From positions 1 to 42,649 of the forward strand of contig JAGOZU010000020.1 of NCBI GenBank assembly GCA_018058545.1: a stretch of 42,649 bases of DNA. Reading direction: 5' to 3'. The translations under genes were made by a program, and so were the position numbers. Under the pieces are notes generated by a model. The model had not been told where the DNA came from. It saw only the letters and a list, made by a program, of their open reading frames with translations, and did no database searches. Positions within the stretch are counted from its first letter, which is position 1. Each line of letters opens with the position of its first letter. Of the stretch, positions 1-42,649 are shown piece after piece. The stretch is from Promineifilum sp. (GTDB taxonomy: Bacteria; Chloroflexota; Anaerolineae; Promineifilales; Promineifilaceae).

Positions 1-59
1 ACCAGGTTTTCCAGGTAGGTTCGATCGCTGTCACTGAGGTGAACATGTTCCTTTTTCAT
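1..59 (-). mobile_element. IS630-type transposase, N-terminal fragment (runs off left edge)
   Basis: The minus strand opens with ATG at 59-57 and stays in frame to the window edge, giving 19 residues that begin MKKEHVHLSDSDRTYLENL. This resembles the start of IS630-family transposases, where a KxxVxLs..dRxyLe.L helix leads into the helix-turn-helix DNA-binding region. The DDE catalytic domain would lie outside the window. The IS end should fall between about 60 and 112, where the base composition becomes AT-rich, but I could not fix the terminal inverted repeat with only one end visible. It lies directly upstream of the damaged HicB gene. The identification rests on 19 residues only. Confidence 0.5.
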
Positions 60-112
60 GCCGCCAGCGTACCGCTCTTTTATACCTGGCGCAATACTTT
101 GAGTTAAATTAT

Positions 113-472
113 GTTACAGAGTACTTAAGTCAATATCCATTTGAAATTCGCCCTCTTTCGGACGAGGAAGGCGGAGGATTCCTGATTTCTTTTTCCGACT
201 TTTCCGAGTGTGTTTCGGATGGCGCAACAATAAGCGAGGCCATTAATAATGGTCTGGATGCCCTGGAAGAAACGATTGCTGCCCTGGAAAGCATGAACCT
301 GGCCGTGCCGGAACCGGGGAGCGGGGGTAGTTTTAGCGGGAAGTTCGTCCAGCGCGTGCCCAGGAGCGTCCATGCGCGTCTGGCGATGCGGGCCAAACAG
401 GAAGGGGTTAGTATGAATTCGCTGGTAACATCCATTTTGGCAGAAAGTCTCGGTAAGCGCGAAACTATCTGA
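113..472 (+). pseudogene. HicB-family antitoxin, 5' end broken
   Basis: The plus-strand frame ending in TGA 470-472 reads an antitoxin-like protein. It has an N-terminal HicB/UPF0150 fold (YPFEIRPLSDEEGGGFLISF, then a DGATISEAINNGLDALEE stretch) and a C-terminal Arc-type ribbon-helix-helix (RVPRSVHARLAMRAKQEGVS, then a LVTSILAESL helix). In type II HicAB systems HicB neutralises the HicA mRNA interferase and represses the operon. The frame is open from position 38 but has no ATG, GTG or TTG until 290, which is too late for the fold. An ATG at 111 lies one frame off, so restoring a single base near 120 would give a normal start. No hicA is visible on either side. It is probably a remnant damaged by frameshift or by the neighbouring IS insertion. 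The start given is only where homology can begin. Confidence 0.6.
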
Positions 473-545
473 CGAAATAATGTATTTAGATCGACAAAGT
501 TGTTTCCGTAACCCATCCGAAATGAACAGGGTCGACTGACTCAGG

Positions 546-1076
546 CTAATCCCTGGAATCGTTCAATAGATAGGCGACGGCCGCATACGTGCTGGCGAAG
601 GCCAACTCGGGCAATTGGTCGAGCGCGAAGAAGCCCGCGTCGCCCGCATCATCACCCGCCTGCAACACCCCGCCGGTCAGCCGCGCCCGATAGAGAATGA
701 AGATGCTCGCCCCGCCCTGCCCGGGCGGGTTGAAGAAGACATCGATCACTTTCTCGACCGCCACGATCAGCCCCGTCTCCTCCAGCGCCTCGCGCGCGGC
801 CGTGGCGGCGGGATCTTCATCCTGATCGACGTAACCCGCCGGCAAGCTCCATTTGCCGCGCTCCGGGTTCATCCGGCGACGAATCAGCAGCAGCTTGCCA
901 TCCTCGACGACGGCCACGCCCACACCGACTTTGGGATCGGTGAAATAGACATAACGACAGGACGGGCAAACACGGCGAGGCTTGTCCATCTTGCGGACGG
1001 TTTGCATGGGTGTGGCACAGCGCGGGCAATAGACGAACCACGCCGGAGCGCTGTCGGAGTGTGCGGCTTCAGCCAT
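546..1076 (-). CDS. Nudix hydrolase with N-terminal zinc ribbon
   Basis: This 176-residue protein has a treble-clef-like zinc ribbon (C17xxC20 and C37xxC40) followed by a Nudix fold. The Nudix box is intact: G81, E87, R95-E96 and E99-E100 with G102 match GX5EX7REUXEEXGU, so Mg-dependent cleavage of a nucleoside diphosphate linked to another moiety is expected. NudC-like NAD(H) or capped-RNA pyrophosphatases share the ribbon-plus-Nudix layout, but this protein lacks the long NudC N-terminal domain, so the substrate stays open (ADP-ribose or NADH are possible). The start lies 20 bases after the anti-sigma stop, so it is very likely the third gene of the sigma/anti-sigma operon. Confidence 0.88.
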   Translation of the reverse strand: MAEAAHSDSAPAWFVYCPRCATPMQTVRKMDKPRRVCPSCRYVYFTDPKVGVGVAVVEDGKLLLIRRRMNPERGKWSLPAGYVDQDEDPAATAAREALEETGLIVAVEKVIDVFFNPPGQGGASIFILYRARLTGGVLQAGDDAGDAGFFALDQLPELAFASTYAAVAYLLNDSRD

Positions 1077-1096
1077 AATTAATCACCAGTCTGGAA

Positions 1097-1888
1097 TTAA
1101 CGGAGACGCAAACGGACGATCAGCAGCAGGACGAGAAGGAGCAACAAGGCGGCCGCCAGCGCGATCTGGGCCGGGAACAACAGGGAACCAATGCTCCGGC
1201 CACTACCCTGATCCATGGCAGGCTCCACCTGGTCCGGCATCTCGGCCGTCTCTCTATCGGTGGCCTCGGTCGAGAATTGGGCTGCGTCTCCGGCGAGTTC
1301 CTCGGGCGCGAGTGTTCCCTCGACGCCCAGCGTTGACGCGCCGGTCCCGAGGCTCTCCGCTTTGGGCGACGCTTCCACCGTGGGTCGGGTGCGCTGATCC
1401 GCGCCCGGCGCCGCGGAAGCCTCGGCGGGCAAATCGGCCGGGGCCGCTTCCGGAGCCGGAGCGGCGTCCATGGCCGTCTCCTCTGCGATCATCGCGGCCT
1501 GTGGCGCGGCCATCTCGGCGGCGCCTCCGCCGGTGAACTGCCCGCGAAACGCGCCCAGGGCCAGGGTGAACATGAGGAAGAAGGCCGTCAGAGCCGTTGC
1601 CCCGCGCAGGAACGGATAGAGCTGCATCATCGGTTGCGGTTTCGGCCGGCCGTAGAGAGCGGGATCCAGCGCGAAACTGCGCGGCACGCGACGGCGCGGC
1701 ATGGCCCGCATCTGCATCTTCAGGGCGCGCATCCGCTCCAGCTCGGCGCGCAATTCGGCGTCGTGGGCCAGGCGGCTTTCAAAGCGCCCGCGCTCATCGG
1801 CCGCGAGGGCATTATCCAGATAAGCGCCAAGCGCCTCCAGACGTCTCTCCTCGGCCGTCGAGCCGCGATCCCGCATAAAATCAAACAT
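1097..1888 (-). CDS. Membrane anti-sigma-like protein
   Basis: This 263-residue protein follows the ECF sigma gene by 10 bases, the usual place of a cognate anti-sigma factor. Its N-terminal 65 residues look like an anti-sigma domain (LEALGAYLDNALAADERGRF, then repeated helical LRAELERMRAL segments) but lack the Cys/His zinc site of zf-HC2 proteins. A hydrophobic helix lies at about 92-113. An Ala/Pro/Glu-rich low-complexity linker of about 115 residues is probably outside the membrane. A second strong helix lies at about 236-259 and ends in an RLRLR tail. The inferred job is to hold the sigma factor at the membrane until a signal. Two membrane helices with a disordered loop are less common than the single-pass design. 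Confidence 0.75.
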   Translation of the reverse strand: MFDFMRDRGSTAEERRLEALGAYLDNALAADERGRFESRLAHDAELRAELERMRALKMQMRAMPRRRVPRSFALDPALYGRPKPQPMMQLYPFLRGATALTAFFLMFTLALGAFRGQFTGGGAAEMAAPQAAMIAEETAMDAAPAPEAAPADLPAEASAAPGADQRTRPTVEASPKAESLGTGASTLGVEGTLAPEELAGDAAQFSTEATDRETAEMPDQVEPAMDQGSGRSIGSLLFPAQIALAAALLLLLVLLLIVRLRLR

Positions 1889-1898
1889 GGTTATTCGC

Positions 1899-2501
1899 CT
1901 AATTACCTCTTGTTTCTAGACGATATGCCGACGGTAATAGTTCCCCGCCGACGGCTTGCAGGCAATCGCGAAGTCTGGCCCGCGCCCGGCTCAATCGCGA
2001 CTTGACCGTGCCCAGTGAAACGCGGGTGATGGTGGCGATCTCCTGGTAGTCGTAGCCTTCCACATCGCCCAGGACGGTGGCGATGCGCTGGTCGTCGGGC
2101 AGTTCCTTCAGGCAGTGTTCGATGGCCAGGGCCAACTCCACGCGCTGCCGGTGCGCTTCCGGGCCTTCGTTGGGGCTGCGCAGAAAGGCGAAGGACTCGT
2201 TTTCGTCCATGATCTCGTCCAGCGAAGTTTGCGGGCGACGCTTGCGGCGACGCAACTCGTCATAGCAGCGATTGGTGGCCACGCGAATGAGCCATGACTT
2301 GAACGAGCCGCCACGAAAGGTGCGCAGGCTCTGGTAGGCGGTGATGAAGGTCTCCTGAGCCACATCCTCGGCGACGTCCGGGTCGCCCATGATGCGATAG
2401 GCGACGTTGAAGACCATCTCCTGATGCTGGACGACGAGGCGGTTGAAGGCGACGATGTCCCCCTTTTGAGCCTGCTGGATCAGTGATTCTTCATTCATCA
2501 A
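1899..2501 (-). CDS. ECF-type RNA polymerase sigma factor
   Basis: This 200-residue protein has sigma-70 region 2 at about residues 8-85 (FNRLVVQHQEMVFNVAYRIM, then DPDVAEDVAQETFITAYQSL and an RVATNRCYDELRRRKRR basic end) and region 4 at about 130-185 (LKELPDDQRIATVLGDVEGY, QEIATITRVSLGTVKSRLSR, a typical helix-turn-helix for the -35 element). There is no region 1.1 or 3, as expected for ECF factors. It resembles the RpoE/SigW class and would direct polymerase to a small stress or envelope regulon. The genes for an anti-sigma-like membrane protein and a Nudix hydrolase follow at 10 and 20 bases, so the three are probably one transcript. The target promoters are not evident from this window. 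Confidence 0.93.
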   Translation of the reverse strand: MMNEESLIQQAQKGDIVAFNRLVVQHQEMVFNVAYRIMGDPDVAEDVAQETFITAYQSLRTFRGGSFKSWLIRVATNRCYDELRRRKRRPQTSLDEIMDENESFAFLRSPNEGPEAHRQRVELALAIEHCLKELPDDQRIATVLGDVEGYDYQEIATITRVSLGTVKSRLSRARARLRDCLQAVGGELLPSAYRLETRGN

Positions 2502-2799
2502 GGGTGCGCCCCGAAATGTTGGCGTTCAGCGGCCATGACACCGACAACGAATCAGGCGAGGTGTCCCCTCGATTCATCCCGAAGTCGCTGACATAACTGA
2601 ACATAGCCGATTTTGCCGTCAGACTACCATGCCGACGGTTGGGTAAACCGGACGAAGGTATTATAGGGTGGTCAGTGAGGATAGGCTAATCGTGAGGTTA
2701 GTCGGTCGCCGGTCATCGTGAACACAAGTTCGCATCGACGACCCAAGCCACCATAGAGCGTCATTCGGCCGTCGCCTTGGCCGCCTCCGCCCGGACAGC
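2502..2799. other. Intergenic region between ClC gene and sigma operon
   Basis: I see no gene in these 298 bases. Both flanking genes are on the minus strand, so the region should hold the 3' end of the ClC transcript and the promoter of the sigma operon. A minus-strand TATAAT at 2665-2660 has a weak TTAGCC at 2689-2684 at 18-base spacing. It would start transcription near 2653 and give a leader of about 150 bases. I found no convincing terminator or structured RNA. Confidence 0.4.
2660..2689 (-). promoter_or_regulatory. Possible promoter of the sigma/anti-sigma/Nudix operon
   Basis: On the minus strand, TTAGCC (2689-2684) and TATAAT (2665-2660) are 18 bases apart. The -10 is consensus and the -35 is weak. 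It points at the sigma gene starting at 2501. ECF operons are often also self-activated, but no ECF-type promoter could be recognised. Confidence 0.4.
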
Positions 2800-4632
2800 C
2801 TACCGATCCCGCTGCAGCCACCCTGGCTCCCGCTCGTTCTCCTCCCTCATGCGTCGCAAGCGCGCCTCCAGAATGCCGGTTCGGCCGAGATAGCCGACCA
2901 GTTCCTGCGGCCGATCGCGGCGAACGACAGGCAATCGACCGACATCATAGCGCAGCATTTTGTCGATGGCGTCGTTCATGGGTTCGTCGGGATAGGTCAC
3001 CCGGGGATTGCTCGTCCCCGCCAGCAAGATGGATAATGAGGCTCGGTCAGGGCGCTCCATCGCGCGCAATACGTCGCTCCGGGTGATGATGCCCACCAGA
3101 TGGCCGTCCTCGTCGACGATGGGCAGGCCGTTGCGACGGCCAAGTTGCGGGTCGTCGCGGGCGATGCGGTCGGCCAACTCGGCCAATGACATCTTCGCCG
3201 GCAGACGCGGCGGGTCGCTGTCCATTACCTCGGCCACCGTGATCCGATGCATGATGTCGGCCTCGTAATCCTGCTGGACGCGCAAGCCGCGCCGGACCAG
3301 CTTCTCGGTCTGCATCGAGTTGCGCATGAACCGCGTCGTCACCAGATCAGCGACGACGCATACCAGCATTAGCGGCAAGACGGCCGTGTAGTCGCGCGTC
3401 AGTTCAAAGGCGAAGATGATGAAAGTGAAGGTGGCTCGCGAGGCGGCGCCGAAGACGGCGGCCATCGCCGCCAATGCGCATGCGCCCGGCGACAGGTTGG
3501 CCCCGGGGACCACGGCGTTGACCGCCAGGGCAAACAGCGCCCCCAGAGCCGCGCCGATCATGAACGTCGGCGTCAACAGACCGCCCGGCATGCCCGAACC
3601 AAGAGCCAGAAACAGAGCCAGGCTTTTAACGAGGACGATGACGATCAGGACGGAGGGCGCGAACTCATTATTCAGGATGCTGGTGATATTGTCATAGCCG
3701 ACGCCCAGGACATACGGCGCGAAATACCCGATGACGCCGATCACTAACCCTGCCAGAACCGGCCACCACATGGGATCGAGCGGCAGCCGCTCAAACTGGT
3801 CTTCCACCCAATAGAGCGCGCCGCTGTAGCCGACGGCGAAAAAGCCGCAGATCAATCCGAGGGCGACGTAGTGGGGAAGATAGGCGGGGACGCCAAAGTC
3901 CATCTGCCCGACATCGAACATCGGCCCGCGTCCCGTCAGACCGAAATGAACCGTCGTGGCCAATGTGCTGGCGATGACCAGCGGGATGAAGGAGCGGGTC
4001 TTGAATTCGAAGAGAAGCAGTTCGATGGCCAGGATGACAGCGGCGATGGGCGTATTGAACGCCGCCGCCATGCCCGCCGCAGCGCCGCACGACAGCAGCA
4101 CCTTCCGCTCGACGGCCGTCAGGCAGAACATCTGCCCCACCAGCGAGCCTACCGAGCTGCCCGTCGAGATGATCGGGCCTTCCGCGCCGACCGGCCCGCC
4201 GGTGCCGATGACGATCGCTGTGGAAACCTGCTTCAGCAGGGCGATGCGGGGCGGGATCCGGCTGCGATTGGTCAGCACCGCCTCTATCGCTTCCGGGACG
4301 CCGTGGCCGTGGATCTCCGGCGAGACGTATTTGGCGATCAGGCCGATGATCAGGCCGCCGATGATCGGCGCGACGACCACCAGCGGCCCCAGCGTGTGAT
4401 ATCGCAGATTGGGAATCTGAAAGCCGATGCGCTGGAAGAAGATCAGATTGCTGATGAAGCCGATGAGGGCGATGAGCAGATAGGCGGCCAGCCCGGCGGC
4501 GATGCCGGTGACAGCCGCCAGCAAGGATAGCGCCAACAGCCGGTTATCCTTGCCTCCAACTGTGCCGTTTCCATCCGCCCGATTGTCATGCGCCTTTGCG
4601 AGCATCATTCTTTTCACTCGATGGCCGTCCAC
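2800..4632 (-). CDS. ClC-family chloride channel/antiporter with paired CBS domains
   Basis: This 610-residue protein has about 10-12 membrane helices (residues 28-450) followed by two CBS domains (about 470-590). The ClC signature regions are visible: GHGVPEAIEA (the GSGIP-equivalent region), GGPVGAEGPII (GxEGP, with the gating glutamate) and GSGMPGGLLTP (the GxFxP-equivalent region). The retained gating Glu fits either a Cl-/H+ antiporter or a gated channel. The cytoplasmic CBS pair may bind adenine nucleotides and regulate transport, as in other ClC proteins. Start choice: ATG at 4632 gives MDGHRVKRMMLAKAHDN; inner Met codons at residues 9-10 are possible alternatives. It is a single-gene unit; the next gene upstream is a tRNA on the other strand. 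Confidence 0.9.
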   Translation of the reverse strand: MDGHRVKRMMLAKAHDNRADGNGTVGGKDNRLLALSLLAAVTGIAAGLAAYLLIALIGFISNLIFFQRIGFQIPNLRYHTLGPLVVVAPIIGGLIIGLIAKYVSPEIHGHGVPEAIEAVLTNRSRIPPRIALLKQVSTAIVIGTGGPVGAEGPIISTGSSVGSLVGQMFCLTAVERKVLLSCGAAAGMAAAFNTPIAAVILAIELLLFEFKTRSFIPLVIASTLATTVHFGLTGRGPMFDVGQMDFGVPAYLPHYVALGLICGFFAVGYSGALYWVEDQFERLPLDPMWWPVLAGLVIGVIGYFAPYVLGVGYDNITSILNNEFAPSVLIVIVLVKSLALFLALGSGMPGGLLTPTFMIGAALGALFALAVNAVVPGANLSPGACALAAMAAVFGAASRATFTFIIFAFELTRDYTAVLPLMLVCVVADLVTTRFMRNSMQTEKLVRRGLRVQQDYEADIMHRITVAEVMDSDPPRLPAKMSLAELADRIARDDPQLGRRNGLPIVDEDGHLVGIITRSDVLRAMERPDRASLSILLAGTSNPRVTYPDEPMNDAIDKMLRYDVGRLPVVRRDRPQELVGYLGRTGILEARLRRMREENEREPGWLQRDR

Positions 4633-4719
4633 CGCCTTCGCGCTCCGTCAGGCGACCGGTGAAATTCTATAGCGTGATGGGGCGCAGATCAATTTTCGGC
4701 ATTGATGCAAGGGACGAAA

Positions 4720-4748
4720 TTGACACCGGCAGGGTCTTGTTCTATACT
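4720..4748 (+). promoter_or_regulatory. Consensus sigma-70-type promoter of tRNA-Leu
   Basis: TTGACA at 4720-4725 and TATACT at 4743-4748 are separated by exactly 17 bases. Transcription would start near 4755, about 12 bases before the mature tRNA. This is the best promoter in the window and a useful guide to the -35/-10 code of this genome. Confidence 0.85.
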
Positions 4749-4766
4749 TGCCCCTGGTTCAGTCCG

Positions 4767-4848
<82 letters not shown>

Positions 4849-4895
4849 TCGACATAACCGAATTATAGGGTTCGCCGGAAAGGTGGGCAAACAAT

Positions 4896-4920
4896 GGCTT
4901 CCGCGACGGGGGCCTTTTTT
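4896..4920 (+). terminator. Rho-independent terminator after tRNA-Leu
   Basis: GGCTTCC (4896-4902) pairs with GGGGGCC (4908-4914), including two G-U pairs, around loop GCGAC. Six T residues follow at 4915-4920. It lies between the tRNA and the 3' end of mutL, which is on the opposite strand, and would end the tRNA transcript. Confidence 0.75.
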
Positions 4921-4932
4921 GTTTGTCGGGCA

Positions 4933-6723
4933 TCACGTCCGCCCAAACTGGCGGGCCAGCGCGGCGGCCGACAGGTGGATGAGCGTCGGGCGGCCGTGGG
5001 GGCAGGTGTGGGGTACCTCGCAAGCCTCCAGTTGCAGGATCATCGCCTCCATCTCCTCGCGCGTCATAACCTGACCGGCCTTGACCGCGGCCGTCTTGCA
5101 GACGCGCCTGACGACCATCGCCTCCGTCTCCGCCTGCAACGGCGCGGTCTCGTTCTCCAGATCGGCCACGACGGCCGCCAGGGCCGCCGCCGGATCGGAT
5201 CGGCTCAGAATCGCCGGCACCGCGCGAATCCGAAACGCATTTGGCCCGAACGACTCGATCTCGAAGCCCAATGCAGTCAATAAGCCCAGGTTCTCTTCCA
5301 CCAGGTGAGCTTGCGAGGGGGACAGATAGACGGTTGCGGCGGCCACCAGCCCCTGCGAGGCGATCCCCTGCCCTTGCCGTTGGGCCATGAACTGCTCGAA
5401 CAGGATACGCTCGTGGGCGGCATGCTGGTCGATGAGGTAGAGGCCGTCCGGCCCCTCGGCGATGATATAGGCCGCGCCGGCCTGGCCGATGACGCGCATG
5501 ATGGGCAGCCGCGAGGCGCCATTATCCAACAGCGACGGGGCGGCCGTTCCCTCATTCGGGCTTTGTTCCGGGGCCGGGCCTTGCAATTGCCAGGGGATGT
5601 CGAGACGGCTGGAGGGCATATCGTCGCGCTCGGCCTGCGGGCGGAAACCCGACCACCCGCCGATGCCCTGATCCGAAGACACCCAGCCGCCCAGCCCCAG
5701 GCTACGAGCGGGAGCCGTCTCCATCAACGCCTCGCGCGTCGCTCGCTGCACGGCCGAAAACACGGCCCCCTCATCGCGAAACCGAACCTCCACCTTGGTC
5801 GGATGGACGTTGACATCCACCTCCTCCGGCAGCATGTCGATGAAGAGCACCGCCATGGGGAAACGGCCCACCGGCAGCAGCGTGTGATAGGCCTGGACGA
5901 CGGCGAAAGTGAGCCGGGGATCGCGAATCGTGCGGCCATTGACATAAAGTTGGATATGGTTGCGGCCGGCGTAGTTCAGGGCGGGGTCGCTGACGAAACC
6001 ACGCACCGCCGGCTTTCGATTGTTCGCGACAGACGGTTCGGACTCTCGCGGAAGGAGTTCGATGAGTTGGTGGAGCGTGTCCGGGCCATAGGCGGCCAGC
6101 AGGACGTCGGCCGTCGAGCCGCTGCCGGTCGTCTGGAAGGTCACCCGATTGTCATGACTCAACCGGAAGCGAATGGCCGGATAGGCCATGGCGTAGCGGG
6201 TGACGAACTCGTCGATGAGGCGCTTCTCGGTCGTGATGCTTTTCAGAAATTTTAGCCGTGCCGGGACGTTGTAGAAGAGGTTCTCGACGGCGATGACCGT
6301 GCCCGCCGGCGCGCCAACCGGCTCCCGGTCGGTGATGATGCCGCCGTCGAGAACGAGGCGAACCCCGGTCGAAGCCGCTCGCTCCCGGCTGACGACCGTG
6401 ACCCGGCTGACCGCGGAGATGGCGGCCAGCGCCTCGCCCCGGAAGCCGAGGGTGCGAATGGACCACAACTCGTCGGCCGACTGAAGCTTCGACGTGGCGT
6501 GGCGCAGGAAGGCCGTCTCAATCTCATCAGCGGGCATGCCGTCGCCGTTATCGGCCACCTGGATCAGCTCGCGGCCGCCACCCCGGATGTCGATGGTGAT
6601 GACGGTCGCCCCGGCGTCGATGGCGTTTTCCATCAACTCCTTGACGACGGATGAGGGCCGTTCGACCACTTCGCCCGCGGCGATTTGCGAGGCCAACTGG
6701 TCGGGCAACACATGAATAGTCAT
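4933..6723 (-). CDS. mutL: DNA mismatch repair protein MutL
   Basis: This 596-residue MutL has the GHKL ATPase at residues 1-200 (Glu32 in KELMENAIDAGA, then DNGDGM, TLGFRGEAL and a GT-rich lid), a transducer domain to about 330, a low-complexity linker and a C-terminal dimerisation domain. The endonuclease metal motif DQHAAHERILFE begins at D432, and a CPHGRP motif lies near the C-terminus. Both are features of nicking MutL proteins as opposed to the E. coli type, so strand choice probably depends on MutL nicking and not on MutH. No mutS is nearby. The gene diverges from the hydrolase gene at 6807. Confidence 0.97.
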   Translation of the reverse strand: MTIHVLPDQLASQIAAGEVVERPSSVVKELMENAIDAGATVITIDIRGGGRELIQVADNGDGMPADEIETAFLRHATSKLQSADELWSIRTLGFRGEALAAISAVSRVTVVSRERAASTGVRLVLDGGIITDREPVGAPAGTVIAVENLFYNVPARLKFLKSITTEKRLIDEFVTRYAMAYPAIRFRLSHDNRVTFQTTGSGSTADVLLAAYGPDTLHQLIELLPRESEPSVANNRKPAVRGFVSDPALNYAGRNHIQLYVNGRTIRDPRLTFAVVQAYHTLLPVGRFPMAVLFIDMLPEEVDVNVHPTKVEVRFRDEGAVFSAVQRATREALMETAPARSLGLGGWVSSDQGIGGWSGFRPQAERDDMPSSRLDIPWQLQGPAPEQSPNEGTAAPSLLDNGASRLPIMRVIGQAGAAYIIAEGPDGLYLIDQHAAHERILFEQFMAQRQGQGIASQGLVAAATVYLSPSQAHLVEENLGLLTALGFEIESFGPNAFRIRAVPAILSRSDPAAALAAVVADLENETAPLQAETEAMVVRRVCKTAAVKAGQVMTREEMEAMILQLEACEVPHTCPHGRPTLIHLSAAALARQFGRT

Positions 6724-6755
6724 AGCCCGATTGTACCAGATTCGCGGGCGGATGA

Positions 6756-6784
6756 TTGCCCCATGGGCGGCTTGTCACTATACT
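6756..6784 (+). promoter_or_regulatory. Promoter of the alpha/beta hydrolase gene
   Basis: TTGCCC (6756-6761) and TATACT (6779-6784) are 17 bases apart. Transcription would start near 6791. A GAGG ribosome site at 6794-6797 lies 9 bases before ATG 6807. The element sits in the 83-base divergent gap with mutL. Confidence 0.65.
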
Positions 6785-6806
6785 CCGGCCCACGAGGTAA
6801 CCATAT

Positions 6807-7661
6807 ATGCCTTTTAAGCCGAATTATGAAGTAAAAACGGAGCGGCTCCCCTATACCCTGGCATCCGGGAAGCCCTTGCCGGACGGCCGTCGCGTAGGCG
6901 TGCTCGTGCTCCACGGATTCATGGGCAGCCCCCTCAGTTCGCGACCCATGGCCGAGTATCTCAACCAAAAAGGGGTGTTCGTCCATTGCCCGCTGTTGCC
7001 CGGCCACGGGACCTACCCCAGCGCCTTGCGCGGAGCGGGGCGCAACCTGTGGCTGGCCGAAGCCGAAGAGGCCTACCGGCTGGTCCGCCAACAGTGCGAC
7101 GAACTGTATCTAATCGGCCATTCAATGGGCAATATCCTTGGCGCGCATATCGCTGTGAAATATGGCGACGCACAGGGTATCGCCATGCTCGCGCCGGTCT
7201 ACAACCCGCCGGATAAACGCCTCAATTGGGTCAAATACATCCATCACTTCGTCCCCTGGTATTACCCCCACAAGAGCAAGAAAGAAAGCATGCAGCATCT
7301 GGTGCGCGAGCGGGTGCTGGATTTCGACCCATCGGTAGATTACGACAGCCCCGAATTCCAGGCTCAATTGCCCCAGGTCAGCCGGGTTCCCCTGTCGGGC
7401 ATGCACGAGATGGTGGCCATGATCGAAATGGGGCGGAAGCTGTGGCCCCGGCTGGACATTCCGGTGCGGATCTTCGCCGGTGAAGACGACAATGCGGCCC
7501 ACCCGGACAACGCCCGCCAAATACTCTCCATCCTGCCGAACAGGGACAAAAACCTGACGGTATATCCCCACGTGGGGCACGAACTCATGCGGCCGTTCGA
7601 GCCGATTCACGCCACGGTCTGGGAGTCCGTGGCGGCATTCATCCTGAAAAGCGAGGGATAA
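6807..7661 (+). CDS. Alpha/beta hydrolase (carboxylesterase/monoacylglycerol lipase-like)
   Basis: This 284-residue soluble protein has an oxyanion strand HGFMGSP at 36-42, the nucleophile elbow GHSMG at 104-108 (Ser106), a likely acid at Asp227 or Asp228 (FAGEDD) and His258 in HVGHEL. These form a classic Ser-Asp-His triad. Order, size and motifs resemble the Est30/monoglyceride lipase group of short-chain ester hydrolases. There is no signal peptide, so it acts in the cytoplasm. It stands alone as a transcription unit with its own promoter. The substrate cannot be told from sequence. Confidence 0.88.
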   Translation: MPFKPNYEVKTERLPYTLASGKPLPDGRRVGVLVLHGFMGSPLSSRPMAEYLNQKGVFVHCPLLPGHGTYPSALRGAGRNLWLAEAEEAYRLVRQQCDELYLIGHSMGNILGAHIAVKYGDAQGIAMLAPVYNPPDKRLNWVKYIHHFVPWYYPHKSKKESMQHLVRERVLDFDPSVDYDSPEFQAQLPQVSRVPLSGMHEMVAMIEMGRKLWPRLDIPVRIFAGEDDNAAHPDNARQILSILPNRDKNLTVYPHVGHELMRPFEPIHATVWESVAAFILKSEG

Positions 7662-7845
7662 GCCGATCCATTCTGATCCCGTTCTTTTTTTGTCTTTTCG
7701 GTGTTTTTGAGTGACAATAGATGCGGAAGTGCGGGCAGAGGAAGGGATTGAACGAGTCCGCGGTGTGCCATTATTTGTGGCCGTAAATTATCCACGACGA
7801 TTCACTCAAACCCCCATACCGCGCTTACCATTTACTTTCTGTTTC

Positions 7846-7852
7846 AAAGGAG
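7846..7852 (+). promoter_or_regulatory. Ribosome binding site of the BMP lipoprotein gene
   Basis: AAAGGAG lies 12 bases before ATG 7865, a slightly long spacing. The 203-base gap upstream also holds a weak TTGAAC (7748-7753)/TTATTT (7771-7776) pair at 17-base spacing, which may be the operon promoter. I see no purine riboswitch. Confidence 0.5.
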
Positions 7853-7864
7853 AAGAGAAAGATT

Positions 7865-8968
7865 ATGAAGCGAATTGCATTGTTACTTACCGGACTGTTG
7901 CTGCTGGCCCTGATGGTCGCCTGCGGCGGCGGCGCGGCCCCGGCCGCAACCGAGGTCCCGGCTGCGGCTCCGACCGAAGCGCCGGCGGCCGCCGAGCCGA
8001 CCGAAGCGCCTGCCGAAGCTGCAAATTGCAGCGACGAGGGCGTTCTGTGCATCGGCCTTGTCACGGACGTCGGCGAAGTTGACGACAAATCGTTCAACCA
8101 GTCCGCTTGGGAAGGCGCGCAACAGGCGGCCGAAGCCCTTGGCGCGGCCGAGGTCAACTACATCGAGACGGCCAACGCCACGGACTACGGCGCCAACATC
8201 GCCTTGTTCGCCGACCAGGGTTATGACATCATCGTGACCGTCGGTTTCGCCATGGGCGAGGCGACGATCGAAGCCGCCGGGAAATATCCCGATGTCGACT
8301 TCATCGGTGTCGACCAGTTCCAGGGCGAAGCTCTGCCGAACGTCACCGGTCTGGTCTTCAATGAGGACAAGGCTGGTTACATGGCCGGCGTGCTGGCCGC
8401 GTCGCTGAGCCAGAGCGGCACCATCGCCTCCGTGCTGGGCACCAACCTGGTCCCGCCGGTCGTGGCCTTCAACGAAGGCTATCTGACCGGTGCGCGTTCG
8501 GTTAACCCCGACATCAACATCATCGCCACCTACCATCCCGGTGGTCTGGATGTGGCCTTCACCGACCCCGAGTGGGGCGCGACGACGGCCCAGCAGGCTA
8601 TCGACCAGGGCGCGGACGTTGTGTTCGGCGCGGGCGGCAAGACGGGCAACGGCGCCCTGATCCAGGCCGCCGGCAATGAAGGCGTCTGGTGCATCGGTGT
8701 GGACAGCGACCAGTGGGGCACTGTTCCCGAGGCCCATGCCTGCCTGGTTTCGAGCGCGATGAAGCTCATCACCCCCGGAGTTGTCGACCTGGCCACGATG
8801 TCGGTTAACGGCGAATTCCCCGGCGGCAACTTCTTCGGCGCCGTGGGTCTCGCTCCGTTCCACGATCATGAGGCTGCGGTCTCGCAAGAGATCAAGGACC
8901 TGCTGGAAAAGACCAACGCCGGTCTGCTGGATGGCTCGATCAGCACCGGTTACAACCCCGGCGGCTAA
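7865..8968 (+). CDS. BMP-family ABC transporter substrate-binding lipoprotein
   Basis: This 367-residue protein begins with a lipoprotein signal peptide (hydrophobic LLLTGLLLLALMVAC) with lipidation Cys20. A flexible Ala/Pro/Thr/Glu linker with PTEAP repeats follows (about 24-58). The mature part is a BMP/Med periplasmic-binding fold (CIGLVTDVGEVDDKSFNQSAW start, GVDQFQGEALPNVTGL, KAGYMAGVLAA, GADVVFGAGGKTGNGAL). The family, which includes PnrA/TmpC and BmpA, binds purine nucleosides or related compounds and passes them to BPD_transp_2 permeases. The two permeases and the ATPase follow on the same strand. Nucleoside uptake is inferred from the family; the ligand is not proven. Confidence 0.93.
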   Translation: MKRIALLLTGLLLLALMVACGGGAAPAATEVPAAAPTEAPAAAEPTEAPAEAANCSDEGVLCIGLVTDVGEVDDKSFNQSAWEGAQQAAEALGAAEVNYIETANATDYGANIALFADQGYDIIVTVGFAMGEATIEAAGKYPDVDFIGVDQFQGEALPNVTGLVFNEDKAGYMAGVLAASLSQSGTIASVLGTNLVPPVVAFNEGYLTGARSVNPDINIIATYHPGGLDVAFTDPEWGATTAQQAIDQGADVVFGAGGKTGNGALIQAAGNEGVWCIGVDSDQWGTVPEAHACLVSSAMKLITPGVVDLATMSVNGEFPGGNFFGAVGLAPFHDHEAAVSQEIKDLLEKTNAGLLDGSISTGYNPGG

Positions 8969-9039
8969 TCTGACAAGAGGCATGAACAGAGGCAGGTTTG
9001 ACTATCCGCTTCTTCAACCTCATTGCTAGATGAAATAGA

Positions 9040-9076
9040 AATGTGCGACGTGTCGGGATTCGGCACGTCGCACATT
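9040..9076 (+). terminator. Perfect 13-bp hairpin between the BMP and permease genes
   Basis: AATGTGCGACGTG (9040-9052) pairs perfectly with CACGTCGCACATT (9064-9076) around an 11-base loop, 70 bases after the lipoprotein stop and just before the permease ribosome site. The T tract is short (GTTTATA), so it is more likely a partial terminator or an mRNA-stabilising hairpin that keeps the binding protein more abundant than the membrane subunits. Confidence 0.65.
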
Positions 9077-9082
9077 GTTTAT

Positions 9083-9088
9083 AGGAGG
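9083..9088 (+). promoter_or_regulatory. Ribosome binding site that sets the permease start
   Basis: AGGAGG lies five bases before ATG 9094. A GTG at 9088 is in frame but overlaps this site, so ATG 9094 is preferred. Confidence 0.8.
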
Positions 9089-9093
9089 TGGTT

Positions 9094-10212
9094 ATGGCGA
9101 CGGCCCCCACACCGACCAGCACGGATAACCGGGCAGCAATGACCTTGCGACACATTTGGCGAAGTATCAGCGTGCCGCTGGTTGCCGTTATTCTGGGTTT
9201 GATTATCGGAGCAATTTTACTAATCGTATCCGGGGTGAACCCGATTGTAGCCTATGGCGCCCTTGTCAAGGGAGCTTTCGGCTCGCCTGCCGCCATCCAA
9301 AGGACTCTGGAAAAAGCGACGCCATTGGTATTCAGCGGTCTGGCCGTCGCTTTTGCCTTCAAGGGCGGCCTCTTCAATATCGGCGCGCAAGGGCAATTGC
9401 TCGTCGGCGCGGTCGTCGCCGCCTACGTGGGCTTCGCCGTCGAAGGGCTCCCGGCCATCATTCACGCGCCACTGGCCCTGTTGGCCGGTGGGCTGGCCGG
9501 CGCGCTCTACGGTTTTATTCCCGGCGCGCTGAAGACCTACACCGGCGCGCATGAGGTCATCGTGACCATCATGCTGAACTACGTGGCCATTAATCTCACC
9601 GATTTTCTGGCCGATGGCCCCTGGAAAGATCCGTCGCCGACCAACATCGTGGCCCGCACCGCCAAAATATTACCTTCGGCCAAGTTACCCACTTGGGGAA
9701 GCGTACCGTCGGGTTTCATTCTGGCGGTGATCACCGCCGCCATCGTCTGGTGGCTACTCTATCGAACCACCCTCGGTTATGAGATTCGCACGGTGGGGCT
9801 TAACTCCAGCGCCGCGCAATATGCCGGAATCCGGGTCGCCAAGATCGTCATCCTGTCCATGATGATCAGCGGTTTGCTGGCCGGTTTGGGCGGCGCCGTC
9901 GAGACACAGGGCATCAACGGTCGATTCCAGCCCGGATTTAACACCGGCCTCGGGTTTGACGGCATCACCGTCGCCCTGCTGGGCAAGACCAGCCCCTTCG
10001 GCGCGATCCCCGCAGCGCTATTGCTGGGCGCCATGCGCGCCGGATCGAGCCAGATGCAGTTCAGCGCGGGGGTGGCAACCGAAATCACCGATGTCATCAC
10101 CGCCGTCATCCTGTTCTTCGTCACCGCCGACGTCATCGTCAAAGCGCTCATCCGCCAACGCGGCACGGATGATACCCAGGTCACGCTCAGCACCGGCTGG
10201 AGCAGCCATTAG
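9094..10212 (+). CDS. BMP-type ABC transporter permease (BPD_transp_2), subunit 1
   Basis: This 372-residue integral membrane protein has about 8-10 helices. The first is near residues 27-50. The conserved BPD_transp_2 stretch FKGGLFNIGAQGQLLVGA (about 88-105) and the GAHEVIVTIMLNYVA coupling region are typical of the YufP/NupP side of nucleoside-type importers. It forms the channel with the next gene and is driven by the ATPase at 11340. The start ATG 9094 was chosen because AGGAGG stands at 9083-9088. Confidence 0.92.
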   Translation: MATAPTPTSTDNRAAMTLRHIWRSISVPLVAVILGLIIGAILLIVSGVNPIVAYGALVKGAFGSPAAIQRTLEKATPLVFSGLAVAFAFKGGLFNIGAQGQLLVGAVVAAYVGFAVEGLPAIIHAPLALLAGGLAGALYGFIPGALKTYTGAHEVIVTIMLNYVAINLTDFLADGPWKDPSPTNIVARTAKILPSAKLPTWGSVPSGFILAVITAAIVWWLLYRTTLGYEIRTVGLNSSAAQYAGIRVAKIVILSMMISGLLAGLGGAVETQGINGRFQPGFNTGLGFDGITVALLGKTSPFGAIPAALLLGAMRAGSSQMQFSAGVATEITDVITAVILFFVTADVIVKALIRQRGTDDTQVTLSTGWSSH

Positions 10213-10224
10213 GATAACAACGCT

Positions 10225-11247
10225 ATGGAAATGACAGCAATACCGCGCCAGGAATCGAGCAACTGGATCATCAGAAACAAGTGGCTGGTTTTAATCGGCG
10301 TCATCATTGCCGGTTCGGTCGCCTACGCCTATGCCAACAATGCTGTGGTGACCACGGCCGTCATGGCCTCCACCTTGCGCCAGTCAACCCCTCTGATCCT
10401 GGGGGCGCTCTGCGGCCTTATTTGCGAACGCTCCGGGGTCATCAACATCGGCATCGAGGGACAGATGCTCATGGGCGCGTTCCTGGCCTTTCTGGCCAAC
10501 GTCTATTTGGGCAACCTCTGGCTGGCGCTGGGAGTCGGCATGCTGACCGGAGCCATCATGGGGCTGTTGCTGGCATTCATGTCGGTCACGCTCAAGATGG
10601 ACCAGATCATCGGCGGAACCGTGATCAACATCCTGGCCATCGGCCTCACCGGCTACTTCTACGTGTCCGGCCTGACAACGCGGGGCAAGTTTCCGCCTTA
10701 TGCTCTGGGACCGCTGGCCGACATCCCGCTCATCGGGCCGGTTTTCTTCCGCAATCCGCCCATCACCTACCTGGCGATCATCATTGTTTTCGTCATGCAC
10801 TACGTCCTGTTTTACACCCGCTGGGGGTTGCGGACGCGCGCGGTTGGCGAGCACCCCAGCGCGGCCGATACGGTCGGCATCAACGTCTTTAAGATGCGTT
10901 ATGTCAACGTGATCATCGGCGGAGTTTTTGCCGGGCTGGCCGGCGCTTTCCTGACGCTGGAGGGGGTCGGCACGTTCGAGCGGGGGATGACCAACGGCCG
11001 GGGCTTCCTGGCGCTGGCCATCATGATTTTCGGCAAATGGACGCCGCTGGGAGCCTGGGGCGCGGCGCTGCTCTTCGGCTTCACCTACGCCCTGCAGACC
11101 CAACTCCAGTTCATGGGCGTCAATTTGCCACCGCAGTTTATCGGCAGTATGCCCTATATTCTGACCATCCTGGTGCTGGCCGGATTCGTCGGCCGCTCGC
11201 GCGCCCCAGCCGCTGAGGGTATCCCCTACGAAAAAGAGGGCAGCTAA
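10225..11247 (+). CDS. BMP-type ABC transporter permease (BPD_transp_2), subunit 2
   Basis: This 340-residue membrane protein with about 8-10 helices follows subunit 1 by 12 bases. It carries the second-subunit signature ICERSGVINIGIEGQMLMGA (about 70-89), the QIIGGTVINILAIGLTGYFY coupling segment and ALAIMIFGKWTPLGAWGAAL near the end. It corresponds to YufQ/NupQ-type subunits and should pair with subunit 1 as a heterodimer. Confidence 0.92.
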   Translation: MEMTAIPRQESSNWIIRNKWLVLIGVIIAGSVAYAYANNAVVTTAVMASTLRQSTPLILGALCGLICERSGVINIGIEGQMLMGAFLAFLANVYLGNLWLALGVGMLTGAIMGLLLAFMSVTLKMDQIIGGTVINILAIGLTGYFYVSGLTTRGKFPPYALGPLADIPLIGPVFFRNPPITYLAIIIVFVMHYVLFYTRWGLRTRAVGEHPSAADTVGINVFKMRYVNVIIGGVFAGLAGAFLTLEGVGTFERGMTNGRGFLALAIMIFGKWTPLGAWGAALLFGFTYALQTQLQFMGVNLPPQFIGSMPYILTILVLAGFVGRSRAPAAEGIPYEKEGS

Positions 11248-11267
11248 GCATATCGCGACAAAGCACA

Positions 11268-11305
11268 AGGACGCGAGCGGCCTGATTTTGCCGGCCGTGC
11301 GTCCT
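11268..11305 (+). repeat. Hairpin in the permease-ATPase gap
   Basis: AGGACGC (11268-11274) pairs with GCGTCCT (11299-11305), and an inner CGGCC/GGCCG pairing extends the stem. It lies in the 92-base gap before the ATPase gene. There is no T tract, so mRNA processing or stability is more likely than termination. Confidence 0.55.
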
Positions 11306-11339
11306 CGTTACGACCACGTCGATCGCTACTGGAGACAAG

Positions 11340-12884
11340 ATGAGCGACAAAGTATCACCCATCGCCGCTGACGCCCCTATCGTTTTGGAGGCCACCGGCA
11401 TTACCAAGCAGTTCCCCGGCGTTCTGGCCAACGACCGGATCCACCTCACCTTGCGACGAGGCGAGATCCTGGCCATGCTGGGCGAGAACGGCGCCGGCAA
11501 AAGCACCCTGATGAACATCCTCTACGGGCTGTATACGCCGGACGCGGGCGAGATCCACATCAAGGGCGAGCAGGTCACGCTCCATAGCCCGGGCGACGCC
11601 ATCGCCCGCGGAGTCGGCATGGTGCACCAGCATTTCCAGCTCGTGCCGGTCATGACCGTGGCCGAGAACGTGATTCTGGGCGCGGAAGTGACCCGAATGG
11701 GTGGCTATATCGACAAACGCGAGGCCAACCGGCGCGTTCGGGAATTGTCGGAGCAATACGGCCTGGAGATAGACCCCACGGCCGTCGTTGAGGACCTGCC
11801 CGTCGGCCTGCAGCAGCGCGTGGAGATCATCAAGGCTCTCTACCGGCACGCCGACATCCTGATTCTGGACGAGCCGACGGCCGTCCTGACCCCCCAGGAA
11901 GCCAATGAGCTATTCGAGATCATGCACGAGCTGGCCGGTCGCGGCGTGTCGATCATCTTCATCACCCACAAGCTGAAGGAAGTTCTGGCCGTGTCCGACC
12001 GGATCGTCGTCTTGCGCGGCGGCCGCGGCGTGGGCGAGGCGCTCCCGGCCGAATCGACCGAAGCCAGTCTGGCTGAGATGATGGTCGGCCGCAAAGTCAT
12101 CCTGCAAGTGGACAAGGAAGAAGCCAATCCGGGCAAGGTCGTTCTGAAGATCGAAGACCTGGAGGTCATGGACGACCGCAAGCACAAGGTCGTCAAGGGC
12201 CTGAATCTGGAAGTGCGAGCGGGTGAAATCCTGGCCGTGGCCGGCGTTCAGGGCAACGGGCAGCGGGAGTTCGTCGAGGCTTTGACCGGGCTGCGCCCCA
12301 TCGTCAAGGGCCACATCACCATCGACGGGGAGGACACCACCCATTTCATTCCCCGCAAGATCTCCGAACTGGACGTCGCCCATATCCCGGAAGATCGCGA
12401 AAAGCACGGATTGGTCATGCCCTATTCCATCGCCGACAACATGGTACTCAATCGCTACTTCCACAGCCCATTTTCTCGTCGAGGCGTCCTGAACCGGGAG
12501 GCGATTGCGGAGAACGGCCGCAACCTGGTGAAAAAGTATGACGTGCGCACACCGTCGATTGAAACACACGCCGGCAGCCTGTCCGGCGGCAACAAGCAGA
12601 AGGTCATCGTAGCCCGCGAGTTCTCGCGGCCGGTCAAGCTGCTCATCGCCAACCAGCCCACGCGCGGCATCGACGTCGGCTCCATCGAGTTCATCCATAA
12701 CCAGATCGTCGCCCAGCGCGACGCGGGCGTCGCCGTGCTGCTCGTCTCGGCCGAACTGGACGAGGTGCTCAGCCTGGCCGACCGGGTCGCGGTGATGTTC
12801 GACGGCCACATCGTGAAAACGCTGCCCATCGAGGAAGCCGGTCGCGAATACGTCGGCCTGCTGATGGCCGGTTCCGATGTTTGA
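11340..12884 (+). CDS. ABC transporter ATP-binding protein (two ATPase domains, BMP/ribose type)
   Basis: This 514-residue protein has two ABC modules. The first (residues 15-255) has Walker A GENGAGKST at 48-56, a diverged signature LPVGLQQRVEI and Walker B ILILDEPTAVLT. The second (about 270-510) has a degenerate P-loop (GVQGNGQREF, no Lys-Ser/Thr), signature LSGGNKQKV and a Walker B-like LLIANQPTRGID. One active and one degenerate site is normal for carbohydrate/nucleoside (CUT2-like) importers such as RbsA and YufO. It energises the permease pair upstream. The gene order (binding protein, permease, permease, ATPase) differs from the common order with the ATPase second. Confidence 0.95.
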   Translation: MSDKVSPIAADAPIVLEATGITKQFPGVLANDRIHLTLRRGEILAMLGENGAGKSTLMNILYGLYTPDAGEIHIKGEQVTLHSPGDAIARGVGMVHQHFQLVPVMTVAENVILGAEVTRMGGYIDKREANRRVRELSEQYGLEIDPTAVVEDLPVGLQQRVEIIKALYRHADILILDEPTAVLTPQEANELFEIMHELAGRGVSIIFITHKLKEVLAVSDRIVVLRGGRGVGEALPAESTEASLAEMMVGRKVILQVDKEEANPGKVVLKIEDLEVMDDRKHKVVKGLNLEVRAGEILAVAGVQGNGQREFVEALTGLRPIVKGHITIDGEDTTHFIPRKISELDVAHIPEDREKHGLVMPYSIADNMVLNRYFHSPFSRRGVLNREAIAENGRNLVKKYDVRTPSIETHAGSLSGGNKQKVIVAREFSRPVKLLIANQPTRGIDVGSIEFIHNQIVAQRDAGVAVLLVSAELDEVLSLADRVAVMFDGHIVKTLPIEEAGREYVGLLMAGSDV

Positions 12885-12928
12885 TGAGGGAGCGGTGCAG
12901 GCGCAGATTGAAATTGGCGATCGGCCGG

Positions 12929-12957
12929 TAGACAACGGCCGCCGGTTGGGCTATACT
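12929..12957 (+). promoter_or_regulatory. Promoter of the greA leader
   Basis: TAGACA (12929-12934) and TATACT (12952-12957) are 17 bases apart, close to consensus. Transcription should start near 12964, just after the ABC operon and about 210 bases before greA. Confidence 0.7.
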
Positions 12958-12972
12958 AGCCTCAGCTTCACC

Positions 12973-13059
12973 ATGAAGAACATAAACGGAGATCCACGCT
13001 CGCTTCATTTTCCTCAACCGCGCGCCAATCAGGCGCCGGCGGCCTTGAGCGTTACTTAA
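12973..13059 (+). CDS. Possible leader peptide upstream of greA (28 residues)
   Basis: An ATG nine bases after the predicted transcription start opens a 28-codon frame that starts MKNINGDPRSLHF and ends at TAA 13057-13059. It has no ribosome binding site of its own, so it would be read as a near-leaderless message. No homology is recognised, and it contains four prolines but no run of one amino acid. Its position between a promoter and a terminator hairpin suggests a leader ORF, but chance is quite possible. Confidence 0.25.
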   Translation: MKNINGDPRSLHFPQPRANQAPAALSVT

Positions 13060-13083
13060 TCCACGCATCATCAATGCAAATAG

Positions 13084-13131
13084 TGGGCAAGGAACGCCCA
13101 GCCGCAACAGCCGGCTGGGCCGATTCTTTTT
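13084..13131 (+). terminator. Terminator with overlapping antiterminator in the greA leader
   Basis: GCCCAGCCG (13096-13104) pairs perfectly with CGGCTGGGC (13112-13120) around a seven-base loop. CGATTCTTTTT then follows to 13131, an intrinsic terminator 20-50 bases before greA. An alternative stem TGGGC (13084-13088)/GCCCA (13096-13100) would use up the left arm of the terminator, as in attenuators. It may also simply end the ABC transporter transcript, whose last stop is 12884. Confidence 0.7.
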
Positions 13132-13177
13132 GTATTTGAAGAATCTGATAATGGCAGTTACACAGAGAGAAGTTGAT

Positions 13178-13654
13178 ATGTTGAACGATGATGTTATGTA
13201 CATGACGCCGGAAGGGTTGCAACAAATCAAGGATGAGTTGGACAATATCCGAACGGTGCGCCGGGAGGAGATCGCCCAAAAGCTGGAGATCGCCATCAAG
13301 CAGGGCGACCTGAAGGAAAACGCCGACTACCACGACGCCAAGGAAGAGCAAGGGCTTCTGGAAGCGCGCGCCCGCCAACTGGAGGACATGCTTCGGCGAG
13401 CCAAGGTGATCGAGAAGAACGGCCCGTCGAACGTCGTGCGCATCGGCAGCACCGTCACCGTCTCCGAGGAAGGCTACGATGACGAATTGGAAACCTATAT
13501 GATCGTCGGCGCGCTGGAAGCTGATCCGGCCCACGGCCGAATCTCCCATGAGTCGCCGATCGGCCGCGCGTTATTGGGCGCGAAGAAAGGTTCCACCGTC
13601 CAGGCCATGACGCCGCAGGGCGAGATCGCCTTCACCATTCATGAGATCGTCTGA
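13178..13654 (+). CDS. greA: Transcription elongation factor GreA
   Basis: This 158-residue protein is the standard GreA length. The N-terminal coiled coil includes the hallmark IKQGDLKENADYHDAKEEQG with the acidic tip that enters the RNA polymerase secondary channel and triggers transcript cleavage in backtracked complexes. The C-terminal FKBP-like domain ends in GEIAFTIHEIV. ATG 13178 (MLNDDVMYMTPEG) was chosen because it matches the family start and is preceded by AGAGAGAAG. ATG 13151 and TTG 13130 are in frame but would add residues not usual in GreA, and TTG 13130 lies in the terminator T tract. Confidence 0.95.
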   Translation: MLNDDVMYMTPEGLQQIKDELDNIRTVRREEIAQKLEIAIKQGDLKENADYHDAKEEQGLLEARARQLEDMLRRAKVIEKNGPSNVVRIGSTVTVSEEGYDDELETYMIVGALEADPAHGRISHESPIGRALLGAKKGSTVQAMTPQGEIAFTIHEIV

Positions 13655-13668
13655 TCTCTCGCGGATCG

Positions 13669-13696
13669 CCCCGGCCTTTCAGAGATGAAGGGCCGG
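13669..13696 (+). terminator. Hairpin after greA
   Basis: A GC-rich inverted repeat follows the greA stop (CCCGGCCTTT against AAGGGCCGGG with one wobble). It lies between greA and the convergent glycosyltransferase gene. No T tract follows on either strand, so the terminator call is tentative. Confidence 0.4.
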
Positions 13697-13740
13697 GCGG
13701 AACCCCACAGACAGCAACACCATCAAATGAGGCCACCAGA

Positions 13741-15726
13741 TCACGGGACGTCGATCGTCACGTATTCCGCGCCGTCTGCCGTGATCAACCGCCGCCTGTC
13801 AGCCGGGTTGTAGACGCCCAGGCGCAACTGCCCGGTCGTCTCCTCAAGAGTCAATATCTGGATGTCGATGTCGCCTGTCCGCCAATGTTCGGCCGGAGCG
13901 CTCAGCCCGTCGGCCTGCGAGACGGTCGCGTCCCCTTCAACCGCATGGAGGAACAGACGCCGGGGGCCGTCGGCCGGGGCGAGCACCCGCCAGAACGTGA
14001 CCACCTCGCAGGTCCCGCCGACCTTGCAGCCCTCGTCCAGGGTATAGCCGAAGAACGATAGCTGGTCGTCGAACACCGCTTCGGCCGTGTTTTCCGGCGC
14101 GATGGCCCAATCCTCCGGGACCTCATACAGGATGAAATCGCCCTCCAGGCGGCCGTCGGGCACGATATCGCTCAGGGCGGGAGCCAGAGGCAGAATACTT
14201 GGGACAACTATGCGAATGGCTTTCCCGTCGGGCGATGCCGGTATAACCATCCCCTGCTCCGGCTGGAAGTAGCGCAGCGATAAATCGTCACGGCGCAGGC
14301 TCAATTCCATCGTCGGGGGATCCATCGTCTCCGGCGTCCAGCCACCGACGGCCACCGGCCCATCGTCCGGCGAATGGTCCAAATAAGCGGCCGCCTCGGT
14401 CAGCGCGGCCTGCCAGACAAAACGCACTTCGTCGTTGGCCGGCCAGACGCGCCACAGCCCGACGGCCGTGCTCGCGGCCGAATAGAGCAACAGCCCCCCC
14501 AGCCCCCATGTAACAACCCTTGTTATTAATTGTGTGGATAACTTATCCCATACTGTGGATAAGTAGGGCACAATGTGCATAACTTCCAGGGGGAAGAACA
14601 TCAAAACGGGCAGCAGGTTGATGATGCGGATGCTGCTGGGGGCGTCCGTGGTGACCAGACTGGGAATGACCGATGCCGCCAGCCACAGCAGGATGAAGGC
14701 GTGGCGTCTGTCCCGCCAGCGCCACAGGCTAAACACGACCCCGGCATAAAAGAGGACGGCCATGAGCGGGTCGAACACCGGCCGCCCGGCGATGTTCTGC
14801 CGCCAGAGCGGATCGCCGTCGATGCCGAACATGCCGGCGATCTTCAGCCCGTTTTGCAGGACCGGTCGCGCGTCCCCCGCGAGGAGGGCGCGCAAGGGCG
14901 CATCCACTTCGGCGATACGAATCTCGGATCCGGGATTGGTCAGGAGGAACAAGGCCAGCGGCGCGGCCACGAGGGCCAGCATCAGCCAGAACAAGGCGAC
15001 GCCGCGCCAGTGCCGCCGCAACACGGGCCGATGGAACAACGCCAGGTAGGCCATGTAGAGCGCGAAGAATATCGGCACGGCGCGCGCGGCCATGTAGGTG
15101 TGGAGGCTGAGACCGGCAAACAAACCGGACAACATCAGGAACGCGGTAGCATGAATGTTCCTTCTCTGCCCCTCTTCTCCTCTGCTCCCCCGCTCCTCTG
15201 CTCCCCCGCCCCCCTGCTCCTCTACCCCCCGAATCCATAGCCACGCCGCCAGCCCCGAAAAGACCGGCAGGGAAATCGCACGCAAGGCCAGGCGGCTATA
15301 GAACACCGGCCAAAAGAGCACCGCCAGAAACGCGGCCGACCAGAGACCGGCGCGCTCGCCGAACATGCGCCGGCCCAGGGCGTAGCTGACCGCCACGAGG
15401 AGCACCCCGAAAAAGGCCGACGGCAAGCGAAGGGCCAGGGCGTGGTCGCCGACCAGCGCGCCGATGATCGCCTGAATATAGTGATAGAGGGCCTCGTGAC
15501 CGTAGGCCTCAGTGAAATAGATGGCGTGACCGCCGGCCAGAATATCCTGATTGATTAGCCAGTGGGCCACCTCGTCGTGCTCCAGGCCGGGCGGGGTCGC
15601 ACCGACGGGTGTGGGAAAGTTGTCGAGGTCGATGACGCGAAAGGCGGTGGCGACCAGAAGGATGACAACGAGCAAGGCGATGGAGCGCAGCCGGTGCGTG
15701 GCCGACGTTCGATGGCCGGATGTCAT
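13741..15726 (-). CDS. GT-C membrane glycosyltransferase (GT39/ArnT-like)
   Basis: This protein of about 661 residues has roughly 10-12 membrane helices in its first two thirds. The acidic motif GLEHDEVAHW in the first outer loop is the place where GT39/GT83 enzymes keep their catalytic acidic pair. The C-terminal 250 residues form a soluble beta-rich domain. Such enzymes move sugar from a polyprenyl-phosphate carrier to protein or glycolipid outside the membrane. The frame is open further upstream, but ATG 15726 is chosen because it overlaps the stop of the preceding gene as ATGA (15723-15726), implying translational coupling. A low-complexity stretch at about residues 166-188 (EEQGGGGAEERGSRGEEG) is coded by a 16-base repeat and looks inserted. 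Confidence 0.8.
   Translation of the reverse strand: MTSGHRTSATHRLRSIALLVVILLVATAFRVIDLDNFPTPVGATPPGLEHDEVAHWLINQDILAGGHAIYFTEAYGHEALYHYIQAIIGALVGDHALALRLPSAFFGVLLVAVSYALGRRMFGERAGLWSAAFLAVLFWPVFYSRLALRAISLPVFSGLAAWLWIRGVEEQGGGGAEERGSRGEEGQRRNIHATAFLMLSGLFAGLSLHTYMAARAVPIFFALYMAYLALFHRPVLRRHWRGVALFWLMLALVAAPLALFLLTNPGSEIRIAEVDAPLRALLAGDARPVLQNGLKIAGMFGIDGDPLWRQNIAGRPVFDPLMAVLFYAGVVFSLWRWRDRRHAFILLWLAASVIPSLVTTDAPSSIRIINLLPVLMFFPLEVMHIVPYLSTVWDKLSTQLITRVVTWGLGGLLLYSAASTAVGLWRVWPANDEVRFVWQAALTEAAAYLDHSPDDGPVAVGGWTPETMDPPTMELSLRRDDLSLRYFQPEQGMVIPASPDGKAIRIVVPSILPLAPALSDIVPDGRLEGDFILYEVPEDWAIAPENTAEAVFDDQLSFFGYTLDEGCKVGGTCEVVTFWRVLAPADGPRRLFLHAVEGDATVSQADGLSAPAEHWRTGDIDIQILTLEETTGQLRLGVYNPADRRRLITADGAEYVTIDVP
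15161..15230. repeat. Polypyrimidine tract with two 16-bp tandem units inside the GT-C gene
   Basis: CTCCTCTGCTCCCCCG occurs twice in tandem (15177-15192 and 15193-15208) within a 70-base nearly pure pyrimidine tract; the mRNA strand is purine. The same unit with one change recurs at 39479-39494 in another membrane protein gene. The tract is read in frame as a Gly/Glu/Arg-rich loop. Confidence 0.8.
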
Positions 15727-18700
15727 TTTGCGCTCCAGCCCAATCGCCGCGTCAACCCCGCGGGCAGGATCGCCGCCATGGCCTGACGTTCCTGCGGCTC
15801 GATGATGTGCAGAACGGTCAGCCCGGCCAGATACACAATCACGCCGAGCGCCAGAGCCACCAGGAGATGCAGCCGGTTGCCGGCCCACATGACGGCCATC
15901 ATAACCGCCGTCAGGAGAACCGGCCGGGCTACCAGACGGAGCCAATCCATCCCCGCGCCCCGTTGCCGCAAATAGTGGGCGAACATGACCAGCAGGACCA
16001 CCTCGGACAGGATCGTCGTGATGCCCGCGGCGACGAAACTGAACCGCGGGATGAACAGGTAGTTGAACAGGATGTTAAAGCCGACGGCCACGACAAAGGC
16101 CCGCGGCTGCATGCGCTCCAGTCCCAGGGCGATGAGCACGTAGTTGGTGACGCTGTTCAGCCAGCCGAAGGGGATGGACCAGATAACGATCTGGAGGGCG
16201 ACGGCTCCCTGAGGCAGGAATTCGGGGCCACCCAACACGCGGATGAGCAATGGCGCGGCGAAGGTCGTCAGCGCGGCGATGGGCAACGCCAGCAGCAGCA
16301 TGATCTTGAGCGACATGCGATACATGCGCCGGGCGGAATCCATATTCTCCTTGATGGCGCGGGAGATAATCGGAAAGAGCGCCAGGGTGAAATAGGACGG
16401 GATGATCTGCAGGGCGTTGAACCATTTCCAGGCGCTGTTGTACCAGCCGACAACCCGCTCGCCGTCGGGCAATAGCTGGCGCAAAAGCAGGACGTCGATG
16501 GAGATGAAGACGGTCTGCAACAGATGGATGAGCATCAGCGGGAAGCCAAGCCGCAGCATGTCGCGGATCATCGGCCCGTCGAGCGTCCACGGGCCATGCA
16601 GCTCGAATCGGCGCAGGGCCAGAATCGACAACAGGAGGAGCGTGACTACATTGACGACGATGGAGACGGCCGCCAGGCCCACAAAGCTGAACCCGGCCAA
16701 AAGCACGGCAACGCCCAGCCCCACCTTGAGGATGGTCGAAACGGTCGACATGGCCGCCGGGATCTCGGCCTCCTCATAGACATAGAACAAGCCGGAGACG
16801 CCCAGGGCCAACCCGGAGAACACCATGCCGATCATCATGAGGATAATGGCGGCGATCTCGGCCGAACTGAGCGGGTTTGACCCTCGTGAAGCGGTAACGA
16901 GATAGACCACGACCGGCAGAGCGGCGACGGCGGCGGTGAATATCCTCAGAACGCTGGAGTTGAGCAGGAACCGGCCCGCTTGCGAGCGGTCTTGGGACAC
17001 GTCACGGATAAGCAGGATGTTGAGGCCATAGTTGGCGACGATCTCAAACAGCCCGGCGGTGGCGATAGCCGTGGCGAAGCTGCCGGCGGCCGCCGGGCCT
17101 AGCACGCGCAGATAAAAAGCGGCGAACACGAAGTCGATGCCCTTGTTGAACAGGTTGAGGGCCATCGGCGCGGCGCTGTTTTTGGCCACGCTGCGCGTGG
17201 TGGAGGCGGTCGAATCCGGTCGATAGAAGCGCCCCCAGGCCCAGACCCCAAGGACGAAGATCAGCAGGCTCAAGCCCATGAACGACATCAACCCGCCGAG
17301 CTGAAAACTGCGCGGGCTGTAGCGGAAGCGCACCGTCCAGTCGCCCGGCTCAAGAGGAACGCCGCGGAAGTTGCCGTTGACGCGGGTGATCTCGCTCTCA
17401 ATTTCCGACTCCTCGCCGCTGCCGGCCGGGCGAACGTAGACCCGCCAGCCGTTGAAATAGCTGTCGCCAAGGATGAGCCACGACGGCTCATCGACCGAGG
17501 CGGTGACTTCCACCTGGTTGTTGGTGGCGCTATCGACGGCCGCCGGAATCAGCTCGGCCGGTTGCGCCGGGGCGGCTGTCGCCACGTCCGATTCAATGAC
17601 GACATAGCGGCGCGGGTCATAGTCGCCGGTCAGGGCTGCCAGGTCATCGGGAACGTGAACCTCGGCCGTGCGCGGCAAGGTGTAGGCCCGCGGCGCGGCG
17701 GCCAGATTTTCGTAGATGACCACCCCCTCTCCCTCCCAGACGGGGCGGTACTTGGGGGAGGTGATCGATTCGGCCGAGATGACGTATTTGACGGCCAGCA
17801 CATCCAGCAGCGGGGAATCGAGCGCCGCGGGGGAGCCGATGGGCTGGATGCGGTTGAATTGCAGCCCGTTCTGCGGTTCGATGGCCGCCATATAGTCGGT
17901 GAATTGGCGGGGGATGATGGAGTCATAGCCACGAATGTCGGCCAGATCGTGGAGCCAGGGCGTGTTGGCGTTCAGCGTGCCCGCGCCGGTGGTGTCGTAG
18001 GTGGTGATGCGCCATTGGCCGGGCTGTTCGTTCAGCCAGCGCACAGCCGCCGGGGTGTGTTCGAGCAAAGCGGGATCGGCGGCGGCATGGAAGCCGGCGT
18101 TAGCGGCGTAGAGGTCGAAGATGATCAGCCCGCAGGCAAGGACGATCCACAGCCGGGTTCGTCGCGCCAAGCGGAGGACGATCCCCGACACGGCCAACAA
18201 GCCGCCGAAAAGCAACAATTGCCAGAAGAGATAGCTATAGAACGCCTCGGCCGAAGGGAAGGCATACTCCGCCCCGGCCAGAGCATGGAAGAGCCGCTCG
18301 ACCAGCGGCCGCGCAGCATCGAAGAACACGCGGCTGAGAACCGTAAGCACAATGACAGCGCCACCAGCGAAGATGGCAAGCCAGGGCAATAAGGAGGCTG
18401 GTTTGAGAGATCGGAAGACCGATCTGCCCTCCTGCCCCTCTGCCCTCCACTCATCCGCGCCAAAGCCGGCCAGCACCGCCACCGACAACGCCAGAGGAAA
18501 GACCCAGCGAAACGGGGTATGAAGCTGGTCGATAAACGGCAAGCCATAGTAGAGAATGGCGTAGAGTGGCGTGCCGAAGATGAAGGCCAGGGAGAAAAAC
18601 GCCAACCCGGCGAAGAACAACGCATGAGCGCGACGCGCGGCCGTCCCGGCACGCCGGCGGCCGAGGGCCGTCAAGCCAATCCCGGCCAGCAGCAACGGCA

Positions 18701-19895
18701 GGATGCCCATATAGGCCGCCCCCTCGACGTAGTTCTTCGTCCCCCAACTCGTCGTGGCCGGGCCATACGGGTTTGGCTCGCCATGGTAGTTTACCCCGAC
18801 CGGTACGACGTCGCCGGTGAAGGCGTCGCGGATGGTGTGGTGGGTGGGGTTGCCGAAGAAGTTTGGCAGCAGGAAGGTCAGGGCGTTGCGCGGGGGGTAG
18901 GCCCATCCGCGCACCTCCTCGAACGAGGCCGACCCGGCGCGAAAGTTGACCCGGCCGACCTCAACCAGCGGCACCAGCTGGAGCGAGCCGATGAGCAAGC
19001 CGGTGGCGACCATGGCCGAAAGCCACAGGGCGAGATGCAAGGCACGCGAGACGAGGGTTGAATTTGGAGCGCGCGGCTCTTTCGTGGCACGATCCGCGAC
19101 ACGAATTTCGTCTCTCGAATTGCGAACCTCTATCAGGATGCGCCAGGCGGCGAAGAGGGCCATGATCAGCAGGGTGTAATAGGTGAACTCGGCATGCCCG
19201 GCGAGGACCTGGCAGCCCAGGGCGATAGCCCCGGCCGCCAACCACAGGATGGCTCGACCGCGGCGCTCGGCCGGGCCGTTGGCCGTGACGACGACACGGT
19301 CGATACAGCCGAGGAGAAACGGCAACCAAACGACGGCCGCGGCGATCATGGGGAATACGGCCGCGCTGATGACCAGGAATTGCGCCCCCTGATAGACAAA
19401 TCCGGACAGGGCGGCCCCGCCCCGCCGCATGCCCAGGATGCGGCCGAAGAGATACATCGACACACCGGCCAGCCACACCTGACTAAGGGCAAACCAGCCA
19501 TAGGCCTTGGCCAGAGGCACGACCAGAAAGATAAAGCCGAACGGATAGAGAGCCGCATGTTGGCCATTAGCCAGGAAGGGCGCTCCGGCGAACAGATAGG
19601 GGTTCCACAGAGGGAGATCACCCTCGCTGAGGCTGGTGAGGACGAAATTCTTCCAGGCGTAGTTCTGGATGATCAGGTCGCTGATGAGGGCGTTATGGGG
19701 CGTAACAACGCCGGACGTCGAAAGGCCCAACTCGGCGGCCGACGCACGCCAGGGCGGCCATTGAAACAGTTTATCGGCCGGGAGCATCGTCCGCGAGCCG
19801 ATCGTGACCGAGGCATAGAGCCAGAGCGGCAGGATGAGGTAAGCCAGGATGATGAGGAAATCCGGCCGGAGCGAGCGAAGACGGGCGCGAATCAT
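15723..19895 (-). CDS. YfhO-like membrane protein fused to a polysaccharide flippase
   Basis: This 1390-residue protein is two families in one reading frame. Residues 1 to about 885 match YfhO/GT-C-like membrane proteins: a first helix near 13-30, the motif LFQWPPWR and FLTSLSEGDLPLWNPYLFAG-type outer loops, a dozen or so helices, then a large soluble domain (about 590-860) and one last helix. Residues about 905-1390 are an MVF/MATE-type oligosaccharide flippase (MALNLFNKGIDFVF from Met911, 12-14 helices), like Wzx. YfhO proteins are linked to glycosylation of lipoteichoic acid in Firmicutes; the flippase would move lipid-linked sugars across the membrane. ATGA overlaps tie it to the V4R gene (19892-19895) and the GT-C gene (15723-15726). 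A separate start at Met911 cannot be excluded. Confidence 0.85.
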   Translation of the reverse strand: MIRARLRSLRPDFLIILAYLILPLWLYASVTIGSRTMLPADKLFQWPPWRASAAELGLSTSGVVTPHNALISDLIIQNYAWKNFVLTSLSEGDLPLWNPYLFAGAPFLANGQHAALYPFGFIFLVVPLAKAYGWFALSQVWLAGVSMYLFGRILGMRRGGAALSGFVYQGAQFLVISAAVFPMIAAAVVWLPFLLGCIDRVVVTANGPAERRGRAILWLAAGAIALGCQVLAGHAEFTYYTLLIMALFAAWRILIEVRNSRDEIRVADRATKEPRAPNSTLVSRALHLALWLSAMVATGLLIGSLQLVPLVEVGRVNFRAGSASFEEVRGWAYPPRNALTFLLPNFFGNPTHHTIRDAFTGDVVPVGVNYHGEPNPYGPATTSWGTKNYVEGAAYMGILPLLLAGIGLTALGRRRAGTAARRAHALFFAGLAFFSLAFIFGTPLYAILYYGLPFIDQLHTPFRWVFPLALSVAVLAGFGADEWRAEGQEGRSVFRSLKPASLLPWLAIFAGGAVIVLTVLSRVFFDAARPLVERLFHALAGAEYAFPSAEAFYSYLFWQLLLFGGLLAVSGIVLRLARRTRLWIVLACGLIIFDLYAANAGFHAAADPALLEHTPAAVRWLNEQPGQWRITTYDTTGAGTLNANTPWLHDLADIRGYDSIIPRQFTDYMAAIEPQNGLQFNRIQPIGSPAALDSPLLDVLAVKYVISAESITSPKYRPVWEGEGVVIYENLAAAPRAYTLPRTAEVHVPDDLAALTGDYDPRRYVVIESDVATAAPAQPAELIPAAVDSATNNQVEVTASVDEPSWLILGDSYFNGWRVYVRPAGSGEESEIESEITRVNGNFRGVPLEPGDWTVRFRYSPRSFQLGGLMSFMGLSLLIFVLGVWAWGRFYRPDSTASTTRSVAKNSAAPMALNLFNKGIDFVFAAFYLRVLGPAAAGSFATAIATAGLFEIVANYGLNILLIRDVSQDRSQAGRFLLNSSVLRIFTAAVAALPVVVYLVTASRGSNPLSSAEIAAIILMMIGMVFSGLALGVSGLFYVYEEAEIPAAMSTVSTILKVGLGVAVLLAGFSFVGLAAVSIVVNVVTLLLLSILALRRFELHGPWTLDGPMIRDMLRLGFPLMLIHLLQTVFISIDVLLLRQLLPDGERVVGWYNSAWKWFNALQIIPSYFTLALFPIISRAIKENMDSARRMYRMSLKIMLLLALPIAALTTFAAPLLIRVLGGPEFLPQGAVALQIVIWSIPFGWLNSVTNYVLIALGLERMQPRAFVVAVGFNILFNYLFIPRFSFVAAGITTILSEVVLLVMFAHYLRQRGAGMDWLRLVARPVLLTAVMMAVMWAGNRLHLLVALALGVIVYLAGLTVLHIIEPQERQAMAAILPAGLTRRLGWSAK
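18424..18452. repeat. Short polypyrimidine tract inside the YfhO domain
   Basis: A 29-base C/T-rich tract (CTGCCCTCCTGCCCCTCTG start) codes the charged loop EWRAEGQEGRS at about residues 481-491. It resembles the tracts at 15161-15230 and 39448-39507 but is shorter and lacks the exact 16-base unit. Confidence 0.5.
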
Positions 19896-20527
19896 GCGAT
19901 CGGCTCTTTCTCAATGCGGAATACGCACATCGCGGCCCCGGCCGCATGACATTCGGTCTGGGTGACGCGAAACTCCTGGCCCCGGCCGAAAGAACTGAGG
20001 GCTTCCTGAAGTAATCCGACGTTCAGGTGGCATAGCGGCGAGCCGGCTTGCTGCCCCCAGCAGGCGGCGCAACGCTCGACGGCATAATCGAAATAGGTCC
20101 CCCGATCGTGAACATGGTGGGACTGATCGCTATGTTGGGTCAACACGCGGGCCAGGGCGGGGACGCCGATCTTCAGCCGCGTCGGCAGCGGGAGCAGGCG
20201 GAAGGCCAGGTCGTTGAAGCCGGTCGGCATATCAAAGGCGCCCTCGATGCGACCGTACATGGCCCGCCCGCTACGAAGCGCCAGCCCGCGTGCCCCGCGC
20301 GGGCCGTAGATCATCTCCATCGCCTGATTGAGATTCGACGCCACGGAGATGTCGAAGCCCAGGTCAAGGTCATTGGGGGGTGGCACCTGGATGTAGTAAC
20401 CCATATCAGTCAGGTTCAGGAGGGCGTTCAAACCGTTGCGGCCGATAGTGTCTTCCAATGATTCCAGAAAGATGCGGCCGAGGCGGTTGCACAGGTAGTA
20501 GCCGCTGAGAGGGATCAGGTTTCTCAC
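19892..20527 (-). CDS. V4R-domain protein
   Basis: In this 211-residue soluble protein the C-terminal half (about 145-207) is a V4R (4-vinyl reductase-like) domain with Cys153, Cys156, Cys166, Cys193 and Cys201; the spacing TECHAAGAAMCVFRI is the family signature and suggests metal binding. V4R domains occur in BchJ, which was linked to bacteriochlorophyll vinyl reduction, and in transcription regulators and archaeal proteins as small-molecule sensors. The N-terminal half (DIGRNGLNALL-like helices, PNDLDLGFDI) may be the matching alpha/beta part. It is the first gene of an ATGA-overlapped set with the YfhO-flippase fusion. A sensory or lipid-binding role in surface glycan synthesis is only inferred. 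The 135-base gap upstream to ruvA has no clear signal. Confidence 0.75.
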   Translation of the reverse strand: MRNLIPLSGYYLCNRLGRIFLESLEDTIGRNGLNALLNLTDMGYYIQVPPPNDLDLGFDISVASNLNQAMEMIYGPRGARGLALRSGRAMYGRIEGAFDMPTGFNDLAFRLLPLPTRLKIGVPALARVLTQHSDQSHHVHDRGTYFDYAVERCAACWGQQAGSPLCHLNVGLLQEALSSFGRGQEFRVTQTECHAAGAAMCVFRIEKEPIA

Positions 20528-20662
20528 AAATATGGTTCCGGGCCAGACAAGCTGCCGGCTCCATGCCGGACAGAAGTAAGTATAAACGGATGGGTCGTTA
20601 AGGCAAGGAGACGGGAAGGCTCCTGATGCAGGTGGAACCGAAGCCGTCGAGGGCAGGCCGCG

Positions 20663-21244
20663 TCAGGATTGATCCAGATACTGCAACGCCGCGCCGACGC
20701 GCTCATCGATGGCCGTGACCTCGCGGGGAACGTGCTGCAAGGCCGATTGAGCCTCGACGATGCTGAAGCCGAGGCCGGTCAGGATGTCGATCACGTCGGC
20801 ATCGACGTCGCTGACCAGAGGCAACGCGGCCGCGGTGGCGTCCAGTTTGAGCTTGTCGCGCAGGTGAAACATGATGCGCTCGGCCGTCTTCTTGCCGATG
20901 CCGGGCACGCGCTGCAAGACGGCCGCATCCTCGCGCATGACCGCGCTCTTGAGCAGTTCGGGGCTAAGCGTGCCCAGGATCGCCAGCGCCAGCCGGGGGC
21001 CGACGCCGTTGACGCCCAACAGCAACTCGAACAGTTGCAGGTCGTCCTCGGTTTCGAAGCCGAACAAGGCGAGCGCATCCTCCCGCACCAGAAGGTGGGT
21101 GTGCAGGGTGATGCGCCGGCCGGCGCCGCCCACGTCTTCCAGCACGGTGCGGGGCACGTTGACGCGCAGGCCGACGCCCCCAATGTGGATGATGAGGCTG
21201 TTGGATTCGATCTTCTGGACGGTTCCGCTAAGGCTGGCGATCAT
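20663..21244 (-). CDS. ruvA: Holliday junction branch migration protein RuvA
   Basis: This 193-residue protein has an OB-fold start (MIASLSGTVQKIESNSLIIH), tandem helix-hairpin-helix motifs (LLGVNGVGPRLALAILGTL and LQRVPGIGKKTAERIMFHL) and a C-terminal three-helix domain (domain III, about 145-190) that contacts RuvB. RuvA tetramers grip the four-way junction and load RuvB. It lies 34 bases after ruvC on the same strand, so yebC-ruvC-ruvA form an operon. ruvB is not in the window. Confidence 0.96.
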   Translation of the reverse strand: MIASLSGTVQKIESNSLIIHIGGVGLRVNVPRTVLEDVGGAGRRITLHTHLLVREDALALFGFETEDDLQLFELLLGVNGVGPRLALAILGTLSPELLKSAVMREDAAVLQRVPGIGKKTAERIMFHLRDKLKLDATAAALPLVSDVDADVIDILTGLGFSIVEAQSALQHVPREVTAIDERVGAALQYLDQS

Positions 21245-21278
21245 GGCTTGTTATTATCATCGAATCAGGCGCGATCGA

Positions 21279-21836
21279 TTATGACGCATCAACCGCCGCC
21301 TCGAAGGCGACATATCGGGCGTGGGTGATGGCCACGGCCAGGGCGTCAGCCGCGTCGTCGGGTCGCGGTGTCTCGTTCAGAGCGAGCAGGTGGCGCACCA
21401 TCAGTTGCATTTGGGCCTTGTCCGCCTTGCCGTAGCCGGTGATGGCTTCCTTGATCTTGGGCGGAGAGTATTCGCTCATGGCGATGTCCGCCTCGGCCAA
21501 GGCCAGCAGCAAGACGCCTCGCGCCTGCCCCACGGCGATGGCGGTGGTGATGTTGCGGCCGAAGAAGAGCTGCTCGACGGCGGCGCGCTCCGGCCGGTGG
21601 GCGGCGATCAGGGCGTTGATCTGGCGGTAAATGGATTGGAGTCGTCGTTCGGGCGGGTCGCCGGCCGGGGTCTCGATCACGCCGTAGGTGACGAGGCGCA
21701 TTTCACCGTCGAAAACGTCAACAACGCCGTAGCCGGTGGTCGCGGTGCCGGGGTCGAGGCCCAGGATGCGCAGGGGGGATTCCGCACCCCTCCGCCCTTC
21801 TGCCTCGTTGCTCCTCCGCTCTCCGACTCCCATCAT
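21279..21836 (-). CDS. ruvC: Holliday junction resolvase RuvC
   Basis: This 185-residue protein has the RNase H-like fold with catalytic acids Asp28 (LGLDPG), Glu88 (AVEQLFF) and Asp161/Asp164 (PDDAADA). It cuts Holliday junctions as a dimer together with RuvAB. The usual start would be near residue 23 (LRILGLDPG), but no start codon exists there. The ATG at 21836 (or 21833), 12 bases after yebC, adds about 20 residues (VGERRSNEAEGRRGAES) coded by a purine-rich low-complexity tract similar to those in the membrane protein genes. The extension is unlikely to be catalytic. Confidence 0.94.
   Translation of the reverse strand: MMGVGERRSNEAEGRRGAESPLRILGLDPGTATTGYGVVDVFDGEMRLVTYGVIETPAGDPPERRLQSIYRQINALIAAHRPERAAVEQLFFGRNITTAIAVGQARGVLLLALAEADIAMSEYSPPKIKEAITGYGKADKAQMQLMVRHLLALNETPRPDDAADALAVAITHARYVAFEAAVDAS
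21787..21830. repeat. Low-complexity tract forming the RuvC N-terminal extension
   Basis: A 44-base pyrimidine-rich tract (CTCCTCCGCTCTCCG near its end) codes residues about 3-17 of RuvC. It is akin to the polypyrimidine tracts at 15161-15230 and 39448-39507, with no exact copy of their 16-base unit. Confidence 0.45.
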
Positions 21837-21848
21837 ATACGCCGCCGG

Positions 21849-22598
21849 CTAGGCCGCTTCCATGGCCGCGATGACGTCGTCGCTCATCTCCAGCGCGGAG
21901 AAGACGTTCTGCACGTCATCCAGTTCCTCGATGTGATCGATGAGGTTCACCACTTGCAGCGATTCGGCCGTGCTCAGTTCGATTCGGTTGGTCGGGTCAA
22001 AGATAAGCGAGGACTCATCCATCGCGTAGCCGGCCGTTTCCAGCGCTTCCTGAACAGCCCGGAAGGACTCGATCTCGACGTAGATCTCGGTGATGCCGTC
22101 GTTGAACTGGATGTCATCCGCCCCCGCCTCGGCCGCGACCATGAACAGCTCATCCTGGTCTACCTCGTCGAGGATGCTGATATAGCCCTTGCGCTTGAAT
22201 TGCCACGACACCGCCCCGGCCTCGGCCATATTGCCGCCGTATTTGCTGACGGCATGGCGCACGTCGGCGATAGCCCGGTTGCGATTGTCGGTGACGACCT
22301 CGATCAGGATGCCGACACTGTGCGGGCCGTAGGCTTCATAGACGGCATCGATCAATTCGCCGCCTTCCAACTCGCCCGTGCCGCGCTTAATGGCCTTCTC
22401 GATGTTGTCCTTGGGCATGTTGGCCTCTTTGGCCTTGGCCACGGCCAGCCGCAAGGAGGTATTCGACGCCGGATCGCCCCCGCCTTCGCGCGCGGCGATG
22501 GTGATCTCCTTGGCAATTCGAGTGAAAATCTTGCCGCGCTTGGCGTCACTAGCGGCCTTTTTATGTTTAATGGTAGACCATTTGGAATGTCCTGACAT
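21849..22598 (-). CDS. YebC/PmpR family protein (TACO1 family)
   Basis: This 249-residue, full-length family member starts MSGHSKWSTIKHKKAASDAKRGK and contains the hallmark GGGDPASNTSLRLAVAKAKEANMPKDNIEKAIKRG. Members were long annotated as transcription regulators; the mitochondrial homologue TACO1 and more recent bacterial work point to a role in translation, helping ribosomes through proline-rich stretches. The window encodes many Pro-rich linkers, so such a factor would have targets. It leads the yebC-ruvC-ruvA operon. Confidence 0.95.
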   Translation of the reverse strand: MSGHSKWSTIKHKKAASDAKRGKIFTRIAKEITIAAREGGGDPASNTSLRLAVAKAKEANMPKDNIEKAIKRGTGELEGGELIDAVYEAYGPHSVGILIEVVTDNRNRAIADVRHAVSKYGGNMAEAGAVSWQFKRKGYISILDEVDQDELFMVAAEAGADDIQFNDGITEIYVEIESFRAVQEALETAGYAMDESSLIFDPTNRIELSTAESLQVVNLIDHIEELDDVQNVFSALEMSDDVIAAMEAA

Positions 22599-22691
22599 CG
22601 ATTGTCTCCAGATATTTGGGTGCAGCCCGGGCGATGCCTCGGGCGACGGCCGCGTGGGCCGACCGTGAAAAGCGGGTTTTTAGCGGAGGGA

Positions 22692-22700
22692 ATTATACCA
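22692..22700 (-). promoter_or_regulatory. Extended -10 promoter of yebC-ruvC-ruvA
   Basis: On the minus strand TGGTATAAT (22700-22692) is an extended -10. No good -35 is present (GGCAAA at the right distance), which the TGn extension can offset. Transcription would start near 22685, about 85 bases before the yebC start. Confidence 0.6.
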
Positions 22701-22796
22701 CAAAAGGAGCGATTTGCCACTCACGCGAGCCGCGACGCGCGCCGCAAATATCATGAGCAACCCGTCGCTTTCATCCGCCCTCGCCCGCATTTCAGC

Positions 22797-22802
22797 TATA
22801 AT
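22797..22802 (+). promoter_or_regulatory. -10 element directly before the GH1 gene
   Basis: TATAAT ends eight bases before ATG 22810, so the message would begin at or within a few bases of the start codon (leaderless) or run a short way to ATG 22825. I see no clear -35 at 16-18 bases. Confidence 0.5.
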
Positions 22803-22809
22803 AGCGCCC

Positions 22810-24138
22810 ATGGCTCACGCAACAATGACTTTCCCGCCCGACTTTCTGTGGGGCACGGCTACCTCTTCCTATCAGGTCGAGGGTAACAACACGAATAGCG
22901 ACTGGTATGAGTGGGAGGTGATGGGCAAACCCATCAAGGGCGAGCTGGGCGCGGGGCGGGCCTCCGATTGGTGGGAAAACGCCGAACGCGATCTCGACAT
23001 CGCCGCCGAGATGGGCAACAACGCCCACCGCCTGTCGCTGGAGTGGAGCCGCATCGAACCGGAGCCGAGCGTCTTTGACGACGCGGCCATCGCCCGCTAC
23101 CGTGCGATCCTGCAGGGATGCCACGACCGCGGCCTGGAGCCGATGGTGACCCTTCACCACTTCAGCAATCCGCTGTGGCTGGTGGAGAAGGGGGATTTCA
23201 ACAACGACATCATCATCGATTACTTCCGACGCTACACGGCCAAGGTGGTGGCCGAGCTGGGCGATCTGGTCCCGAAATGGATCACGTTCAACGAGCCGGT
23301 AACCTACCTCGTGATGCGCTATCTGAACCGCGTGTTCCCCAATCCCGGTCGCTACGGTTTTGGGTCGCTGTTCGAAGCCGTCAACAACATGCTGCGTTGC
23401 CATGCGGCCGCCTATTACGTCATCAAGGAAGCCTACCCTGACGCGCTGATCGGCACGGCCAATAATATCCAGGTGTTCGAGCCGCGACCGGGCGGCAACT
23501 TCATCGACCGTCAGTGGGCCAGGACCGTGCGCCGGATCTATAACAAAAGCTGGCCGGACGCCCTCCACACCGGCCGGTATCGCGGCTTTGTCAACGGCAA
23601 GTTCTTCGATGGGTTGGCCGGGACCTATGACTTCATGGGCATCAACTATTACACCCGCTTCTATCTGCACTTCCCGCCGCCACCGGGTTTCGTGGATCAG
23701 GATTGGGGACCGGATGCCACCGTCAGCGACGGCAATTACGGCGAGGTCTACGCGCCCGGTCTCTTCCAGGTGATCGACACCGTCTGGAAGCGCTATCAGC
23801 GGCCGATCTACATCACTGAGAACGGCGTGCCCGACGCGACCGATCGGTTGCGGCCGGGCTTTCTGCTGAGTCACCTGCAGCAGGTATGGCGGGCAATCAA
23901 CTTTTGCTATCCGGTGATGGGCTACTATCACTGGTCTCTGGTCGATAATTTCGAATGGGAGCGAGGCTGGACACAACGCTTCGGACTAGTGGCGATCGAT
24001 CCGCTGACGCAGGAGAGAACCTGGCGGCCGAGCGCCCGCCTCTACCAGGAAATTTGCCGCAGCTATACCTTGAGTGACGAGATGGCGGAGCGATACGCGC
24101 CGGAAATGCTGCCGATCATGTGGCCGGGAGAGCTATAG
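22810..24138 (+). CDS. Glycoside hydrolase family 1 (beta-glucosidase-like)
   Basis: This 442-residue (beta/alpha)8 enzyme has the N-terminal signature FPPDFLWGTATSSYQVEGN, the acid/base Glu162 in TFNEP and the nucleophile Glu337 in YITENG, plus FMGINYYTR and a WSLVDNFEW sugar-binding end. It should cleave beta-glucosides or beta-galactosides with retention. There is no signal peptide, so it acts inside the cell. A longer in-frame start at 22714 exists, but ATG 22810 or 22825 fits the family and the -10 at 22797. The GT2 gene follows after 55 bases. Confidence 0.95.
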   Translation: MAHATMTFPPDFLWGTATSSYQVEGNNTNSDWYEWEVMGKPIKGELGAGRASDWWENAERDLDIAAEMGNNAHRLSLEWSRIEPEPSVFDDAAIARYRAILQGCHDRGLEPMVTLHHFSNPLWLVEKGDFNNDIIIDYFRRYTAKVVAELGDLVPKWITFNEPVTYLVMRYLNRVFPNPGRYGFGSLFEAVNNMLRCHAAAYYVIKEAYPDALIGTANNIQVFEPRPGGNFIDRQWARTVRRIYNKSWPDALHTGRYRGFVNGKFFDGLAGTYDFMGINYYTRFYLHFPPPPGFVDQDWGPDATVSDGNYGEVYAPGLFQVIDTVWKRYQRPIYITENGVPDATDRLRPGFLLSHLQQVWRAINFCYPVMGYYHWSLVDNFEWERGWTQRFGLVAIDPLTQERTWRPSARLYQEICRSYTLSDEMAERYAPEMLPIMWPGEL

Positions 24139-24193
24139 CCAATCTATTGTGGGCGGATCGGCCACAAAACAGTATGATCCGATCCGATTGCCG

Positions 24194-24976
24194 ATGAGTG
24201 ACAAACTTGCCATTTCCGCTTTTTTCCCGGCCTACAACGACGCGGGGACTATCAGCAGCATGGTCATCACCGTGTTGCTGACGCTGCGCGAGCTGACCGA
24301 TGACTATGAGGTCGTCGTGGTCAACGACGGCAGCAAGGACCACACGGCCGTCGTTCTGGATGAGCTGGCCCGCATCTACCCCGGTGAGGTGCGCATCATC
24401 CACCACCCGCAAAACCGCGGTTACGGCGGCGCCTTGCGCACCGGCTTCGCCAGCGCCACCAGGGACTGGATCTTCTACACCGACGGCGACGCGCAATATG
24501 ATCCTCGCGAGCTAAAGGACCTGGCCGCGCTGGTCAGCGACGACGTGGACTTTATCAATGGCTGGAAGATCGAGCGCAACGACCCCCTGCACCGCATTAT
24601 CATCGGCCGCATCTATCAGTACACCATCAAGCTGGCCTTCGGGCTGAAGCTGAAGGATGTCGATTGCGATTTCCGACTCATGCGCCGGGAGGTGTTTGAC
24701 CGGGTGCAGTTGACCAGCGACAGCGGCGTCATCTGCGTGGAGCTGATGAAAAAGGTGCAGGACGCCGGTTTTCGCCTGGCCGAGACGCCCGTCCATCACT
24801 TTCACCGCGCCTACGGCAAATCACAATTCTTCCGCTTTCGTCGCCTGGCCGAGGTTGCCCGCGACCTGACCAAACTGTGGATACGGCTGGTCTGGCGCAA
24901 AGAAGAAGGGCAACCGGTCGCGGCCGACGAATCCGCTCAACCCTGTAACCAATCCTATGCCGACGGTCCCCACTGA
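24194..24976 (+). CDS. Glycosyltransferase family 2 (DPM1-like)
   Basis: This 260-residue GT-A fold has the nucleotide-binding PAYND at 12-16, VVNDGSKDHT at 43-51, the NRGYGGALRTGF loop, and the DxD metal motif DGD at 97-99. It resembles polyprenyl-phosphate mannosyl/glucosyl transferases that make the sugar donors used by GT-C enzymes such as those in this window. There is no membrane helix. ATG 24194 is preferred over an upstream in-frame ATG (24074) that lies inside the GH1 gene. Its last 20 bases overlap the epimerase gene, so the two are probably coupled. Confidence 0.92.
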   Translation: MSDKLAISAFFPAYNDAGTISSMVITVLLTLRELTDDYEVVVVNDGSKDHTAVVLDELARIYPGEVRIIHHPQNRGYGGALRTGFASATRDWIFYTDGDAQYDPRELKDLAALVSDDVDFINGWKIERNDPLHRIIIGRIYQYTIKLAFGLKLKDVDCDFRLMRREVFDRVQLTSDSGVICVELMKKVQDAGFRLAETPVHHFHRAYGKSQFFRFRRLAEVARDLTKLWIRLVWRKEEGQPVAADESAQPCNQSYADGPH

Positions 24977-25964
24977 TCACCACCAGTTTTTCCGCGACAA
25001 GCGCGTTCTCATCACCGGCGGGTTGGGCTTCATCGGCTCCAACATGGCCCATCGGCTGCTCGACCTCGGCGCGGAAGTGCTGATCGTCGATTCGCTGATT
25101 CCCGAGTACGGCGGCAACCTGTTTAACGTCCAGGGAATCGAAGATCGCCTGCGCGTCAACATCGCCGATGTGCGCGACGAGCACGGGTTGCGCTATCTCG
25201 TGCGCGGCCAGGACGTCATCTTCAATCTGGCCGGGCAGGTGAGCCATACCGACAGCATGACCGATCCCTACACCGACCTGGAGATCAACGCCCGCAGCCA
25301 GGTGTCGTTGCTGGAGGCCTGCCGCCACGGCAACCCGTCGGCCAAGGTCGTCTTTGCCAGCACGCGCCAGATCTACGGCCGCCCCGAATACCTGCCGGTG
25401 GACGAGCGCCACCCGCTGCAACCGGCCGACGTCAACGGCATCAACAAGCTCGCCGGCGAATGGTATCACATGGTCTATCACAACGTCTATGGTCTGCCGA
25501 CCGTCTCCCTGCGGCTGACCAATACCTACGGGCCGCGCATGCGTATCCGTGACGCCCGTCAGACGTTTATCGGCTGGTGGTTCCGTCGGCTTTTGGAAGG
25601 CCAAACGCTGGATATCTTCGGCGACGGCCTGCAGATTCGCGACTTCAACTATATCGACGACGTCATTGAAGCCCTGCTCATCGTGGCCGCCAACGACGCC
25701 GCCGACGGCCAGATCTATAATCTCGGCAGCGACGACCCCATCAACCTGCTCAATCTGGCGCGACTGATGATCGAGGTCAACGGCGGGGGCGACTTCCAGA
25801 TGCGGCCGTTCCCCGACGACCGCAAGCGGATCGACATCGGCGACTTCTACGGCGACTATCGCAAGATCCGCAGCAAGCTGGGCTGGCGGCCGGTGGTCGG
25901 GCTGCGCGAGGGGCTGACGCGCACGATGGATTATTTCCGCGCCAACCTCGAGCATTACGTCTGA
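24957..25964 (+). CDS. NAD-dependent epimerase/dehydratase (extended SDR), variant active site
   Basis: This 335-residue sugar-nucleotide SDR has the Rossmann motif GGLGFIGSN (21-29), Asp45 after the second strand and a C-terminal substrate domain ([21 protein letters not shown]). At the catalytic YxxxK site the text reads [11 protein letters not shown]: Lys164 is kept but the expected Tyr is Asn160. The upstream Ser/Thr (FASTRQIYG, 134-141) is present. It may be a UDP- or dTDP-sugar epimerase or reductase of a variant clade. The start overlaps the GT2 gene by 20 bases; the aminotransferase follows after 5 bases. Confidence 0.88.
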
Positions 25965-25969
25965 GCGCC

Positions 25970-27085
25970 ATGTCTGATCCCCAACCGATCCCCTTTGTCG
26001 ATCTGAAGGCTGCCTATCGCCGGTTGCAACCGGAGATCGACGCGGCCGTGGCCGATGCGCTCGCAGGGGGGTGGTACATTCTGGGGGAGCAGGTGCGAAC
26101 CTTCGAAGAAGAGTTCGCCGCGTGGTTGGACACGGGCTACGCGGTTGGGGTAGCTTCGGGCACGGATGCGGTAATGTTGGCCTTGCGGGCCTGTGACGTC
26201 GGGCCGGGCGATGAGGTGATCTCCGTCAGCCACACCGCCGTGGCTACGGTGACGGCCATCGAGCTATGCGGCGCGATCCCGCTTCTGGTGGATATCGAGC
26301 CGAAGACGCTGACGATGGACCCGGAGAAGCTCCGCGCGGCCATCACCCCCCGGACGAAAGCCATCGTTCCGGTTCACCTCTACGGCGGCCCGGCCAACAT
26401 GGACAGTATCCTGGCTGTAGCCCGCGAGCATGGCTTACTGGTCATCGAGGATTGTGCCCAAGCTCACGGCGCGCGCTATCGCGGCCGGATGGTGGGCACG
26501 ATGGGCGACGCGGCCGCGTTCAGCTTCTATCCCACCAAGAATCTGGGGGCGGTGGGCGACGGCGGGGCGGTGGCTACTTCCCGTCCGGATGTGGCTGAAC
26601 GGCTGCGGCTGCTGCGCCAATACGGCTGGCGGGAGCGTTATATCAGTGACGTGCCCGGCTATAACAGCCGCCTCGACGAGTTGCAGGCGGCCGTCCTGCG
26701 CGTGCGCCTGCGCCATCTGGACGAGGAGAACGAGGCGCGTCGCCGGGCAGCGGCCGTCTATGACGACATGCTGCAAGGCCTGCCGCTTGAGTTGCCGGTC
26801 GCCCGGCCGGACGATCGGCACGTCTATCATCTGTACGCCGTTCGCTCCGAACGACGCGACGCGCTGCAGACATTTCTGGCGGCGCGGGGCATCGGCACGG
26901 CCATCCACTATCCCGTCCCCGTCCATCTTCAGCCGGCCTATCATCGGCTCGGCTACGGCCCCGGCAGCCTGCCCGTGACCGAGGCGGCCGCCCGTTCGGT
27001 GCTCTCCCTGCCCATGTTCCCCGACCTGTCGCCGGCCTCAGCAGCGGCCGTCGCTAAAGCTATCAATCAATTCCACAAGGGTTGA
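25970..27085 (+). CDS. DegT/DnrJ/EryC1/StrS sugar aminotransferase
   Basis: This 371-residue PLP enzyme has the fold-type I motif [17 protein letters not shown] with Lys190 as the likely Schiff-base residue, [11 protein letters not shown] for the phosphate site and an [14 protein letters not shown] stretch. It would transaminate a keto-sugar nucleotide to an amino sugar, using the product of a dehydratase/epimerase like the previous gene. Together with the GT2 and the SDR it forms a sugar-modification set for surface glycans. It starts five bases after the epimerase stop. Confidence 0.95.
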
Positions 27086-27140
27086 GGGTTGCCGGGCGCG
27101 ACCGGATTTTGGATAGTTACGAATTAATCAATGGTGCCGT

Positions 27141-27208
27141 AGGGATCAGGCAACCGGGCAACCATCTCCATGGAAACGCGCGGCATCCCTTACCGGTTGC
27201 CTGACCCT
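27141..27208. repeat. Inverted repeat 1 in the convergent gap
   Basis: Arms 27141-27157 and 27193-27208 (CCGGTTGCCTGACCCT) pair over 16 positions with one bulged base, around a 35-base loop. It lies between the DegT gene and the convergent paaD gene. No T tract follows on either strand. Confidence 0.65.
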
Positions 27209-27222
27209 TCTGCGAAGAGGGC

Positions 27223-27279
27223 GAGGCAGCGGCGAATGAGGGTGGTTCTGCGAAACGGTGATGATTTCGCCGCTGCCTC
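27223..27279. repeat. Inverted repeat 2 in the convergent gap
   Basis: GAGGCAGCGGCGAA (27223-27236) and TTCGCCGCTGCCTC (27266-27279) are perfect 14-base complements around a 29-base loop, 14 bases after inverted repeat 1. The pair may be folded 3' ends of convergent transcripts or the remains of a small mobile repeat. The rest of 27086-27342 holds no gene I can see. Confidence 0.7.
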
Positions 27280-27342
27280 ACCCCTACCCCTGGCATTAAT
27301 TTGCTCACCTGCGACATCCGAACATCCCGCCTGCAGAACGCC

Positions 27343-27825
27343 TTACAAGGCCTTAAACTGCTCGAACGCATCCTGACACTCGTTGCAATACCAGATCATC
27401 CGGCATAGCGTCGGGCCAAAGGCGTTGCGCAGGCTGGTGTTGGTCGAGCCGCAGCGCGGGCAGGCGACCGGCTCAAAGAAGGTGACGGTGACGTCTCCGT
27501 CATGGCGTGGCGGAGGAGCCAGCCCAAACCGCCGCAACTTCTCGCGTCCCGGCTCGCTGATGCGCTCCGTGCTCCAGGCTGGATTTAGCACCGTGCGGAC
27601 GGTGACCGACTCCACCCCCAACCCGCGCACGGCCGACTCGATATCGCGCCGCATCACGTCCAGCGCCGGGCAGCCGGAGAAGGTCGGCGTCATGGTGACG
27701 GTCACGCCCTCCGGCATCACCTCCACCTCGCGCACGATCCCCATATCCACGACGGAGATGACCGGGATCTCCGGGTCCATCACGCTTTGCAACGCCCGCC
27801 AGATGTCCGCTTCCAGGATCGTCAT
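27343..27825 (-). CDS. paaD: Phenylacetyl-CoA epoxidase maturation subunit PaaD
   Basis: This 160-residue protein has a MIP18/DUF59 domain at 1-100 (ILEADIWRALQSVMDPEIPV, MTPTFSGCPALDVM) and a C-terminal Cys-rich segment (CPRCGS and CNEC) as in PaaD/PaaJ. It is believed to help assemble iron-sulfur or metal centres of the oxygenase. The frame is open further upstream, but ATG 27825, five bases past the paaC stop, matches the family start MTILEADIWRAL. It is the last gene of the paaABCD set. Confidence 0.93.
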   Translation of the reverse strand: MTILEADIWRALQSVMDPEIPVISVVDMGIVREVEVMPEGVTVTMTPTFSGCPALDVMRRDIESAVRGLGVESVTVRTVLNPAWSTERISEPGREKLRRFGLAPPPRHDGDVTVTFFEPVACPRCGSTNTSLRNAFGPTLCRMIWYCNECQDAFEQFKAL

Positions 27826-27830
27826 GTCTT

Positions 27831-28601
27831 TCACCACTTGGCCATAGGGTCCGTGCGGGCCACGGCCTGCATCTCGGCCAGCAACGCCATGAGGCTCTCC
27901 GTATGCTCCGTGCGGGGGATGTCGCGGCGCGGCAAAGCCTCCTCGGGGATAGTCAATTCGCACTCGGTCAGATACGGCCGAACGGCATCCTCCCATTCAC
28001 GTTGCAGCAGAGCCATATTGGGGAAGATCCCGTTGTCGAATAACACCTCGTCGCCAGGTAGTCGCACGAACAACTGCCGGGCATAGGGCCAGAGCACATC
28101 CAGCGCGACTTGCAACCGGCCGTGGCTCTCCTCCGTGCCCAGCCCCAGCCGCCGCAGCCACAGGCCGGTGTGACGGAGATGATAGATCTCCTCGGTTTGA
28201 ATCTTCGCCGCCGCCTCCGCCAGAGGGCGATAGCTGCCGGCCGTCAGATGCGCCAGGGACACCCGTTCAGCCGCGTCGAACAAATATTGCCGCAACATCG
28301 AAAAGGCCCAGTCGCCCTTCGGCAGTTCAACCATCTGGACGTTGCGATAGTCGCCGGCGTCGCGAAAGAAAACCAGCCGGTCCGGGTCTTCGTCGGTCAA
28401 CTGCTCCCGCAGGCCGTACCAGATAGCGGCATGGCCCATCTCGTCGAGGGCGATATTGCTGAAAGCGATATCTTCCTCCAGGATGGGCGAATGGCCGGTC
28501 CATTCGGAGTTGCGATGGGCCAGAATCAGTTCATCATCGGCCATGGCCAGCAATCGCTCGGCCAGCGCCGCCGCCACTACAGGATCTAAAGCCGCCGTCA
28601 T
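27831..28601 (-). CDS. paaC: Phenylacetyl-CoA epoxidase subunit PaaC
   Basis: This 256-residue ferritin-like structural subunit (MADDELILAHRNSEWTGHSP, DIAFSNIALDEMGHAAIWYG, KIQTEEIYHLRHTG) pairs with PaaA to form the (AC) heterodimers that epoxidise the phenylacetyl-CoA ring. The start overlaps the paaB stop as ATGA (28598-28601). Length and motifs are normal. Confidence 0.95.
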   Translation of the reverse strand: MTAALDPVVAAALAERLLAMADDELILAHRNSEWTGHSPILEEDIAFSNIALDEMGHAAIWYGLREQLTDEDPDRLVFFRDAGDYRNVQMVELPKGDWAFSMLRQYLFDAAERVSLAHLTAGSYRPLAEAAAKIQTEEIYHLRHTGLWLRRLGLGTEESHGRLQVALDVLWPYARQLFVRLPGDEVLFDNGIFPNMALLQREWEDAVRPYLTECELTIPEEALPRRDIPRTEHTESLMALLAEMQAVARTDPMAKW

Positions 28602-29137
28602 GCTTCGCTCTCCTCTCCGCGTCTGATTTTCTGCATGGTGAACACCGTGTGATAATGATTCGGCATCCGGAACGCCTTGCCGGTGGCGGCCCCCAACGCG
28701 GCCGCGTCAGCGGGGTCGCTGCGGTTGATGAGATGCTCGGGGCAAACCCACCAGACGATGCCCGGCGGATCGTTGTAGGCAGCGACGGCCGCGTGCAGCG
28801 CTTCCTCCGGCGAGAGGGCGACCACCTGTCCCACGTAATCGACATAGGTCATGGCCTGTCGCTGCGAGCGCTTGCTGAACACGGCATAAGTGACCGACTC
28901 GCCATCGCCATCCGACACGGCGGCTTCCTCGCGGGCCAGCTCCTCGGCCGTGCGGGCCAGGATCGCCCCGGCAGGTACGACCCACAGGCCGTAGCAAGCC
29001 GGGCGCCGGGCAAATACGTTGCGGGCGTTCATCAACGCCAGTTCAGCGTCGGGCGCGTGAACCGAGCCGACGTTGCGGATGGGGCCATCGGCCTGATCCT
29101 GTTTGAATACTTCGTATCGCGGCCATTGATCAATCAT
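28598..29137 (-). CDS. paaB: Phenylacetyl-CoA epoxidase subunit PaaB, duplicated form
   Basis: This 179-residue protein is about twice the usual PaaB length of roughly 95. Residues 5-62 match PaaB (WPRYEVFKQDQADGPIRNVG, GLWVVPAGAIL). Residues 82-140 repeat the same pattern (VTYAVFSKRSQRQAMTYVDY, EEALHAAVAAYNDP, WWVCPEHLI). A C-terminal tail includes MPNHYHTVF. PaaB bridges the PaaA/PaaC dimers in the E. coli complex; a tandem form could replace a PaaB dimer. The start is ATG 29137, 138 bases after paaA. Confidence 0.9.
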   Translation of the reverse strand: MIDQWPRYEVFKQDQADGPIRNVGSVHAPDAELALMNARNVFARRPACYGLWVVPAGAILARTAEELAREEAAVSDGDGESVTYAVFSKRSQRQAMTYVDYVGQVVALSPEEALHAAVAAYNDPPGIVWWVCPEHLINRSDPADAAALGAATGKAFRMPNHYHTVFTMQKIRRGEESEA

Positions 29138-29168
29138 GGTAAACCTGCCAGGAAATCATCCAAAATAC

Positions 29169-29197
29169 AAAGGATCACGAAGATCACTTGATCCTTT
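29169..29197. repeat. Hairpin between paaA and paaB
   Basis: AAAGGATCA (29169-29177) and TGATCCTTT (29189-29197) are perfect complements around an 11-base loop, in the 138-base gap. On the minus strand the downstream text is T-rich (TTTGTATTTTGG), so partial termination after paaA is possible. Confidence 0.5.
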
Positions 29198-29275
29198 CGT
29201 TCGTATGATTATCGTCCAGCCACAAGGCTTCGACGAGCAAGGCGGCAATGCCTGGGTTATTGGTGACAGTCCGGC

Positions 29276-30202
29276 TTATCGCTGAGCGTAGGCGGCAGCG
29301 GCCTCGCGCACCCAGCGGCCGTCCTCGTGAGCCTTGCGTCGCGCGGCCAAGCGGGCGGCGTTCATCGGGCCATCGCCCTTGATGACCCGCCAGAACTCAT
29401 CCCAGTCGATATCCCGGCCGGTCCAGTGGCCGGTCGCTTCGTCATAATGCATCTCCGGGTCGGGCACATCCAGCCCCAGCGCGCGGAGGGCCGGAACCAG
29501 TTCATCGATGAACTCCTGGCGAAGCTCATCGTTGGTGCGGGTCTTGATGCCCCAGCGCACCAACTGCGGTGTGTTGGATGATTCGCTGTCGCGAGGGCCG
29601 AACATCATCAGCGCCGGCCACCACCAGCGATCGATAGCGTCCTGCGCCATCTTGCGCTGCACCGGCGTGCCTTGGGCATAGCGAATGATCATCTCCTGCC
29701 CCTGCTTCTTGTGGAAGCCTTCCTCGGCACAGATGCGCACCATGGCCCGTGAGTAGGGGCCATAGGAGCAGTGGGCCAGCATCGTCTGGTTGATGATGGC
29801 TGCGCCGTCGACCAGCCAGCCGATGGCGCCCATGTCGGCCCAGCCAAGCGAGGGATAGTTGAAGACGCTGGCATACTTGGCGCGGCCGTCATGCAAGGCG
29901 TCGATCATCTCGTCGCGAGTGACGCCCAGGGTCTCGGCGGCATGATAGAGGTATTGGCCATGACCGCCCTCGTCCTGCACCTTGGCCAGCAAAACCATCT
30001 TGCGTCGCAGATTGGGGGCGCGGGTAATCCACGCGCCTTCAGGCAGCATGCCGACCACTTCGCTGTTGGCATGCTGGGAGATCATGCGGATGAGCTGCTT
30101 GCGATAGGCGTCGGGCATCCAGTCGCCCGGCTCGATCTTCTCGCCGCCGGCGATGCGCGTCTCGAACGCCGCCAGTTCCACATCATATTCCTGTTGGTTC
30201 AT
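29276..30202 (-). CDS. paaA: Phenylacetyl-CoA epoxidase catalytic subunit PaaA
   Basis: This 308-residue ferritin-like di-iron oxygenase subunit has [21 protein letters not shown] near the start, [17 protein letters not shown] with EXXH-type iron ligands, and [15 protein letters not shown]. It inserts one oxygen of O2 into phenylacetyl-CoA to give the 1,2-epoxide, with PaaC, PaaB and an external reductase (PaaE, absent here). ATG 30202 ([13 protein letters not shown]) is chosen over an upstream in-frame ATG at 30244. The gene diverges from the radical SAM gene. Confidence 0.96.
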
Positions 30203-30233
30203 CGGCCTGCGCTCCGTTGAGTGGGATGAATAT

Positions 30234-30239
30234 AGTATA
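30234..30239 (-). promoter_or_regulatory. -10 element of the paa operon
   Basis: TATACT on the minus strand (30239-30234) lies 32 bases before the paaA start. No strong -35 is found at 16-18 bases, so an activator may be needed. No PaaR/PaaX operator was recognised. Confidence 0.45.
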
Positions 30240-30282
30240 GACAAAATAATGCGATTGATCGACCGTCCCGCCGGAAACGAAT

Positions 30283-30291
30283 TGCTATAAT
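30283..30291 (+). promoter_or_regulatory. Extended -10 promoter of the radical SAM gene (leaderless)
   Basis: TGCTATAAT (30283-30291) is an extended -10 that ends eight bases before ATG 30300. Transcription would start at or one to two bases before the ATG, and no ribosome binding site is present, so this message is probably leaderless. Confidence 0.65.
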
Positions 30292-30299
30292 CAGAATCA

Positions 30300-31721
30300 A
30301 TGACCGATATTTCATCGCTTGCGACCGAGGCGGCACGCCTTTATGACGAATACCGGCTCGACGAATTGCCGCGCGCGCTGCAGCGCAACAGCCTCGATTA
30401 CTACTACCTGAGCATCTATCCGTCGCTGTCGGAGATGCGCCCGCTGGAAACGGACGAAGCGTCACCCTACCCGGCGGCCGTCGGCAACGCCTACATCCAC
30501 ATCCCGTTCTGCTCCGGCGTCTGTGATTTCTGCAGCTACTACCTGGTGGCTCTCAACCCCAGGCGTCGCGCCGCCATCGGTCGCTATCTGGAGCAGGCCA
30601 AGGCCGAGTTCGACTATCATGCCCGCCACACGACGCTGGATATCACCTCGCTCTACTTCGGCGGCGGCACACCGAGTCTCATCCCGCCCGACGCGCTGGA
30701 GAGTTTCCTCGGTTTTTTGGCCAACCGCCGGTATCTCAACTCCACGCTGACGGGCACGGTGGAGCTTCATCCGGAGTTCTTCGCCGACGAGCGTTCGGCC
30801 ACGCGCTTCCTGACCATTCTAAAACGACACGGCATCAACCGCGTCAGCGTGGGTTATCAGGCCTCGGATGAGGAGATCCTGCGCGACACCAATCGCCGTC
30901 ACGCGGCCGATTTCATGGGCGAGGCGATGAGCCTGTTGCGTGCCCACGGGATGTTGGTCAACATCGACCTGATGTATGGGTTGGCCGGGCAGTCGCTTGA
31001 GAGTTGGAAACGCACGTTGGCCGATGCCGTCGGCTTCGCCCCGGACTCGATCTCCACCTACTTCCTGTTTGTCGATCGGGGCACGGGGCTTTACGAGCGC
31101 GTGCGACGTGGCGCAGTCGCTCTGCCGTCCCACCGCCATATTCAGACGCAGCACATCATGGCCCAACTGGCGCTGGAGGCGGCAGGCTATCATGAGTTGC
31201 CCGGCGATTTCTGGGCGCGTGGCGGCGATGATCCGGCCACCTTCCGGCAGGAACGACTGCCGTCGGCGGCGATCACCCTGCCGATCGGCCCCGGGGCCTA
31301 CGGTTATTACAGCGGCACGCAGCTCTGCAACGTGTTCGATCTGGCGGAGTATGAGCGACGGACGGCCGCCGGTCGCTCACCCCTGTGGCGCGGCTACCGG
31401 CTGAACGACGACGAAGCGTTCTACCGCGATATCATGTTTTCGCTCAAGAACGATCCCTATATCGATTGTAGCCTGTTCCGATCGGCTTATAATAGGAGTC
31501 CGCTGGAGCAGTTTGCCGCCCTTTTCGAGCGCCTGTCAGCCGAAGGGCTGGTGACTGTTGCCGGCGAACGGCTGCAACTGACGCCCAAAGGCCGCCTGTG
31601 CGTGGAGGAGATCGCCTGCCTGTTCCGGCATCCCGCTCTGCGGACGGCCGAGGATTCGGAAGGCTCGCGCCTGTTGGCTAAACACAACTACGCTCCGACC
31701 TATACATCGGAAATGTGGTGA
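30300..31721 (+). CDS. HemN-like radical SAM protein
   Basis: This 473-residue protein has the radical SAM motif Cys71-x3-Cys75-x2-Cys78 ([11 protein letters not shown]) preceded by AYIHIP, then FGGGTPSL and a HemN-type C-terminal domain ([27 protein letters not shown]). It belongs to the HemN/HemW (coproporphyrinogen III oxidase-like) superfamily. HemN itself has a fourth Cys in CxxxCxxCxC; here Ser-Tyr follows the third Cys, so true coproporphyrinogen oxidase activity is doubtful. About 55 extra residues stand before the SAM domain. A cobalamin-binding protein gene follows after 19 bases with its own GAGGAGAG ribosome site. The substrate is unknown. Confidence 0.85.
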
Positions 31722-31740
31722 TAAGCGAGGAGAGAAAGAG

Positions 31741-32154
31741 ATGAGCGAACGACGTCCCCGCGTCCTGATCGGCAAACCGGGGCTTGACGGCCACGATCGC
31801 GGCGCAAAGGTAACGGCTCGCGCCTTGCGCGACGCAGGCATGGAAGTGATCTACACCGGCCTGCGGCAAACGCCGGAGATGATCGTCGAAGCGGCATTGC
31901 ACGAAGACGCGGACGCCATCGGCCTCAGCATCCTGTCGGGCGCCCACATGCCGTTAATGGCCCGCATCATGGAGCTCATGGTCGAGAACGAAATGACCGA
32001 CGTGCCCGTTTTTCTGGGCGGCATCGTGCCCGACGAAGACGTGCCGCGCCTGAAGGAGATGGGGGTGACGGCCGTCTTCGGCCCCGGCGCGAGCCTGGAC
32101 GACGTCATCGCCCAATTTCGGGAAGCCATCGCCGCCCGCCACTCATCCGATTGA
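31741..32154 (+). CDS. Free-standing cobalamin-binding protein (methylmalonyl-CoA mutase C-terminal type)
   Basis: This 137-residue B12-binding Rossmann fold has the DxHxxG motif (Asp16-His18-Gly21), His18 being the lower cobalt ligand in base-off binding, followed by SILSGAH and a [17 protein letters not shown] end. It matches the small or C-terminal domain of methylmalonyl-CoA mutase as found on separate genes in archaea and some bacteria. The large catalytic subunit is not in the window. It is co-transcribed with the radical SAM gene, which may mean a shared pathway or just a convenient promoter. Confidence 0.93.
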
Positions 32155-32190
32155 GCCGTCAAGCATCATTCAACCACAGCGACGATAGTT

Positions 32191-32199
32191 TGATATAAT
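32191..32199 (+). promoter_or_regulatory. Extended -10 promoter of the SEC-C/aroA/rsmI operon
   Basis: TGATATAAT (32191-32199) is an extended -10; a TTCAAC at 32169-32174 lies 19 bases upstream as a weak -35. Transcription would start near 32206, 50 bases before ATG 32257. Confidence 0.55.
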
Positions 32200-32256
32200 C
32201 CCGACGAATCCGGGGCCGCAACCGATACGCAGGCCACGAGACAGGGAATAGAGAGT

Positions 32257-33129
32257 ATGGACAGACCGGGTCGGAACGATCCCTGCTATTGCGGGAGCGG
32301 AAAGAAATACAAGCAGTGCCATATGGCCGCCGATCTGGCGGCCGATCGCGAGAACCGGGCATTGGCCGACGCAGCCCGCGACTTGCGGTTGGCGTTATTC
32401 GAGTTCGCCGACAACGAACGCTTCGAGGGCGAGGCGGGAACGGCCGCGGCGCATTACTGGAACGACCTCTACGCGGCCGATACGCTGTCGCTGATGAGCC
32501 CCTCCGAGACGGAACGCTTTCTGGACTGGTTCCTGTTCGACTACACCTTGCCGTCGAGCGGCAACCGGGTGGTCGATATCTTCCGTGACGAAAAGAAAGA
32601 GACGCTGCCGCCCCACCAGCGCGATCTGCTTGATAGCTGGGCCGGCGGGGCGCCGATGGGCGGCTATGAATTGATGGGCTACGAGCGCCAGACACTGCGA
32701 TTGAAGGAAATCGTGTCCGGCGAGGTGGTGGATGTCTTCGAGCCGGGCGGTCACGGCAACGCGACGCTGGGAGCGATCATCCTCGGCCGCCCGATCGCCA
32801 TTCAGGATCGCTACGAGTTCTTCTCCTCGCCCGCCTACATCCCCACCGACGAAGTGGCCGACCTGCATGAGAAGCTGGAAGCCGCCTGCCAGGCCGACAA
32901 TACGGGAAGCACGGCCGACTTCCTGCGGCGGCACAATGTCATGCTGATCCATCACGCGCTGGATCAGGCGAAACTGGCCGGACGGCCGCCGGTGGCCCGC
33001 CTCGATCCTCACCACGCATCGGAAGCCATCCAACAGCGCATGCGCCACGAGCGCGTCCGCATCAAAGGGCCGGCAGGCATCGCCGAGAACGCCCCCCAGC
33101 AGGTGCAATCCCACCGGAAGGCGATCTGA
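32257..33129 (+). CDS. SEC-C motif protein of unknown function
   Basis: This 290-residue protein has an N-terminal SEC-C zinc motif: Cys10, Cys12, Cys21, His22 in NDPCYCGSGKKYKQCH. The rest is one soluble domain of unknown function (FLDWFLFDYTLPS, LLDSWAGGAPMGGYELMGY, GNATLGAIILGR). SEC-C motifs bind zinc and serve as protein or ribosome contact modules, as at the C-terminus of SecA. It is five bases before aroA and probably translationally linked. The function is not recognised. Confidence 0.82.
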   Translation: MDRPGRNDPCYCGSGKKYKQCHMAADLAADRENRALADAARDLRLALFEFADNERFEGEAGTAAAHYWNDLYAADTLSLMSPSETERFLDWFLFDYTLPSSGNRVVDIFRDEKKETLPPHQRDLLDSWAGGAPMGGYELMGYERQTLRLKEIVSGEVVDVFEPGGHGNATLGAIILGRPIAIQDRYEFFSSPAYIPTDEVADLHEKLEAACQADNTGSTADFLRRHNVMLIHHALDQAKLAGRPPVARLDPHHASEAIQQRMRHERVRIKGPAGIAENAPQQVQSHRKAI

Positions 33130-33134
33130 CGACG

Positions 33135-34538
33135 ATGACATCCACCGATCAAATTATCGTTCGCCGGCAGGCCACGCCCCTGACCGGAGCCGTCTCCGTG
33201 CCCGGAGACAAGTCGATCAGCCATCGCGCCGTCATGCTGGCCGCGCTGGCCGACGGCCCGAGCATCATTCGCAACTGGTTGCCGGCCGGGGACACATTGG
33301 CCACCCTGGAGGTCATGCGCGCGCTGGGAGTCGGCATCGAGATCGTGCGACACAGCTCCCACTCGTGGGATTTATTTGTGGAGGGACGAGGACTGCGCGG
33401 GTTGAAGCGGCCGTCCGAATCCCTCAACTGCCGGAACGCGGGCACGGCGATTCGCCTGCTGGCGGGCCTGATGGCCGGGCAGAGCTTCCCGTCGGTGCTG
33501 GAGGGCAGCGAGCAACTGCGCAAGCGGCCGATGCGGCGCGTGACGGAGCCGTTGCGTCTGATGGGCGCGGATATCAAGTCAGACGAGGGGCACGCCCCCC
33601 TGACGATTCGTCCCTCATCGCTCCACGGCATCGAATACAAGATGGAGGTCGCCAGCGCCCAGGTGAAAAGCTCGATCCTGCTGGCCGGTCTGTACGCCAA
33701 CAACGCCGTTCGGGTCTACGAACCCGGCCCGGCCCGCGACCACACTGAGCGCTTGCTCATCGCCATGGGCACGATCATCACCAAAAATCAGGGGTGGGTC
33801 ACGCTGGGGGATGCGCCCCTCGGCGGCCGCCGTCTTCTGCCGGTCGACATGACCGTTCCGGGCGATTTCTCATCGGCCGCCTTCCCTCTGGTGGCTGCGG
33901 CCATCGTGCCCCACTCGCGCATCACCATCAAGCAGGTGGGGGTCAACGCCACGCGCACCGGCCTGCTGGATATTTTGCGGGCGATGGGTGCGGACATCAC
34001 GATTAGCAATCAACATGTGACCGGCGGCGAGCTGATCGCCGACGTGTCGGTCAGCCACACCGAATTACATGCCACCGAAGTCGATGGGGCGCTGGTGGTG
34101 CGGGCGATCGATGAGTTCCCCATCTGGGCCGTGGCGACCACGCAAGCGGCAGGAGACAGCGTTGCCCGCGACGCGGCCGAGTTGCGGGTCAAGGAAGTCG
34201 ACCGCATCGCCGTCCTGGCGGGCGAATTACGCCGTCTGGGCGTGTCGATGGACGAGCGCGAGGACGGCTTCGCCGTGCGGGGGCCGCAAAGCCTGCGAGG
34301 GGCCGAGGTATACAGCCACAACGACCATCGGCTGGGCATGGCTCTGGCGGTGGCCGGGCTGGTGGCCGAGGGCACGACGCTGGTCGATGGGGCGACCTGC
34401 ATGGCCGACAGCTTCCCCGGCTTCATCGAGACCATGCAACAACTCGGCGCGTCGCTGGATTGGGCCGAGGACTCGGTGATCGACGAGTCGACGGCCGAAG
34501 AGTCGACGATCGAGTCATCGGCGACCACGTCGGGTTAA
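33135..34538 (+). CDS. aroA: 3-phosphoshikimate 1-carboxyvinyltransferase (EPSP synthase)
   Basis: This 467-residue enzyme, slightly longer than usual, makes EPSP from shikimate-3-phosphate and PEP, the sixth step of the shikimate pathway. It shows PGDKSISHRAVML (Lys26, Ser27), CRNAGTAIRLLAGLM, RPMRRVTEPL, an AELRVKEVDRIAVL segment, and NDHRLGMALAV near the end. The motif usually reads KE(S/T)DR and is KEVDR here. The last 25 residues form an acidic Ser/Thr/Glu tail. It sits between the SEC-C gene and rsmI; no other shikimate genes are near. Confidence 0.95.
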   Translation: MTSTDQIIVRRQATPLTGAVSVPGDKSISHRAVMLAALADGPSIIRNWLPAGDTLATLEVMRALGVGIEIVRHSSHSWDLFVEGRGLRGLKRPSESLNCRNAGTAIRLLAGLMAGQSFPSVLEGSEQLRKRPMRRVTEPLRLMGADIKSDEGHAPLTIRPSSLHGIEYKMEVASAQVKSSILLAGLYANNAVRVYEPGPARDHTERLLIAMGTIITKNQGWVTLGDAPLGGRRLLPVDMTVPGDFSSAAFPLVAAAIVPHSRITIKQVGVNATRTGLLDILRAMGADITISNQHVTGGELIADVSVSHTELHATEVDGALVVRAIDEFPIWAVATTQAAGDSVARDAAELRVKEVDRIAVLAGELRRLGVSMDEREDGFAVRGPQSLRGAEVYSHNDHRLGMALAVAGLVAEGTTLVDGATCMADSFPGFIETMQQLGASLDWAEDSVIDESTAEESTIESSATTSG

Positions 34539-34556
34539 GCTGCGACCGGATGCCCC

Positions 34557-35231
34557 ATGCTCTATCTGGTGGCCACCCCCATCGGCAATCTCGGCGACAT
34601 CACCCTGCGCGCGCTGGAAGTGCTGCGCGAGGCGGATTTCGTCGCCAGCGAGGACACCCGCAAGACCGGCCTGCTGCTGAAGCATTTCGACATTAAAAAG
34701 CCGCAGATCGCCTTCCACGAGCATAACGAGGAGAAAGCGGGCCAACGCATCGTCGCCTTGCTGCAGGAGGGACAGTCAGTGGCCGTCGTCTCCGACGCGG
34801 GGACGCCCGGCGTGGCCGACCCCGGCTATACGCTGGTGCGCAAGGCCATCGATCTGGACCTGCCGGTGACGATGATCCCCGGCCCATCGGCCGTTGTCAT
34901 GGCCCTGGTACTGTCCGGTCTGCCGTCCCACAGCTTCACCTTTCGCGGCTTTCCCCCACGCAAGGGCGGCAAACGGCGGACCTTTCTGGAGATCGATCGG
35001 GAATCGCCCCACACTCTGATTTTCTATGAGTCTCCCCACCGGCTGCGCGAATTTCTGGCCGACGCGCTGACGGTCTATGGCGATCGCCCGGCGGCCGTGG
35101 CCAATGAGCTGACCAAACTGTTTGAGGCGGTGTGGCGCGGCACGCTGTCCGAACTCATTGCCCGATTCGATGAGACGGAACCGCGGGGGGAATACGTGGT
35201 TGTGATCGGTGGGGCGCAGGAAAGCGAATAA
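34557..35231 (+). CDS. rsmI: 16S rRNA (cytidine1402-2'-O)-methyltransferase RsmI
   Basis: This 224-residue tetrapyrrole-methylase-fold SAM enzyme starts [20 protein letters not shown] and shows [59 protein letters not shown] and FYESPHRL, all RsmI hallmarks. It methylates the ribose of C1402 in 16S helix 44 near the P site. The usual C-terminal RsmI extension is absent or short, which is common. It lies 18 bases after aroA. Note the second helix-44 methyltransferase downstream at 36044. Confidence 0.95.
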
Positions 35232-35312
35232 ACGCGAGGGTATCTTGAACACAACCGGCGTTTCAGAAGCTTAAATCATTAATTATTGGCCGATTAAACC
35301 AAAATTCAACCC

Positions 35313-36023
35313 ATGCAGCTCATCATAAACGGCTTTCTAACCGACTACCAGAGTCGAATCTTCCTGCAAAAAACCGCGAATGAATCGCTGGCGCCGGTCG
35401 GCCGCTCTGTCGAACCAGGTATCCTGCCCACACAAACGCTGGCGCGCGCCTTCCGCGAGGAAACAGGCCTCATCGTCATGCCGATCAGGCTGACCGGCAT
35501 TTATCACAGCGGTCGCGACGGCGGCCGGCTGACGTTCTGCTATCGCTGCACCATGCGCGGCGGCGTTCTGCAAGTGCCCGAGGGCTATCCGCCCGCCGGA
35601 TTCTTCGATTTCTCCCCTCTGCCTCGAGGTCTCTCCCCCGGCTACAGGCAACAAGTCGATGAGGCTTTGCATCATGCCGGAGGGTCGCCTTCGATGAAGC
35701 ATGAGGCGAGCGATCCGGGGGTGTGGTTAGGACGGTTGGTCAAGCGCGCGAAGCCAGTGACCGATTCGATGGCCTGGAATGTCGCCGTCCAGTTGGTCGA
35801 TGCCGTCGATTCTGATGCCGTGGAGATGACCCTAGTCGATCAGGATGCCGAGCCGGCCGTCGATGCCGTTGCCGTCAAACCCGGTGAAGCGCCGTGGGAT
35901 ACGGCCGCACGCTTGCTGGACGCATCGCGGGCCAGCCGGAACAAACCGCTCGTCCGGCTGGTCCACGTGACGTTTGCAACCGAACGCCCGGCAGCGACAT
36001 TCGTGTTCGCGCCTGTGAGCTGA
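35313..36023 (+). CDS. Degenerate Nudix-fold protein
   Basis: In this 236-residue protein, residues 5-120 look like a Nudix domain (EP-G then TLARAFREETGLIV, ending in GFFDFSPLPRGLSPGYRQQV). The catalytic box is damaged: the canonical GGxVEPGE reads GRSVEPGI, and RExxEE reads RAFREE, so two of the metal-binding Glu positions are lost while the final EE is kept. Hydrolase activity is doubtful; a binding or regulatory role is more likely. The last 110 residues are not recognised. Twenty bases downstream the G1405-type methyltransferase starts, so the two are co-transcribed. The 81-base gap after rsmI is AT-rich without a clear promoter. Confidence 0.7.
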   Translation: MQLIINGFLTDYQSRIFLQKTANESLAPVGRSVEPGILPTQTLARAFREETGLIVMPIRLTGIYHSGRDGGRLTFCYRCTMRGGVLQVPEGYPPAGFFDFSPLPRGLSPGYRQQVDEALHHAGGSPSMKHEASDPGVWLGRLVKRAKPVTDSMAWNVAVQLVDAVDSDAVEMTLVDQDAEPAVDAVAVKPGEAPWDTAARLLDASRASRNKPLVRLVHVTFATERPAATFVFAPVS

Positions 36024-36031
36024 GAGTTTTC

Positions 36032-36038
36032 AAGGGAG
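36032..36038 (+). promoter_or_regulatory. Ribosome binding site that fixes a TTG start
   Basis: AAGGGAG lies five bases before TTG 36044. It supports TTG as the start of the methyltransferase; the longer in-frame ATG at 35894 lies deep inside the preceding gene. Confidence 0.7.
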
Positions 36039-36043
36039 ATGCA

Positions 36044-36889
36044 TTGGACGAGCAACTGGATGCTCTGGTAGCCGCGGTCCTGGCAAGCGCCAAGTACCGT
36101 CATGTCAGCCCTGAATTCGTGCGAGCCATCGGCGCGCGCGAGCTGGCCAGCCGCCCCAACCTGAAAACGGCCGTCAAAGCTACCAAGAACGCGCTTCACC
36201 AGGCCGGGGGCGCATTTCTGGACGCGCCAATCGACTACAACCGAACACTCGCCCGGCTGCGCGAGGCGGCTCAAGCCGGCTTGGACAGCGAGAGGTTCCG
36301 CGACGCCTGCCGGGAGGCGATGACCGGCCACACATCCACCCGCGAGCGCCTGCCGATCCTCAACACTTTCTACACCACGATCATGGCAACCATCCCGCCA
36401 CCTGGCCGGATCATCGACATCGCCTGCGGGCTGAATCCGCTGGCCCGGCCGTGGATGCCTCTGCCGACGACAACGGAATACATCGCCTGCGACATCTACG
36501 CCAACCAGATAGCCTTCCTCAACCAGTACTTTGAGTTGGCCGGTATCCCCGGCCGGGCCGAAGTGCGGGACGTAATCGGCCGCCCACCGGATGAGCCGGC
36601 CGATCTGGCGCTCATCCTTAAGACCTTGCCCTGTCTGGAGACCGTGGACAAGACGGCCCCCGCTCGGCTGCTCGACACAATCCGCGCCCCCTGGCTGCTC
36701 GTCTCTTTCCCGACTCAGACGCTCTGCGGCCGCCGCAGAGGCGAGTCCTCTCGCTCGATGGCCGCTCATTACGAAGCCGGTTTCCGCCGGTTGCTGGACG
36801 AGCGCGGCTGGCCGGCCGAACGGTTCGAGTTCGCCACAGAACTGGCCTTTCTGGTCAATAAGGGGCGGGCGACAGCCGTCAGGGGATGA
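36044..36889 (+). CDS. 16S rRNA (guanine1405-N7)-methyltransferase homologue (Arm/Rmt/FmrO family)
   Basis: This 281-residue SAM-dependent methyltransferase matches the aminoglycoside-resistance G1405 enzymes (ArmA, RmtB, FmrO) along its length: LASAKYRHVSPEFVRAI at the N-terminus, HTSTRERL from His96, the SAM motif DIACGLNPLA at 125-134, ADLALILKTLPCLE, VSFPTQTLCGRRRGESS, and TELAFLVNKG at the end. In that family N7-methylation of G1405 in 16S helix 44 blocks 4,6-disubstituted deoxystreptamine drugs. The start is TTG 36044. No mobile element or antibiotic cluster adjoins, so it looks like a native chromosomal gene. It is co-transcribed with the degenerate Nudix gene; its end overlaps the convergent gene by 11 bases. 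Confidence 0.9.
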   Translation: MDEQLDALVAAVLASAKYRHVSPEFVRAIGARELASRPNLKTAVKATKNALHQAGGAFLDAPIDYNRTLARLREAAQAGLDSERFRDACREAMTGHTSTRERLPILNTFYTTIMATIPPPGRIIDIACGLNPLARPWMPLPTTTEYIACDIYANQIAFLNQYFELAGIPGRAEVRDVIGRPPDEPADLALILKTLPCLETVDKTAPARLLDTIRAPWLLVSFPTQTLCGRRRGESSRSMAAHYEAGFRRLLDERGWPAERFEFATELAFLVNKGRATAVRG

Positions 36890-39800
36890 CGACGGGGTCG
36901 GGCAAGACGGCTCGGCCATCGGGCAGCGGACCGTCGGGGGTGACGGCATCCAGTCGCGGCAGGCCCTCTGTGGTACGATAGAAGCCGGTCGCCAAATGGT
37001 AGGCCCCCGGCGGCACGGCCGACAGGTCGAGACGCAGCGAGTCGATCACCACCTCCCCCTCAACCCACTGCCCGGTCGGGTAGCTGTTGCCGGCAGGATG
37101 GCCGTCCGATTGGGCGACGACCGCGCCGGAAGCGTCGATCAGATGCACGAAGCGCGTGAAGTCGACCGGAACCCCGGCCACCGCGCGCCAGTAGAACGTC
37201 AATTCCAGCCGGCCATCCACGACTGTCTGGTCATAGCCGAGCAAGGCGATCAGCGAAAGGCCGTCCTCGGCGAAGGTGACATCGGCGGCCGCACTCATCA
37301 CAGGCGGGTCAAAGATCGGCGTGACGGCTTGATAGGCTCGGCGGCCGTCCGTCTCCGTGATTTCGCCCACCCGACGAAGCAGCAATTGCTCCCCTGTCGG
37401 CGAGTCATAGAGGATAAGCACCAGCGGATAGGGAGCCGGGCCGGGGAGCGATTCCGGCAACTGCAAGGCCAACCAGTCATGGATCGGCGCGTCCGCCCCC
37501 CAGCCATCGGTCGGCTGGAAGCCATAACCCGGCTGGGTGTCGAGTTGGCTTAGTGTCATCCCGTCACCGTTTTGCACTCGCCATGACAACTGGTAGCGAC
37601 TCCCCAATGGCCGGGGGATGCTCCAGGCGAATTGACCGTCAAGCGTCGCCTCATCGCGCATCGTCATCGCCAGCGGCCACACATCGAGCTTGGCCAGCGT
37701 CGGCGGGCCATCAGGAGCCGCCGTCACGCGCACCGGCCGCAGAAACAGGCCTCCCCGCGTGCCGCCCGACGGCATCAACGGCCGCGCTCCGTGGAGGGTC
37801 AGGCGCGGCACAACCAACCCGGCGGGAGCCTGAGCCGGGATCGGCAGGGTGAAGACCGCGACCTCGCCGCTCAGGTCAATGGTCTGCGTAGCTATCACTG
37901 GCGGTTCGGTCATGCCGTCGGGCACGGGTCGAGCCGAGGCAGGCGTCACCAGGTCGAGCGTGGCGGTGGTGACGGTCCCCGGCGTGAGGCTGAGCGTCAC
38001 CATCCACGTCGCCCCAGCCTCAATGGTGTCACTGCTATAGCCATAGTGGTGCAGGCGCGCGCCATCTGTGAACGCAACCCCGGCGGGATCATGATGCAGG
38101 TAGCCCATCTGGGCGAAGTCCCAGGTCATATCGCCCGGCGATAATTCGCGCGGATCGTCACGCCAGAGGAAAGCCAAAGCGATGAGGAATGCCGAAACAA
38201 TGATGAGCGTCCCTAACCAACGGTAGTTCGGCCGGAGTGAGGACACCCTCCTGATGAACAGGAAGGCGACGAGGAGCATCGCTCCCAGCGACACCCATTC
38301 GGCAATTCGGCGCACCGGTGTGCGGCCAAGCTCCAGCGAGACGACATGCTCGCCCGCGGGCACATCAAGCGCCATCAGGCCCGACGACGGAAAGGCGCGA
38401 AGTTCGGCCGGGTGGCCGTTGATGGTCGCCATCCAGCCCGGCCAGTAAAGCGTGGGGAAGAGCGCCCGCGCCCCGCCCTCCCCGGCGACCAGGTGCCACG
38501 ACTGCGAGGTCGCTCGGCGTTCCAGCAGTTCGGACGACAGATCCCCTTCGACGGCGACGATGTAGTCTCGCTCGCCTGTATTGAGCCATCGGCTCGCCCA
38601 CGGCCGTGGCGCCGATTCCGGAGTCAGATACTCCGCGCTAATGGTGGTGCCGATATTGCCGGTGAACCACTCATATTGCGCCAGGCGCTCCGCGGTCACA
38701 TCGGCGTCGCTCAGGATAAGGACGTCGGTGCGCAGGCCCAACAGTCCCGCCGACAGCAACACCAGGCTGCCAGTCAGGGCGATGGCCACCTGCGCTGCCG
38801 GTCGGTCGGTTACGAGCACGAGCGCCCCCGCGGCCGCGGCCGCAAAAAAAGATGCGACGGACAGGAAACGCCAGGGAAACTGGGTGAAGGGCAAGAGCGG
38901 CAGGTGGTCCCACAACGGCCGAGAGAGTGGCGTGACCATCAGGACGGCGATCAACAACCCGGACAGAATGACGGTCGTTGACGCACGACCGGCGGCCAAT
39001 CGCCACGACCGCAACAGCGCCACCGCCCCCGCCAGCGCCAGCCCGGCCTGCACCAGTCCCAGCCGGAAAGCGACGCCGCCATCAGGGTTGTAATCGAAAA
39101 TCAACCCACCCTGCACAAGGTCGAGGCCGCGAAAGTGGTTGCTGAAGTGGAAGTATCCCTCGGTGACCGGTCCAAGTTGGGCCAGGCTCTGCTCGGCCAG
39201 CGCGGGCACGAAGAACCACGCGGCCAAGGCCAGGGCCAGGACGAAGGCCGGGGCGATCGTCAGCACCGTGGTACGAGCAGCCGGAATGGCGTAATGGGCG
39301 AGAGGAACGGATTCGCTTTCACGATGCGGCCGATTATTAATGTGCACCAGTCGAACGACCAGATAGAGCAACAGGAACGGCGAAAAGATGAGGGCCGAGA
39401 TGTTGTGGCTAAGGATGAGCGCGGCATAGGCGAAGGCGAAAGCGGTAACCCCCGCGCCTCTGCTCCTCCACCCCCCGTCTCCCCTGCTCCCCCGCTCCCC
39501 TGCTCCCAAAAGCCCATCCACCGCCAGCAACACCAGCGGATAGAACGCCATGGCCCAGAATTCAGCCAGAGAGTCGCCCCGCACATAGACGTTGACCATG
39601 TGGAACGGCGCAACGGTATAGGCGACAGCCGCCAACAGCCCCGCCCACCGCGAACCCAGCCAACGACGCCCCAGGTAGAACATGCCCACCCCGGCCACGG
39701 CAAATCCCGCCAGTTGCGCCAGGTGGATGGCGCGAACAAAGCTGAAGCCCAGGAAATGAAAAGCGGCGGCGATATAGATCGACAGCGGCGCGTAATAGTT

Positions 39801-40091
39801 ATAGAACGGGTAGCCATAGCCGTAGTTGGCGTCAGGCATCCAGCGGACGGGGAAGTGACCATCAGCGAGCGCGGAGGACAACTGATGGAGTCGTTGCAGC
39901 AGGAACGGGCTATCCCCGCCGCCGCGCGTGTTCATCAGGCCAGGCTGCGACACAGCCGGCCAGGCGGCGACGAAGGCTGCCAACAGCACGACCGCGATCC
40001 ACGGCCAGTCAGGGCCAAACAGGCGAAAGGAAGCCGCGGCCAGCCGCCGCGCCGTCAATTCAAACCACTTGCCGGGCCTCAAACCATTCAT
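36879..40091 (-). CDS. Large GT-C-like membrane protein (PTPS-related type)
   Basis: This 1070-residue protein has about 12-14 helices in residues 25-600 and extracellular beta-domains after that (about 640-1060). The start ([59 protein letters not shown]) is typical of the 6-pyruvoyl-tetrahydropterin synthase-related membrane family, which is GT-C-like and unrelated in function to true PTPS. It probably takes part in surface glycan synthesis; the reaction is unknown. The start overlaps the pgm stop as ATGA (40088-40091), so glucose-1-phosphate supply and this protein are translationally coupled. Residues about 195-214 ([12 protein letters not shown]) are coded by the shared 16-base repeat. 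Confidence 0.8.
39448..39507. repeat. Polypyrimidine tract with the shared 16-bp unit in the GT-C-like gene
   Basis: CTCCCCTGCTCCCCCG (39479-39494) is followed by a 13-base partial copy (39495-39507). One base differs from the unit at 15177-15208. The tract is read in frame as a Gly/Arg-rich loop, ERGSRG being common to both proteins. Confidence 0.75.
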
Positions 40092-41740
40092 ACCCCGGCG
40101 GCGGCAAAGGCGTCGTCGATAATCGTGGCGGCCTCGGACTGGATCCGGCGCAGGTGATCACGGCCCAGGAAGCTCTCGGCGTAGACCTTGTAGATGTCCT
40201 CCGTGCCGCTCGGCCGCGCCGCGAACCAGCCATTCTGCGTGACGACCTTCAGCCCGCCGATCGGCTCGTTGTTGGCCGGGGCGCGGGTCAGTTTGGCCAG
40301 GATAGGCTCGCCGGCCATCGTATCGACCCGAACCAGGTCCGGCGACAGGTTTTTCAACACGGCCTTGCGCTCGGGTGTCACCGGCGCGTCGGTGCGCTCG
40401 TAGGCCGGATCGCCGAACATCTCCGTCAGCGACCGGTAATGCTCGCCGGGGTCGCGGCCGGTGCGGGCCATGATCTCGGCCGCCAGCAGGTCCATGATGA
40501 AGCCGTCCTTGTCGGTCGTCCAGACTGCGCCGTCACGCCGCAGGAACGACGCCCCGGCGCTCTCCTCGCCGCCAAAGCCGTAATCGCCACTCAGCAGGCC
40601 GTCGACGAAATACTTGAACCCGACAGGTACCTCGGCCAGTCGCCGCCCCAGATGAGCGGTCACGCGATCGATCATCGAACTGGATACAAGCGTCTTGCCA
40701 ACGGCCGCATCGGCGCGCCAATCAGAACGATTCTGGAACAGGTACCAGATAGCGACGGACAGATAGTGATTGGGATTCATCAACCCGGCGCTGCGCGTGA
40801 CGATACCGTGGCGATCGAAATCGGGATCGTTGCCGAAGGCGATGTCGAAGTCGTCCTTCAGGCGGATGAGGCCGGCCATAGCGTAGGGCGACGAGCAATC
40901 CATGCGAATCTTGCCGTCGTGGTCGACGGTCATGAAGCTGAAGGTGGGATCGACATAGGGATTGACGACGTCGAGTTGCAGGCCATAATGTTCGCCGATT
41001 GGCCCCCAAAAGCCCACCCCGGCGCCACCCATCGGATCGACACCGATCTTCAGCCCAGCGCTCGCGATGGCAGCCATATCGATGACCGACCCCAGATCAT
41101 CCACGTAAGGCGTGACAAGATCGCGTTCTGCAGTCGTGTCAGCCTTCAAAGCCCGGCCATAGGTCCAACGCTTGACCTCGCGCAGGTCGTCACCCAACAG
41201 TTGATTGGCGCGATCCTGAATCCACCGGGTTGTATCTGTGTTGGCCGGGCCGCCCTCAGGAGGGTTGTATTTGAAGCCGCCATCTTCAGGCGGGTTGTGC
41301 GAGGGCGTGATGACGACGCCGTCGGCTCTGGCGGGTGCGTGGTCGCGGTTCCAGGTCAGGATGGCATGGGAGACGACGGGGGTCGGGGTATAGCCACGAT
41401 CGCGCTGGATGATAAGATCCACGCCATTGGCAGCGAACACCTCAACGGCCGTCGCCAGCGCCGGTTCCGAGAGCGCGTGGGTGTCCATCCCCGCAAATAA
41501 CGGGCCGGTGATGCCCTGGGCGGCGCGATATTCGGCGATGGCCTGACAAATGGCCAGGATATGATTCTCATTGAAACCGCCGGCCGGTGATGTGCCGCGA
41601 TGGCCCGACGTGCCGAAGGCGACGCGTTGCGCCGGGTCGGTCGGGTCGGGGTGAATGGTGTAGTAATCGGATACCAGCCGCGGGATGTTGACCAGCATTC
41701 CCTTTGGGGCAGGCTTTCCGGCCATTGGGTGGGGCGTCAT
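40088..41740 (-). CDS. pgm: Phosphoglucomutase (alpha-D-glucose specific)
   Basis: This 550-residue, full-length bacterial Pgm has the phosphoserine loop TPSHNP (Ser147), the metal site DPDFDR at 305-310, the sugar loop [15 protein letters not shown] and the phosphate-binding [17 protein letters not shown] near the C-terminus. It interconverts glucose-1-phosphate and glucose-6-phosphate, feeding UDP-glucose for glycan synthesis. GAGAGG stands about five bases before ATG 41740. It is the first gene of a two-gene operon with the GT-C-like protein. Confidence 0.96.
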
Positions 41741-41819
41741 GGAACCTCTCTATCTTAATATACGAATTCTCTCTCGAGACGTCTTGCAGAAACCGGGTTC
41801 ATCGAAGAAGTCCTCGCTG

Positions 41820-41839
41820 CTCGATTAATCTCGATTAAT
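41820..41839. repeat. Tandem 10-bp repeat upstream of pgm
   Basis: CTCGATTAAT occurs twice head to tail (41820-41829 and 41830-41839) about 80 bases before the pgm start. It is AT-rich and could be a regulator site or chance. Confidence 0.5.
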
Positions 41840-41870
41840 ACTAAAAGTCATATGCTGTCGGAGCAGGTTC

Positions 41871-42649
41871 TTACCGTCGCAACACCATAAACAGCAACGC
41901 CCCCAACAAGACCACTCCAATCAGAACCGCGCCCAGGCCCAAATAGACAATCCAGTTTGAACCCCCGTCCCGTCCGCCGGTTGCCGGGACTGTGGGGGTG
42001 GCGGCCGCCGCTTCGGCCGTCGCCGTCGCGTTCGATTGCGATTCAGGCGTGGGTGTCGGCCGCAGCCGGCTGCCGAATTCCAGCCCGACCGTCTGCCCCT
42101 CGACCACGTTGATCGTCGCGTTGGCCTGTGTGGTCATCTCCAGCGTCGGCGACAACGTCTGACCGACCTGATAGGCCCCGGCCGGGAGGTTGCTGAAACA
42201 GATCGGCGTTTCGGTACCGGTCGACACCGCCTGGCCGACGACAGTTGTGCCCTGGGCCACGGTCAGCATCACCCCGGCCACAAACGACTCGTCTGCATCA
42301 CGGAGACCGTTGGCGTTGGCGTCGAGGAAAGCGTTGACACAGATGGTTGCTGTGTTGATTGGCGTCGGTGTGTCTGTCGCGACAGCCTGGGTCATCGTCG
42401 CCGCCACCGTAGCCGCGGCCGCCTCGGTGGGAACGCCCCCGGTGGGCGCGGGCAGAGCTGTGGGTGGCGGCTGGGTGGCAGGAGCCAGGGTCGGCAGAGG
42501 CGCAGGCGTGTTGGTGGGTGGGGTCTGGGCCACGAGCTGCCCGGCATCAAACCATACATCCATGAACTTGCGGCACTGATTGACGCCGGTGACAGCCCAG
42601 TTGGATGACGTGAAGACGGTGATCTTGTCGCCTGTCGCCGTCGCCTCCA
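41871..42649 (-). CDS. Surface protein with SdrD-B-like domain and sorting-type tail (C-terminal part)
   Basis: The minus frame is open through the right edge, so at least 259 C-terminal residues are seen and the N-terminus is outside; the ATG at 42563 is internal. In order there are: a segment ending FMDVWFDAG, a Pro/Thr/Ala linker with TPTNTPAP-like repeats, an SdrD-B/prealbumin-like domain with a calcium-type loop (FLDANANGLRDADE), a second Thr/Pro/Ala linker, then VPATGG, about 20 hydrophobic residues and a final RR. The tail has the layout of a sortase signal (LPxTG-like, helix, basic end). It is probably anchored outside the cell. No sortase gene is in the window. Confidence 0.7.
   Translation of the reverse strand, partial: EATATGDKITVFTSSNWAVTGVNQCRKFMDVWFDAGQLVAQTPPTNTPAPLPTLAPATQPPPTALPAPTGGVPTEAAAATVAATMTQAVATDTPTPINTATICVNAFLDANANGLRDADESFVAGVMLTVAQGTTVVGQAVSTGTETPICFSNLPAGAYQVGQTLSPTLEMTTQANATINVVEGQTVGLEFGSRLRPTPTPESQSNATATAEAAAATPTVPATGGRDGGSNWIVYLGLGAVLIGVVLLGALLFMVLRR

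Follow-up and report, generated by a model that had tools for sequence, protein, structure and literature searches.

Does a single polypeptide join a flippase of lipid-linked sugars to the glycosyltransferase which uses them, and, if so, what would such a protein do? The question is raised by a gene in a 42,649-nucleotide stretch of DNA from Promineifilum sp. (contig JAGOZU010000020.1), referred to here as the window. Pairings between flippases and extracytoplasmic glycosyltransferases are usually guessed from gene neighborhoods. A natural, phylum-wide fusion names the flippase/GT-C pair directly, and the one described here points to a MOP flippase as the predicted supplier of a YfhO-type GT-C enzyme, offers a single molecule for assaying flipping and transfer together, and provides a handle on the envelopes of Chloroflexota, which are poorly known and layered with polysaccharide or protein.

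Authenticity of the fused gene

The fused gene, specifying a YfhO-like GT-C glycosyltransferase and a MOP flippase, occupies positions 15723 to 19895 of the minus strand as one open reading frame of 1390 amino acids, with an ATG start and a TGA stop. An earlier reading made from the letters alone (the sequence-only reading), which gave no strand, had described a single 1390-codon frame holding a full YfhO-like protein and a full flippase, a description which is upheld by the open reading frame itself, Pfam matches, structural models, and relatives with the same two-domain architecture. Judged by the coordinates of the relatives, 51 of 59 related genomes have the junction between the halves within a single open frame; the remaining eight, in which an intact junction was not found, are mostly represented by contig fragments, and the fused gene is apparently absent from two genomes (G040 and G050). 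Among named loci, sampled as the best 80 of 517 relatives in a genome scan and all belonging to Chloroflexota, both halves share one frame in 79 cases, the sole exception (L206) being truncated by a contig end.

As the window stems from a metagenome-like draft contig (185 contigs), the artifactual joining of two neighboring genes during sequencing or assembly was considered, but is exceedingly improbable given that dozens of independent assemblies, including the one-contig genome G048, display the identical single frame. The one-frame junction across relatives likewise rules out a frameshift or an assembly join as the source of the frame. The fusion is real, ancient, and conserved, and both halves are complete, with their family-conserved polar and charged residues intact. 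A search of the literature, confined to open-licence papers, returned no description of this fusion.

The YfhO-like half

AlphaFold was run on two overlapping parts of the protein, residues 1 to 905 and residues 191 to 1390, and the two models, both of high confidence, yielded a GT-C fold and a MOP flippase fold. The first model (pLDDT 94 [94.4]; pTM 0.93) contains a GT-C transmembrane domain at residues 1 to 605 (positions 18081 to 19895, minus strand), delineated by this model and by residue conservation. Structural matches to residues 1 to 732 comprised the yeast OST/STT3 (Z 22.1), AftD (Z 20), PMT (Z 20), DPY19 (Z 17), and ArnT (Z about 15 to 16), most of which use polyprenyl-phosphate or dolichol-linked donors. 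The YfhO half, as modeled over residues 1 to 905, is predicted to be a GT-C enzyme by fold. The Pfam YfhO family, PF09586, matched the window protein with an E value of 5.9e-5 and 22.1 bits, short of the Pfam cut-off of 28.5, which was exceeded by 6 of 10 orthologous N-terminal halves (40 to 84 bits; maximum, 83.9). When the YfhO half was compared by sequence with the PDB, no match was obtained.

Conserved acidic residues in the first extracytoplasmic loop, a GT-C_A criterion, are present as D41 and D73, both of which are located in the first long non-membrane segment of the GT-C domain. Position 41 is D or E in all 133 covering sequences, while D73 is invariant in all 134, and H234, E236, and R463 are conserved elsewhere in this half. 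Unfused YfhO-like relatives share part of this pattern, with P95, W97, G104, R152, and R463 retained in 16 of 16 and D73 present in all 12 which align at that position. An extracytoplasmic beta-sandwich follows at residues 735 to 860 (positions 17316 to 17693, minus strand) and resembles a GH66/GH51 accessory beta domain, the match to 8iu9 over residues 736 to 858 being weak (Z 6.3).

Because STT3 subunits of oligosaccharyltransferases are the top structural matches (Z 22), the fused protein might combine a flippase with an oligosaccharyltransferase or polymerase, such that a lipid-linked oligosaccharide, once flipped by the MOP half, is moved en bloc to protein or another glycan by the YfhO half. 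This is regarded as unlikely, as GT-C enzymes with monophosphate donors score nearly as high (AftD and PMT, both 20), and the conserved neighbor of the fused gene (see below) is a monosaccharide-donor synthase.

The flippase half and the junction

Residues 900 to 1376 (positions 15768 to 17198, minus strand) form a MOP-superfamily flippase domain, for which PF01943 (3e-22, 79.8 bits), PF13440 (4e-16, 59.5 bits), and PF01554 (MatE; 2e-13, 50.7 bits) all exceed their Pfam cut-offs, and whose fold matches WzxE (Z 32.0) and MurJ (Z 30.0). N906, R930, R964, and R984 are conserved in 136 of 136 sequences. Profiles did not identify this half as MurJ (TIGR01695, 28.9 bits against a cut-off of 235.6; PF03023, 25.6 against 27.4), and a PDB sequence search with it gave no match. 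The C-terminal half belongs to a transporter family known for flipping lipid-linked sugars, with translocation being predicted in the present case. The model of residues 191 to 1390 as one chain (pLDDT 91; pTM 0.87) suggests a defined mutual placement of the two halves, which does not in itself prove a hand-over between them.

At the junction, the last transmembrane helix of the YfhO half, apparent in the model at residues 862 to 890 (positions 17226 to 17312, minus strand), is followed by a short linker at residues 891 to 905 (positions 17181 to 17225, minus strand), which ends in the conserved motif RVAKNS (here SVAKNS). The linker is approximately 10 to 15 residues long, and the distance from W887 to N906 is 18 to 22 residues in 132 of 136 sequences. 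According to the sequence-only reading, homologs which are always two proteins with their own starts, for instance at Met911, would count against the fusion, and this is not what was found. Met911 does not represent a conserved start, because its column holds M in only 72 of 136 sequences (I in 54) and no purine-rich ribosome site was found ahead of it. As free-standing flippases, moreover, either start 35 to 65 residues before this position or lack that methionine, an internal start yielding a separate flippase is ruled out.

Gene neighborhood

The fused gene is flanked on the same strand by two genes. Its start lies in an ATGA overlap with the gene immediately upstream (positions 19892 to 20527, minus strand), which encodes a V4R-domain protein (PF02830, 1.2e-11). 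On the other side, its stop is overlapped, through ATGA at positions 15726 to 15723, by the start of a GT39/PMT_2-like GT-C gene (positions 13741 to 15726, minus strand; PF13231, 1.2e-10), a neighbor whose synteny is conserved in the family of the window. The ATGA coupling noted in the sequence-only reading holds in the window, but does not extend to a general partnership, which is ruled out since only a few families besides that of the window have the GT39-like gene after the fused gene.

Of 123 distinct fused loci, 44 have a gene for a dolichol-phosphate-mannose-synthase (DPMS)-like GT2 protein immediately upstream, on the same strand and at a spacing of -73 to 205 nucleotides; the best PDB match of this protein is the Pyrococcus dolichol-phosphate mannose synthase (7.7e-31). 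The window's own lineage has not kept this gene beside the fused gene; a DPMS paralog is, nevertheless, present somewhere in 55 of 59 genomes, the window's included. By sequence, the upstream protein would fit the role of donor-making partner in a flip-and-transfer pathway. The window itself harbors an ArnC/GtrB-like GT2 gene at positions 24074 to 24976 of the plus strand (PF00535, 1.4e-29), 4.2 kb from the fused gene, whose best NCBIfam model is of the ArnC type (4e-22, below the cut-off of that model). It is possibly a local donor synthase of uncertain membership; a role as the conserved partner is not supported, its identity to the conserved upstream GT2 being only about 25 to 30%.

Of 20 genomes checked, 19 carry a GtrA-type flippase gene at another site, and the MOP half, therefore, need not be the donor flippase; that it is the only possible one is ruled out. 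Furthermore, most characterized Wzx and MurJ flippases transport undecaprenyl-diphosphate glycans rather than monophosphate sugars. Both the GtrA genes and the closeness of the fold to Wzx and MurJ, which work on diphosphate-linked glycans, would agree with a scheme in which the flippase half exports an undecaprenyl-diphosphate-linked oligosaccharide acceptor and the YfhO half decorates it on emergence, using a polyprenyl-phosphate sugar brought by another carrier such as GtrA. We hold this scheme to be improbable; the neighborhood lists revealed no glycan-assembly cluster (initiating phosphoglycosyltransferase, Wzy) traveling with the fused gene, whereas the DPMS-like GT2 does accompany it.

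Proposed pathway and comparison with known systems

The reading which we favor, and consider somewhat probable, is that the fused gene encodes a two-module membrane protein acting in an extracytoplasmic glycosylation pathway of three components, in which the flippase and the final transferase are one polypeptide. Polyprenyl phosphate would first receive a sugar, which may be mannose or another hexose, from a cytoplasmic DPMS-family GT2, whose gene lies directly upstream in approximately one-third of loci and at another genomic site in the window's lineage. The lipid-linked sugar would then be carried to the outer leaflet by the MOP half, and there the YfhO half, comprising the GT-C enzyme and the extracytoplasmic beta-sandwich, would transfer it to a cell surface acceptor, possibly a glycoprotein or a polysaccharide of the envelope. 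Because both halves form one chain, the flipped donor would be produced next to, and delivered beside, the enzyme consuming it. We infer the donor type, the direction of flipping, the transfer, the local hand-over, and channeling; the conserved union in one long protein, found in many Chloroflexota, suggests that flipping and the probable use of lipid-linked sugars outside are physically coupled. The channeled flip-and-transfer machine suggested in the sequence-only reading is partly supported, and in it both halves would act on the same lipid-linked sugar. A complete local cycle of the carrier lipid, whereby the flippase half exports the lipid-linked sugar, hands it to the GT-C site, and retrieves the spent polyprenyl phosphate, is decidedly doubtful; if true, the pathway would not drain the shared carrier pool.

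The union of an enzyme and a lipid flippase in one membrane protein is also seen in MprF, the lysyl-phosphatidylglycerol synthase-flippase, which differs in having unrelated folds, a phospholipid substrate, and synthesis preceding flipping. Pyrococcus furiosus DPMS (PDB 5mlz), a relative of the proposed donor synthase, also bears a GtrA-type membrane domain; the fusion partner of that GtrA-like part is the synthase, while that of the flippase in the present protein is the downstream transferase. Three-component transmembrane glycosylation systems include a polyprenyl-phosphate sugar synthase, a partner matched here in the aforementioned 44 of 123 loci and not adjacent in the window.

Pentofuranose transfer in Citrobacter youngae involves the polyprenyl-phosphoribose synthase ORF15, a MATE-family flippase, and ORF12, a GT-C enzyme (GT136) with a CBM, all encoded by separate genes (PMC11127046). 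The roles are shared, namely, a polyprenyl-phosphate sugar synthase, a MOP/MATE-family flippase, and a GT-C enzyme bearing an additional carbohydrate-binding-like domain on the extracytoplasmic side (PMC11127046), but flippase and GT-C form one chain only in the present case, and the synthase is of the phosphoribosyl type in C. youngae and DPMS-like here. The CsbB-GtcA-YfhO system of teichoic acid glycosylation in Bacillus, Staphylococcus, and Listeria likewise combines a GT2 donor synthase with a YfhO-family GT-C final transferase (PMC7389260, PMC8035078), with the small, separate GtrA-type protein GtcA as its flippase instead of a YfhO-linked MOP flippase. In Streptococcus pyogenes, the GacI-GacK-GacL system similarly employs a Wzx-type flippase (GacK) for a lipid-phosphate sugar, together with a GT-C enzyme (GacL), with the difference that the genes are separate and GacL is of the PMT_2 rather than the YfhO type (PMC8035078). 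What is new relative to the known three-component systems is the presence of flippase and GT-C in one polypeptide, which does not disqualify the proposed function.

Free-standing flippases and the history of the fusion

In parts of the phylum, the flippase half persists without a full YfhO half, an occurrence which would be expected if the two halves had independent jobs and were joined merely for equal amounts and co-placement. This is very unlikely, however, as fused proteins with as little as about 32 to 40% identity still share the linker length and the conserved residues of both halves, and the pTM of the 191-to-1390 model also speaks against it. The lone persistence in some lineages does indicate that the flippase half can probably function on its own.

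Loss of the GT-C half following fusion is the likely origin of the free-standing flippases found elsewhere in Chloroflexota, and would explain why they intermingle with fused proteins in the tree, why some retain the last YfhO helix and linker (the equivalent of helix 862 to 890 standing alone at their N terminus), why one retains a shrunken YfhO, and why four of them sit at the same chromosomal position as the fused gene.

Occurrence of the YfhO-flippase fusion

The gene at positions 15723 to 19895 (minus strand) constitutes a single open reading frame of 1,390 codons, in which residues 904 to 1280 matched the Pfam profiles PF01943, PF13440, and PF01554, all above their cut-offs, and residues 789 to 870 corresponded to the end of PF09586 (YfhO), with a score below cut-off. 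The fusion of a YfhO-like protein with a flippase, as proposed in the sequence-only reading, was borne out: both halves occupied one frame at 79 of the best 80 loci, and protein searches, with counts taken from coordinates, placed the junction within a single open frame in 51 of 59 relatives, including a one-contig genome, which removes the concern that a frameshift or stop at the junction had been missed. A frame break in G022, a related genome, falls within the YfhO half, away from the junction. The spacing between W887 and N906 was 18 to 22 residues in 132 of 136 sequences.

The best 80 loci, obtained from a scan of all genome species, were all from Chloroflexota (Promineifilum, Thermoflexus, Caldilineaceae, Aggregatilineales, Ardenticatenia, and other Anaerolineae), and full-length fused proteins in the phylum sample (1,321 to 1,442 codons; 36 to 42% identity) were also found outside the window's class. 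Because two families of that class in the sample (f23 and f25) returned no close match to the fused protein from nearly complete genomes, the gene is common rather than universal. These families offer a natural contrast for studies of envelope chemistry.

Predicted structure of the two halves

An AlphaFold model of residues 1 to 905, built with 65 sequences (pLDDT 94.4, pTM 0.93), had GT-C enzymes as its top structural matches, namely, yeast OST/STT3 (Z 22.1; 462 residues; 4.9 Å), AftD (Z 20.3; 583 residues; 5.5 Å), PMT (Z 19.8), PglB (19.2), DPY19 (16.9), and ArnT (15.8). In the first long loop, D41 and D73 vary little or not at all, as is true of H234, E236, and R463 elsewhere in this half, and most unfused YfhO-like relatives also retain D73, H234, and R463. 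Residues 735 to 860 weakly resemble glycoside hydrolase accessory beta domains (Z 6).

Residues 191 to 1390 were modeled by AlphaFold as one chain (pLDDT 91.4, pTM 0.87), in which the last YfhO helix (862 to 890) is followed by the linker and then by the first helix of the flippase. The flippase part matched WzxE (Z 32.0; 400 residues; 3.2 Å) and MurJ (Z 30.0; 470 residues; 3.5 Å), and its residues R930, R964, and R984 show little or no variation.

Putative donor synthase and proposed pathway

A same-strand GT2 gene lies directly upstream in 44 of the 123 distinct fused loci whose upstream gene is readable, at a spacing of -73 to 205 nt and frequently with a 4-nt overlap. The nearest solved structure to these GT2s is Pyrococcus dolichol-phosphate mannose synthase (DPMS; 7.7e-31), and they are mostly 57 to 82% identical, being closer to each other than the fused proteins are. 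As genomes carry one or two DPMS-like genes, such adjacency in a third of the fused loci is probably not attributable to chance. None of 20 free-standing flippase loci had a member of this GT2 group beside the flippase; a weak relative is located approximately 3 kb away at one of them (L064). Within the window's family, the DPMS gene is located away from the fused gene (in the window's genome at C169:961-1698; 48% identical), and a V4R or response-regulator gene occupies the GT2's upstream place.

In known three-component systems (PMC8035078, PMC7389260), a flippase and a GT-C enzyme are combined with the synthase of a polyprenyl-phosphate sugar; the Citrobacter system employs a MATE-family flippase and a GT-C enzyme with a CBM (PMC11127046). 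The fused locus presents the same anatomy but with flippase and GT-C enzyme joined, a new, phylum-wide variant of this pathway type. With moderate confidence, we propose that the MOP half would flip the donor, which the attached YfhO half would then use. The main alternative is that the MOP half flips the acceptor, in which case the donor could travel by GtrA-type flippases, which are encoded in 19 of 20 genomes. The suggestion of a flip-and-transfer machine is supported, although not proven, by anatomy and gene neighborhood. Chloroflexota are reported to have layered envelopes made of polysaccharide or protein and to lack an outer-membrane pathway (PMC13319060).

Fusion and probable loss of the GT-C half

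Fused sequences formed one clade (support, 100) in the FastTree YfhO-half tree; in the flippase-half tree, in which many deep forks were weak, free-standing homologs of other classes were interspersed with fused ones. The free-standing flippase L065 begins with one helix and the sequence ...AWLWRRFYRDD...RTVAKNS, equivalent to the YfhO-half end and linker. In the 884-residue flippase encoded by L062:4930-7584, a YfhO part is retained but shortened internally, and this protein appears to be an intermediate on the way to losing the GT-C half. An M17 aminopeptidase gene (57 to 59% identical) lies directly upstream of both fused genes (L098 and L122) and free flippases (L064, L069, L070, and L079), marking these loci as one chromosomal position. 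We infer a single old fusion with later losses of the GT-C half; the reverse order, a free flippase being fused later, is less likely given the YfhO remnants in free-standing flippases.

Other neighboring genes

ATGA overlaps occur at both ends of the fused gene: at its stop with the GT39-like gene, confirming the coupling previously noted, and at its start with a V4R-domain gene (19892 to 20527, minus strand). In many relatives, a V4R-domain gene is found no more than about 2 kb upstream of the fusion, and it may encode a small-molecule sensor tied to the locus. An ArnC/GtrB-like GT2 gene (24074 to 24976, plus strand) is close to a family 1 glycoside hydrolase gene (22714 to 24138), and a GT2 62% identical to it lies 3 to 4 kb from the free-standing flippase of L064. 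Upstream of another fused gene, L100:7942-9843 encodes a proton-antiporter-like membrane protein (PF00361), and upstream genes of similar size are present at L123, L124, and L128.
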